Position numbers and translations under genes: made by a program
Notes under the pieces: generated by a model
Database searches by the model: none
What the model saw: only the letters and a program-made list of their open reading frames with translations
Told to the model about the DNA's origin: nothing
In this document: positions 1 through 64,000 of the stretch, piece by piece
How positions within the stretch are numbered: the stretch's first letter is position 1
How the letters are laid out: the number at the start of each line of letters is the position of its first letter
Assembly (NCBI GenBank): GCA_015501075.1
Contig: JADNYJ010000083.1
Span: forward strand, 62,001 to 126,000
Length of the DNA: 64,000 nucleotides
Direction of reading: 5' to 3'
Origin: Gymnopilus junonius
Taxonomy: Eukaryota; Basidiomycota; Agaricomycetes; Agaricales; Galerinaceae

Positions 1-1235
1 TACTCTATAAAGCCGGCAACGTCATAGGGCGCCTTACTGTTTGTGGCTGGGAACTTATAATTTGAGTTTAGGGAAATCCTCTGTCCCTTATCCTCACTCA
101 AACCCATTTCCTCGTCTTTAAAGACTTGATTCACCTCTGGCTATCTATCCTTAGCTCACAGAATGAGCTCAATAATGTGCAGCGGATTCGCTAGCAAAGG
201 GCCCGCCAAATGAGAGGTTCCAGAAGATCGAGATTGAGGAGTTTTAAATCTGATAGACGGAGAAGAGTTCCCTAATAACTCGTTAGGAAAGGATGCAAGA
301 GAAGGAAGGGCGTCAAATCTTCGTATGATCATTGTAATGGATAGATGGAAAAGTGGGTGATGGGAGGACTTTGGAGGCTGATGCTGGAAAGCCGGCTCAG
401 GCACTGTCTGATCTATAGGCGCAGATAAACATTGCCGCCATCATCCCTCCAGCGAGTCGTTGCCGTCTTGTATGGTGTGAACCTTTTACAACACCTCTCT
501 TCCTTTTATTTCGTCCACAGCAAGTACTTTTAATTGTTGTTACATCTCCTACCCCTCTTCCATCGGCGTGCTCTCAAACTCTCTGAAGCCTTTGGGCATT
601 GCTGGACTTGGAGGCCAACTGGAGACGTACTGCTTATTGCTGGTTGTAACCTCTAGGATGATGTCTGTGAGCCTCTTGGGTCCTTGTTCATGTGTAATGG
701 TAATGCGATGCTGGTAGGTCCCATCTTACTAACAGTATATAACTCACCCTAGTATTGTTATTCTTCGCCTTTGTGAACCTCCGCAATTCTCCTTCGGCAC
801 CTTTCATCACTTCAGCCATTGATGAAGATGCCAACACAGCTTCCCTAGTGCATTTACACTCACGCTATCAGTTTCAGACTTATTCGAACTGGACAGCAGC
901 TCTACTCTCCTCATCAATTAACGTCAACGCATTATTCCCATTCACAATTTGATAAAGGAAGTAAGAGTCAATATCCTGAAGAAGTCAAAGGATAAATTGG
1001 CCATAGTACGTGACTTAATTTATATAGATCTATCCACCCTATCGCGTTTATTATCTGACTGACAACTATGTACTCCCTATGGACAAGAACCAACCAAAAG
1101 TATCCAAACTTGTTCACTTACCAAAACAGCAATAAGCCCCGCAAATCGTACAAGGCACGAGGAAATGCAAGTGGTAACCATTCGTCAAATTGAGTGCTTC
1201 GATATCTGCTTGTAAATCTCTCTTAGCCGCATGAT
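1..1235. other. No recognisable gene
   Basis: Only short open frames occur here (for example 156-404 minus and 755-952 plus), and none shows a family motif I recognise. I see no tRNA-like or repeat structure. It may hold the 3' flank of the F-box-like gene that ends at 1236. Confidence 0.4.
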
Positions 1236-2878
1236 TTACATGTGTCGTTGTAAGATTGAGTGGGCAATTGGTATACATAGAGATGATGGACCGGCCTTGT
1301 TTCGAGCACGAAGCATGTTGACAACGTTATTTGTTTTCCCATCTACAGCGAGCGAGAAAGAGTTGAGATGGCGAAGCAAGCCACCATTGGCCATGTCAAT
1401 GAGTATGGGGAGAGCAACATGGATCCCAGGAGGTAGAGAGAGTGACTTGATGTTAGGAACAGACCTCATCAGCTCCTCCAATTTGCTGTAGTCAGATCGA
1501 GGTCGATTCGACCTACAGCTGATACGATTATGGTCAGGCAAGTCCACCAAGACGAGTTTTTTGAGTGTGGTGGATGAGTGCGAGAGCCATTGGGTGTATA
1601 GAGCCGGATCCCACTTGAATGGGTGATTCCTATCCGCCCAGTCAACCCAGAGAGATATGATAGCAGGAAGGTGGATGAGGTGGATAAAATTCGGAGAGTG
1701 GCTGGTATCGACAAGTCGAAGGCAAAGATCGGTAAGTACACGCATAATAACTGGATCCATGTGCTGTTGCTGAAGAAGAGTTGATATTGGTGCGAATGTT
1801 ACGAAGAAAGATGCTTCGGTTAGAGTGGTGCGTGACTGACGCATGATTGATATGAAAGCGTCTGCGGAGATGCAGATAGATCCCATGTCGATCTTCGTCA
1901 TTGGCTCCAGATGTGACATGGTATCAAGTCGCAGCGGAGGAAGACGCTGAGGTGGATCCACGTGCCCAAAGCTATAACGCGCGTGGACGATGGAGGTAAA
2001 AGAGTGCTGGTCGCCGATAGTGATGAAGGTAACGTTGACATCTTCCAAGGCATGAAGGGGCGCATTAGGCAAGGACATCCGCAATCGTGAATGCGCTTCG
2101 CAAGAGAGGAGACAGTCGAGGTACAGAAGACGGTGGATGTTTGGAAGGATGATCTCGTCCACGATATCAATTCTGCCTCCTCCATATACCAGATTTTCGA
2201 GGCGCAGGTTTGTGAGGTTCGTCAAGTGATGCTCTAGATCTGACATGAAATGAAAGGACATTTGGTTCGACCTGCTTTGCTGTATGAAGAATTGTAAAGC
2301 GCGGCGTTGCTTTTCCATATTGTCGACGGTTTGTGGTAAGAAAATAAAGTGTTCTAGAGAAGACGGATTTGGGACGATTGTATTTAATAGAGCCCTTGAA
2401 GCGTCATTGAGTACAATATGTATGTGTTCGGAGGAGAGCGGAAAGGTGACTGAATTCTTTAGAGACCTTCGAGTTACAGGAACATGGATGTCTGGGTGGC
2501 AAAGAGAAAGCGTCGGGCTCGAAAACGACATTCTGTAACAGACGAGGAAGATCAGTGATCAGGGCATCGGAATACGTTGATAAGATCCTTGGCGTACCTG
2601 ATATTGACTTCGAGGAGGGCTTTATCAGGGTGGAAAGTGGGCAAAAGAAACGAACATAATGTAGAGCCATGGCTATTATATCTAAAGTTAAAGTTTACAT
2701 TGAAACTTGTCTCGGCACAGTCGATCTTTTCAGGACAGCCCTCTGAGGAGCGCTTCAGACCACGTTCAAGGGCATTTTTCATACGTTCCAACCCGACACC
2801 ATGGACTGGAGCGACAAATAAAATGATAAGGCTGCCTCGATGCCTTGCCCGTGACTCTATGAGATAATTAGATTGCAA
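1236..2878 (-). CDS. F-box/LRR-like hypothetical protein
   Basis: The main open frame is 1236-2531 (431 residues). A second frame (2552-2878) supplies a plausible N-terminal part in another phase, so the join is either a short intron or a lost base. The protein consists of alternating hydrophobic segments such as LTNLTNLRLENLVYGG and LKKLVLVDLPDHN, spaced like the degenerate leucine-rich region of the large agaricomycete F-box families. No F-box helix pair is visible, so the family call rests on style only. In such proteins the LRR part would recruit substrates to an SCF ubiquitin ligase. The start is uncertain: ATG at 2531 is the first in the long frame, but homologous-looking sequence continues upstream. 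A second F-box protein lies at 24.0-25.7 kb. Confidence 0.4.
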
Positions 2879-5873
2879 TCGTAGTCCAGAACGGCTAAGT
2901 ATCGGCTTACTTTGGAACCCTCAATGACTATCGATCCACCCTAAAAAACTGGAAAGGTTTTTGAACATTGCGCCATCCTGGCAGAGCCGAATCCAAATAG
3001 GACGTTCCCGTCTACCCTTACACAGGTGACCGCAGCATGTTTTGGAGGGAATGTTTGAGTTTACGACACTGTGAGAACTTGTTCGGTTCTACGAAATAAG
3101 AGATTGAGCAGGACAATCACTCGCTGGAAGTCTTTGAAAAGGAAAATGGACTCACTGAAGTGTTTGCAGTGCCAGAAAATATACAGACCATGACGATTGA
3201 GCAGAGCGGCTACCCTCAGTGGTCGAATGGGATTCTCGGTCAAGAGTTCCTTTCATATCGGCTTTCAAAAAGGCTGTTACGTCCTTGACAAATATGCTGT
3301 CAGTGAATAAAACTTACCTCCGGTATTCTGTTTTTCCAGCAACGTCTCCGATCAAAACTTTAATATGGAAAAGGAGCACGTAATTCGAGAGCAGATATCG
3401 ATACTGTAACGGGTGTTGAACGTTGAACATGAAAAGAATGCCCAAAAGAATACGTGTTGAGTATTTATGAAGGAAGACAGAGAAAGTGTGAGATAGCACC
3501 TTCAGCCCAAACATGAAAGATGCGTAGGTCAAGTCACAGCAGATGCAAAAGAAAGGCAGAGGACGAATTTAGCAATGCAACAGTTTAGAATCCTGAGGAA
3601 GTGTCAGCACCGATATCCCGACAGTTGTGGATATGCAGTAAGTTGCGTTTATCCTCGCTAAGCAATACTGCACACCCTAGATGCAAAGACAATGAGTATG
3701 GAGAAACACGACCTGAGTAAGGGATGACCCAAACAGAATTCCTGGCTGCAGTCACGTAAACGTAAGAAGGTAGTCGCCTCAAAGTCCGGACCCGCCCGAT
3801 GCAGCAGTAAGACATCGTGCAAACGCAATGACTTCCAATACGGTTCCAATATCAGGGAACTCGAAATCGTGTTTGCACAGGGAGAGATAGCTTCGAGACC
3901 AAAGTCAATGTACGAGTAGGAGTGAGGACGGTATGAAGGAAGTCTGATTAGGTCAAGGCCATAAGCAAACAGATGTCAACAGGCTCGAGAATGTTCCCAC
4001 CAGCGTCCAACCAACCAACACGTTCACAACAATTTCTCCTCAGGAAACAGTGCCTGAAACTGACCCGTATACCGCACGATGCTCTGCACTTCTGACCTTG
4101 GTATATGGACACTCGCAATGGTAAGTCTTTTCCTCTTATCTTGACTTTTTACGATAGCTTCGTTGTCTCCTGCAACGCGCGTTCCACCCCCCGCCCTTGC
4201 TCTCAACTAGCTCCGGTTTAATGAGCCACACATCTACAGGAAAGCTCAAGCTCAAGATTGATGCCACATCGCCAGTGCGTCTTCCGGTCCGTCCCCAATG
4301 TTCCTGGACGAGTTTACGCCGCACTTTGAGTCTCTGAGACCGACGGAGAAGGCATTGGTATCTTCTAGCGGCGAGCTTCCGCCAATCGCATTTCCGATCG
4401 ACCTCTAATTCGACACCTCATCACTATCATCGACCCTGTTCGCCCACTTCGCATGACATTCACCGCAACATTTAGCTTTTATGCCGCTGGGTTAGGAGGC
4501 GGAGGGGGCCATTTAAGAATGCAAAGTTGAACTTTGACTTGTATGGTTCGATGTCGGACTGACGCTTTAATTCTTCTTCATTTGTGCTGACTTTAATTAC
4601 CTCGACCAATATCTTCTGAAGCCTTATCCTGACCCGTGCAATTCGAATACTTTAGTATGGAATCGCGGGATCACTGATGTCCGCCTAGTCAAAGCAAACC
4701 TCATTTTATATCGCCTGGTACCGACGTTCAGTTGGTATTTACCAGTATTGGTGCAGGAGAGTCTAAAAAGCAGTATGTCCTGGGGCAACTTTCCGTCCTA
4801 TGAGGTGCGTCTTCCGGAATATTTTCTTCTTTTGATACCCCATTGGCTTTGGGCGTTTTAGCCGTATTCCTTTCGCCGCCTTCATTGGGTCAGTCCTCCA
4901 TGCTCTATTCGCTCCTACTCGGAAGTTCCCCTCTCAGCCGCTGCGCCTTAATACGTTCACGTGATATACATCCTAGTGAGTTTTTCAGCTTAGTTTTGTT
5001 CTCGACTCTTATCTACACTCCGCAGGATCGTTAGCGAGTTTTTCAGCCGAAGATGATATTCTTGTAAGTTCGCTTGAGTGTCTATGAGATATCTTCTTTG
5101 ATTCATTACTTGATTTTATCAAGCGCTATGCAAGTTCTTCGGCTTCCACGTCAGCATTGGTCGTCAGGCCCGTACTTCAACACTTGGCATGGATGGATTG
5201 GTTGTACATGAGGTGAGATGGTGCATATGTCTGTCTGACGTAAATCCTTCTTGAAGGACCGCTTGAGGTATGGTTATTTTCACCCGTTCTTCCTTATCCT
5301 GTCTGCTCACGGCATCCTACTTTCAGTCATTCCACTTCCCTGATGTAGTTTTCCGTCGTCATTCATCCTGTGAGGATCATCGCAATATACTCAACAGTCA
5401 GTGACCGTTGCATAGTCGACACCCTCTTGGACTGGTCTCGCTCCCCGTAGCTTGATCAGGTGCGATATGGATAACTATTATCTGAGAAATGCCGGTCTGG
5501 CCCCTGTTATTCGATCAATCCTGTTTGAATGATGAATGCTTCCCAGTTATGTTCTCATCTTACTGATTGGATAATGCCACGACCGTTACCATGTAGAAGC
5601 ACCATATTTTCCAATATGTAGCCTTACTATGTACTCCCTCGTGACTAAACTTCGCCGATATGACTTACTAGTGTATTTTGAATCTGCGGAAAATTAGGCT
5701 TTTCAAATTTAAGAAGGCATTCGGAATAAGAGAATACAGTTAGGTTGTTGTTTTATGCAAGACGATGGGAAACGCGTTCGCATTTAAATATTGTACAATA
5801 TATACCCTCTATGTTACGCGAGACGTATGTTAAACTAGATAATAAGTTACGGGTAAATAAGCATGTATAATTA
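2879..5873. other. Gene-poor stretch, decayed sequence
   Basis: No convincing protein here. Short frames with intron-like GTAAG/GTGCG and YAG signals occur on both strands (for example minus 3314-3849, hydrophobic), possibly relics of a membrane-protein gene. The part from about 4390 to 5060 is a diverged copy of 9080-9900. Confidence 0.35.
4390..5060. repeat. Diverged duplicate segment, copy A
   Basis: Reading both by eye, this stretch and 9080-9900 share ordered blocks: TCGACACCTCATCAC near 4412 and 9098, CGCAACATTTAGC versus CGCAACGTTCAGC, TATGGAATCGCGGGATCACT versus TATGGAATGTGGCATCACT, and a CATCTACA/CTACACTCCGCAGGATC block near the end. The similarity is old, with indels and no long open frame. 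Confidence 0.4.
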
Positions 5874-7113
5874 TCAAACTCGAGCATATTGGGACATGTT
5901 TCGCTGCATAATAAAGCACAGCCCACAGAGCAGTAAAAGAAACGATATCGTTTCATGTCTGTAAAGGAGTTTTTTCGCCTGACAAAAGCAGGCAGATATT
6001 GTCCGAGCAGCCATGGGCCATGAACTCAGACTAAATAAGACGATATTTGGAGCTTCATAAATGAGGTTGTCGGAGGGAATATCAATGGGGATGGAGCATG
6101 TGCATTCGAGCAGGGCGATATGAAATAGTAAATAAGTTGCGAAGTGAGGCGATGACAGTGCAAGGGAAGGAGGTTTTCTTGGTGACTTCTTTTGGCCCAG
6201 ATTGCATAGCTTGAATAGGCATACGTTGTGTGTGCATATCCCCGAATCTGCGGTGCTAATAAACAACCACTATGAAATTCGAGTTCAAAATCTTGATATT
6301 CTTGGAATTTTCGAAGAAGTCTAGATTAGATTATTATTTCCGAATCGGCCAAAATTTAAGGAAAGTATGCATACTGCATGAAAAGGCAGCTGAAGGACTT
6401 CGTCCAGCTGAATTTTGGTTCGTAATTCTGGTAGTCGCAATAAAGGAGCTATTAGATATCGTTAAGTTATCCGAGTTCTGGAAAAAATCTAGAGAGCTAG
6501 AATTATTTTGATTCATTTCGGATATCGAGGAAATTGAATTACTATGCGAAACGGGAGTAGCGTGCATGGTACGGCTTTCCAGCGGTGTATCGTATAAATA
6601 TTGTGGAAAACAATAAGGCAGGCCACTAGGGCCACAAGCCATCATGTTCGACGAAATGTCCACAGGTTGGTTATGAGACTGCAGGGGTATCTTGTTCAAA
6701 GTAGCCTAGCATCAAATAGCACGTTAGTGTCGTAGATAATAAGAGTGCAGAACGACATTTACCTTGAAATGGCCAATGAAATTGTCGATACGCCTTAGGC
6801 ACGATCCAGTCGTGACTCCGGAATGGAACGATTCTGATGATAGAGTATTCCGATGGGCATTCAAGATCCTAGAGTGAAAATTGTAAGATACAACAGCAAC
6901 CATTGTATTAACACGCACCATTTATACTCCTTCAATGGTTGGCTAAGGCCTGGAAGAGAATGGAAGGGCAGCTTCTCTACTTCGTTTTGTACGAATTTCG
7001 ACGTCTGGAATAATTTGGTTAAATACAGACTTTTCCGTCCCTGTGGGGAAGAGTTCAATATCAGATACTTGTTTACAAAGAAGCGGAAGATACTACCTTT
7101 GTGTTCCGGATGA
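5874..7113. other. Possible decayed gene, Ser/Asn-rich exon (minus)
   Basis: The minus frame 6334-6699 encodes a Ser/Asn-rich tail (blocks such as SNSISSISEMNQNNSSSLDFF). A similar Ser-rich minus frame lies at 12329-12523. Both look like C-terminal tails of lineage-specific fungal membrane proteins, but no upstream transmembrane exons could be joined with confidence. Confidence 0.2.
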
Positions 7114-10100
7114 TGTCCTCAGTCACTGTTTGAATTTCGTGGCATAATATGCGGACTGCAGAGCTGGCATCCCTTGAATGACCCAGACGAGGAATGTGGA
7201 AAAAAGTCTTGCTTCCCATTCGCTCCAGAGCGAAGAGCTGAGAGCCCAGCACTCAGCGTAATAGATTTAGTGGAAGGATCTGTTTCGAGAAGACTCACTG
7301 GTCATGTCTTGCGTTCTTATACGCCCTTTCAGCGCATAAATAGCTACACGGCGCATCGGTCTTTGGGTGGGAAAAGTCCGTGAGGCGCTGGGCCTACAGC
7401 GGTAATACCGACCGGTTTGTCATAATCCGAGCGCCCAATTCGATATAACATGTGGCTGAAATGAGCCTTGTGCTGAGGATAACACCAATTTGGATACATT
7501 AGACGCTATCTCGAGCGATAACGGCATCGCCTCTTCAGGAAGGCTGTGTGTGCGTCGATCAAGTCCGTTAGACGCCCAACATTCATGTAGAAGGTGAGTA
7601 AGTTAGTACTTACCTCCGCGACTTCTGTGCATCGTACCAGAGACTGCAGTGCGCAGGATTTCGTTGAGATCACATACCGCTTCAATTCACAGAACTGTCG
7701 GCGAATTCTTTCATCTCAAGTCCTCTTGTAAGCGCTCATTCGAGTTTCAGGATGATGAGAGAACTGACTGGATCGATCCGCGTCCTAAATGAGATTCTCT
7801 TGACGTGCTATAGGAGGATGGACAGTGGGTCGCATTGGTCCACTTCGAAAGACAAATCAGCAGAACAATAATGCGGAGACCTGGATCCATTCTGACGGAT
7901 AGAGTTGGCAGTTTATACCACGGGAGACCGACTCAATTGATAGTTCAAGTAGCATGTCGATCCTGTTTTGAGAACCTTGTTGATAAATCCACTGAAACTA
8001 AACTTAGAACAACATAGACTACTCAGTCACGACTGCCAAGAAAACAGGGACGCACCTTCTATTAAATTCCTGCTGCCATGCAAGCAACGAACGTCCAACG
8101 CTGGGGAATCAATGGCGCGTGGAGTGACAACCAAAAAAAGACCACGTATCCACTAACAGACAGTTTAGTGTACCTAGAATCTAAGTGAACGTCAATGCCA
8201 AGAAAGTGTTAATAACTAAAAAACAGGATGTGAACGGTGTTTGAGATTTCAGGAAGTCGGCGTCGTCTGAACAAACAACAAATGTACTTGATATATTTCG
8301 AGATGGAGAAGGAGAAGAAAGTCTTCAAATGTTTTCTATACCGGAAAACTGAAGTATATTGGTCCAGCATAAAATGAAAACGACGTACGCACGCAAATGA
8401 AGGCCACATACATGGGCCCAATCCAACGTATTCAAAAATAAGTGACTTCTGTAGAGAGTAAGGTAAGCATGAAAAACTAATTAAAATGAACGCTCAAATT
8501 TTCTGCGATGCCCGGGAGTCAACTGTATATCAAGTCGTGCCAGATCTAATTCTCGACTTACTTACCTTCAAGCTTATCAGCTAATCTATCCGGGAATCCC
8601 AATCGTGGCCAATCGCCCAAAACAGGTTGGAGTTACTTACCTTTATCACAAACAAAATGATAGCATATAGTCAATACGCAGATCGACAGAGAAACTTGGG
8701 ACTAGTCCAGAGCAAACATCATGGTCAAGTTACTTTCGAGATGTGCGCTGACTGAGACGCAGGCTGACGTTTTCATGGTCAGCCATCACGCGCACGGACT
8801 GCACCGTGATTCAGACCCGTGATGCTGTGCGAGCCAGCACCTGCACGCCGCAAACACACCGCATGGAGGTTCTTCGTTCACAAGAGTCTGTACTGCCTTA
8901 CGAGTATTTAGCAAGCATATTGGTAAGTAAAAGTCGTTCGTATTCAGGCGGCCGTTGCATCTCACCATGGTGCACTGCTATCCTTTCTCCGATTCCTGCG
9001 CTGCTGCATAATCATTGTGATCTCTTTCAAACTGTCTCAATCTGAGAATTCACAGTCCTCGCCTAATACCAATCACGCCCCCATTCGATGCCCAAGTCGA
9101 CACCTCATCACCGATTCACTATAGTTCGTCCTCTTTGCCAACTATGTATCGCAACGTTCAGCCTATACGCTGCTGAATTCTATGACAGACAATGTTTAGG
9201 AAAAAAGCTTGAACTTCAACTTACCTGGTTCGATTACCCAGCTTGATACAACAATGAATTATGAATTATCGTTCGTCTTTCCATTCCTTTGCCTTCTTCG
9301 CTCATGCTGACCTCATCCTTCCCTCAATTTTCTTGACCGCCCTCTTCTCAGGTGATCTTCACCCGGTTAACTCGAACTTCTTGCTATGGAATGTGGCATC
9401 ACTGGCGACCGTCTACTTACTGCCAGCCCTTCTTTCGTAGAGTCATACTGTCTGGCACCAACATCTGGTTGGCGTTAACCAGTATTTGAACTGAAGGGAT
9501 GTGGTATGTAAGATAGGTAAATTTACTTTATAGGAGGTGTGTATCTGAAAGTATGATTTTCTTTTGGAGTATCATTGACCTTGGAGCTTTTTATATAGAT
9601 CTTCTTTTATCTGTCATTGTTGGGTAAGTATATTCCGTTCTCTATGCTCCTTAAATTACTCGCCGACCTTCTTGAACTTTCTATCCCGAGAACGCAGTCT
9701 AACGCATTGCTAGGCGTTAACGCACCACGACCACCCTAGGGCTGCGCTATCTTCGATTTGCCTCTAGCCTCATCTCCTATGTCCATACCAGCCGCTTCCA
9801 CCAAGTACGTTCACGTTATGCCTATCCCAATAAGTTTCGCCGTCTGATCTTTGTTCTGGCTCATCTACAGGATCACTCATTCGACTTTCAATAAAGTAGC
9901 AATGATCAAAGTCGCGAACGCCTGTAAAGTTTTCATTGCTGGGAGATATTTACAATGTCATTAACAGCGTAAATGTCTCCACATTATAATTTATGAATGT
10001 CGCAGTGTACTGTAATATACTTGGCTTTGGTTATTAGCGTAGGAGGGTGATCTGATAGATGACTTCGGCGCATCACCGCTGCAGTTCCAATGTATCCCCA

Positions 10101-10133
10101 CAAGAGATGCCCATTGAACTATTTCCTTCCCAT
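7114..10133. other. Gene-poor stretch
   Basis: Nothing recognisable by motif. Short frames only. The part 9080-9900 is the second copy of the diverged duplication described at 4390-5060. Confidence 0.35.
9080..9900. repeat. Diverged duplicate segment, copy B
   Basis: Partner of 4390-5060; the same shared blocks occur in the same order and orientation about 4.7 kb downstream. It could be a decayed transposon or a decayed duplicated gene; no coding signal survives. Confidence 0.4.
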
Positions 10134-11292
10134 CTAATAAGCAAACTCTTCTCCTACAAGCTTCTGACTCAACGTCCACAGCTTCTCTGCCTCGATACGG
10201 CTTATTGCCCAGGGTTTGACGTTCTCTGTCACTGGGTCTCCAACGTGGCAGTCAAGGAGGTATGAACCGTTATGATCTGAAAGGTAACTTGAGTGAGACC
10301 CCGACAAGAACTGCGAGACTGCCCTCACCTGATAGATTTGGATCGAAAGCCGCGTAGATATGGGTAGCCACACCTCTTTCCATCGACTTGAAGTTGATAT
10401 CAGAATGAAACGCTTCCAAATTCCCCATAGCATAATCAACGGCGTCTACAGAGTGCCCACGTGTCAGTTTGAAACCCCCAACTCTACGAAAATTTCCGCG
10501 AGAACTTACGAGCGCTCACAAAGTCTTTGCTTAAATCCAAATGATTGGCGAGATTGGTCATGATAACACCAGGATGAAGGCTGAAAGCAAGAAGACCGCG
10601 TCCCCCAAGCTTCTTGGCAAGCGATATGGCTGTTAAGATGTTGGCCGTTTTGGATTGACCATAGCCACGCCATTTATCATAGGATTTACCACCCTTGAGT
10701 AAAAAAAGGTACCAATGAGTACGTCGCTTTACTGATTATACTACGCGTTACTCACGTCGAAGTTATAGTCGTCGAATCGGAAGGGATTGAAGCGATGGCC
10801 TGCACTGCTTACGAAGACAACCCTGGGACTCTTCGAGGCGAGGACTTTGTTCATAATGAGGTTTGTGAGTAAAAAGTGGCCAAGATGGTTGGAAGCTAGG
10901 TGCCTTTCGAAGCCGTCCACAGAAAGACCGTAGTCAACAGCCATGACTGCCGCGTTGTTGACGACAACATCTATAACTGGTACATCGGTCCAAGAGTTCA
11001 CCTCCGCCGCTGCATCGCGAACGCTTTGCAGTGATTCAAGATTGATTCGCAAATTTCGCGTCTTGACAGTCGGGTTGGATGAAGTAATGTCGGCGGCGGT
11101 CTTCTCTAACTTGGTCAGGTCGCGGCCGGCCAAGATCAGTAAAGCTGGTTGCGCTTTGGCGATGGAAAGGACGAAGGCGGCACCAAGACCGCCTGGAGAA
11201 ACACCAGTAGTCAAGACTACCTTGCCCTTGATAAGGCTGGCGTAATCTTTGACGAGTTCGTCGGAAGTAGTGTTGGTGTCGTACGGAGGCAT
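10134..11292 (-). CDS. Short-chain dehydrogenase/reductase (retinol dehydrogenase-like)
   Basis: This is an NAD(P)H-dependent SDR with a Rossmann fold. The first large exon has the cofactor-binding glycine motif TGVSPGGLG, the NNAA motif and VSSAGH with the catalytic serine. The second exon (about 10693 down to 10512) carries YGQSK, the YxxxK catalytic pair, and then LHPGVIMTNL. A third exon and a last exon ending in KLWTLSQKLVGEEFAY follow. Introns have GTGAGT, GTAAGT and GTGAGG donors. I place the start at ATG 11292 (MPPYDTNTTSD); the frame stays open upstream to 11364 without an ATG, so an upstream exon is possible. The last splice junction appears one base out of frame, like many joins in this window. 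This arrangement is usual for fungal WW-oxidoreductase/retinol-dehydrogenase-like SDRs; the substrate cannot be told. Confidence 0.8.
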
Positions 11293-11364
11293 TGAGAGGG
11301 AAGGATACTTTTCAAGGACGAAGGACTTGAGTAATCTTGACTTTTCTGCCTTGCTTTTATCCAC

Positions 11365-13509
11365 TTACTTAAATCCGGTTACGTAATCACGCCGTCTTTG
11401 TGACGCGTCCCAAAGCCGACAATCATATTGAACGGCGGAAGTTGACGTTGACTTAACCTTTAGCAGGCTTCGGCAGGCATACGTAGGAGCCTTTGCCTTT
11501 TCAAATTCCATGGGTTGACCGTAAAAAATAGGAACCGTGGTACAGATTGACACCGGGACAGAATGAGGAGAGTGTCCAGAAAAAAGACCCCGTGCCCTGT
11601 GCATATCGAATTCAAAGCTATTGAGTGAGACATGTGTAAATAAGCGACGAAATGGGGTGTTACTGACGTATCATCGCCCTATGTAGGCATAGACAGGTCA
11701 CAGGCAGTGTGAAAACCCAAGAAGATCACTAAAATCGTACGTAACATAACAAGGCGCACGCCTTTTAACGTACGTATGGCTTGTCCAGATCGACTATGAC
11801 GACAACATGGCGGTACAGCGTGTGCCTTGGCTGAGAGTTGCCTCAGTACGAAGAAGGACGTGCTCCAGTCTTTTCGAGTCGTCAAAGCAACAGCTTGGCA
11901 ATAGCCCAAAAAGGTTGAACGAAATATCATCATCAAAGAGATATTAAGTGGTCATCTAAGTATTTCCATGGTATCATGGCGAGGAGTATAGGAAGATGAA
12001 TGACGAATCGATGATGAGTAGTCTAAGTAAAAAGCGTAACTGAGTCCGCTCGGTTGACAGTTGGTGGTATACAAACATGCGTACACAGCCCTGCCGCTGT
12101 CCTCCAATTGAAATTTCACGAAATCAATTAACAATGCTGCCTCATACCCGCGACTAGCGTATTGCTAAACCTCCTATCTCCTTCGATCCGACCCTAATTT
12201 GCAACTACTACATCTTCCTAACCTTATCCTTCCTCGTCGAGTTGAATCTTACATAAGAACATACCCTCCGCGCGTTCCTCAGTATTCCTCAGATGTATAA
12301 ACCCAGCTGAGCTGCAGTTTTGGGTTGATCAGGAGAGTTCCAACCGGGAAATGATGTCCCTCGAATAATTCATAGTACTGCGTGTTATTTGATCAGAAAG
12401 ACAAGACGTTAGATTCAATACATCTGTGGCTCTGGAAGCAAAAGAAGAGCTGGAAGCTGAAAATGTACTCGAACTTAAAGAAGTCGGAATGGATTGGCCT
12501 TTGACTTCAGGGCGATGCATCATTGCATGACCAACAACATATATGTTACTTAAGCAATCTATACCTACGAATTATATGATTTTACAAAGCATCTTCCTTC
12601 AGTAAAACTGGCATTTATTTCGATATTTGTCCTTCCAATCAAAGTGTTCGACTTCTTTAAGAAGACGCATCACTCAGCTACATTTGACCGTACAGCTCAC
12701 AGTCATGAAGAAAGCCTGAACGTGTAAGTCGACACTCGACACTTGAGGGATGTAATAAAGCAGGAATCAATTTGTCATTTCAAAGTAACTCACACTAACA
12801 ACAGTCTATGCGCATTCCTCTTGCTTATTCTTACCGTCTTACCGTCTTATCGGCTATGAAACGTGAAAGACCTAGCGTGCACAATAACCCATTGGAACCC
12901 ATTGGAATAAATTGACGCTAGAGTCCTGACCGACCGACTATATTCGTACAAAGAGGATGTGTGTTGCGTTTTTAGCGTTTTAAGTAACATAGGGTACCTG
13001 TGCGATGGTCCGTGATTAGAAGGGAAGGAAGGAAGGAAGGAAGGAATTGTCAAGAGCCGAGGACGTGAAGAATGAGGATAAGGAGTAGACAGTAAACGAG
13101 AGACAAGGGTCCGTGTCGTATCAAGTGTAGGTAAGAGAAAGAACGATGATAGTAGAAGAGAGAGAAGAGACTCCAAAGCGAAATAAAGAAAGTGGAAAGT
13201 TAGATAAGTAAGGTACTTGAGCGATCAGTAAGCATATACGAATACGATACGAGATACGAATGCACACACAGCACGATGAGCATGGAAACAGGCAACGTAA
13301 AAGAAGAAGAAGGGCAGGCAGGTAGAAGCTGCGTTTGTCATAATAGGATGAAAGAGAGAGGAAGCCAAAGAAAGAGAAAGGAAGAAAGAAAGAAAACGAC
13401 CACAGAAAAAAAAAGTAAACCCATATAATTCCCATATCAAACAAAGCAAGAAGCAAGAATCAAAAAGCAAGAGAAGAACGGTCACATATGTTCCACGCTT
13501 GGACGATCG
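11365..13509. other. Intergenic, no recognised gene
   Basis: Only short frames. A (GGAA)n microsatellite of about five units lies at 13021-13046, and purine-rich sequence to 13460 is probably the 3' flank of the aspartic peptidase gene. The minus frame 12329-12523 is Ser-rich and resembles 6334-6699. Confidence 0.35.
13021..13046. repeat. (GGAA)n microsatellite
   Basis: Tandem GGAA units are directly visible in the purine-rich 3' flank of the aspartic peptidase gene. Confidence 0.8.
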
Positions 13510-16209
13510 TTATCGCCACCCCTCCAAGTCCCGCACCTTGCTCGTGCGTGAGGCAGTACCCACACCGGCCATACCGACAACAACACCCATCTCCTCCGCC
13601 CCATCCTCAGCCATGTACCCCTGCGCCGCTTGCGGTGGCGGCGGCGGTAATGGCGGTGCATCGTCGTACATCGACCCATCGCTGAGCATGCTCAGCGCCC
13701 TCCGATGGTGATCATGCGAGAGGAGGGGCTGGTCGACGCTGAGAGTGGGCTTGTGCGGCTGGGCGGGATCTGCACTTGGGAGTGGGAAGGATGCTGTGGA
13801 GGTGGCGGAGAGGAAGGGGAGGGGTGTATCTGGCGGGTCGCTGTCGGTGTACTGGTGGTGACTCTGAGGGCGGGGAAAGGATGGCGTGTTGGGGGATGAA
13901 AGGCCAGAGGATGAGGATGAGCGATGGCCTGCGACGAGAGGGATATGTGCTGCTGTTATTTCATCCCTGTCGTCTGCGGAGTGGTGGCTTCCCCTACGAG
14001 CACCAGAACCCACCATGGTGGCTGCACGTGGATCAAAGTCGTCACTTCCTTGGCTGTTGGTTGAAATCCTCTTGGACCTCCTCACATATCCGAATTCATC
14101 AGCATCGTCACCTTCCTCCCCTCCGTCCTGGCCTTTCATATCAAGAAACGACCCATCAGCCTCAGCCTCAGCCTCAGCGCCTACACCCACTCTGGTGCGA
14201 TCGCTATCCACCGTCGAATTACTCCTCTTCTCCTTCCTCGCAGCCAACATCGACCGATAACGCATCTCATCCTCTGGCGCACCGCCAGGCACTGGCACGA
14301 CACCATCCCCCAGCGCCAGCGTGCGATTGGACCCACCAAAGTTACTCCTCGCCAATCGATAAGCCGTCTTGCGTCCAGCCCCTCATCGTGGAATTCAGCT
14401 GAAGACCCCATACGGCCCCCTGCGCGTCGAAAACGACGGCGGAAGAGGAAGTACCGGATCCCGAAGAGGGAGCCACAGAGAAAGCAAAACGCAGCGAGCC
14501 CCACGAGCACCCATATCCCCACACTCATGTGTTTCCCACCGACGGTCTTGGTGTTCCCGCTGCTCCCGGTGTTGGAGGACGTGGGGACGCCAGACTCGAT
14601 AGGCTGGTTGAGCACCCGCACGGTGTTGAATTCCTGTAATGCCACAGTGGGGTCTGTCAACCCATTAAGCCTAGGCGGGGCTTGACGACTTGGCCGGCGC
14701 CGCCGTCGTTGGTCTCGTTGCCGACGTTGGGGAAGGTCCCGTCCGAGTTGGGCGGGGTGTAGGCCATGACGGTGTAGACGTTTCGGAGGAAGGGCACGCC
14801 GAGGATCATGTCGCCGATGGAGGAGGAGGGGTTGGATAGGGCCGAGTCGGCGGTTTGGATGAGCCCCACGCAGAATTTGGAGGAGTTGGGGTTTGGGTCG
14901 GAGGATGAGGAGGTGGGGTATGATGTTAAGTCGAGTGGGTGCAGGGAGATTGGAGGGCGGGAGTCGATGGTGATCGTCATGTTGAGGGGTGTGGTGCATG
15001 ATACATAGTCTACAGGTATTCAGAAAAGAGAAAGTGAGTTAGAATAAAAAGGAAAAAGCAAGGCTGAAAAAAAAATACGTACACATGCCATCATTAGCAG
15101 GCTGCACCCCAATCGCACCATAAACCGCATTGGCGATCGTGCTCGTCGTCAGAATAACAGGCACACCAGTGTCCATCACGGCACTAGGCCACACCGCGCC
15201 AGTATTGCTCCTCCCAAGCTGCACGTTCTTCTCTTCACCATTCACCCAGACGGTGATAGCGCGGACACTGGTCTTCCAAAACAACGACCCAGCGGCCTCG
15301 CTCACCAACGTATCATAAGTGATCTTACTCGGATCCGAGACGACTTCGGAGGGATGTCGACCTATGCCGAGGAGTGCTGGTATCCGATCGGAGCCTGGGC
15401 GAGAGAGGGATAGAGAGAGGAAACGCGAGGCGGGGGCAGAGGAGATGGGTGTGAGAGAGAAGAGGTTGGAGGCGAATGCGGCGCCGTCTGGGTCGTTGCT
15501 GGTCACGGCTGGCACTTTCTGTGCGATGATGGAGTTGAGAGGCAGTGCTAGCCCTAGGATTCCGGAGAATTGGGCCGACAGCGGTTCGCTTTCGACGTCG
15601 TTGGCTGCAGCTGCATGGTGAGAGGTGTTAGCGATGTTGTGGGTTAAAAGGGAAGAAAATCACGGACCCAGGGCTTGGTTGTCGATGGTGTACCCTCCTA
15701 TCGAGACTTTATCCCATACAATGGGTCCGGAAGCGCTTCCTTCGAGGTAAGGGATTGAAAAGTTTTGGCCTGTGGGGTTTGAGTCGCTTGGGTTGTATAG
15801 ATGGCCTTGGGTTTGACCACAAGGGCCCGACGACATGAAGTCGAGGCTACCCACTGCACGAGAACACAGTTAAGAAAGATTGGTGCGAATCAAGAAGATG
15901 TACGCACCAAATCAGATGAACCAGTATCGACTTGCAATGAGAACTGCTGCTGTCCGTCATCCCCGAATTGGACGGGAATTGTGTATGCACTAACGAATAG
16001 GAACATGAAGGCGGTAAGTACCTTGAAGAATCTATGAGTGTATAAAGTAAAACTTACACGTCGTATATCCCGGTTCCGACCATGTCGAGCGGCAGAACAA
16101 CCCCATCAGCACCTCCATCTCCTTCCTGAGCAGCATCGGCTCTTGGACGAAAGAAGACGCCCAGATCGAGCGCACGCTCCTTCCCCTTCCAACGTCGTGA
16201 AATAGGCAT
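13510..16209 (-). CDS. Membrane-anchored aspartic peptidase (family A1, pepsin-like)
   Basis: Both catalytic aspartate motifs are readable: VDTGSSDLW next to the intron at about 15900, and MDTGVPVILTT near 15165. Flap and substrate-cleft blocks of the pepsin fold surround them (AYTIPVQFGDDGQQQ; GILGLALPLNS). After the C-lobe comes a single transmembrane span (VGIWVLVGLAAFCFLCG, about 14500), a basic stop-transfer stretch, and a roughly 280-residue acidic, Ser/Pro-rich cytosolic tail. The start is placed at ATG 16209 (MPISRRWKGK); no signal peptide is visible there, so an upstream coding exon is likely. A TATAAAAG lies on the minus strand near 16605. Introns fall at about 16060-15990 and 15905-15855. 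Three joins need one extra base each: after STSC near 15838, at LGLMG near 14662, and before KTAYRLARS near 14368. The expected peptides resume exactly afterwards, so I regard these as homopolymer losses rather than gene death. Confidence 0.75.
14155..14182. repeat. CAGCCT hexamer repeat in peptidase tail
   Basis: Four tandem hexamers encode an Ala/Glu alternating stretch (AEAEAEAD) in the cytosolic tail of the aspartic peptidase. Confidence 0.7.
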
Positions 16210-16597
16210 GTTCTCGAGTCCAACTAGAGGCGAAAGTCGAGAGAAGTGCGTGAGCTGAGCGAGAGATGGGTATCAATTCCGGCGAGGTTAACTTGGGGCA
16301 ACCGCAGAAGATCCGATTCAGGAATTAGAGAGGGGTGTTCCAGCCGTGAAATCCAAGGTCCAACGATAGATTTTTTCGGAAAAGAAGGAAGAAAAGAAAA
16401 GAGAAAAAAAAGGAAAGAAGCGGGGTAGTGTCTGTCGTGGTGAAGGAAAAGAAGAGTGAGCGATGAGAGTGACTTGTCCCCGCCGCTGCCTCCGGATTTG
16501 GCGTGCCTTGATGGCTTGCAACTGCAACAGACAAATTTAGGCTTGGCGTGGGACTAGGCGTTTGGTCACCGTCGGACACGATGAGCACAGTTCTTAG

Positions 16598-16607
16598 AAC
16601 TTTTATA
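16598..16607 (-). promoter_or_regulatory. TATA box of the aspartic peptidase gene
   Basis: TATAAAAG on the minus strand lies about 400 bp upstream of the assigned ATG. The first minus-strand ATG downstream of it is the one at 16209, which implies a long or spliced leader, or a missed first exon. Confidence 0.4.
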
Positions 16608-17104
16608 CCCTCTTCTAAACACCTGTGGATCCTTACTACGATGCTGAACTCTTGGATTCTTCCTCTGCTTGCACTCTTTCGCTGTATATCCTCACAACAA
16701 TTTATGGTTCGGCATGACAAAATCACGATGGGCGATCATTGAAGGGCGCTTTCACACGTCCATTAGTGGAACGCTTGAACGCCGATTCGCCCATCTTCCG
16801 CTCCAAAACTCTACAGCTCAAGACAAGCAAGCCGAACTCTTCCCTTCCTCCTCTACACGTCCTCAAACAACGCTCTCCTCTGCGCAGGACAGACCATTCA
16901 TTTCCTGTCGATCGGTGCCATTTTTTTACACCACGGCTTCATCAAGCCGTCGCCGTGTTCCGTGCCGAGACCCTGCCTTCCATTTCCTTTCAAAAGGTTC
17001 TCGACTCAACTCTCATGCCCTCCTGCGGCCTAATTATACCGTCCACGACCAGATTCGTCACTTTCGCAGCGTCATCGCCTCGCGTTTCCTGGATACCTCT
17101 GAGA

Positions 17105-19287
17105 ATGGCTTCAAGCGCGGGGTAGGTTTCCCTCTTTCCTTTCAGCTATTTCTGCCGTTGTTGGTTGTTACCTGCTTCAAGTCGTTGCTGTTGTATATGA
17201 ATCTTTTCCTCATCATCTGAGTGCTCACTTTTGGATTTTGCGATCACGCAGGGCTGATCCCACTTCAAACCCGCGATCACCACGAATTCAAAACAAGGAC
17301 ACAGTGCCAAGCTCAGATGACCGTCAACAAGTTCGGAACCGAAGGAATAGAGGAAGCTGGAGAGGCAAAGGTCGCCCTGGAGGAAGACGTGCTGAGGCTT
17401 TGAATCAAGAGACGGTACAGGATTCACCAATAGCAAATGTAATTCCTCCAAAGCCGAAGAAACCTCAGCCGCCTCGTCCAACACACTGTACGTTTCTTCC
17501 ACCGCTGAATATTACTTTCATTGGCTAACCTGCTTTTTTTTCTCCATATACTAGTTCTGGCATTACCTCTGGTATCGCCTCCCCCTTTCTTTCGGATGAT
17601 CTCTAGTCTTACGTCCCTTATAGCACAACCATGCGTCCCTCACCACCCAAATGACCGCCTTCCACAATGCGCTTTCAACTCAAGTGACATCACCCAACCT
17701 CTCTTCGCCAAAGCAGCTGCTCCTTCTACACCGACACCAGTTTCGTCATTATCAGCTGCACCTGCGAATAAACCCCAGAATCGCCGTCCACCACCTGAAA
17801 TATCGACGTTAGTGGAAGGTCTGGACACGTCCATCGTCATTGACCCTGTGAGGATGCATATGACGCTGGGTGTTATGCCGCTGGAGCTGGAGTTGGATGA
17901 GGACGTTCCTGAGCCTAAGGAGGAGGATAGGATGCTCACGGGGCCGGATATCGTTTCTGAGCAGGAAGGCCCTGCTCCATCAGCCATTGCGCCCGTTGTG
18001 GCTTCTGTAGGCGGGTCTGTGGTTCAAGAGACAATCTCTTCAAAGACGACTTGTTTCAAGCAAGTTCAACGGCTTTGGCTACCCAAACCCACGTTGAAAT
18101 AATGACTTCCACCTCCGCATTCACCTCAACTTCAACATCATTCACAACTACGCCTAAGCCACGCAAGACGATCACCACAGCTCTCGCACTCCTTTCGTCA
18201 CTCAAGCCCGCCATTTCTGAGATTTTAGAAGGAACCCAAGGCGTCAAGGTACCGCTGGACATGATGGACGTCCTCAAGACCCAGCCATGCGGCCGCCCAA
18301 AGGCAAGGTGAGGGAGGTCAAGGTTGACGCGGCAGGTGTCCAAGGTAGAGATAGACAGCTTGGGACCCAGGAATCTCGACCCTTGGGGCTGCAGGAGGGT
18401 GAAGAGAAGGAAGTAGCGGGTAAGAGAAGAAAATTCGAGGAAGAGATGAAGGGATTGGTGCTGGCGTATTATTCGTTGGTCCCTCTGAGGCAAAAAACGC
18501 GGCTGAATATGAGGAAAGAATAAAACTCGAACGCGTTACTGGTACGTTCAGCTCCTGTTTGGGTCTCTATTTCACCTTCCTTTCTCATCGTGCTCATATA
18601 CATTGATACGAATCTCCAGAGCTCGTCCACAAAACATTCAGGCAACATGGATATATCACCGAGAATCGTCCTCTCAAAGTCAGTATCTCGCTCTCAATTT
18701 TCAATTTTCGCATTACATTTTTAATCAACACGCTGATCACGATATCTCACGTCCCTCTTAGCTCCATTGCTCCATTTTGAACGCAAGCCATCGTCGACCG
18801 CCAAGAAATCGGGGCCAGCCCTTTTGCTATACGGATATTCTCGCGCTTGAGCCTGCATTACGGATACTCGGTGCCGAGCCCTCACCTCCCTCCCCTCCTT
18901 TCCTCCTCCTCCATGCAGCCACCAAAGCCAAGTATTTCCGACAATACGACGATAATTGATGATCCCACTCGCGTAGCACGGGCGTCCTCTGCGTCCAACC
19001 CTGAATTTGAATTACTCGCTTCGCCATCTATGATGGATGTGGACACCACTGTGTTGCCTGGTTCGGATACGCTCCTGGCTGATGGGGATGAAAACAGCTC
19101 GAGGCCGAAAAAATCGCGGATGGCGGGTGGTGGTGCTGGTAGTGCTGGTAGGCGAGCGGTGGCTGTTCCTTCTTGTCTTCCTATCAACCTCGGCACGTAT
19201 CAAGTGAATACCATCGAGTTGTGGACGATGGGCAGTTTCGGGCCACGTGGGGAGTATGTGAGTTGTGGTGGTATTGAATTGGAATGA
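17105..19287 (+). CDS. AKAP7/ASCC1-like 2H phosphoesterase domain protein
   Basis: Members of the LigT/2H phosphoesterase superfamily act on 2',3'- or 2',5'-linked RNA phosphates. Both signature tetrapeptides are seen: MHMTLG (HxT) near 17855 and LHCSIL (HxS) near 18770. The flanking family blocks are in order: SIVIDPVRMHMTLGVMPL, then TALALLSSLKPAISEIL, then LVHKTFRQHGYITENRPLK before the second motif, and a C-terminal TYQVNTIELWTMGSFGP-like strand. The N-terminus (first exon MASSAG, then about 90 residues) is Arg/Gly-rich (NRRNRGSWRGKGRPGGRR), suggesting RNA contact. At least five exons are used. An in-frame upstream ATG exists at 17014, so the start is provisional. Several joins need one-base corrections. 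The gene is divergent from the aspartic peptidase, with about 0.9 kb between starts. Confidence 0.65.
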
Positions 19288-19853
19288 ACAGGATGTTGTT
19301 CATGGTTGTTGGACTTTGGAGGCGATAGTCGTCGAATTTGTAAACACATTGTAGGTAATCATACAGAAATACAAGCTTCTAAAGGCGTCTAACGAGCGCA
19401 ACACAACAGACAATCGGATATATTTAACTGCAAAGATCGAAGGAAAGACGTATGATCACGGGCAAAGGCGCTTCGCCTGCCCCAACAGAAAGCAGTCTAT
19501 CACCAATCCTATGGGAGTTCATATGTCGTTCGGCAAGTCGTCGGCAATTTTACCCCAGATCCTGTCGAGTAATAGGCTGCAAATGGGTGATAATTCAGTT
19601 AAAGGTTGTCCTGCTGACTCGCGAAGTTTCTCCCGGCTGTCTAACCCCACACGGCTAAGATATTGATTTGTCTGCAAGTTCTCCGTCTTTAATACCTGGT
19701 TGTTGGTTTGGGACTTGGGAGTGCGAGTGTTTCCGGTCGCCCACATTCCTCCCTCTCTTCGTTCTTCTTCTCGCGGATTTATTTTGCTGGGGTTTCGCAA
19801 GATTTAGGAATGTCTGAAGAAAATCCGACCTCACGTCCACGGATTCGAATTCC
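19288..19853. other. Intergenic, no gene seen
   Basis: Spacer between the 2H phosphoesterase gene and the sugar transporter. It must hold the transporter promoter; no TATA box stands out. Confidence 0.4.
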
Positions 19854-22062
19854 ATGGAGCAGCTTTCCCACTCTGAGAAAGCGCACGATACTGCGGACGA
19901 CCTCAAGTTCGAGTTGAAGAAGGTGAAGGAAGGAGACGTAAGTGTTGTGTTCATTGATCTTTTACCTTTCTAATTTACCTACTTTCGCTTTTCTTATTTT
20001 CTTCTCAGCGCGTCCTACAGAAACCGAGAAGAAGAGAGTTCGAAATGCCGCGTACGCAGCTGCTACAGCCAATGGCCAGCTCAATAAGTGGTCCAAGGAA
20101 TCTTTGCACCTTTACTTTGCGTGCTTCGTATCTTTGTAAATCTCCCCCCAAGACCAACATTCTTATGAATGTAGATCTAACTCTGCCTCCTTCCTCGAAC
20201 CTGCGTTTAGTTTATGCGCATGTGCAAATGGTTACGACGGCTCCTTGTTCAGCGGCCTTAGCCCTATGCCTGTAAGTCTTTTCTCCTGTTTTTCGTGCGT
20301 ATTTTTACAATCCCATTGCTGTCGGAATATAAACATCTCCTTCTGACACCGTTCTTCCCTAGTTCTATCAAAGTGCCTTCCAATCAGGCGTCGTAGGCAA
20401 TAAAGTGTCCTTGATTTTCTCCATGTACACAGTCGGGTCGATGATCGGCGCTTTCTCAGCTGGTCCCATCACAGATAGATTTGGACGTCGAGTTGGGATG
20501 TTCGTTGGGGGTATCGTTATTATTGTTGGGATGATTATCGTGGCGAGCGCTCACCATATCAACCAACTTATTGGCGGTCGGTTCGTCCTGGGCTGGGGTA
20601 TTTCGATTATGACGGTCGCTGCTCCGTCTTATTGCTTGGAAATTTCGCCCCGCATTGGAGAGGTAAGATGGTAGGCGTGTATAATAACGGTTGGTTTGGA
20701 GGATCTGTTCCGCCGCTGCTATCAGTGCGTTTTTTAGTTATCCTTTATTCTCAGAGTGATGCTGATTGATTTGAATTTTTGGTGCAGCGTTCGGATGTCT
20801 TTACATTAACAGCAATTGGTCGTGGAGGATCCCGATGATTTTCCAAGGTGTACCTGCTGGTTTTGTTTGATATTTGTCTGGTTCATCCCGGAATCGCCTC
20901 GTTGGCTGATGCAGAATGGACGTGGAGAGGAAGCTCTCGCGTTTTTGGTCAAATATCACGGCAAAACGATCCGAAATCCCCTCTCGTTAAGCTTGAGTGG
21001 GAGGAATTTCAGGAGAAAATTCAACTTGACGGATCCGACAAGAGGTGGTGGGATTATAGAGTAAGTCTGGAATCGAGAGAAAGAAAATGACTCCGATCTG
21101 AGTGCTACGTTGATTTTACAGGCTCTCTTCGCTACCAAGAACGCTCGATGGAGGTTCGCCATGGTTCTCATGATCTCCATCTTCGGTCAATTCTCTGGGA
21201 ATGGTCTCGGATACTTCAACAACGTCATCTACGGTCAACTTGGTTACGAAAAACCAGCCACTCAGCTCGGTCTTAATCTCGCCAATTCATGTGGTTCAGC
21301 CGTCGTCGGATTGACTGCTGGTAAGGCTTTCATCAGTTCGTAATGCTTGAACACTCAGGACTGACTTTCATAGCCTCCCTCTCTGATAGAATGCCTCGCG
21401 TAAAAGTGCTTAGTATTGGCACATTTATCTGCGCGCTCCTCTTGGCTATCAATGCAGGGTGTAACACGAAGTGGGCTGAAACTCCAGTCGATGCCAACGG
21501 CAATCTTATCGACCCTCCTCTTGCGGTCGCCAGACTCGGCTTGGCTGCGTGAGTTACTTTCATTTCATCTCATAATTGACGGGCTAAATGGTATGTAATT
21601 CTGTTCTTTCACAGGTATTTCCTCTTCAATTTCGTATATACATTTTCGTACACACCCCTTCAAGGTGTCTATCCTGTTGAAAATCTGGAAAACACAGCTC
21701 GTGCCAAGGGTATGGCGCTTTCTGGTGTTCTGGTTTCCCTGGTTGGCTTCATTAACACGTACGCCGGACCTATCGCCCTCGCCAACATCAAGAATAATTA
21801 CACATGGGTATTCATTGGATGGGATCTGATTGAAGCTTCTCTTTGGTACCTCTGTGGTGTCGAGACCGTTGGAAGGACAGTTGAAGAACTTGACGAGATT
21901 TATAATGCGTACGTTTATTCCGTAGTCAACATTTTAATCACAAACTAATTGGTTCACGTATTTCTCAGTCCGTATCCTCCTTTCGCCTCCAGGAAGTTCA
22001 ATGCTACTCTCGCTGTCACGAAGGATGGTAAAGTCGACGCTCTTGTGGAGGAAGATAGTTGA
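19854..22062 (+). CDS. MFS sugar transporter (lactose permease/hexose transporter type)
   Basis: This is a plasma-membrane sugar:proton symporter of the sugar porter family. Clear signatures are the TM2-3 loop DRFGRRVGMF, PESPRWLMQNGRGEEAL after TM6, and GRTVEELDEIYNA after TM12. CANGYDGSLFSG in TM1 and QFSGNGLGYFNN in TM7 match the Lac12-like branch. Start MEQLSHSEKAH; at least eight exons. One exon pair joins cleanly through donor GTAAAT at about 20137 and an acceptor at about 20209. The frame breaks where one base is missing in short runs: CCCC before the CATTGGAGAGG stretch near 20650, GTTTGATATTT near 20868, and CAAAACGATCC near 20965. Each time the expected peptide continues in the next frame, so the gene is probably intact in the organism. 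Confidence 0.85.
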
Positions 22063-22416
22063 ATGCCGTTATTTCCCATTTACTGTACTTACGGGTCGGG
22101 ATTAAGTAGTTCAAGTTCATTATGCTTAATTTTACGTACTCACCCGTCGGATTATGCCATCTCTTGCAAATCTATAAATTAATCTAGACGTTTGGTTATC
22201 GTATTTTCCTAAAGATCCCTCTTCTGGTGTTTGTTGGTATAGGATACACGTCTGGGGCGTGAGAAAAAGCTACGGAGGACAATTGGACGCGTACAGCGGA
22301 CTTCGAAACTGATTGTGTTTCCTTCTCTTTCAACCACGCCGTCGCCTCTCTTTCATCCTCTCATCCACCGTCTGCATATTTATTTTATTCCTCGCCCGCC
22401 ATCCACGAATCATACT

Positions 22417-23514
22417 ATGGCTACAACTAAAGAACCACGGCGCCTATGCATCAGTCAACTCTCTTCGCCTCCCTCGACAAAACGAAGGCAAGAAGAAACG
22501 CAGTTTGCCCTCGCCAATGGGGGTATGTTGGCTTTGAACGTCTTTAACGCGCTATTTTAGACATTGACGCGTCCTAGATGAACTCGACTTGATGTCATCG
22601 CTTCCCCTCACTGCTGAGGTACAGTCTTCTCACGACGTGTCTACTCGGATCCTTTCATAATTCATTTCTCGGGTTTTCAGGTCCTGGAAGCGTTAAAGAC
22701 GCGTATTATTGAACTTGAAGATGAGCTCGCCCAACAGCGTCCTGCAAACGCGCTCGAACCAGCACTGCGGCTGATTCGGCTGACGCGTCAACATCGCCCC
22801 CTGCGGGCCATCGGCTAAAGCGGAGGAAAAGAAGAGGAACATGCAGGTCAAGAAGGTCTTTGATAGGTGCGTACCTCCTCTCTCTCTAGACTTACATTCA
22901 TCTGATCTTACTTCACTTCGAAGACTGAAGAAAGAATGCAAATCCGACGCTGTCAAGTTCCAGGGTGGGCCCAAGACAATCAAAATGGACGAAGTTTACT
23001 CTGAAGCCGAATTCGACCTCTTATTCAAAGGGAAAGGTCATCTCATCCAGCCCACTCTGACGAACAAACCCAAGAGTGTCGTCACTATCATCCACTTTGT
23101 GAGTTCCTCGTTATTTGATCCTCCGTAACCGGCCGTCTCAATGACTTGTCCAATTTATCAGAATTCTCAAGCCCACATCGACGCTTTCTTTGGAGACGAA
23201 CTCAAACCGCTCAAAGGTAACATATGGAGCAGAGGCGGTACGTATCCCTTCCTCTCTTGCTGGAGAAGTTTCCCCTCATAATCGCTTCTTTTACTTTTAC
23301 TTTTATTTTTTTGTTCCATCCGCAAGGAGTCCCCCAGCGGACTTTCGGAGCCGGTTTTGGAGGTTTCGGTTCCACGTTTAGCAAGTCTCAGAAAATTGGC
23401 GCTGTCGACGTTGCCATATCCTCTCTTGAAGTCAACTACTCGAAGAATAACATGAAGTGTACCCTGAAGTTTGAAGTCACTCAACTGCGTGGAGGAGGGG
23501 TGGTATGGATATGA
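22417..23514 (+). CDS. Hypothetical protein (fungal, unknown function)
   Basis: Four or five exons can be read from MATTKEPRRLC to the end at EVTQLRGGGVVWI. The N-terminal part is polar with a short coiled-coil (ALKTRIIELEDELAQQ). The middle is Lys-rich (KAEEKKRNMQVKKVFDRLKKECKSD). The C-terminal 140 residues look folded: a GGPKTIKMDEVYSEAEFD block followed by a glycine-rich FGAGFGGFGSTFSKSQ segment. I do not recognise the family. One A appears lost near 22743 (PANAL versus the expected PAKRARTSTAADSADAS frame). Confidence 0.55.
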
Positions 23515-24034
23515 TTCTGATTACTGATCGGCCGCTTGTGTGGTGTCGTATTTCTATGTTTACTTTATTCCTTGGTCTTCCTTGGTTTACGTTTTCGGGC
23601 ATTTTGGCTACTCTCCAGTTTTTTGTTAATATTTTATTAATGTTACTAGTAATTTTAAATACAAGCTTTGTATTTTGAACTCGATGGTTAGTTTATGATA
23701 CTCATGAATAGTCGAAAATTTCCGTTTCCAATTGCTCCGTGCGTGACAGGCAGGTAATATAACAGAATTCGGTTTAGAGGTCGTCCATCCAACACGAGCG
23801 AACACATCTCAGCCTCCCAAACACAGAATCCTGGTCTTCCATACCAATATGAATAGGCAATAAGTACGTGTAGCATACGTATGTGCGCTTGTCAGTGTGA
23901 TTTACTTTCAATATATGCCGCCTCAAGTCTCAACTTCCAGACTCAGGCTTGCTTCGCGTCTTTGCACGGTAAAGTGATATATCAAGCAGGTGAAATACAT
24001 ATTGGTAGGATAAATATCGAAATAAATATTAGCT
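23515..24034. other. Intergenic, no gene seen
   Basis: AT-rich spacer between the plus-strand hypothetical gene and the minus-strand F-box gene, so it contains two convergent 3' ends. Confidence 0.4.
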
Positions 24035-25706
24035 TCATGCAATAATACATCGGCCTGAAGTCGAAGACCAACCCGTTTCGACCACCTCAAGTTCATTTCT
24101 GATTTCCACCTGTTCCTTGGCCTGAGCGAGAATAACCTCGGGCCGACCAGACCCGCAGATATAATCCAATGTTTCATTCTTCCCATCCCAAACAACACGC
24201 AGTCCTGTGATCTCTTCGAGGAACATTATGTCCTGGATAGAATCCTCTGGATCGACCCAAAACTGCAACTCTGCGATGGGAGCTCCTTCTCGACACTGGT
24301 GGAGGAATAGGAGGATAGCCCTCCCGTCGCCACCTTCAGAACTGTCATCAAGGTCTGGATCTTCCCAAAGGCCAATTTTCAACTTCTTTAGGGAGGGTAA
24401 CAATGTGGCGGGTCTGGATTCCGCAGGAACGAGCGGAGAGTATGTTCTTCAGCGAGATCCAGCTCGATGAGGGAGGACAAGGTCGTGAAGATGTAGTTGC
24501 TGTAGACTGGGGACGGATCGAAAGAGAGAGGTTGGAGGTCGAGGAACATGCTCGTCACGGATGTGAAGCAGCATTGCCAGAATAGGATGGGGAAGCAGAT
24601 TGCTGGGTGGGCTGGGAACCCGTCCTCGCATTCGATTTCGATCGTCAGAGAGGGTCGGGTGTGGGATCGCGGTGTGGTATCGGTCAAGAAAATCATGTGG
24701 TTCGTGGTATCGAAGCTGAGCAAGATCTGTCGCACACTATTTCGTTCAATGTACTCCCAGATAAAGGGTGTTAGGGATCGAGTAAATAATCGGGTGATAC
24801 CCAGGAGACTGTCGCTTTTGGAGTCGGCTTCGGAGTGTAAGGAGAGCACGCAGCCTGGTTGGGGATGAATATGCTCGAGGAGCACGAGAGCGAAGAGAAA
24901 ACGCGTGGAGGATATGTTCAGTTCGGCGAGCTGGGGAAGGTTGACGGGAGCCACAGTTGGCGGTGCGCTACCTCCTCCTCAGAGATGGGATACGGAGAGG
25001 CATTCAAGAACGGGCATCAGGCGAAGTGCGCTGAGGGTATTTTTGATGGTAAGGAATGAGGGTAAGCGGATTCGACGGAGCTGGGAGAACCCTGGTGCGA
25101 TGAAACGAACAGATATGTGCTGGAGTTCGAGGTTGTGAAGTAAAGGTGCACTGCTGTTGAATAGCGCTATGGGCGATGTGCGTATTTGAGATTTGGAAAG
25201 GAGAGCGAGCATGAAAGTAGGCGAGGTGCTAGCCGCTACAGAAATTCCCATTCATGTCCTTCATGATAACCTTGGAAACTTCGTCGGTAACCACATGGAG
25301 GTGTCGAACCCTTTTCCAATGAATGTGCATGACCAAGAGAAAGTCCGCTCCATCCTGGCTCAAGGCCGTCTTCTCTGGTGTGTTTGAGAGTAGCCTTAAT
25401 CCAGAGCGGACAAAACATACTTATGCATATGACTTCCATCTTCCATCTTTCATTGCTTTGATTCAGTTCTTCGAAATTCGTCAAGCGTCCCCAAATAGAG
25501 GGCGCATCGAGCAATGGTGCACGCCAGGTCTGGCAGACTTGGGAAGTCCGCCTGGTGGTTGTCAATGCACCGTAGGTTGATAGGTCACGGAGTTCGTCAA
25601 AGATGTTTGTGTTCCAGAGGAATATCTCCCATAAAATGTTTTGGTTGAGTCGTGAAATGGACGGCGCTGTGGGTGCTGCTTTCGTAGGTACATTTCGACC
25701 GCGCAA
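24035..25706 (-). CDS. F-box domain protein with LRR-like C-terminus
   Basis: The N-terminus reads ISRLNQNILWEIFLWNT, then a TSQVCQTWRAPLLDAP-like block and IWGRLTNFEEL. That is the usual agaricomycete F-box pattern (L-x-x-E-I-L/F ... S-x-V-C-x-x-W-R), expected to bind Skp1 in an SCF ubiquitin ligase. Irregular leucine-rich segments follow (LPQLAELNISSTRFLFALVL; LPSLKKLKIGLWEDPD). The frame changes near 25300 and 24405, and an in-frame TGA occurs at 24979-24981 between LECLSVSHL and the continuing same-frame sequence. So the gene is either decayed or carries several consensus errors. This family turns over fast, and pseudogenes are common. Confidence 0.6.
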
Positions 25707-26017
25707 ATTGTTCTACCAGGAGAATTCGTCAGTAAATGATGCATGACGCACTGAAAATAAAATAAAAGGTCGAAAATTTACAAACCAATTTTTGTGGAAA
25801 TGATTGCTTTTGATCGTGGTGTGTGGAACAAAGTGCACAAAGAGAAGATTGGAAATTTGACAACTTACATAGTAAAGCTGTGCAACACCCAACTCGGAAA
25901 TCATTTCCTGTTTGAGTATCGCGTTTAGTGGGCCATGAAAGTTGGAACAGTTCTGAAGGGATCGCAAATTAAGTGAGTGCGAGTGTAGTATAACAAAAGA
26001 CTGGAAGGCAGTAGGAG

Positions 26018-27242
26018 TTACGATGCAGAAGATTGAGGTCGAGATCCAGTCCCAGTCGTTGAGATCCACGTGGCAACTGCTCGGTGGCGCTCCTCACGCT
26101 CCTCTAAACTGTTCTCCACAACTCTCCCAAGATCCAAACACTTTGATGGCCATTCCGCCTCGCTGTCCGTGCCATCGTCATCAGAGTCCCCCTCCATACG
26201 AAGAGGTAATTCGGAAAAGGTAATATTCTCGAGATTTTTGTAGTCGTCATGGGCGAATCTCTTGAGTACGCACTGAAGGTAGTGCCAATGAAAGAGGCCG
26301 GCAGGAGGAATATTATTGAGCTGGGGCTGGGGAGGGCTCGCAGGGAGCCCATGGATGGCGGGGTAGGCCGTTGGTCTCTGAAGTCTTCCGAGTAACGTGT
26401 CCTTCATATTAGCTGGTTCGATAGCGAACATGTGACACTCGTAATTGTTCTAAACGGGTGATCAATGGAAATTTAAGAGATGAGATGAGATGAGAAGAAC
26501 TCCTCACCGGGGAGACAAAACGAAGGCCCATCTCATAATTGTCAAACCATACATCGAGCGTCATTGACAAACACAGGCCAAAAATTTCGTTGTAGATTGA
26601 GAGATTTGGGGGAAGGGGGAGAGATGTGAAAGTGCGGAAGATGATTCGCCCAACATGATCCCCCATGCGCTTCGGGCAAATGTGACTGTTCGATAGTGGA
26701 GCATATATCGCCGTCACCCAGCACTGTCCATCGCGCTCTTTCACGCGATCGGCCATGGCGCTTGCATTCCCGGTCGGGGTGGTAACGGATTTCCCCCCGC
26801 GCTGACTGATTTTCGAGAGGCCGACCGTAATTCCGACTGGAAGATCGTAGCGGTAGATCGACGCGGTTAACGGGTCTGTGGTGGCAACAGGGCGCCACTG
26901 CTGCTGCGGCTCCTTCCATACCAGCAACGAACCACGGTGACCAGCAGGATCGCAAATATCATGGGCAAGATCCATCAACCATTTAGACGCCTCTTGGCGA
27001 GAATATCGAAGGACATCGTCAAGAGGTCCTCTGAGAAGGCAGATCGAGGGGGTAGATGGAGAATTGGGTCCAGGGGTCATGGCTGTGACGGCGAGGGTGT
27101 CGTTGGAAATTGTTGGTGGTGCTACGGGATAGAGACGGACGGAAGGGGAGTTGATGCGGAGCTCAAGTATTCCTGGCATCGGAATAACCGTCTGACTTGG
27201 ACGGTCCGGATGGGGAGACGCGAGGAAAGGAGGGCTTGACAT
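26018..27242 (-). CDS. HNH nuclease-like domain protein (HNH_2 type)
   Basis: Start MSSPPFLASPHPDRP at 27242; the frame is open further upstream but without a better start. The core is ERDGQCWVTAIYAPLSNSHI followed by CPKRMGDH, then IYNEIFGLCL, LDVWFDNYEMGLRFVSP and, after one intron (about 26510-26450, acceptor TTTAG), NNYECHMFAIEP. It ends with a GLFHWHYLQCVLKRFAHDDY block. This order (xRDGxCxxT...HI...N...FDxYxxG) is that of the lineage-expanded agaricomycete HNH_2 proteins. The usual metal-binding His before FD (DxHxxFD) is replaced by V-W, so cleavage activity is doubtful. It lies between the F-box gene and DUF6699 on the same strand. Confidence 0.65.
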
Positions 27243-27523
27243 GGCGAGGTGATGACTGAAACAGTGGAGAAAGTGAATCTGATGTCCAGTCACGAACTGT
27301 GAAGGGACAAAGTGTAACTGATCGACGTCACGGAACGGCCTAAATGTTTTATTTCCTTGACAGTGCTTTGCATTTGAACCTGCCAACCGAGCGCGTGGTT
27401 CGCTATGAATTGAAGCGAGTGGAACCAAAGCTAAATGAGACACAGCATAACAACAAAAACATGTTACAGAGAACTACATGTACAATACACAAGAGGAAGC
27501 ACAAAAAATTTCGTCAACGTCCA

Positions 27524-29249
27524 TCAAGGCTGCTCCCTTCCCAACTTCAACTCCCAAACGCCCTTCTGACCCCTCACCAACCCCTCAAACACACACTTCT
27601 CACCCAAAAAGTCGACCTGCAAAACTCCTCTCTGGACCAACTCCGGTGCGCCCTTCACCCTCTCCTGGAACGTCTTGGTGAGCGCCGCCCTCTCCTGTTC
27701 GCCCAGTTCCTCGTTCCAAAAGTGTCTTGGGTGGATGCTGGTATGGAGCTGGGCGTGCATCTGTGATAGGATGTCGAAGACAGTCACGCCGTTTGGGTGG
27801 GACTGGGTGATGTCGATGTACCAGGGGAAACGGGGATGAGAGAGACGCATGAACGCGCAGGTGGGCTGGACGGCGAGCTGGGCAAAGTCGATGTGGTTGG
27901 CGAGACGGTGGCCGGGGAGGTTGAGGAATTCGACGTCCCGAGGATCGAAGGTGGTGATACGCAGGTCGTAGTAGATGGGCGGGTTGGAGGGGTCATAAGT
28001 GAGTAACGGGTGTAGATGCCGGCGGACGGGGTCGTTCCATTCTGTATAAACATGTGAGCAGTGGGGATATATGCATGAGCTACGCGTACCTTTGACAGAG
28101 GACCGGTTCTTATACACGATATTGGGTATATACGCGCCGAGCCCGCCCTTGACGGAATAATCCGGCCTCCAGTCTCTTGGTCTCCTTGCCAGATTGTGTT
28201 CGTCGAATGTGTCGTGCTGGGCGTACTGCGGCGTGGATCCCCATTCACCCGGAGACCATCCTCCGAATCCTCCGCCGTTAGCGTTGGCGTCGACATTGCC
28301 CCATGATGCGGAACGCTGGAGGGATTTGCCACGCCTATGGGCCGCTGCGTTCGAATGGGACCTCTTGATCGTGTTGGATCGACCTAGCCTGTGGTACGCT
28401 CCGATGTCTTCTCCATCTGATTCGTGCTCGCGTCCGTGTCCGTGTCTGTGATCGCTCCTTCTTTGTCTCCCCCTCTCCTGTCCCCACGTTTCATTTTGCC
28501 ACGCACCACCACCTCCTCCCCATGTAGCACCACCACCACCTCCCCACGTACCCCCCCATCCACCATCTCCGCCTCCGCCTCCACCAAGAGCAGCACCGGC
28601 ACTAGCAGCACCAGCACCAGCACCCGCGCCGAACCATCCTCCCGTAATCGGCTGGCCTGATGAACTTTCATAGGGAGACCCAGGAGGCTGCACGGGCGCA
28701 GACGCAGGTTGGTTGTACGGAGACGGGTACGCGCCCCAAGGTGTGTACGGACTCGTAGGCTGCGCAGCCGCACCCCACCCTCCAGCCGGAGTCTGGGGTC
28801 CCCAGGATGTAGCGGGCGTCTGGCCCCATCCAGCCTGCCAAGGCGAGTGAGGCGAGGTGGGATTATACCCGTACGTCCAGCTGTGGGCGCTATTGAGCGG
28901 TGGTGCGGTGGGTGAGTTCGCCCAGCCCGCAGGGGGACCTCCGCCTCCGCCTCCTGCGGTCGAGGACGATGCCCAGGCGTTATTGGAGGGCAGTTGCGCG
29001 TTGTGGGGGTAGGGAGTGCCGTTCCCGTTGACGCGGTGTTGGTAATCACTGAAATGAGATTAGATATGAACGTAAGTAGAAGGTATCGAGTGGTGCTTAC
29101 TTTTGAAAACCCCATCCTGGACCCCACCCCGGGCCTGGCTGACCGCCATTCGTTACGCCCTGGGGTGGTGGGATGAAAGGAGGGTTCCCATAGGCTGAAT
29201 CATCGCGATCGACAAGTGGCGGTGGGCGAAGCGAATCTGGCGTAAACAT
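27524..29249 (-). CDS. DUF6699 domain protein with GW/WG-rich disordered N-terminus
   Basis: Three exons: 29249 to about 29101, about 29046 to 28090, and about 28040 to 27524, with GTAAGC and GTACGC donors. Residues 1 to about 330 are Gly/Pro/Trp-rich and disordered, with about a dozen GW or WG pairs (PGWGPGWGF, QAGWGQTP, DGGWGGTWGG, GGWSPGEWGS). The folded C-terminal half starts at AYIPNIVYKNRSSVK, continues with EWNDPVRRHLHPLL and YYDLRITTFDPRD, and ends VFEGLVRGQKGVWELKL, which is the pattern of basidiomycete DUF6699. Its function is unknown. The gene is divergent from the DYW-PPR gene with about 400 bp between start codons. Confidence 0.7.
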
Positions 29250-29649
29250 CGATATCGAGGTGGCGCTGGAAGGGTGGATTGTCGAGGGAAGTAAGGACGA
29301 TAAAAAGGAAGGGCGGAAGGTATCCAGGAGCACAGCTCCCGCCCGTACAGGAGTCTGAAAAGAAAGACACTGACAGCGGCAGTGTGTGTTGATCACTCAT
29401 TCCCCGTCACTATTTACATTTGTTATTTATGGGGTTACAGATACTTTCTTATAACACGCAAATTCAGATACAAGTCGAGCTCCCTATGAATACATTAACA
29501 GATACAATGATAATGGCACCGCATCCGACATACAAAGATGTAAAGAACACAAAGCCACCAGATGCTCGACAGCGCCGCAGCCATCCTCGAATTGCTTACG
29601 TGAGCGTCCCCCGCCAAACTGGCGTGCCCCATGAGAACTAAGCGAAGCG
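29250..29649. promoter_or_regulatory. Shared divergent promoter region (DUF6699 / DYW-PPR)
   Basis: The 400-bp gap between the two divergent ATGs must carry both promoters. An AT-richer core lies near 29400-29460. No TATA box in the usual position stands out. Confidence 0.35.
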
Positions 29650-31359
29650 ATGCTCGGGCGCGTCGCACGCAGCGTCCTGTGTCCACCGTTGCTGCGGCGG
29701 GCATCAGTCTATGCACGAGCCTTTGTGCACTTGGCTGGACGTCCACTGCGGAAGGGATTGCTCAAGTACGTGGACCTCGCAGAAGAACGGGATGGATATG
29801 TCGGTGGCGGTTTCTTGACCGGCCTTGTACGCAAGGCCAACAATTCAAGGGAGGTACGCGAACTCGTCGATGAAGGCGCCTGCAGGTTCAACGACACCGT
29901 TCCCTGGCAACTCCTTGCCGCCGCCGCTCAAGTCAGTGCTGGTCCCTCTGTCAATGATCCACAACTCGCCGGTACCCTCCTCGCCCGCATTCCCCCCGAG
30001 AACATTCCCCATATCCATGAAGGAGTCTTTCGTGCCGTCCTCGGGAACGCATCCAAGCACAAAAATAGCCCAGTCGCCATCAACGCCTTCCGTCTCCTCG
30101 TCGCCAGAGGCATACCGCTCATTCCTACCGACTACGCCCGCGTCATCCACAGCGGCATCGACTCACTTGACGAGGAAACCCGCCTCATGAACCAACTTTT
30201 CGAGCAGCCCTGTCCGCACGATCTAGATCCCCGCGTCATCGGTGTATTGCTCAAGACGTGCAACGCACGCCACGAATTCGACCTGGCAAGAAAAGCATGG
30301 CAGTGGGCTGCGCCGCGCCGCCACGCAAAGGTCGATGATCATGAGCTACGTTACGTGACTGCCCAGTACCTCCTTCTCTGTGGCCGAACTGGCGACATGG
30401 CGGTGGCACGACAGGTCTGGGAGAACGCCAAGAACGCCGGTATCGCCCACCTTCCCATCGTTACCGGCAGCATGCTGTCCATACTCGCCGCCCACGGCGC
30501 CGACGACGAGGTCCTCACGCTCATCAAGAACATCCCTCCCTCTTCCTTAAACTCCCACATGTTGACCGCCGCTCTCACCGCCTATTCTCACTCGGGCAAT
30601 GTCGACGCCGCCCGCGCGTTGATGGATCAAATCGAGGCCGACAATCGTCAGCCTGCCGTCGCAGATATCCGATCATACACCGCACTCGTAGATGCGTACG
30701 CACGAAGTGGTGATTTTGCATCTGCCCTGGCCATCATCGAACGTGCCAAGAGCCAAAGCAACATTGGAGAAGACAGTGTGATGTGGATGACGGTACTTGG
30801 TCCTTGTCGGCGTTTCAAGAATTTACCTGTCGCGCAGATGGCATTCGACGTGGTGAAGAGGCTTGGTTCGCCCGAGCAGCTCGCGTCAGCCTACGTCCTG
30901 ATGTCGGATGTGCACAAGGCCTGTGGTGATGTGTCTGCCGCGTCCCGCATGCAACAAGAGCGTCTGGAGAAAGGGCTTGCGAAGGAGCGGGGTGCTGTGA
31001 CACTGTCGATGGGCGATGGCAAGACACATGTCTTTCATGTCAGGGAGATCCCGCCGGAGTTGTCCCATGCCTCGAGCGCCATCCACCGGAAGCTTGAGGA
31101 ATGGAGCCTTTGGCTGGCGGCATGTCGTGTCAGTGATGAGTCTATCCAATGCCAACATAGCGAGAAACTTGCGTTGGCATACGCAATCACGCAAGGCATG
31201 AGCCATGTAGTACTACGGAAGAACCTGCGGATATGTGGGGCTTGTCATGAGGTGTCCAAACAAATTACAGTCCTGGAATCCATCTCGATCTACCATTGGG
31301 ATAGGTCGAGAGTACATATTATAGAGGATGGGAAGTGCTCTTGTAATGGTCGATACTGA
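29650..31359 (+). CDS. PPR protein with C-terminal DYW-type cytidine deaminase domain
   Basis: Single exon, 569 residues. The first 37 residues are Arg-rich with almost no acidic residues (MLGRVARSVLCPPLLRRASV), a good mitochondrial presequence. Several pentatricopeptide repeats follow, for example DIRSYTALVDAYARSGDFAS, SHMLTAALTAYSHSGNVDAA and LRYVTAQYLLLCGRTGD. An E-motif-like stretch comes next (ASAYVLMSDVHKACGDVSAA). The last 130 residues match the DYW deaminase: PG-box-like VTLSMGDGKTHVFHV, then HSEKLA (zinc His503, catalytic Glu505), KNLRICGACH (Cys529, Cys532, His533), and DRSRVHIIEDGKCSC (His556, Cys563, Cys565). All known zinc ligands of plant DYW domains are present. It ends in NGRY instead of DYW. 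In plants such proteins convert specific C to U in organelle RNA; by inference this one edits a mitochondrial transcript. The lack of introns is unlike its neighbours. Confidence 0.9.
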   Translation: MLGRVARSVLCPPLLRRASVYARAFVHLAGRPLRKGLLKYVDLAEERDGYVGGGFLTGLVRKANNSREVRELVDEGACRFNDTVPWQLLAAAAQVSAGPSVNDPQLAGTLLARIPPENIPHIHEGVFRAVLGNASKHKNSPVAINAFRLLVARGIPLIPTDYARVIHSGIDSLDEETRLMNQLFEQPCPHDLDPRVIGVLLKTCNARHEFDLARKAWQWAAPRRHAKVDDHELRYVTAQYLLLCGRTGDMAVARQVWENAKNAGIAHLPIVTGSMLSILAAHGADDEVLTLIKNIPPSSLNSHMLTAALTAYSHSGNVDAARALMDQIEADNRQPAVADIRSYTALVDAYARSGDFASALAIIERAKSQSNIGEDSVMWMTVLGPCRRFKNLPVAQMAFDVVKRLGSPEQLASAYVLMSDVHKACGDVSAASRMQQERLEKGLAKERGAVTLSMGDGKTHVFHVREIPPELSHASSAIHRKLEEWSLWLAACRVSDESIQCQHSEKLALAYAITQGMSHVVLRKNLRICGACHEVSKQITVLESISIYHWDRSRVHIIEDGKCSCNGRY

Positions 31360-32127
31360 ATGTGTGTATGTGTTATAGACTGGGCAGTTGCTCTGGCAGA
31401 CTTTAACCTATTAACTTTGTTTACTTAGCTCTACCCCTCTACCCTTCCTTTTATAGCTATATTCTTCTTTCCTCCCTTTCTTCCCTCCTTTCTTTTCTCC
31501 TACTCACTTTCCTACATGAGCTGCCAGAGAGTACACAGGTCTAGTTCCACGCTTATCTGAAGATGCGAGGTGTTGATCGCAGATTTTGACGCTTTGACTG
31601 GAGTGCCAAATGGGTGATGGGGCGTGACATAGCATCACAGGAAGGTCTGCGCTTTATTATATAATTTAAGATAATGTTTTTCGTCACATGCTTTGAAATC
31701 CTGGCAGAGAATCCTCGCGAACCGCAGTCAGGATACTGGTACCTTGGCCACCCTCCAGACAGCGATTGCTCTGACTCTCCATTGCTTTGCATAACCTCTT
31801 TCCTCATTGACAGATTATGATTTAACCTCAAAATTGGAAAATAGAAGGCTAAGACTCAGATGTAACTGACAATAAGGGGGTCAATTGAGATGAAAAATCT
31901 CATCTTGTGCAAGACGAAGGTGTACCACTGCTGCTTGTGCTCTATCCCACCATCCAAGCTCTAGGACACAGATACAGCAGCCTATCAAGCTGTGTCCAAA
32001 TTAGGATTTAATCTTTCTGACTGTTGAAACTGTCAACACGTTCACTTACAACTGTCAAAGGGTCCTTTCTTGCCTCTCGCGTTGTCCAATCGCATTGTCC
32101 AGTAATCATTCTATTCACGTTTCAGGG
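31360..32127. other. Spacer between last arm gene and subtelomeric array
   Basis: No gene seen. Pyrimidine-rich 3' flank of the DYW-PPR gene, then unremarkable sequence up to the first telomere-like hexamer at 32128. Confidence 0.4.
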
Positions 32128-32488
32128 TTAGGGTGGTGGTGGTGTACTGCAACTGAAGGCCGGGGGGCGCTACGGACAATGCGGGGAATTGGGGAAACTC
32201 CCATCCACATTTCGCCATTTTTATGGCTCTTCAGGTCCTTTGTAGCTATTTGCAAAAAAGGTTATTTCCGTCTCGGCTTGCTTAGCAAGCATGGACGGCA
32301 TATTACAAAGCGAACGGAGATAATTACCAAGCCCGAATCGGGCTTACTGATCAACCCCGAAAGGCTGAATCAGCAAAGTTACCTTAAGTGGTAATTCTGT
32401 TCGGAAAACCAAATATTGCCAAATATTTGACAATATCGGTAACTATTTATATTCCGAAAAGGCTAAATAAGGTAAGCAACCAGGCCCG

Positions 32489-32512
32489 GGTCTAGGCCGA
32501 AAGGCCTAGACC
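32489..32512 (-). other. 3'-UTR hairpin of element copy 1 (GAAA loop, plus strand)
   Basis: GGTCTAGGCC, then GAAA, then GGCCTAGACC: a perfect 10-bp stem with a tetraloop. It sits at the same relative place as the 14-bp stem at 37347-37380 in copy 2, although the stem sequences differ. Confidence 0.6.
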
Positions 32513-33812
32513 TATGGCCACGTGATTTCTATTATTAATAATATCATGTGGCCACGCACCTGACCATGCCACGTGACTTCGGATAATACCGAAGTGTGGT
32601 TATGTTTGGTTAGGGCTTTGGTTAGGCTATACGGATAAATATTTAGCTACTCCGTTGGATTTCAACTAAGGAACTTTAGTCGAATGTACGTACGTTAGGT
32701 TTTGGTTAGGGGAAACCGACACATCGCATGTCTTTAACACCTCCTGGATTCTCCAGGCAGTAATTCCAAGTACTGACCGTACATACCTGCTTGTATATGT
32801 AACGAATAAATTTAATTAAACGCCAAAAAATGGTTCTATGTCTGGATGCTTTCATCGCATCGACACCGTCGGAATGCCAATCGCCGTGCGAACCGCACAG
32901 CAATCTGTTTACACATTGTTGGTAAGAGGGGTCTGGTGGGTAATTGGTTTTTAATTGGCGTTTCGGCGTTAGCTTCAACTCCCAAACGTGCACCAGGGTT
33001 GGTCCTCAAACTCGCGTAGAGCGTGCAAGGGGGGTATATCCCTTCCAAAGAGTACTGGTCTATTAGGTCGACGTCCATTTGGACTACCAGATATGCCTGT
33101 GCTCGTTCGTCCTACAGTTAGGCTACTCTCTGGGCTGAAGCGCGTGGTCCTTGTCACTACGTCGACTGTCGGGGTTGCCCCCTCCCAAACGCAACAGCTT
33201 TCAACACATTACTATAACTCTACTACCAGCACATTATCTGAGATGGGATAGCTTCCCTAAGTCAGGTGTTGGTGATTTGTGTAACTTTCCAAACTTCTCG
33301 GATCTAGTAAGGTACATGGAGTGCTTACGCCGTCCACGCACGCCCAAAGGTCAAAAGCCGATGGTCCGACGTCCGTTCATCGCAGATTCTGTTCCAGGGT
33401 GGACTTGGGTTCGCCGAAGCTCCCAGCCCGGTGCTACTCCCAGGTTTCCGCCTGGCAGCAAAGACATCATACGCAGTTTAGACGCTCGGGAAAGCCTCGC
33501 CGAAGCTACTACAATCCGTACTAGAATACCACGCATGACCGCTTGCACAGTGTAATCGCCAGAAGCGCTCGCCAGGTTGGTACGCCATGGTCTGGAATTT
33601 AAACAGAACGACAGAGTGGAATTAAACGTGAGGTATTAGCTCACCGCTCCACTACCGGCGCTAAAGATCGTCAAAGCGAGATTGGTATTTCAGTAGGCCT
33701 ACCAAAAGGCTCCCAATTCTGCTCGCGACTCATTTCTAAAGCTGCTATACCGGCAAGGCGTCGCTTGCACGGTTGGAAAGGCATCCCTAAGATGCCGAAT
33801 TGAATCAGCAAA

Positions 33813-36800
33813 TTAGACATTGTCTAGGAAGAACTGCGGTCCTGCCTGCCACTCCAGGTCCATTTCATCATGGATAGGATCGATGCGACCAGTCCAGCCC
33901 TCGTCCTCTTCTGAGGGGGGATCTGACATTTCTACGTCGTCATCTTCAAGGGGTGGGGGGTTATTGACCGTGTTCGAAACATCTTCCTCGAACCGATGTA
34001 AGACTGTCTTTTTCCAAAGACTTGTAAGGTCGAATAGGTTGCGCTTCCGTTTGCGCGAAACTATCATTCGACGGTTTGTAATATTGATCTTTCTTATATC
34101 TGGTACTTCAACAGTGCCATCCGAAGTTTGCATCCGAGTTGTTAGGCTCGAATGGACCTCCGAAAGTCCCTGCCAGGACCCAGATACAAGCGGGTACTTT
34201 GCGTTAAGCTTTCCCCTAGCCAGGGATGCATCATTTGCATCCGCATATTGCTGCCAATATTGCAGGACAGTCTCACCAAGTTTAGTGGCGTTGAAATAAT
34301 TCCACGCGGTATTAAATTCTGACTTAAGCACGAGAACTTCATCGTGCTCTGGGCTGGAATCTGGTGTTTCCGTTAGCCTCTTTTCCCATCGTTCTGAGAT
34401 ATATTTCTTAAGCCATGAATATACCAGATCACTCGGGTAACCACGCGCACAGTATAGCCCTGCTAAAGAACTAAGTGCTTCTCGGTAGTTTGTAAACGTA
34501 CTACTGAGGGTGGCTAACCTACTCATCTCCCCTATAAAGGTACCTCGCTTAACATCGAGGGGGTGATGACTGATCCATGGAACCCTTTCTTGATGGTTGC
34601 GCGCCTTACGATACGGCTTGTATTGTAGTGATCCGTTATGGATATACAAAAACATGTCTAGGAATGGACTATGAGAGTCCGACGCGTTCCATTCTATTGT
34701 ACATTCGGCGATTTTACGCAACTAACAATATCAAGCGCCTCTTGTTCCGAAGAGGCGTAAACTATTGCTAGAGCATCGTCGATATACCGTCCGTAGAAAG
34801 CTACGTTCGGATGGTCTAATATTTTGCATTGGCGTTCATCTTCCCAAGCGTAAAGATTGGCAAGATCGGGGGAGTCTGCTACACCCATAGCTAGCCCCCG
34901 TTTTTGAAGCCAATACGTATTATCGTACTGTACAACTAAATCCTTATTTCCTAAATTCAGAGCGTCAAGAAACAGCTTTTGAAAATCAAGCTGATCTTGG
35001 CTGAGTTCGTTTGGTTCGCCCACGCGATTATAATAATCCCAAAGCCAGAATGTGCCAATACGCTTAAGGCAGGCGTCAATCGGGATATTTGGATAATATG
35101 CGACCACGTCCCCAGTCACTATAAATAGTTTACGTCCGGGTTGGAAATGGATTTTACTTAATTTTATCGCCAGGTCTTTAGTACCATGAATAATGGTTGG
35201 CGCCTTTCTTACGAGAGGTTTAAGATTTTTGGAGACAAACTTTGCCGCAGGATTGATAATAGCGCTGTGGCATGGTACAATAGGCCTCATTTTAACGGGT
35301 TCTTTGTGAATTTTGGGAATACCGTAAAACTGAGGAACGTTATGTTTACCAAACAGACGTTTTCCGCCAGCGCCCATTTTAAAGGGAGTTACCTGGGATC
35401 GTAAAAATCGTCCTAACTGCGTATGACCGAGATTTTCAGCCAAGAGTGCGAGTTCAAGCATATTCTCGCATTGTTTGTCTAAAAGACGTACAGCTACCAG
35501 AGGGTTAAGAGGTGTATAATTCTTTTCATCTGATAGCAAGTCTCGACATCGTTCAATGACCCACTCTCGCTTAGAGACCGCTATCCCTAAGTTCTTATCG
35601 GTGTTGGTAACTACTAAATCGTTATCAACTAAGTACTTCTCTAATCGGCGTCGGTGTGGCGCAAGCGAAGATTTAACTACGTCAACTTGCTCAGCAGGAA
35701 TATTCGCTATGGTGCGATGCACCAAGAGCTGTCCTTGCTTGAGCCCGAGTTCGAGATAATGCGGCAACAGTGGCGGCATTTTCTGAGATGGTTCTTTGTC
35801 CACCTCATAGTCTGGATCATATTCCGAATTGTCTTCGGCTTTAAACGAGAAAAAGAGTCGCCATCTAATTCTACGAGTAAAATCTTTCCAAGCTTCTAAA
35901 TTAACTTAGAATTTCTCGGGGAATGCATCATATAACGCATTCCGACACTTAAATCGTGTTCTAATTCACGCGAGATGTTCACTCCAGGGGAACAATGTAC
36001 ATAGTTTCTGAATTGGGACGCCTCTAATATATTTACAGGTGTATTCAACAGTACATAATTAACTGCGGAGGGAAAACTGATTGTAGCAACCAATCAGGGT
36101 AGGAAGAAGGATCATCGTACCTTAAGACCTTATGCAGGTCGCTGCCGTCCATGCCCAGTGGACGGCCGAGTCCGGAGCCGCTCGAGTTAGCGGAAAACAC
36201 ACCGGACCTCCCCACCTCCCCACTATGGGGTACCTGTCCGTCCAAGCGCCGTTTACTTGGAGGGCCGGCTGCGTGTCGATCCTTGCCCTTGCGAGGCTTC
36301 TTCGGCACGTCTGCCCGTCGTTTGCCTTCCTTGACGGCGGCGGTTCGGGCTTTCTCGCGTTTGCGCTCCGAAGCTCCGGCGGCCTTGAATGTCGCCTTGT
36401 GGCCTGTCGCCTGGCGTTTCTGTCGATTCGTCATTTTGGGCGTACGGGGAGCGGGTCGGTCGAGTGCGCGCATTGCTGCACGCAACTCGGCGGAGTTGCT
36501 TACCACCTTGTTCGCCGGTTGTTCGAACGCTGCGTGATGCGCCAAAACCGGTAGATGAGTAGTGGAAAGCTTTTTATAAAGGTGCGGACTCACCGTAGGC
36601 TGCACCTTTTTAAGTCGAGCCGCGACTGCTCGGTCCACCATAGACTGGATGGACGGGCCGGGTTTGGTACCATCGGCCATCTCGACATCGACCGTCTTAG
36701 CGATCTCCTTCTTGCGCTCGATACGGAGCGCTGCGTCACGTGTCGTCCTTCGACGATAGAGATGGCGCGGAAGGCGAAGCTACGACGTCCTCGCGTATTT

Positions 36801-36955
36801 GCAAGGACTGGTCCACCGCCAGTTGGCTGACTGCCCAACCGGTGACTTCGATTTCACCGGGTTCGCCCCCTTCACGGGCGCGAACAACCATATCTTTCCG
36901 GAGCAAGCACCGACTGACGCGAGCGTCCAGGGCGCCTTTGACCCGGTTGTACATG
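33813..36955 (-). CDS. Penelope-like reverse transcriptase polyprotein, copy 1 (frame interrupted)
   Basis: An N-terminal region of about 300 residues is basic (KRRADVPKKPRKGKDRH), probably nucleic-acid binding. The RT follows: TNTDKNLGIAVSKREWV (the DKG-like motif), FYGIPKIHKEPVKMRPIVP, VTGDVVAYYPNIPID (motif A Asp), LAMGVADSPDLANLYAWEDE (motif B) and YGRYIDDALAIVY (motif C, catalytic DD). Next come a thumb with WISHHPLDVKRGTFIGEMSR and an acidic C-terminus with no GIY-YIG endonuclease. The frame breaks near 36690, 36070, 35890 and 34725. At the last one copy 2 reads GTAAAAATCGCC and this copy GTAAAATCGCC. Two others also fall in T runs. Confidence 0.75.
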
Positions 36956-37217
36956 GCTTCGGGCTCCACAATCCCTCGACGATTCGAGCGGTTCAGGGTG
37001 GTGAGTTGGTTAGGGTGGTGGTATTCTGCAACTGAAGGCCGGGGGGCTGTTACGGACAAGTGGGAACTTGGGGGACAAATTCCATCCACTTTCGCCTTTT
37101 TAAAGGCTCTTCAGGTCCTACAGCGATCACGCTGAGTTAATATCTGGAGCGATTTACTTACGAAATCCGCCTAGGATTAATAATCCTACAAGGATTCGAT
37201 TACTCAGACCGAGGCGG

Positions 37218-37248
37218 GCTCAGTCAGCACCGAAGGGGCTGACTGAGC
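37218..37248 (-). other. 3'-UTR hairpin of element copy 2 (11-bp stem)
   Basis: GCTCAGTCAGC, a 9-base loop ACCGAAGGG, then GCTGACTGAGC. Copy 1 has a weaker palindromic counterpart at 32346-32373 (CTGAT ... ATCAG around CCCCGAAAGG). Confidence 0.5.
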
Positions 37249-37346
37249 GCACCGGGGTACGATGAGCAATCGACTTTACACCGGGTCGAAGAGTCACTCG
37301 ACTCCGTCCGGCGTTGGCCGAGAAATTTCAAGCGCCGCCTTGATCT

Positions 37347-37380
37347 GCTTAGGTAACGGGGCTAGGCCCGTTACCTAAGC
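37347..37380 (-). other. 3'-UTR hairpin of element copy 2 (14-bp stem)
   Basis: GCTTAGGTAACGGG, loop GCTAGG, then CCCGTTACCTAAGC: a perfect 14-bp stem. It occupies the position of the hairpin at 32489-32512 in copy 1 with a different stem sequence. Confidence 0.6.
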
Positions 37381-38597
37381 TGGTCACGAGTATTCTATTT
37401 TAAGAAGAAACATGTGAGCAAACCATAAATAGTACTGTCACGTGCCTAATGGACTTAGGACTTTTCGTGCTTTATGGCTAGATTAGGCTTAGCTTGAGGG
37501 ATAATTGTATCAGCTATCCTTGTGTATTCTATCATTACAATAGATGGTACGTACGGTTGGGTTCGGTTAGGGTGAAGCTTTAACAAGGTTCGAACGCTCT
37601 GGCCTTAGGCCAGCAGTGAATCCAAGCACCGACCACACATAACCGTGGATAAATTAATCGTAACTGGTTTAACGCCAGTAAATAGTTCTACGCATAGTGT
37701 CAAAATGACCGCTCTTAGTCTGTTTACAGATTCTGGCATCGATATCGACCGGTAATTGGTTTTCCATGCACGACAGACGAATCTGTCTCCCAAATATAGG
37801 TCGGGTGCGCATCGATGTTAAAGCGTATCGGCGTGCGTGGGTTTGATCCCTTTCCGTCGAGTGCGAGTGCTTAAGTTGGGCCCCCGTAGGGTACTCGCCG
37901 TACATCCAGACCGTCCAAGACATCCGCAAACATCTCTTTCGATGGGACACGTACACTCCCGGGACAATTCATACGAGGTTTTATCAATGGTCGGGAAACA
38001 AATCCCTCCCTCAATATATATTGTCGCCGCACTAGCGCTTTAAGCCACACGGGCTGAATCCGATACTACCAAGCTTTTAATCTCAACGTCTATTTGTGCG
38101 CCTCTACCAAAAGAGGCATTGGGCGGGCATAAGCGGATGAGTGTTGGTGTAACTGTAACGTTCCAAACTTCTCTCGTCTATCTCAGGGACCGAAGTACTC
38201 AAGAGCTAATAACGAGTGCATCGCAGATTCAGACATATTAACGATGGATTTAATGCCCCGAAGGGACTCCCAGTCTACGCCGACCTTCCAAGATCCGACT
38301 CCCAGGCCTCGCCCAGCGCCTCGCCAATTAAGACTACTACACCGAGCTACTACTCCAGAAGACATCAACAAGGCGTCCAGTGAATTGGTAGGTACCATCC
38401 GCTCGAAAGCGTTTGTTTTATATGTCCGAACGACAAGAGGGATCCTGTTCAGCGCCTATAGGGCGCTTATTAAGCAATCCAACAATGCAGCAGCGAGTCC
38501 GCCAAATTTGGGTTTTAGCAATCACGCTAGCGCCGAAGCTCCCCTTTAAGGCATCATACAAGCCGTCCGCCTACATTAGAACGTCGCCAAGTGGCAA

Positions 38598-41297
38598 TTA
38601 TGCGTTGTCTAGGTAGAACTGTGGTCCTGCTGTCCACTCCATATCCATTTCATCATGGATTCGATCGAGACGAGCCGCCCGTTGATCCTCTTCCTCTTCA
38701 GAGGACGGGTCGGACATTTCAGTGTCGTCATCATCATGGGGTGGACCCTTTTGGACCAGTTCCGAAGCATCTACCTCGAACTGATGTAAAACGGTCTTTT
38801 TCCAAAGACTAGTTAAGTCGAATAGATTGCGGGTTCGTTTCCGCGAAACTATCATTCGACGATTGGTAATATTGATCTTTCTGATATCCGGCAACTCTTC
38901 AAGTCCTTTAGAAGTCGCATCCGAGTCAAAAGGCTCGAATGGACCTCAGATAGTCCTTGCCATCCACCGTCTACCAGCGGGTACTCAGGATTAACCTTTC
39001 CCCTACCTGCTGATTCCTGATTAGAATCAGCATATTTGTGCCAATATTGTAGAACCGTTTCACCAAGTTTACTGGCGGAAAAGTAATTCCATGCAGTGTT
39101 ATACTCGGTTTTCAGAACCAGAACGTCATCGTGCTCTGGCTTGTCTGTAGCTTCAGAAAGCCTTTTCTCCCAGCGTTCTGAGATATGTTTCCTGAGCCAA
39201 GCATACACTAGATCACTCGGATAACCACGCGCGCAATACAGGCCTGCAAGTGCCGAAAGCGCATCTCGATAGTCCGTGAATTGACTACTGAGGGTGGCCA
39301 GCCTACTCATCTCTCCGATAAATGTGCCTCGCTTAACGTCGAGCGGATGATGACTGATCCATGGAATTCTTTCCTGATGGTTACGTGCCTTACGGTACGG
39401 ACGATGTTGCAGCGCGCCTTTCGCGTCGATATATAGCATCATGTCCAGGAACGGAGCAAAGTGATCCGACACGTTCCATTCTATAGTACATTCGGCGATT
39501 TTTACACAACTAACTATACCAAGCGCCTCCTCTTCGGAAGAGGCGTAAACAATAGCTAGTGCGTCGTCGATATAACGCCCGTAGAAAACTACTTTGGGGT
39601 CATCTAAGATACCGCATGTTCTCTCATCTTCCCAAGCATAAAGATTGGCAAGATCCGGGGAGTCAGCTACACCCATAGCTAAGCCCCGTTTTTGGAGATA
39701 AAACATATTATCATACTGTACTACCAGATCCCGATTACCAACGCTCAGAGCGTTCACGAACAATTGTTCAAATTCAATTTGTTCGGGCTGGAGCGTGTTA
39801 CGCTCACCAACTCTACCGTAATAATCCCATAACCAAAAAGTCGCAATACGCTTAAGACATAAGTCAATGGGTATATTAGGGTAATAAGCTACAACATCTC
39901 CAGTAACTATATAAAGTTTACGTCGAGGTTGGAACTGGATCTTACTTAATTTTATCGCCAAGTCTTTAGTTCCGTGTATAACGGTTGGCGCACCTTTTAC
40001 GAGGTGTTTAAGGTTTTTAGAGACAAACTTCGCAGCGGGATTTATTATAGCGCTGTGACAAGGTACTATTGGTCGCATTTTTACAGGTTCTTTGTGAATT
40101 TTAGGAATCCCATAAAACTGCGGTACGCTATGTTTACCATATTTACGTTTTCCATCAGGTAGTGACTCGAAAGGAGTTACCTGCGACCGTAAAAACGTTG
40201 ATAATTGTTCAAGGCCAATGGCCTTGGCTGCGATCGACAGATCGAGCATATTATCGCATTGTTTGTCTAAGAGACTATATGCTGTCAGAGGGTTAAGAGG
40301 TGTATAAGTAGATACATCTGATAGCAAGTCCGACATCTTTCAACGACCCACTCTCGCTTTGAGACCGCGATTCCCAAGTTCTTATCTGTATTGGTAACTA
40401 CATATTCATTATCAATTAAGAACTTCTCTATACGGCGACGATTAGGCGCAAGCGAACGTTTAACTACGTCTACTTTCTCCGAAGGCAAATTCGCTATGGT
40501 TTTCTTAACCAAGAGCTGACCTTTCGGAGACCGAGTTCGAGATAGAGCGGTAACAGTGGAGGCGGTTTAGAGGTCGGCTCACGCTCGACTTCATAGTCTG
40601 GATCGTATTCAGAGTTGTCTTCAGCTTGAAACGAGAATAAAAGTCTCCATCTTATTCTACGTTCAAAGTCTTTCCAGGCATCCATTATCAACTTAGGATT
40701 ACGAGGCGAATGCATCATATAACGCATTCCGACACTGAGATCTAATTCGATTTCACGCGGGATATCACTCCAGGGGACAAATGTACAGAATCTTTAAATT
40801 GGGAAGCCTCTAATACATTTACAGGCGTATTTAAAAGTACAAAATTGACTGCGGAGGGATAAGGGACTGTGAGCAACCAGTCGGGGTAGGAAGTCGGGTC
40901 ATCATACCTGAAGGGCCGTGAAAGGCCGCTGCGGTCCATGCCCAGTGGACCGCCGAGATCGGAGCCGCCCGAATTGGCGGAATACACATCCGATCCTCCC
41001 CACCTCCCCGATGAACGGGTACCAGGCCGTGAAGTGCTGATTACTTCATGAGGCCTTTGTGCTGGTCGCGCGGCTTGCGTTTCGAGCTGCCGGCGGCCTG
41101 CTCGCGTCGCTTGTTGTCCTTGACGACTTGACTGCGGCGCTTCTCGCGTGTCTCCGCCCCACGCAAGTCCCTCTTCTGGGAGGCCTTGGCGTTTCGGTCC
41201 GACTTGCGCTTCTGGTAAGGCGTCAGTTTTCGGATCGAAGGAGCGGGCCGATCGAGTGAACGCAGTACTGCGTTCAGCTCGGCGGCGTTGCTTACCC
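38598..41297 (-). CDS. Penelope-like reverse transcriptase polyprotein, copy 2 (truncated N-terminus)
   Basis: The main open frame 38852-40336 holds RT motifs in the same order as copy 1: FYGIPKIHKEPVKMRPIVP, VTGDVVAYYPNIPID, LAMGVADSPDLANLYAWEDE and YGRYIDDALAIVY with both catalytic aspartates, then the WISHHPLDVKRGTF thumb. Upstream frames (40285-40512, 40494-40727, 40742-40987) continue the same protein after one-base shifts, up to the basic region (TREKRRSQVVKDNKRREQ). The C-terminus continues in 38598-38894 (MPDIRKINITNRRM ... FYLDNA) after another one-base shift. No endonuclease domain. Confidence 0.75.
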
Positions 41298-41336
41298 CTA
41301 ATAATATAACTTTAGGACCATGGACTATGGTCCGGC

Positions 41337-41470
41337 TTCACCCTGCTTGGGTGCTGGACCCCCCCCAAATGCCTCGGCTTCACCCCACTTGGTCAAATCA
41401 GGCCCTACTTGATGCCTCGGCTTCATCCCACTTGGGTGCTGGGACCCTCCAAATGCATTATGCTTGCTAT
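41337..41470. repeat. Tandem ~40-bp degenerate repeats
   Basis: Three successive units start with CGGCTTCAYCCYRCTTGG, and two of them continue with GTGCTGG-ACCC-CCAAATGC. They resemble half-sites of the 30-bp palindrome family. Confidence 0.5.
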
Positions 41471-41959
41471 GTGGTCCTTTCACCCAAGAGGGGTGAAGCC
41501 AGCTGGCTTCAAAGAAATGCAAGGTTCACCCTTCAAAAGGTGAAAAGGTCCCTACTTGGTTGTTGGAACCAGTAGAGAAAATCTTCCCCACTTGGTTCTT
41601 GGAACCAGAGGGGACCTTCTCCCCCACTTGTTTCTTAGAACCAGAAGGGAAGCCTTCCCCACTTGTTTGCTCATCTTCCCTACTGGTTTCATGAAATAAG
41701 CAGGGCATCTATCTCCAAGTTTTACCTCTCTCAAAGACAGATCAGAGGCTTTGGGCAAAGATCTATCTGAGACTTTTACATCAGCAAGGTAGAACTTCCC
41801 TACTGGTTGGTTGAAACAAGTTGGAGGCATTACACAGCATGATATTGGAGGTGAAGCAGCAACTGATATACAACTAGAGGGCTAAACTACCATGTAATCT
41901 AATACCCAAGCCTAAGCATCCTTCTCTCCTCTTTGTTTCTCCTCATGCAGAACCTCAAA

Positions 41960-42496
41960 ACACTTGATGGGCCTTACCAACCTGTCCCTGTCATCTGGCC
42001 TGCACAAGGCCCAGCCATGGTAGGATCCATAGAAGCAGCATGCAACTCCATCCTTGGGCAAGTGTTGAGAAGAGGAGGTATCAAGGAAAAGACAGTTGTA
42101 ATTCCCAATTCTACAATTAACCCTTGAAGGACTGTTGGTGTTGAAGGTGAGGGAATGACAAGAAGCCCAGCATTGCTCAGATATGTCAGATCCAGTGGCC
42201 AAAAGCCAGAAATGGTATGGGGAGGGAATAAATCCTGCAGGAACAGGAAACTAAAGATAAGCAGTCATCAGAACACAGCAAAAGCAGCATAAGATTAAGA
42301 AAAGAAAACATACAGCCAAGTTTAGAACCTGGAGGTTAAGGGGCTGGGGGCTGAAGTCACAGAAAGTGTAGGTGAGATTGATGGGCAGGGCTTGATGATC
42401 AAAGAAGTAGGGACCACTTGTGGCCCTATATAAAAAGGGGTTCATGGGGCCCAAGTACTCAAGAAGGGAAGAGGGATAGTTGAAGGTATAGGACAT
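41960..42496 (-). CDS. Small hypothetical protein
   Basis: Two exons: MSYTFNYPSSLLEYLGPMNP to LNLQVLNLA, then an intron (GTATGT ... CCTGCAG, about 42315-42238), then DLFPPHTISGFWPLDLTYLS to about PCAGQMTGTG, where a GTAAGG donor or the end of the gene follows near 41985. A TATATAAG lies about 75 bp upstream of the ATG (near 42573). No family recognised; rich in Pro, Leu and aromatic residues. Confidence 0.4.
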
Positions 42497-42582
42497 GGTG
42501 GTTCTTTGTGTTGTAGCTGTGCTAGTGGTAAATAGAAGCTAGGGAAAAGTAGGCCAGGACAGCAGTGCTTATATATGTCAGA

Positions 42583-42837
42583 AGAACAATAGAGTCATTG
42601 TTCTAGAAATAGAACAATATAGCTATTGTTCTCTTGTTCTTGTTGTATTACAGAAGAATAATAAAAGTCATTATTCTGAGAATAGAACAATAACTATCAT
42701 TGTTTCCTTGTTCTTGTATTTCAACAGAACATTAACAGGCATTGTCCCCTGCTTGTTTGTAGGAACTAGAAGGGTTAGAACAATGATAGTCATTGTTCTC
42801 TTTGAAAATTCCAAAGAACAATAAGATCCATTGTCCC
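42583..42837. promoter_or_regulatory. Array of seven ~22-bp palindromes (operator-like)
   Basis: Sites at about 42583, 42611, 42655, 42684, 42726, 42777 and 42815 share arms AGAACAAT and ATTGTTCT around 5-7 central bases. The array lies between the divergent small gene (start 42496) and the ParB-like gene (start 43384), with copies of the 30-bp repeat between sites. Arrays of this form usually bind a dimeric protein, but that is inference. Confidence 0.55.
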
Positions 42838-43054
42838 CTACTTGTTTGTCAAAACTAGAAGGGATAACAGTGATAAAGTCTTGTTCTCTTCTTGGTTATA
42901 GGAACTAGAAGGGATACAATGATTAAGCCTTGTATCCTGCTTGATGTTGCAAACTAGTAGGGAAAGGCTTGTTTCTTGTACTTTGCTGTATGCTTTTCAG
43001 ACATTGCTTATATAAGCAGATCCCATTGTTCTTCTAACAATGGTTGTCATTGTC

Positions 43055-43238
43055 ATAACAGTGCTTTTCTATTGTTCAAGGGTGTATCTAGACTTGAAGT
43101 AACAAAAAAAACAATGCTATTGTCTTGTTTTCATCTAAAAGTTGATATAACAGTGCTTTCCTATTGTCCAAGAATACATCCAGACTTGAAATAGCAACAA
43201 GAACACTGCTTTTGTCTTGTTCTTATCTTAGAGTTGTC
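43055..43238. repeat. Direct repeat, ~92-bp period, two units
   Basis: ATAACAGTGCTTTYCTATTG at 43055 recurs at 43147, followed by matching sequence (TATCTAGACTTGAAGTA versus ACATCCAGACTTGAAATA) through the unit. It lies in the promoter region of the ParB-like gene. Confidence 0.7.
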
Positions 43239-43268
43239 AATCTAAGGCTGTAGTCTATTGTTTCTCAA

Positions 43269-43276
43269 GCTATAAA
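43269..43276 (+). promoter_or_regulatory. TATA box of the ParB-like gene
   Basis: CTATAAAG lies about 110 bp upstream of the ATG at 43384. Confidence 0.45.
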
Positions 43277-43383
43277 GACAGATCCAAGTTGTTCTTTCTT
43301 CCTTACCTACTATCAATTTACACCTTCCCCACCTACAACACTTTACTTAGCTTTTAACCAAGTACTCTTCTACTCCTATCATC

Positions 43384-46300
43384 ATGCCTGCCACCAAGTC
43401 CACCAAATCTGCTTCCAGGTCTGTCTCTAAGTCTTCTGGCAAGACCAAGGCTGCTCCTGCTTCCACTAGGACCATCAGGAAGACTACTGCTGCTGCTGCT
43501 ACCTCTGATGCCCCTGCTGCTGCTAATATTCCCCCTATTACTTCTGTCCCTCCTATTGCTGTTATCAACAAGAAGGTTGCCAATTTGAATGCTACTAGCA
43601 AGAAGCAGGGAAAGGTATATAATAGAATTGCAACTTTGTGCTATACTTCAACTGATTTGCTTGTTTTATTCTTTTACAGAGGCTTGAGGTGAGTTTCCAG
43701 TGTTCTAACATGACTATTCAGTACTAATATCTTAATTTGTATTCAGGAACAAGCCTACTTTAAGGCAGAGAATGAGGCTGAGGCTGAGGTTATCACCTGG
43801 ATTGAGAAGCTAACTCTGGGCTATGGGTATATTTATTTGGCTGACAAGCAGCTGCATGAGAAACTAGGGCTGAATGGACCCTATCTGGAGACTCAGCAGT
43901 GGAACCAGAGGACTGCTGATCCACTATCTGTCAGGGCTCTATATAAAAGGTGCCATGGGAATCTGCAGTGGATGTCACTGGAGCATGCAGTTATTATTGG
44001 GATCCATGATAAGTCTCTATTGGATGAGAGTTGGGAGAAAGAGTTCAACCAGCCTGTTATTTTCACTGTGGATGCTGATGGAAAGGCCTGGACTCTTATC
44101 CAGGGAAATCACAGAAGGGTGATGGTCAGGGAGCATATATTGGAGAAAAATCTTGCAGAATGGGATAAGAAAATAGCCCAAGGCAAGTTGGAGGAAGCCA
44201 AGGCTACTTTGCTAGATGAGATCAAGCTGGCCTTGAGATGGACTTGCAGGGTGATTGATCTTGGTGAGTTTTTTCTTCTTTTCTATTTCTATTTCTTTCC
44301 CTACTTGGTTCATAAAACTAATGGGGAATTATGTAGCTGCTTTGGAGAAGATTCCCAACACAAAGCTCAAGGAGAGCATCAGGTTCAAACTTTCCACCAA
44401 CAAGCAGGCCTTCTCTAAGGATGATACCTGGCTGGATAGGATCTCCAATCTGAGAGGCAGTCTGCTGACTCTGGATGACAACATTGCTGGGCCTTCTTCC
44501 AGTGAAGAGGAAAGCAGGGAACAGAAGATCAGGAGAGTGCTAGACAAGGAGACCAAGGAGACCAGTGAATCCAACAAATCTCAAAGGGGGATTCTCAGAG
44601 ATCCTGACTTAGTGATTACCATCTGCTCTATGCTTACTTTTCTTCCCTGGAAATCCCTCAAGATCTGGAATCAAATAGACCTGAGCACTTCAAGGCATTT
44701 CTCTTCAGCTGTAAGTTCCTTTCTTTGTTTAATTTTAAAAGCTTATACTGATCTGTTCTGCTAGTTTATCACTCCCATGCTTCAGTACTTCTCCAAATTC
44801 TATCTCTACCTCACTATGCCTGATCTCAAACACTCTATCACCAATCCTTCAAGGCCTAGTGTCTATGGTATGATTAGTGACCTTTCAATGACTGATCCTA
44901 CCTCCCAACCTCAACTTCTGGATCACACTTTCTTCATGGGATTGGAGAAGCTCTTTGAAGACCATCTGCTATCTTCCTGGGCTGGCTTTGGGCACCTGGA
45001 GAACAAGGAGGTCTATGACCTGGCCTTTATTCCTATAGTGGAGTCAGATGGTGAGGAAGCAGAGGCCTCTACCCCAGGCCAGAAGAAGATGATCAGTCTC
45101 AACTGGAGTGAACAGTTTTTCAAGCACTACCAACCTGCTGTTCTGAAGTTTGTCCAGGACTGGGTCAACACCCAGAAGGAAAAGTTCCAGTCCAAGTCTG
45201 CTGTGGAGGCTTTGGACTTGATGGTTAACAAGATCAAGTTCCAGCTCAACTATCAGCCTATCTTGGACACCAAGAAATACACTGGAGGTCCAATTCCCTG
45301 GCAACTTGAGGCCCATTGTCTTCCACTTCTCACTCCTTCCTTGATGTCTCACTTGCTTGTGGATCTGAACCAGATCACTCCTGGAGCTTTGAATGTGAGT
45401 TTAAATCCAGTATCCTCCACTTGTTTCATGGAACTAATGGGGACCTGTATAGTTTTTGTGCTTGATAGAGCCTATGGCTCATTTTCTAATCAAGGATTCT
45501 ACTTCCAGTGAGAAGTCTGGCACCTTTGCCAAAGTTCTGGCTCTGTCTCTTAATGATGCTGTGGAGGAGATATACTTTGATACCATAATGAGAGATGTGA
45601 GTAACTTTTATTGTATCTGTCAGAATTGCCAAGTCAAACCTTTTGTTTTTCTTAGATTATGGGTGTCTTCTCAAGCATAGGTCCACAGGCCTCTTTGAGC
45701 TCACCACTGCTCTAAAGAGCATGCCAGCTTTTGACAAGAAGGCATTGAACTACAAGCTGTCACTCTGCAAATGATAGGACCCATCTGCCATAAAGATCTC
45801 TTCCCAAAATCCCTGCCTTGCCCTCAACAACCTCATGTACTCCATCCACACTGCTTATAATGAAAATCAGATCAATTTCAGAATCAGCAAGAAGCTAATG
45901 GAGCCCTTCAAGACCAGCAATCTGTTACCCAAGAAGGCCATTCTTCAGCCATCTTATCATCTATTTCCTTGGCACTCCTGGGCAAAACAAGGATTGGAGC
46001 AAGACTGGCAGCAAGTATGGAGGCAATCTGATGTCAGCCTTGCACAGAATCCAGTATATCTGGCAGCAAGTTGAAACTCTTCCTGATGTGCAGAAGATGT
46101 GGGATGACCTAGAACATTGCTATCAGTCTAGATGATTATCCTTGGCCCAAGAAAGCCTTTGGCTTGGACATCTCCAAGCTGGTTGAGAAGGAGGTGGAGC
46201 TCCATTACATAGATGTGCAGTCTAGAGTGGTGGCTCAGGAGGAAGGGAATGTCATGGAGAAGAAGATGATCAAGTGCTTGAACACATCCTTACCAAACTC

Positions 46301-47539
46301 TGATGATAGCAGCACCACTGGAGATGAGACTGGGGATATTCCTGAAGATGTTCATTATAGTCTTCAGAAACTGATCAAAGTGAGTTGATATATATTTTTC
46401 CCCACTTGTTTTAGGAAAATCATGGGGATATCCTAGGACTTGGCTTTTCCTGCTATGACATACATTAGCAGATATGCTGGGGCCCATACTCTCAAGAAGC
46501 TGGAAGACCACACCCAGGACAAGATGATAGAGATGCTCAGTGAACATGGCTTGAATACCAAGCTCTTGGGAACTGTGGCCATCACTAAATCAGCTTGGAG
46601 GAAGAAGATGAGTGCTATCACTGGCCAGGAACTGCAAGGAGCTGTCAAGAGGAAGCACAGACACTCTGATGTCAGGATTACTGTTCCAGAGGAGCCCAAG
46701 CAGAGAAGCAGAAGTCAAGGGTGAGTTCAAACAGTACTAGCTATTTTTTAAGATAGCTTACTCTTTAACTTGATACCAGGCAAAGGCAGCAAGAAGGGGA
46801 AACCAAGAGCTATGAATTCATTGATGATAAGGCTGAGGAGGATAACAATAAGCAGGAGGATCAACTAGAGGCTGATCAGGATCAGGAGATGGTAGACCAG
46901 AGGAAGAGCTACCAGTTCAGAGCAAGGAGGCAGAAGCAGGTGCTGGGAAGAAGATGAAGAAGGAAGTGATGAGGAAGAGGGAGGACAAGGTGATATAGAG
47001 GGAGAGAGGATGATGAAGAGAAAGACCCAAGCAGTGAAGATAAAGATAAAGACAGTGATAAGGAGGAAGAGGAAGATGCCCAGGAAGAAGGGACTAGTAA
47101 GGGTTAGAAGAGCTAGTAAGTGTTGCAACATTTCTATTTCACTTTATCAAGACTAACTTTCTTCACAGGATCCAGACCACAGGACAGGAAGAAAGAGGAA
47201 CCAGCTGATGCTTCCAAGTCCAGTGAGTTATTTAATACTTGGTATTTTTATCCTATGGATACTTATAAAATCATCAGAAGAACAGAAAATGGAGATTGTT
47301 CCTATGGACTCTGTTGGATCCTCTTCTTCTAACTCTGGTGCTGCTCTCCTATTGCTTCTACTTCTGCCACTGCCTCAGCAGCTTCAGGCAAGGCTCAGGA
47401 GAAGGTCAGCAAGCCACAGGCTCCCATGGATACCTACTCAGATGCAGAAGAAGAACTTATGGACATGCAAATAGAAGAACAAGGAAAGGGGGAAGGGGAA
47501 GGAGAAGGAGAAGGAGAAGGAGAAGGAGGACACTACTAA
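43384..47539 (+). CDS. Large protein with ParB-like GNHR motif (frame interrupted)
   Basis: Exons that join in phase are 43384-43614, a 9-nt microexon 43680-43688 (RLE), 43747-44263, 44337-44710, 44765-45394 and 45471-45596. After about 45660 the frame breaks several times but recognisable exons continue (46150-46380, 46440-46722) to the stop at 47539. The N-terminus is a basic Ala/Ser/Lys tail like that of chromatin proteins (TKSASRSVSKSSGKTK). Residues about 150-210 contain FTVDADGKAWTLIQGNHRRV, resembling the ParB/sulfiredoxin-fold signature G-x-H/N-R that follows two strands. The C-terminus is very acidic and ends in a (GE)n run. Function unknown; DNA binding is inference. Introns 3, 5 and a later one each contain a copy of the 30-bp palindrome. 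Confidence 0.5.
47484..47527. repeat. (GGAGAA)n repeat encoding a Gly-Glu run
   Basis: Tandem hexamers near the 3' end of the ParB-like gene encode alternating Gly-Glu in the proposed frame. Confidence 0.7.
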
Positions 47540-48566
47540 AGACATGGATACTAGCAATTAAAATAGTACATGTTTCAGTAGTATATAATATTTAGTTGCT
47601 GGAAGATTAAAAGAATCTCCCAGCTTGTTTCAACACACTAGTGGGATCTTGAATTGACTTTGACTGATGTATGACAGAAACAAAAGAGCCCAACTTGTTT
47701 GATAGAACAGTAGGATACAGTATCAGAATCAGTATCATATAAGCTTTCCTACTGGTTCAAGAAACAAGAAGGGTTACAAGATACCTTGGTCATACATCAG
47801 AGTATTATTCATGAAGCATGATGCTGTTTTCAGATTATACTGTTATTCATTATCAGAACAACTACAATAGAACTCAACCAAGATAAGTATATACACTATA
47901 ATTGAACTAGTCAACCAGGGCTTGTTATGATTTAATAATAGAACTTAATCTCATAAGATAAAGTCTAGTGTAGTGGTCATAGAGGTCAGTTATAATCTCA
48001 AGAATAAAGTCTAGTGTAGTGGTCATAGAGGTAGTTAATGAAGTCCATTAAGTTATTGTCTTCAACGAAGAAATGCCTTAATGGTTCAAGTTCATCTCTG
48101 GTTGTTATAAGAGAGTATATTCTCAAGAAGCTGAAGTACATCATAGTCTAGCTACAGTTTATATACTTATGTGGGTTGATAATAATATAAAATGATGTTA
48201 AAACAAGGGGAATCAGAAAGGGGATGATCATCACAGAGGCAATATGAAAGGGGTGATGATCAGAAAGGAAACAATTGTCCACATATATGAGTAAGAGAGA
48301 GAATGATCATCTGCTCTCAAAGATGATCATGATGAATACTATATAAATAACAATTCAGATAATAAAAGATAAGGAAAAGAAAGGAGAGTTTGATAAGATA
48401 AGAGAAATAGGGGATCATAACAGGGCTCAACTAGTTTGAGAAAACAAGTGGGGATACTTAAAATTAATAAGTGAAGATAATACTATCACATTATGACAAT
48501 TAACATTAGAGTCAGCTGCCCAACTAGTTTCAGGAAACAAGCAGGGATCAAGTTAATAAATTATTT
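47540..48566. other. AT-rich spacer between convergent genes
   Basis: No gene. It holds five copies of the 30-bp palindrome (three of them reversed), a two-unit direct repeat with 46-bp period (unit ATAAAGTCTAGTGTAGTGG then TCATAGAGGT, at 47958 and 48004), and GATGATCATCA-rich sequence near 48220-48330. Confidence 0.6.
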
Positions 48567-51500
48567 CTATCTGCATAGGTTATCCAAGCTATAAAACAAA
48601 GTGACCAAGTTAGACACCTCCACCTTGACTTTTGGAGGCTGAGTAAGCCACAGTCTGAAGATATTCAGAGTGGGCCATTTCAATCCTATCAGCTCTTCCA
48701 GAAGTTCCTTGTGATTTTGATACACATAGAAAACTGTGGGAGGTATAATGTCCAGATAGCTTCCACAGGCCTTTGGGCCACCAAAGGGACCATGAAGGTG
48801 ATCCTTGAAGCTTGGAACATGGCATATCCAGCAGATGCCTTGGCCAGCATTATTGGCATACTTGAGTTCCATCTTCCAATTTATATACAGGTTGTAAGTC
48901 CCATTGGATCCAAAGGTACACTCTAAAGATATGTGGACCTAGAATAGCTGATTTCTGTCTCATCTGGATCTTCCAGTAGCAGTAGATGCAGCTCTGATAG
49001 CTGAGAAGGTTCAAGTAGTGCCTAAGGAGGTTACAGACCTGTTGCTGATCAGCTGCCAGCATAGCATCCTCCTGCTGCATTTCAAGAACTATCTGAGCCT
49101 TGGGATCATTGCTGCTGCCTAGGCTATGATGTGTGGTTGAGGAAGATGCAGCTTGGCCTGGGTAGAATTTCTTTTGCTTGGCTGCAAATCCTTGGTCTTC
49201 ACCTGAGGCTTTCCTTTTGAAAGGATTAACTGGAGGTACTAGAACAGCTGGGGCATCAGGGAATGTGAAATCTGAAGGGCTGCAGATGTTGCAGGGATGT
49301 GATCCTGCATTTTTGGAGCAGTGTATCCCTCTTCCATCATTGTATTTGGTGGTTGCCCATCTGAGACAACTAGGCCTACCAAAGACCATCTCATCTATCT
49401 CTGCTACACCCAGCAGATCATCAAAAGACTCTTCCTTGTTGTATTTATCCCATCTGGAAGTAGGAATCAGATAGCAGCTAGTATGTTTGTGGTCTCTGCC
49501 ACCTCTGGAGATCTCTTGGATATAGCACATCATCTTTCTGGGTGTGCCTGCATGAACCACCAGCCTGACTTCAGGATAGTCATTTCCACAGCTGAAGGCA
49601 GAGGTAGACACCATGATATTTCTGACTCCTGATCTCCACTCCTCTAGTATTGTTGCCCTGGTATCTTCTGGATCTGCTGAATTGTAAAAGCCACAATCCA
49701 AGTGTACAGCCAGTGGCTTTCCAATGTGATAATTGGGAACAAAGATAAGGCATCTTTCTAAGGGAGTAAACTTGTCCATATGAGGTGAAATCAGTTGCTT
49801 GACAAAGGTGCTGATATAGTTGATAGGGATGATAGGAGTTTTTAATGAGCTGGAGTTCAGGCCTGTTAGTGCTTGAGGATCTGAAAACTTGGACCTTGGG
49901 CTCCAGTTTGAATGTCTGCTTGATCATGGGCTCTGCAATAGGAGGAATGGTACCAGACAGAATGATAAAAGGGGCCACAATGCTTCTGAATCTGCTGACT
50001 TCTTTCATGACTGGCCTAAAGTCAGAATCTGTGAGAGGATACTGTCCTTCATCAAAGATGAACCTTCTGACTAGCATAAAGGACTGGTGGATCTGACTGA
50101 GCCACTGTTTCCATTGAGGCTTGCTGGCCAACTCTACAGAAACCAACACCAAGTTGGAGGAAGAGCAATCTTGCATGGCATCCTGAGCTCTGTAGTGAAA
50201 GAAGGGAATATCCATGGCCTGAGCTTTCTCTTGTAATCCAGAAGCAGGGACTTGAGGGGAAACAGAACAACAGTCATCTTGTCCTTTTTCCAATAGTGCT
50301 GGAATGATAGCAAGCATAGACTTGCCAGAACCAGTGGTGAGGATAGCCAGTATATCAGTGGTGGTATTCAAGACAGCCATCACAGCTTGTCTCTGGAGAT
50401 TGCTTGACCAATGAGCTTCCCTGTTATTCAAAAGGGATCTGAGAGCTTCCAAGGCTTGATGTTCAGACCAAAGTGGCTAATGGAAAGTCAGAAAAGATTT
50501 CATAATTTAAGATATTACACAGACTTGCCTGTTGAGCTGCAGGGGGTGTCCCCACTTGTTCCTGAGAACTAGATGGGACCAGCACTATTGGAGAAGGAGA
50601 ATTGACAGGTAATCTGTTCCCATCTTGTTCCTGGAAACTAGAGGGGAAAGATGGATACACCTCTATCTCATCTGCCTGGCAGCCCAGGGCAGAATACTGG
50701 TCTATGGGAGATGATACATTCCTACTTGATATTCTGTCTGAAATATCCATTCCAGAAGGTGGAATCCAACCAGATTGAACAAGTCCCTTCAAACTTTCCT
50801 GTACTGCCTCCTTGACCATTTGCTGAACACCTGTTTTGAGTGCTTCTAGCACACTCTGAGCAAACACATTGGGATCTAGTGCATGGGACACTGCCAAGGG
50901 GGCTTTAGCTGCAGGAGAGAAGTTGACAGGGGCTTTCTCTACATCCTTGGCCATACACTGGGAATAAGGCAACAGACTGCCTCCTCTGGATACCTGACAA
51001 ACTGCTTGCCAGTTGGTGCTATGCTGAACAAAAAGAGGCCAGATATCATCTGCAGAAGCAGAGGCCATAGCTACAGCACTGACAGCATAGATCCTGTTCT
51101 CAGTCTTTCTGGAGTGATGAGCTTGAAGTGCTCCAATGGTAGCCCCTGCAGTGTCCTGCTCAATTAGCTGCTCCATCTGAGTGTCTAGCTTTCTTCTGAA
51201 GCCAATGCTGATATGCCTCCAGTCCTGAAGGCCCATAGAGAATGCCAGAGTCTTCATGCTGAATTCCTGCAAGACAGCAGTGATCTGAATAGTTGTGAAG
51301 GCCTTGTCAAAGTTCACAAACAGCAAACTGTCATAGACTTGTTGGATGGTCTGGCTTTGTTTGAAGACCTCAAAGGCAGCCAGTTGAGCAAAAGGCCTGG
51401 CAATAACCAAGTCTTGCACTATCATGTCGGATATATGAGCATCAAATGCATGTGGAATAACCTTATCAACCAAGGTAGCAAAACTTCCTTTGTGATATTG

Positions 51501-54127
51501 GCAAAGATAAACCAAATGCTTGTTCAGCCAGAACAAGCCTCTGGATGGCCTGACAGGAATGTTTTTCCAAGTCAAAGGAACAATTTCAGTCCCCCTGGAG
51601 GCTGAGCCAGCAGTCATTTCTGCCTTTGAGAGAGCAAGTGAATGCAGTCTTGCATACTTGAGGAGCCACTTTCTGAGAGCTATAGTATTCCACAAAGGGG
51701 TCTTCCTGCCCTCTGAATCCCTGAGATGACCTTTGATAAAGATTCTTGCCAGATTCTTATCCTCATAGATGTGCTTTGCCAGAGAAGTCTGGAACTTCTG
51801 GAAGCCTGGATTCCTATGATCACTGAGGAAGGAATAGTCCACATCTGTGTTGCTCAGAGCTTCTGAGACTTGGCCATAGTCTGCTCTGATCTTGAAGCCT
51901 AAAAGAATATCCTGTTCCCAAATAGACACCATTTCCTCCTCCATCAAAGCCAGCATCTCCCTGATTTGATCCAACTTGACAGGATATCCCTTGTAGAGCA
52001 TTTCATTGAAGTTTACAGTATCTGTCCACCAGATCTTGGGCAGGCTCATTGTGGAGTAGGCTATGCTTGAACCAAGATGCTGAAGTTGTCTAAGAGAGTT
52101 GAAAGTTGAAGGACTGTGCTCAGTAAACCATTTGGAAAGCTGCTTGGCCAATTCAAAGGCAGAAGGTGGTAGATCCTGAGACTGTCTCTGCTGTGCTACA
52201 TCATAGACCATGGTCAATCTGATCAAATACTCCAACTTGGCAATGAAGGGAGTTGTCAGTGTAACTTCTTTGAATCCTTGAGGCAACTTGAGCTGGGACA
52301 GACACAGAAATCTGATAGTAGGATCAGCCATGGTATGTGTAGAGTCCTCTTCCCATTCTGTGGTCCAAAGTTGCATGCAGACTTGATGTATGACTGGCAG
52401 GCAAGTAAACTTGTTTGGGCCTCCCAACTTGTTTCTTAGAACAAGAAGGGAGGCCTTCAGATCATCAGGCAAAGTCAGAGCATAGACATCTGAAGGCCTC
52501 AACAAAAAGGAAAAGAGCTGAACCAGGACCTGGGTATACTTGAACAAAGTGGTTGCTATATTCTGATGATGGCCAAAGGGATCATTGGATATAGTACTAA
52601 AGAAAAACAAAGAAAACCTGTTAGCAGGCTGATGCATGAGAAGAAATGTAGAACAAACTTCATTAGAGGACTGTTGATCCTTTGAAGTGCTAGAAGTGGA
52701 AGACTGTCTATAGCCTTGTCAGCTGTTTGAGTGTAGGCATGGACAACTTCTATCAGAATGAAAAGATTAGGCTCTTGCTCTTGCCTGGGCAGAGCTACCA
52801 GATCCATTAGATGCTGCTGAGAGAAAGGATCTACATGGAGGTGCCATCTAGTTGCCATCAACCAAGGACTGAGCTGTCTGGGATCCACTGAGCTCATATT
52901 GAACTTTGCCAGCATTTCCTTTCTCTTTGCCTTGAAATCCTCAATCATGAAGTCAAAAGAGGTTGGAGGACTTGATTCAACAGGAGGTAGAACTTTGAAG
53001 TAGGTACTATGGTTGGAGGAATTGATCTGTTGGGCCCAAACAGGGGTATGGGAGATAGAAACTGCTGAGGTGTGAACCAGGCTGTGATGTTTTCTAAATG
53101 ATTCTTCACTGCCTCTGATATGACCACAATGATTACACTGAAGTTTTTGTGTTGGAGGTTTGAAACCTTCAATGACAAGACAGGGAGATGGCAAATCCTC
53201 AAGATTGATGTTTCTCTTGACCTCCAGCTCCTCTATAATCAGATCCAACTGAATATGATTTATTCTGAATTTGCCATCAGAGTGTGTGTTGATCAGATGG
53301 TCAGACACAGCTTTACTGCCCAAACCAATACCACAGTCCAAGCAGATAATAAGACCAAGGTAACTGTTAAAGCACAATCCAAGGCTAAGCAGATATGGCT
53401 GATTGACAAGCTAAAAGGAAAAGACAAATTAAAAAGACAGGTAAGATTCATTCTATAGATCTAGAAGTCTCAGACTTACCTGAGGTGAATGTATATTTGA
53501 AGGCTCAACCACATCTTCACACTCCTCCAGAGGAGCAGGCTACAATCTATTTAAACAACTGAAATAAACATGTTATGAACAGGCTTACCTGTTCCTCAAT
53601 TAACTGCTGTGATCTTAGGGCTGGACCTTCTTCAATCAAGTCTACCTCCATAGGTTCATCCCCAGGCATCTGTTCTTCATCTTTATCCTCACCATCAGAA
53701 AGGGTAGCAGAGTCTTTAGCTTGCAAGTCTTGGGGGCTCCCATCTTGTTTTATGGAACCAGTGGGTGGTGGTGGCTGTGTCAGAAATTCACAAATAGAAG
53801 GATCATCCTAAAGTCAAAAGTATCATTCAGACAAAGCAGAACAAAGGAAAACAGAAGGAAACTCACAATCCAGGTAGTCCAAGCCTTGAGAGATCTTCTC
53901 AGATGTTGCTGGAAGGACTTCTTGTTGGTATAGTACATGATGCCCTCATGCTCACTGCATCTGCAAGCCCATTCCCCCCTTTGATCCTTGTAAGCATAGT
54001 GAGTCTGATTGTTGTGGAGAGTGACAGTCATAGTGTTTCCATCATTCCTGCAAGTAAAAAGATGACTGTCCATCTCTTCTGCAGTAGGAAAGTGAAAGGG
54101 GCAGCAAGGGCAGTTGAAATGGAACAT
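48567..54127 (-). CDS. Zinc finger/DUF3505 - tyrosine recombinase-like - RecQ helicase fusion (TLH-like)
   Basis: Start MFHFNCPCCPFHFPTAEEMD at 54127 with a C2H2 finger; a TATATAAA is about 90 bp upstream. An acidic exon follows (53575-53811), then DUF3505-type double fingers (ICLDCGIGLGSKAVSDHLI; LQCNHCGHIRGSEESFRKHH). The exon 50463-52637 has a tyrosine-recombinase pattern: box I ASRGTEIVPLTW, LQDWRHISIGFRRK (R-H), and AHHSRKTENRIYAVS with the putative nucleophile Tyr at 51087-51089. The helicase half shows TTGSGKSML (Walker A), IFDEGQ, VSTSAFSCGNDYPEVRLVVH and YIQEISRGGRD (motif VI). It ends near 48567 after a cysteine-rich ICWICHVPSFKDHLHGPF segment. The layout is that of subtelomeric RecQ genes of fungi. 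A one-base shift lies near 49835. Four copies of the 30-bp palindrome are inside coding exons. Confidence 0.75.
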
Positions 54128-54523
54128 CTTGAAGGGCTGGAGGAGGATATTAAGGTGTAGGAAAGGGTAAAGTAGTCAGACAGAAGGAAAAGAACACTGG
54201 TAAGAGGGAAACAGAGATTTATATAGTGAGGTGGCTTTGCAGGTGTTTGGCTCTATGTAATCTTTTCAAATGTCTCAACTGAGTCATGTGATCTGAAAAC
54301 TGATCAGATGACTTTTCAAATAGTCACATGACAGACATGATCCTTGGTCATCAAAGCAAAAATACATTCTAGGACATGATAATGTATTGAAAAGTCCCAT
54401 CTTGTTTCATAGAACTAAAAAGGAACTTCAATCCAAACACTCAACTGATCTGAAACAAAGCCAATTCCATTTCCTGTGTTGTGTCATCTTTATCACTATG
54501 TATAAGTTCTTGATGGGTCTTAG
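54128..54523. promoter_or_regulatory. Promoter region of the helicase/recombinase gene
   Basis: Contains the minus-strand TATATAAA at about 54217-54224 and a copy of the 30-bp palindrome at 54395-54424. No other gene seen. Confidence 0.5.
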
Positions 54524-54620
54524 GGTGGTAGTGGTATTCTGCACTGAAGGCTGGGGGTTTAGGGTGGTGGTGGTTGTCCTGTGCTGAAGGGCGGAGGCTG
54601 TGGATAACTGGGTAGTTGGA
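54524..54620 (-). mobile_element. Two tiny 3'-end stubs of the Penelope-like element
   Basis: TTAGGGTGGTAGTGG, then TATTCTGCACTGAAGGCTGGGG, and directly after it a second TTAGGGTGGTGGTGG with CTGTGCTGAAGG. Both match the extreme 3' ends of copies 1 and 2 at 32128 and 37010 (read in pieces). The first stub is only about 40 bp long, so each insertion must have been heavily 5'-truncated. Confidence 0.65.
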
Positions 54621-55448
54621 GGACAACTACCAATCCAGTTAGGGAGGAGCAAATCACCAAAGGCAATGAATGACTAGATTATACTGAGTGGTTGTAAGGT
54701 GTACAAAGCCAAACAGTTGGGAACTTATCCCACTGGGCTGTTTCATCTTTATAGACTTGTCAGTGGCTGTTCATGTACTAAAACTGTTATCTCTCAAGCA
54801 GTCAGATCTAAAATAATGTGATAGCAATATTAGAATCAACTGAAATGCACAAGTATGGCAAATGATCAACGGCCAATCATTGAGACAGAGGGTTTCTCTG
54901 GGGAGTCCCTGGAGCATCCCAGGGGTTTCCCAATCTCTCCATCCAGATCACCAGGCTGATGGTGGCATCATGGGTACTAGATTTTATCTAGATCATCATT
55001 AATCTGCATATTCAGTTTGGTGTATCAGGACTTTGAGATTTCTCTTGCTCAAAGCCTGATATAGCAGTGGTTACCTTTTTGAGTTTTGATCCAAATGTTC
55101 TATTTCTGTACTTGCTATTTCAGGACAGAATGCTCAGGATTGCATGTATCATTACCAATTAAGGACAGGTCAGCCACTGACTGAGCAATTAAGCTGGTAC
55201 AGCAGTGGAGTGTAGGGTTGCATGATTGGTGATAGCACTGAAGCTTCCATTACAACTTAGCATACTCCAGCATTGTGCAAAAACAATGCTGGGCCTTGTT
55301 TGGGGCAATCTGTACTAAGATGGTCCATACTGTGGACTGCAGGATCTAGACTGGGTCTAGACTCATATGTATCACCTGCCATTAATAATCACTTGCCAAA
55401 GGTGGGGGCTTAGTATGGACTCCTCTGGGTGCTATCTCCAATACTCAC
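54621..55448. other. No gene recognised
   Basis: Unassigned sequence right of the stubs. A short perfect hairpin occurs near 55271 (AGCATTGT, loop, ACAATGCT). Confidence 0.35.
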
Positions 55449-55865
55449 ATGGACTTCTATGGTTCCTTGATCTATTTTGTCCATTTTTATAGGAAGAAGC
55501 TGTGGCTGCTGTGGCCTCCCACACTGCATAATCTGTCCTGGTTCGCTTCCCACCACAAGCAGCATGCAACTGGGGACCGGATACTTGACAGCATCAGGAG
55601 CCTGGAAGGTTTGCAGCTACACTATCTGGATGGCCAAGTGACCCGATTCATGCTCAAGCCAAACATGCTTCATGCATGCCTTTCTTTTGGGCAGTGTGCA
55701 CACACAGGTGTACAGGCATGGGACAATACCTTATTTCCACTGTCATCATCCCTCATAGAGTGGGGAATCGAATGGTTAAAGAGCAGCATTCTCTCTGACC
55801 AACCTAGAGTCATTTTGGAGGCCGAGGTGGGCATCATTCTTAACGAGCTGGCAAAGTGGACCTAG
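55449..55865 (+). pseudogene. Fragment of a multi-copy agaricomycete protein, possibly JmjC-like
   Basis: The frame reads KKLWLLWPPTLHNLSWFASH, then RILDSIRSLEGLQLHYLDGQ, FMLKPNMLHACLSFGQCAHT and an IEWGIEWLKS block. The KLW-PPT ... KP-HA-F-HTG order resembles the back half of JmjC domains. No HxD iron motif is visible and the preceding half is missing. Probably a decayed copy. Confidence 0.35.
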
Positions 55866-56531
55866 TTGAGCCACAAAAATAGTACTATGCAGAAGAAGGT
55901 GAAGTCATTGAAGAAAAGTATAGATACAGTAGCCCAGTCTATCCATCAGAGCCCTCATTGAAAGGGTTGTGGGAATGTTTTCTGACAGATTAGGATAGGG
56001 TAGGGGAGGTGTAGGACGTGACTCCAGCTCCCTTGAAATAAAGCCCTCCATCAAAGAGCCACCTGCATATAGATTGACATTTATCTTACTTGTTAGGGGA
56101 ATACATAATTGTATTGCTAACTGACATTGCAACCTTCTCATAATGGTCTGGTGGGAAGGGCTGCTGATTCAAGCACCTCTTTAGAATACAAACACTGCCA
56201 GCATTTGATAGTCTCCCCAACAATGCTTATTGTTGGGCTTTTCTTCCAATTTGTCCAGCTTCTTTCTATGTACAGGCCCACAAGCGTAAGTGAGTGTGCA
56301 AGGTTGTGTGCCTGCATGAGTAACTTGCATCACAAATGTTTTTAGTAGCCAGTAAGTTGAAATAGTATGAGCAAGATAAAGGTTTATAGGTGCTTGCAGA
56401 ATCAAAGAAGTGCCAGTGAACCCAAGTCCTTGTGTTTCAAGATCTAAAAATAAAGTCTGCCGAAGTTGATTTGTCCTGCACGTGACCTGGGACAAATGAT
56501 CTGCATACACTGACCTATGGCTGGGACAATA
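55866..56531. other. No gene recognised
   Basis: Contains a minus frame at 56181-56510 without recognisable motifs. Flank of the TIR element. Confidence 0.3.
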
Positions 56532-57364
56532 GGGGAATTCAAAGTAAGTGAAGCAGTGGTTTCAAAACCATTGCTTTACTTTTTCTGATGGGAATTTGAA
56601 GCAGCTTAACTTTGATCAGTTCAGTAACCCTGACTTCACTTTGATTTTGAAGCTGCTTCAGGACCATTGGGGTTTAAACCCCGCCCAGCCATCTACAATG
56701 ACAGAAGCTTTAAGATGGTATGATAAGACATAGATAAACTTTCCACACCCTTTCCCAGTGTACAACCTATTTTCGCTTTTTACTTCATCAGTCTGTGAAG
56801 ACATTCAATGCCCTATAATGAAGTGAGATGGAATTACTAGGTCTGAGATTGTGTGGAGGTCCACAAGACAATTATAAACAGCTTCAAAATGGGATAGATA
56901 TAGCAATTCTAATTGCTCTTCCCAAATGGTATATTTCTCTTCAACGGACCTCATTGTTAGCCTACAACCTTCATACCATGATCCACTCTGAACACCGCCT
57001 TAAAAATATCAGCATACACACCGAAGAGATGACCCTATGTCCCACCTTACGCCTTCTGCACTAGCAAAGAAAGTAAGTCTCAGTCCATTTTGAAGTGGAT
57101 TTTAACAGTTTATTGATTCTGAGCAGGCCTATAGATCTAGCAATGCGAATGGTCTCTCAAATTGCCAAAAAAAATAAGAAGAGATGACCCCATGCCCCAG
57201 TCATATTAGTCCCAAATAGTTGGCTACAGACTAACGACTACAGTCCCCGACTGGCACAACACTGGTTGCTTCAACCCATTTGATGGAAAAGTGAAGCATG
57301 GAAATAGAAAGTGAAAGTGAAGCAATGGTTTTGAAACCGCGGCTTCACTTACTTTGAATTCCCT
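56532..57364. mobile_element. 833-bp element with ~50-bp terminal inverted repeats
   Basis: The left end GGGGAATTCAAAGTAAGTG continues AAGCAGTGGTTTCAAAACC; the right end, reverse-complemented, reads AGGGAATTCAAAGTAAGTG then AAGCCGCGGTTTCAAAACC and matches for about 50 bp with few differences. TA dinucleotides flank both ends (56530-56531, 57365-57366), consistent with a TA target duplication. No transposase: a non-autonomous DNA transposon (MITE-like). An inner inverted repeat (TTGAAGCAGCTT / AAGCTGCTTCA) lies near 56597-56660. Confidence 0.65.
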
Positions 57365-58941
57365 TAATGAGGGATGTATGGCTAAGGTAGAAAATTCATA
57401 CCTATGGAATGCTAATAAGTATGTCTGTCTGGATATGTGTTTTTATAGAGTCCCCTGGGGGTAATATCTACAAGTTGGTGGACACTGTCCCAGCACAGCC
57501 ACCTGCTATATTGGGCTCAAGGCTGCCTTCGAAAGAATAATGGCCTCCATGGGCATGCTGTGTAAGACTTTTCTTGTTAATATCAATTGGTATACTACAT
57601 AGAGTACATTTTAAAAATTTGGTGTAATACTGGTTCCTACAACCCAAGATATGGTAAGATTTAGCATAACTTTGGTGTCTTTCCCAGGGGCTCAGTCAAC
57701 ATACCAAAATATGCTTAAGTACTATTGATTGAGTAAATAATAATAACAGCTGGTAGTATGGTATCACAAAGTAGACTAACCAATTATAGCATACTCCTTA
57801 CAAGTGCACCATATATGGGCCAAGTGTGCATCAACCCCGATGAGGAGCATGCAAGCAGGCAGAGCCCACATGCTTGGCATGCTTTTTTATTTTTGTCCCA
57901 TTGATCTTGCTCTCCTCCATATTCCCACTTTACCATGAAGAAGATTGAAGGAGGACACAGGGGTGTAGAGCATTCACCCACAGATTTAAAGACTGAGAAG
58001 GCCATGCTGGTATGGGAGTGGGACAACAGGAGTTCCATCCAGGGCTTACCGGCATTGTGGAGTACACTTCATATGTTCCCATAAGTTCTTTTTCTTCTTT
58101 CTTGTATACTTCTGGTTTAAGAATATTCCAGCACTGATCAGTAAGGAGTAAGACACATCAGAGAGTCCAATAGTCTCTGCTAAGGGGAGATCAGACACCA
58201 ATCATGATTTGATCCATGGCTATCACCTCCAGCTAAGAATCCGATCCCACCTCAGCCTCAGCCACCTCTTAAAGGCCACAAGAGCCTCACCACAAAGATT
58301 ATGATGCCATGAAGGTGGAGAAGTACCTGTGGTTGTTCAGAATTTGCCTGCATCACTTCAGCCCACTGGATTGCACCCAATTTTTTCCATGTCAGAAGAG
58401 CCTTCACATGTAGAGGCTTCACTCTGTCAATATTGTTGAACCTGCACTTTTCCCTTTATTTCCACCATATCCTATCTCAGACTCCATCCAACTTCCCCTA
58501 TAATGTTAAATTTGTTGTCACCTTTCCCGCCACCATCGCCCCCTCATAGACTGCATACTTCAAACAAATTGCATGGCTTGAAGGGTCAGGTTTGTTTTGG
58601 GATCAGGCAGTTTCCAAAACCTGTATTTTGTGCTATCATGGCTATTATGTAACATTTTTTACCATGTATGAACACTTGTGGTATGGCTTCTTCATTGTGA
58701 TGAATGCTCTATCTTCTTATTGTAGCACTCTCAAGGAAAATAATAGATTGGTTAACATTGGTTTTAAGTTGGTTAACTGTTAACGTTTGGATTAACTGTT
58801 AATGTTTGGGTTAACTGTTAATGTTTGGATTAACTGTTAACGTTTGGGTTAACTGTTAACATTTGGATTAACTTGTGGGTCTCTTTCTTTCTTTCATAGA
58901 GTGTATACTATAAATCGATTAAATTTGTCCTTAGAAGAAGA
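57365..58941. other. No gene recognised; holds a 19-bp minisatellite
   Basis: Only weak frames (for example 57784-58038 minus). The minisatellite at 58773-58867 is listed separately. Confidence 0.35.
58773..58867. repeat. 19-bp minisatellite, five units
   Basis: TTAACTGTTAAYGTTTGGR repeats with an exact 19-bp period at 58773, 58792, 58811, 58830 and 58849, with a partial sixth unit. Each unit carries a TTAACTGTTAA near-palindrome. Confidence 0.85.
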
Positions 58942-59157
58942 TCAAAATAATATAAAGTACTTACTGTACACAGATAAGTCAGCCTTGGCCCTGGCAGAAG
59001 CTAGTATCATGGGAGTGACAGCAGAAAGGTAGGGCTCGAATTCAGTCCCCTTTGCTTGACAGACCTTAACACAGGTCACGAAGAGGTAGGTGCCAAGGGT
59101 CCTCCAACTGAATAACATTAATATTGGGGATGTCATAGTAGTGAGTGGGTGACTCAC
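58942..59157 (-). pseudogene. Importin-beta-like fragment
   Basis: The frame reads LFVTCVKVCQAKGTEFEPYL followed by SAVTPMILASARAKADLSVY, which resembles a HEAT-repeat segment of importin beta-3/Kap121-like karyopherins. No neighbouring exons are visible; an isolated relic. Confidence 0.4.
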
Positions 59158-59499
59158 GCGAACACTTTTTCAGTTAGAAACTGCCTCTTTGATTGTATTT
59201 TTGATGAAATCCAATATCTTCAGATCCAGATCCTGAATACAAAAATTTCGATTTCTCCAGTCACCGCATCATGGAATTAAGCACTTTCATGAGCCGGAAG
59301 ACCATATTGTAGCCTGGATGGGTCCAGCTCGTGAAGTGGAAGCCACTTTAGATGCTGGTCAGGTTGCCTCCCAGTCTCGAGATGCTGCCTATTTTTTCTC
59401 AATTGTGGTGCTTTCGTAGATCCAGTGCCCCATGGGAGGGTATGGGGTTTTGAGAGGGTGCAGTTTCATTCTTTCAATATCTTTTACACGGGCTGCTTG

Positions 59500-60460
59500 G
59501 GCTTTTTTTCCATTGTTGGTGAACCCTATTCCACAAGGAACACTTTTCTTCCACCAGAGTGGTCCGAAAATCTAGCTTTGTGGGTGTCTTGATAAATGTC
59601 ATGGTGCCAACATTCAGTGCTACATTGCACAATTACTGTCAACAGCTGTTATCTATTGGAAAGTCCCCCTTTTCATCCTTGTCTCCAGTTTGCCTGAACC
59701 TCCCATCCATGATTCATTCAATTCCTATGATCTTCGTGATATCATTAACACTGTAGTTCTACATGAACATTACCTTCCCATTCTGAAATAAAGCATTATT
59801 TTGGGACAGAATTTGACCACATGAAGCTGATGCATCCCTTAAGAACATACATCCCGGCATCATGGCCATCTTCTCAGATCATCCAATCTCTGGTTCAACA
59901 TGCTGCTGGGAAGTTTGTCTATGCTTCTACTGTGATTAAATAAATACATTGATTCTGCCCAACATCGACCCATCGAATGCCTAGATGCCATTCTCAGGAT
60001 CAATAATTCCATAGGAGATATCCCATTTGCAGAACTCAACTGTCTATATTGTCATATATTTGCCTCTGTCCATTAAACACATCCTAGGAGCTGTCCTCTT
60101 CGCTCAGTGCCTCTTCTCACATAAGACAGCTGCCAATGACCCCGAGCTCCCAATCACCGTCACTGACCAATGGTTCCTCGAAGAGCTTCTCTCTCTCAAC
60201 CGGGGCAACATCTCCTTCATCCTCACCAACCTGCACTCAATCCTCAGTGTCCCCAACTCATGTCAAAACCCTATTGCAGCTGCATTGCAACTGGAGGAAC
60301 CAAGTCAGGTGAGACTGGCATCCATATCCTTCACAGCTCACTCATCGATTTCCTCACTGATTGATTGTGGGCTGGGAGGTATTTCATCGACTCCATGAAA
60401 GTCCATGCTGAACTCGCATGTGAATCTGCTCAGAATCTGCTTTCTGGTATGTAGGTGCCT
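59500..60460 (+). pseudogene. NACHT-domain NLR-like protein fragment
   Basis: In shifting plus frames I read PLFILVSSLPEPPIHDSFNS (the Sensor-1-like TSRPEP motif of fungal NACHT domains), then VTDQWFLEELLSLNRGNISF, ILTNLHSILSVPN, and HILHSSLIDFLTD with YFIDSMKVHAELACESAQNL. This is the order seen at the C-terminal side of agaricomycete NACHT/NLR ATPases. Frames are broken and the P-loop part is absent, so it is a relic. Confidence 0.5.
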
Positions 60461-61054
60461 TTTCTGGTCTTTTCATTCCGAGGTTCTGGGTTTTTGACTG
60501 CTGACCTGGAATTTTCTGATTCCGTTTTATTGACAGGGTATAAATTTGTCCATCAATATGCTGGTCAAGCACTCTTGACACATTGTCAGTATTCAGTGCT
60601 CACCCAGGAATTACTGATGAATCTACTCAATTTCGACTTACCAATCTGGCTGATGACATGCAAAACCTGGAATGATAGCAGAGGTGCATTCAACCAGGCC
60701 TGGGCCGAATTGCCACATCTCTTCCAATGGTTCAAAATCCTGGTATGTCTTCCAAGTCGGCCTTCAGTACCTCACCTTTTACCTCCATCAATCGGAACCT
60801 CAAGATGAACTCATCACCTATCTGAAATGAATAAGTTGGATCCTATTAGAGCACAAGAGCTTCCACGGTTAGCATGGGCTGAAGACAAGACTAAGCTCAA
60901 GGAAGCCGTTGCTGGCTACTTGAAGGCTGGTCTTCATTCTAGCATAATTTATTTATCACGCTAATTCTTTCTCTGTTGTATTAGCAGTGTAAAGCCCAAT
61001 CCATGACAGAGCGGAGTCAAGGCCCCACGTAACATTTTTTATACCCCTCGTCAA

Positions 61055-61965
61055 CTATGTAGCCAACTTGACAACAAGATTGTCCAAGGTGGAATGAAGA
61101 CCGAAGTCCTGCAGGGGTTGCAACTTCACAGTAATGATAGGATCTGCAGAAAGATCAGGCTGTATTCGTGGCTCATAAAGAGTCACAGGGTGGTTATCCA
61201 AATGGTCAGAGATCATCATGTCAGACACGTTCATGGAGACCATAATGTTTTGTGGTTTTACATCTGTTCAATTTTTTCTTTAACATTGGTCAGAAAAGAA
61301 AGAAAATAAAATAAAGCCTGATCACCTCTGTGAACCAAGTCACAATCACGATGAAGGTAATCAAGTGTGAGGAGAACCTGCTTGATGATCCGCTTTGCAA
61401 TATGCAATGAAAAGATGTGGTTCAGTTGTGTTTTTTGAAGAGACAACATATCTGACCCCAAGACATTGAAGACAAGAGACATATGAGGGCTGTGGTAGCT
61501 GTCAGACACAAGTGAATCCTGGAGAATGAGACAGTGCTGATATCCTGGATGGTTTGGATTCATAGTGGCCACCCGTCAGGCAGAAGAAAGTTCCCAATAC
61601 TTTTTGTAAACAATCCCAGCCGTTATATTTACGGTCAGCACTTTGAGTGCCAGAAAATGTTTTTCAGTCAAATTAGTATCAAAAGGAATAATAGCAATAT
61701 GTGTTGGCAAGTACAGTGGACTCACTTGCTGAACTTGATGAGCCAGATGCTTGAATTGGAACCAATCACTATCATGATTGCAAATATGGATCCACAAGTC
61801 TGACACTCCTAGTGCCATTGTCCCCGGTGCCAGCAATGCTACTACCGTCCCCAGCCCTCTCATAACTGCAGAGGTATGCTTATCGCGATAATTGGCAGAG
61901 TATAGAATTAGATTGAGGTTGCTGTCTGTGGGAACCTCCTTTGCTTGAAGGTAAGTTGATCGCAA
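61055..61965 (-). pseudogene. SRPK-like protein kinase relic
   Basis: Three consecutive minus frames give LALKVLTVNITAGIVYKKYW with ELSSA (ATP-site lysine region), NPNHPGYQHCLILQDSLVSD then SYHSPHMSLVFNVLGSDMLS, and LTLDYLHRDCDLVH. After a probable intron comes VKPQNIMVSMNVSDMM. This is the agaricomycete SRPK family pattern, in which kinases phosphorylate SR-rich proteins. The C-lobe ends early (KLAT, then stop), so the copy is incomplete. Confidence 0.6.
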
Positions 61966-62205
61966 AATGGGTACTGCAATCTACACAAGTAATGTCAAGG
62001 GTTTGAAAGTTTGAAAATGGTATTTTCTACTTCGTTTCATCCTGCTTCGTCGACATCTACCCTACAACTTTGAAGCTGGATGATAAAACGTAGATATAGG
62101 GCTTGTGGCTATAAATAACTCACACTTAGGAGGTTGGGCACTGCGAACTCCATGGTCAATCGATCTTTCCTTCCAACCACCATCTTCAATACTCTATACT
62201 ACAAG

Positions 62206-62500
62206 GATGAGCATTGAAGTCATCGATTTTGGACCCTTCCTCAATGAATCTCACAAGCAAGGCATAGCTGATGCTATCCTGACATTGTTCCAGACAATCA
62301 GTTTTGTCTATTTGGTGAATCATGGCTTACCTCAAGATAGGATAAGCGCTATGTTCAAGTGGGTACATCCTTATTCATTCCTAGTAATAACTCAGCCAAC
62401 TTTTCAATACTGTTCTGATCGACCAGTCGAACAATTTGTTCTCTCAACCCATGGAGGTAAACAATTGGCTCTGCATCCAGCGTCAGGCGCTCATCACTGA
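62206..62500 (+). pseudogene. 2-oxoglutarate/Fe(II) oxygenase N-terminal fragment (isopenicillin N synthase-like)
   Basis: Start MSIEVIDFGPFLNESHKQG, then ADAILTLFQTISFVYLVNHG and LPQDRISAMF: the DIOX_N motif. After an intron-like stretch comes GKQLALHPASGAHH, and the frame ends. The catalytic HxD...H core is missing. TATAAATA occurs near 62110. Probably a truncated copy. Confidence 0.5.
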
Positions 62501-63856
62501 GGGTGGGTATCCCTTTCTACTCATCATTGCCCTTACATCACTCTATTCATTCCGAGTTTCTATGTAGGTTACTCTTCTCCAGGATGAGAAAAGGTCACAC
62601 AACTATCACCTGACACCGATTCCTGTAATCTGGTGGGATGACAATGATCACACTCTCTTCCACTGGAATCCATTTTCTCAGCCAATATCTTCCTATTTGA
62701 TAACAGAACTTAGGGTTAGGTTGTGCCAGATTCCCACTGCATATTATTTCACAGACACAAGGCATTGGCAGGTCAAGGTGAAGGTCAGTTCGTTGGCCAT
62801 GCTTTGACATGAACAATTCTGAGATAGTATACCAAACCACCTCTTCTGTCAGGAGTTGCACTTAGTAGGTGGTACAGTGGGAAAATGTCCTCCTTCGCTT
62901 CTCTGGCCATTATGACCTCAATTGGGTCTTGAAGTGTTTTCATTACAGAAAATACATGCCCAAAGTCTTGCGACTGAGACTGAAATATGTCAATGGTGCT
63001 GCCTTTTCTATAGCATCCTTTTTGTACTGCAGACTTCAGTCGAACAGGTCTCTGATTCAAACAGGCTCTTTGTGTGATTAACTAAGTCTGTAAGGTATCC
63101 AGCCTTCCTGAGGAATGAGGTGGTCCAATTCAGTCCTGGCTATATATTCACTGTGAATGTGAAGAGAGAACCTTGATTGATGTGAGAGGCAGGTTTATGG
63201 TGGCAGAGCAAAAGAGGGAGAACTGTCCTCCCCTGTATTCTTTCTTTCACAGTCATTATGCTCTGTCAGCACCTTCCTCCCTGTCAAATAGAATCAAATT
63301 GGATTGAAAATCAATGCAGTAGTTTATACATGAATATAAGTAATAGATACTTTTCTTATATGTTAATGTATTATATTGGGAAGTGAGTTGAGGAGTAAGT
63401 ATTGCGAGAGGAGGAAAATGATGTCAAATGTCTGTATTTTTTGTCCACCTGCATCACAATTAGAATCAGAATGAGAAGCTCACTTAGGGTTGCCGAAGTT
63501 CAGTTCCAAACTGTCAGTTCGGACCCGAACTGGCCGAACTGAACAGTCGGTTCTGTTCTGTTCAGGTTCAGTCCGGCTGTGGCATGCAGAGGTTCGGTTC
63601 TCAGTTCTTATTCTTCGAGATATCTGAGGACCGGGTTCGAACTGGTCCAAACCAAACTTATAGGCATAATTTTACTCATTTTTTTGGGCTCAAATGAGGG
63701 CCAAGAGGTCGAAATATCGAGGATTTCGGGGCTTGATGGCTTGCAAGAGGAATTTAGTCGGAGCTTGAATCGACGTACAGCTATGCGCGTGCAAAAAAAA
63801 TCAACATAAACCTTATTTCCATTATTCGCAAATCAGCGCCGCACCCATTCTCACTA
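62501..63856. other. Unassigned relic and promoter region
   Basis: Minus frames at 62595-62861 and 62785-63060 read as one broken protein (QDFGHVFSVMKTLQDPIEVI; EAKEDIFPLYHLLSATPDR) that I do not recognise. TTAGGGTTAGG occurs at 62711-62722. From about 63500 to 63600 the sequence is rich in GAAC/GTTC words (GAACTGGCCGAACTGAAC). Confidence 0.35.
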
Positions 63857-64000
63857 TGCCAGGCTCCGACGATGACACACCAGCTCTGAACGCAGATGGC
63901 ACGCTCAAGGATGCCGGCGAAATCACTTGGTTGAACTCACCAAGTGATGAACGACGCAACCTTGCTGATGACCTGAAGAAGCGTAAGCGAGCAAACTCCT
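63857..64000 (+). CDS. Start of an unknown gene, runs off the window
   Basis: ATG at 63857 opens MPGSDDDTPALNADGTLKDA, then GEITWLNSPSDERRNLADDL followed by KKRKRANS, uninterrupted to the end. An acidic start followed by a basic cluster suggests a nuclear protein. Similar leaders occur before transposase-like proteins in agaricomycetes, but too little is visible to decide. Confidence 0.4.

Follow-up and report, generated by a model that had tools for sequence, protein, structure and literature searches.

The window, by which we mean the whole 64,000-nucleotide stretch of Gymnopilus junonius DNA analyzed here, carries a real, intact, and conserved PPR-DYW enzyme of a known, little-studied kind (Table 1). 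Its gene is a single open reading frame that runs from ATG to TGA and requires no intron. We consider it probable that the product acts alone as a mitochondrial C-to-U editor of one or a few sites. This reading draws on the domain layout, the modeled DYW fold, and the complete set of catalytic and zinc residues, on several gene copies in which replacement change per site is below silent change, and on one conserved full-length family that extends across mushrooms, Balamuthia, and unnamed protists. The sequence-only reading had described a complete PPR-E-DYW protein, probably mitochondrial, on a true fungal contig, and that description holds, with every catalytic residue in place. The chief interest of the gene is in what it can reveal about editing in fungal mitochondria, a question that a conserved, intact, multicopy enzyme makes directly testable. 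A single-type editor with a short array would also be a natural minimal system for studying DYW site choice and the spread of editing between lineages.

Table 1. Features of the PPR-DYW gene and its surroundings, in window positions
Feature	Positions	Strand	Remarks
Neighboring ORF, DUF6699, divergent	27527..29059	-	E 4e-27; upstream of PPR-DYW gene
Longest unit shared with other copies	29611..31409	+	~95-96% DNA identity; shared end at 31403 or 31409 (31362 in C790); window copy sharp-ended
PPR-DYW gene	29650..31359	+	569 aa, single exon
Basic, acid-free N-terminus, predicted mitochondrial presequence, residues 1-35	29650..29754	+	8 K/R, 0 D/E; pLDDT ~30-41 over residues 1-30
Six helical hairpins, PPR/TPR-like, residues 86-301	29905..30552	+	AlphaFold2 helices; no canonical PPR code; VIA-align matches to designed PPR arrays
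PPR-like motif, residues 302-339	30553..30666	+	5th residue T306 in 16/17 (fungi plus Balamuthia); last residue variable
Clear PPR at S2-like position, residues 340-375	30667..30774	+	Pfam PPR 342-367; code pair T344/D375
E1- and E2-like motifs, residues 376-445	30775..30984	+	Alignment to 9kfx; helices in AlphaFold2 model
E2-to-deaminase link, residues 446-496, at PG-box/gating position	30985..31137	+	Model strands and helix; 7o4f match from residue 448
DYW deaminase, residues 497-569	31138..31356	+	C-terminus GRY
H503-S-E505, zinc histidine and catalytic glutamate	31156..31164	+	Kept in 26/26; presumed roles
C529-x-x-C532, catalytic zinc cysteines	31234..31245	+	Kept in 26/26; presumed roles
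H556 ... C563-x-C565, ligands of second, structural zinc	31315..31344	+	Kept in 26/26; presumed roles
Two high-copy repeats, 32124-36042 and 37008-41299	32124..41299	+	Several copies elsewhere start at TTAGGGTTAGGG (e.g., C723, C866)

The deaminase is the best-defined part of the protein. Pfam assigns DYW_deaminase (PF14432) to residues 497-567 at an E value of 9.7e-16 and 57.8 bits, against a cut-off of 24, and the DYW fold is present in the predicted model. The motifs HSEKLA, CGACH, D-x-x-R-x-H, and CSC, which had been recognized from the letters alone, were all found (H503/E505, C529/C532/H533, D551/R554/H556, and C563/C565). The residues H503, E505, C529, C532, H533, D551, H556, C563, and C565, among them the HxE, CxxC, and H...CxC residues of the DYW deaminase, do not vary across the 26 aligned proteins. 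We take their catalytic-zinc, catalytic-glutamate, and second-zinc roles from plant DYW biochemistry and the structures 7o4e and 7o4f. Among nine segments of the protein, the deaminase is the most conserved, with a mean majority of 0.91 in fungi plus Balamuthia and 0.83 across all 26 proteins. This conservation bears on whether the protein is instead a mitochondrial RNA-binding factor for stability, processing, or translation, with the DYW fold kept for structure and deamination absent or incidental. We judge that unlikely: the invariance of Glu505 and of both zinc sites and the rank of the deaminase among the segments argue against it, and a fold kept for structure alone would have no use for the conserved glutamate, even though the helical array is also similar to PPR proteins of mitoribosomes and polymerases that do not edit RNA and includes a single canonical PPR. 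The C-terminal triplet of the window protein is GRY rather than DYW, and DYW ends none of the 27 complete C-termini in the family (P0019 and P0021 set aside).

Upstream of the deaminase, the layout follows that of a solved PPR-DYW protein over part of its length. The top match among solved sequences is the synthetic PPR-DYW protein 9kfx (E value of 2.8e-34). The alignment is colinear from residue 273 to residue 566 and takes in the last PPR, the E1 and E2 motifs, and the deaminase; it is far above chance and places E1 and E2 ahead of the DYW domain. Superposition of the whole protein on 9kfx is poor (TM 0.30/0.28; 15.2 Å over 411 residues). The PPRs that had been proposed were borne out in part. 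Only PF01535 exceeds its cut-off among the Pfam PPR models, which leaves one repeat clear by sequence (residues 342-367), whereas the hairpins at residues 86-301 are PPR/TPR-like in the model and lack canonical code residues. With one PPR above the Pfam cut-off, the tandem P, L, and S motifs that mark the land-plant PLS class were not found.

The PPR code is read from the 5th and last residues of each repeat, and we applied it with motif borders set by our own reading of the model helices. T344 and D375, each present in 17 of 17 proteins from fungi plus Balamuthia, form the sole canonical and conserved code pair in the array. The last residue of motif 302-339 is D, G, T, N, or S across relatives, and position 5 of the hairpins before it is mostly A, S, R, or G. 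Sequence-specific recognition is therefore uncertain, and matching a target through the code is not feasible, since the pair is both canonical and conserved only in motif 340-375. The array is also short next to those of plants.

The window protein is predicted to enter the mitochondrion, on the basic composition of its N-terminus. The first 35 residues contain D or E in 6 of 19 family proteins, Balamuthia among them (one of the six is partial). As an editor, the protein would be imported into the mitochondrion by this N-terminus, and its helical array would contact RNA, with the last PPR (T344/D375) lying just upstream of the edited C. The E1 and E2 motifs would then hand the base to the deaminase, where hydrolytic deamination dependent on zinc and Glu505 would convert C to U. 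One or very few sites would be served, as the seven DYW matches in the genome are all of one type with one repeat array. The mitochondrial models COX1, COX3, Proton_antipo_M, and LAGLIDADG_1 had zero matches each in the assembly by exon-by-exon matching, which short exons may escape.

Each of the seven DYW matches has its own contig in the assembly (58.0 Mb, 898 contigs), and common flanks divide them into three groups: C812, which is the window copy; C267 with C723; and C167 with C40, C239, and C790. Within a group, the copies may be allelic or duplicated. The other two groups have ~165 bp more upstream sequence in common than either has with the window copy. In the window copy, the sequence held in common reaches only 39 bp upstream of the ATG, so its promoter may differ. 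Neither terminal repeats nor target-site duplications could be made out convincingly around the shared unit. Contigs C239 and C790 start, at base 1, inside the DYW gene, which looks like an assembly break at the repeated gene, and C790 parts from the other copies a few bases past the stop codon.

Sharp-ended copies raise the question of whether this is a recently spread, amplified gene without a host function, briefly kept and now decaying. Frame-breaking indels of one or two bases in three of the seven copies (C40, C267, and C790) would fit such decay, and may equally be assembly errors; changes at near-invariant sites would fit it as well. Of 234 near-invariant positions in the family, 9 are altered in the window copy, four of them in this copy alone (R11C, G493R, A535V, and M558I) and five in other copies as well; across the copies, 5 to 12 of the near-invariant positions present in each are altered, which points to moderate constraint. 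We nevertheless regard a gene without host function as very unlikely. Three copies (C812, C167, and C723) keep intact full-length frames, that of C723 with a one-base deletion and an insertion five bases apart that cancel, and none of the six other copies, when set against the open window frame, has an in-register stop. dN/dS is 0.14-0.35 in 20 of 21 copy pairs, the outlier being C167/C239 at 0.89, which rests on only 4 differences. At kappa 1-4, every one of the seven copies has fewer replacements among its private changes than expected (P ≤ 0.040); at kappa 6, C790 gives a P value of 0.053. The copy on C40 (L042) combines ten single-base indels with no in-register stop and a low dN/dS, for which assembly error is likelier than decay.

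To place the protein, we searched for relatives with the full length, a profile, and the DYW region. The full-length search returned 20 relatives from 7,999 scored candidates, the profile search returned 21 from 7,998 with one new, and the DYW-region search returned 26 from 194, adding seven more, of which two are EukProt transcripts. Named relatives are Amanita phalloides (74% identity to the window protein), Hebeloma cylindrosporum (69%), Amanita rubescens (68%, partial), and Balamuthia mandrillaris (66% over 94% of the length). This strong conservation tells against a cytidine deaminase of other RNAs, such as foreign RNAs replicating in fungal mitochondria, with loose sequence specificity, since the family is not fast-evolving. 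The gene is multicopy, lies near high-copy repeats, has a gene tree that conflicts with Amanita, and has a weak PPR code, features often seen in defense genes; even so, we think a role on such other RNAs quite unlikely. The Balamuthia protein (P0015) may reflect an amoeba-fungus transfer or a contaminated record.

In a midpoint-rooted tree of 26 rows, none of them from plants, the window protein and the three named fungal rows are split from the rest with support of 100/99. P0014 and then Balamuthia lie outside the fungal rows, with nine rows (seven unnamed, two EukProt) more distant still. Long branches were flagged for P0022, P0024, P0027, P0023, and P0026, with P0024 also flagged for composition. 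A clade of A. phalloides (P0003) and A. rubescens (P0016) is rejected (AU P value of 4.4e-15), in a test of a pair that had been spotted on an earlier tree and whose A. rubescens member is partial. This rejection makes it likely that the gene moved between mushrooms, or that it duplicated long ago and copies were later lost. The gene was probably passed among eukaryotes by transfer and then duplicated in repeat-rich, perhaps subtelomeric, regions. The GC-rich frame, once read as consistent with horizontal acquisition, gives no sign of transfer: GC3 is 0.638, against 0.630 in the adjoining DUF6699 ORF, which rules out a foreign composition of the PPR-DYW gene. A search for viral or prokaryotic carriers confirmed no relatives among its pattern matches, of which viral_contigs gave 5 and genome_contigs 12.

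All 28 proteins that contain the region between HSE and KNLR (from a set of the window protein and 28 relatives, of which P0019 lacks it) have a spacing of 18 residues there, against 20 in three plant chains. Because the closest relatives found are fungi, Balamuthia, and unnamed proteins that share a two-residue deletion of their own, acquisition from plants is not the direct reading, and a plant donor is possible but not demonstrated. No land-plant protein appears by name among the 26 DYW-region matches, in a search that depends on shared 5-letter words and so does not imply absence. A bolder proposal, possible but doubtful at present, is a portable single-protein editor: one DYW enzyme with a near-fixed short array that would have been handed on whole among mushrooms, amoebae, and other protists, would have been amplified near chromosome ends here, and would edit one conserved mitochondrial site wherever it lands. 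If true, fungal mitochondria would have DYW-driven C-to-U editing, with editing gained as a transferable trait.

The window protein shares with land-plant PLS-class factors (OTP86, DYW1, and moss PPR56) the order of S2-like PPR, E1, E2, and DYW, the DYW fold, and the catalytic and zinc residues. It differs from them in its GRY end, the two-residue deletion, and a shorter array with one canonical PPR. Plants also carry large, diversified sets of DYW editors, in contrast to the one DYW type in this genome. C-to-U editing occurs in the mitochondria of Naegleria and Physarum. PMC4202320 describes non-plant PPR-DYW proteins in Naegleria, Acrasis, Physarum, and rotifers, with C-to-U mitochondrial editing shown in Acrasis. 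None of these four names occurs among the relatives from our full-length, profile, and DYW-region searches, in which most matches are unnamed.

A DYW protein is not new to fungi: PMC4202320 names Laccaria bicolor among DYW bearers, and PMC11946409 reports DYW proteins in several Agaricales and Piloderma and calls for a study of editing. These belong to a fungal/paradinid PPR-DYW clade with the same deaminase motifs and fungal distribution as the window family, whose spacing of 18 fits the two-residue deletion (positions 43-44 of the DYW alignment) reported there for fungi and paradinids. The consulted portion of PMC11946409 makes no mention of a multicopy state, Balamuthia, the Amanita gene-tree conflict, or the reduction to one canonical PPR seen in the window family. 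PMC10532568 reports a failure to identify a PPR-DYW orthologue in Coprinopsis cinerea and Ganoderma lucidum, which suggests a patchy gene. The open-license papers listed by our literature searches included no demonstration of DYW editing in a fungus.

The repeats begin 0.7 kb downstream of the PPR-DYW gene. Long matches to them, 84-99% identical, lie on many contigs at the least, often near contig ends, and were also found on all five DYW contigs whose copy is not cut by a contig end (C812, C723, C267, C167, and C40). A sporadic family could in principle signal contaminating plant or protist DNA, which we consider vanishingly improbable and refuted for practical purposes: the gene is on seven contigs, the adjacent repeats recur on many contigs of the same assembly (best 96-99%), GC3 equals that of the DUF6699 neighbor, and the closest named relatives are mushrooms. 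The repeats are possibly telomere-associated retroelements. No long TTAGGG array was present at the contig ends inspected, and a literature search on telomeric retroelements yielded no matching paper. An ORF at 38855-40339 (-) has a reverse-transcriptase match below the cut-off (17 versus 29.6 bits); its lone PDB match (E value of 0.26) was not used. Farther along, DEAD and Helicase_C ORFs at 48853-53410 (-), with an OrsD-like ORF (below the cut-off) nearby, are possibly a telomere-linked helicase gene.
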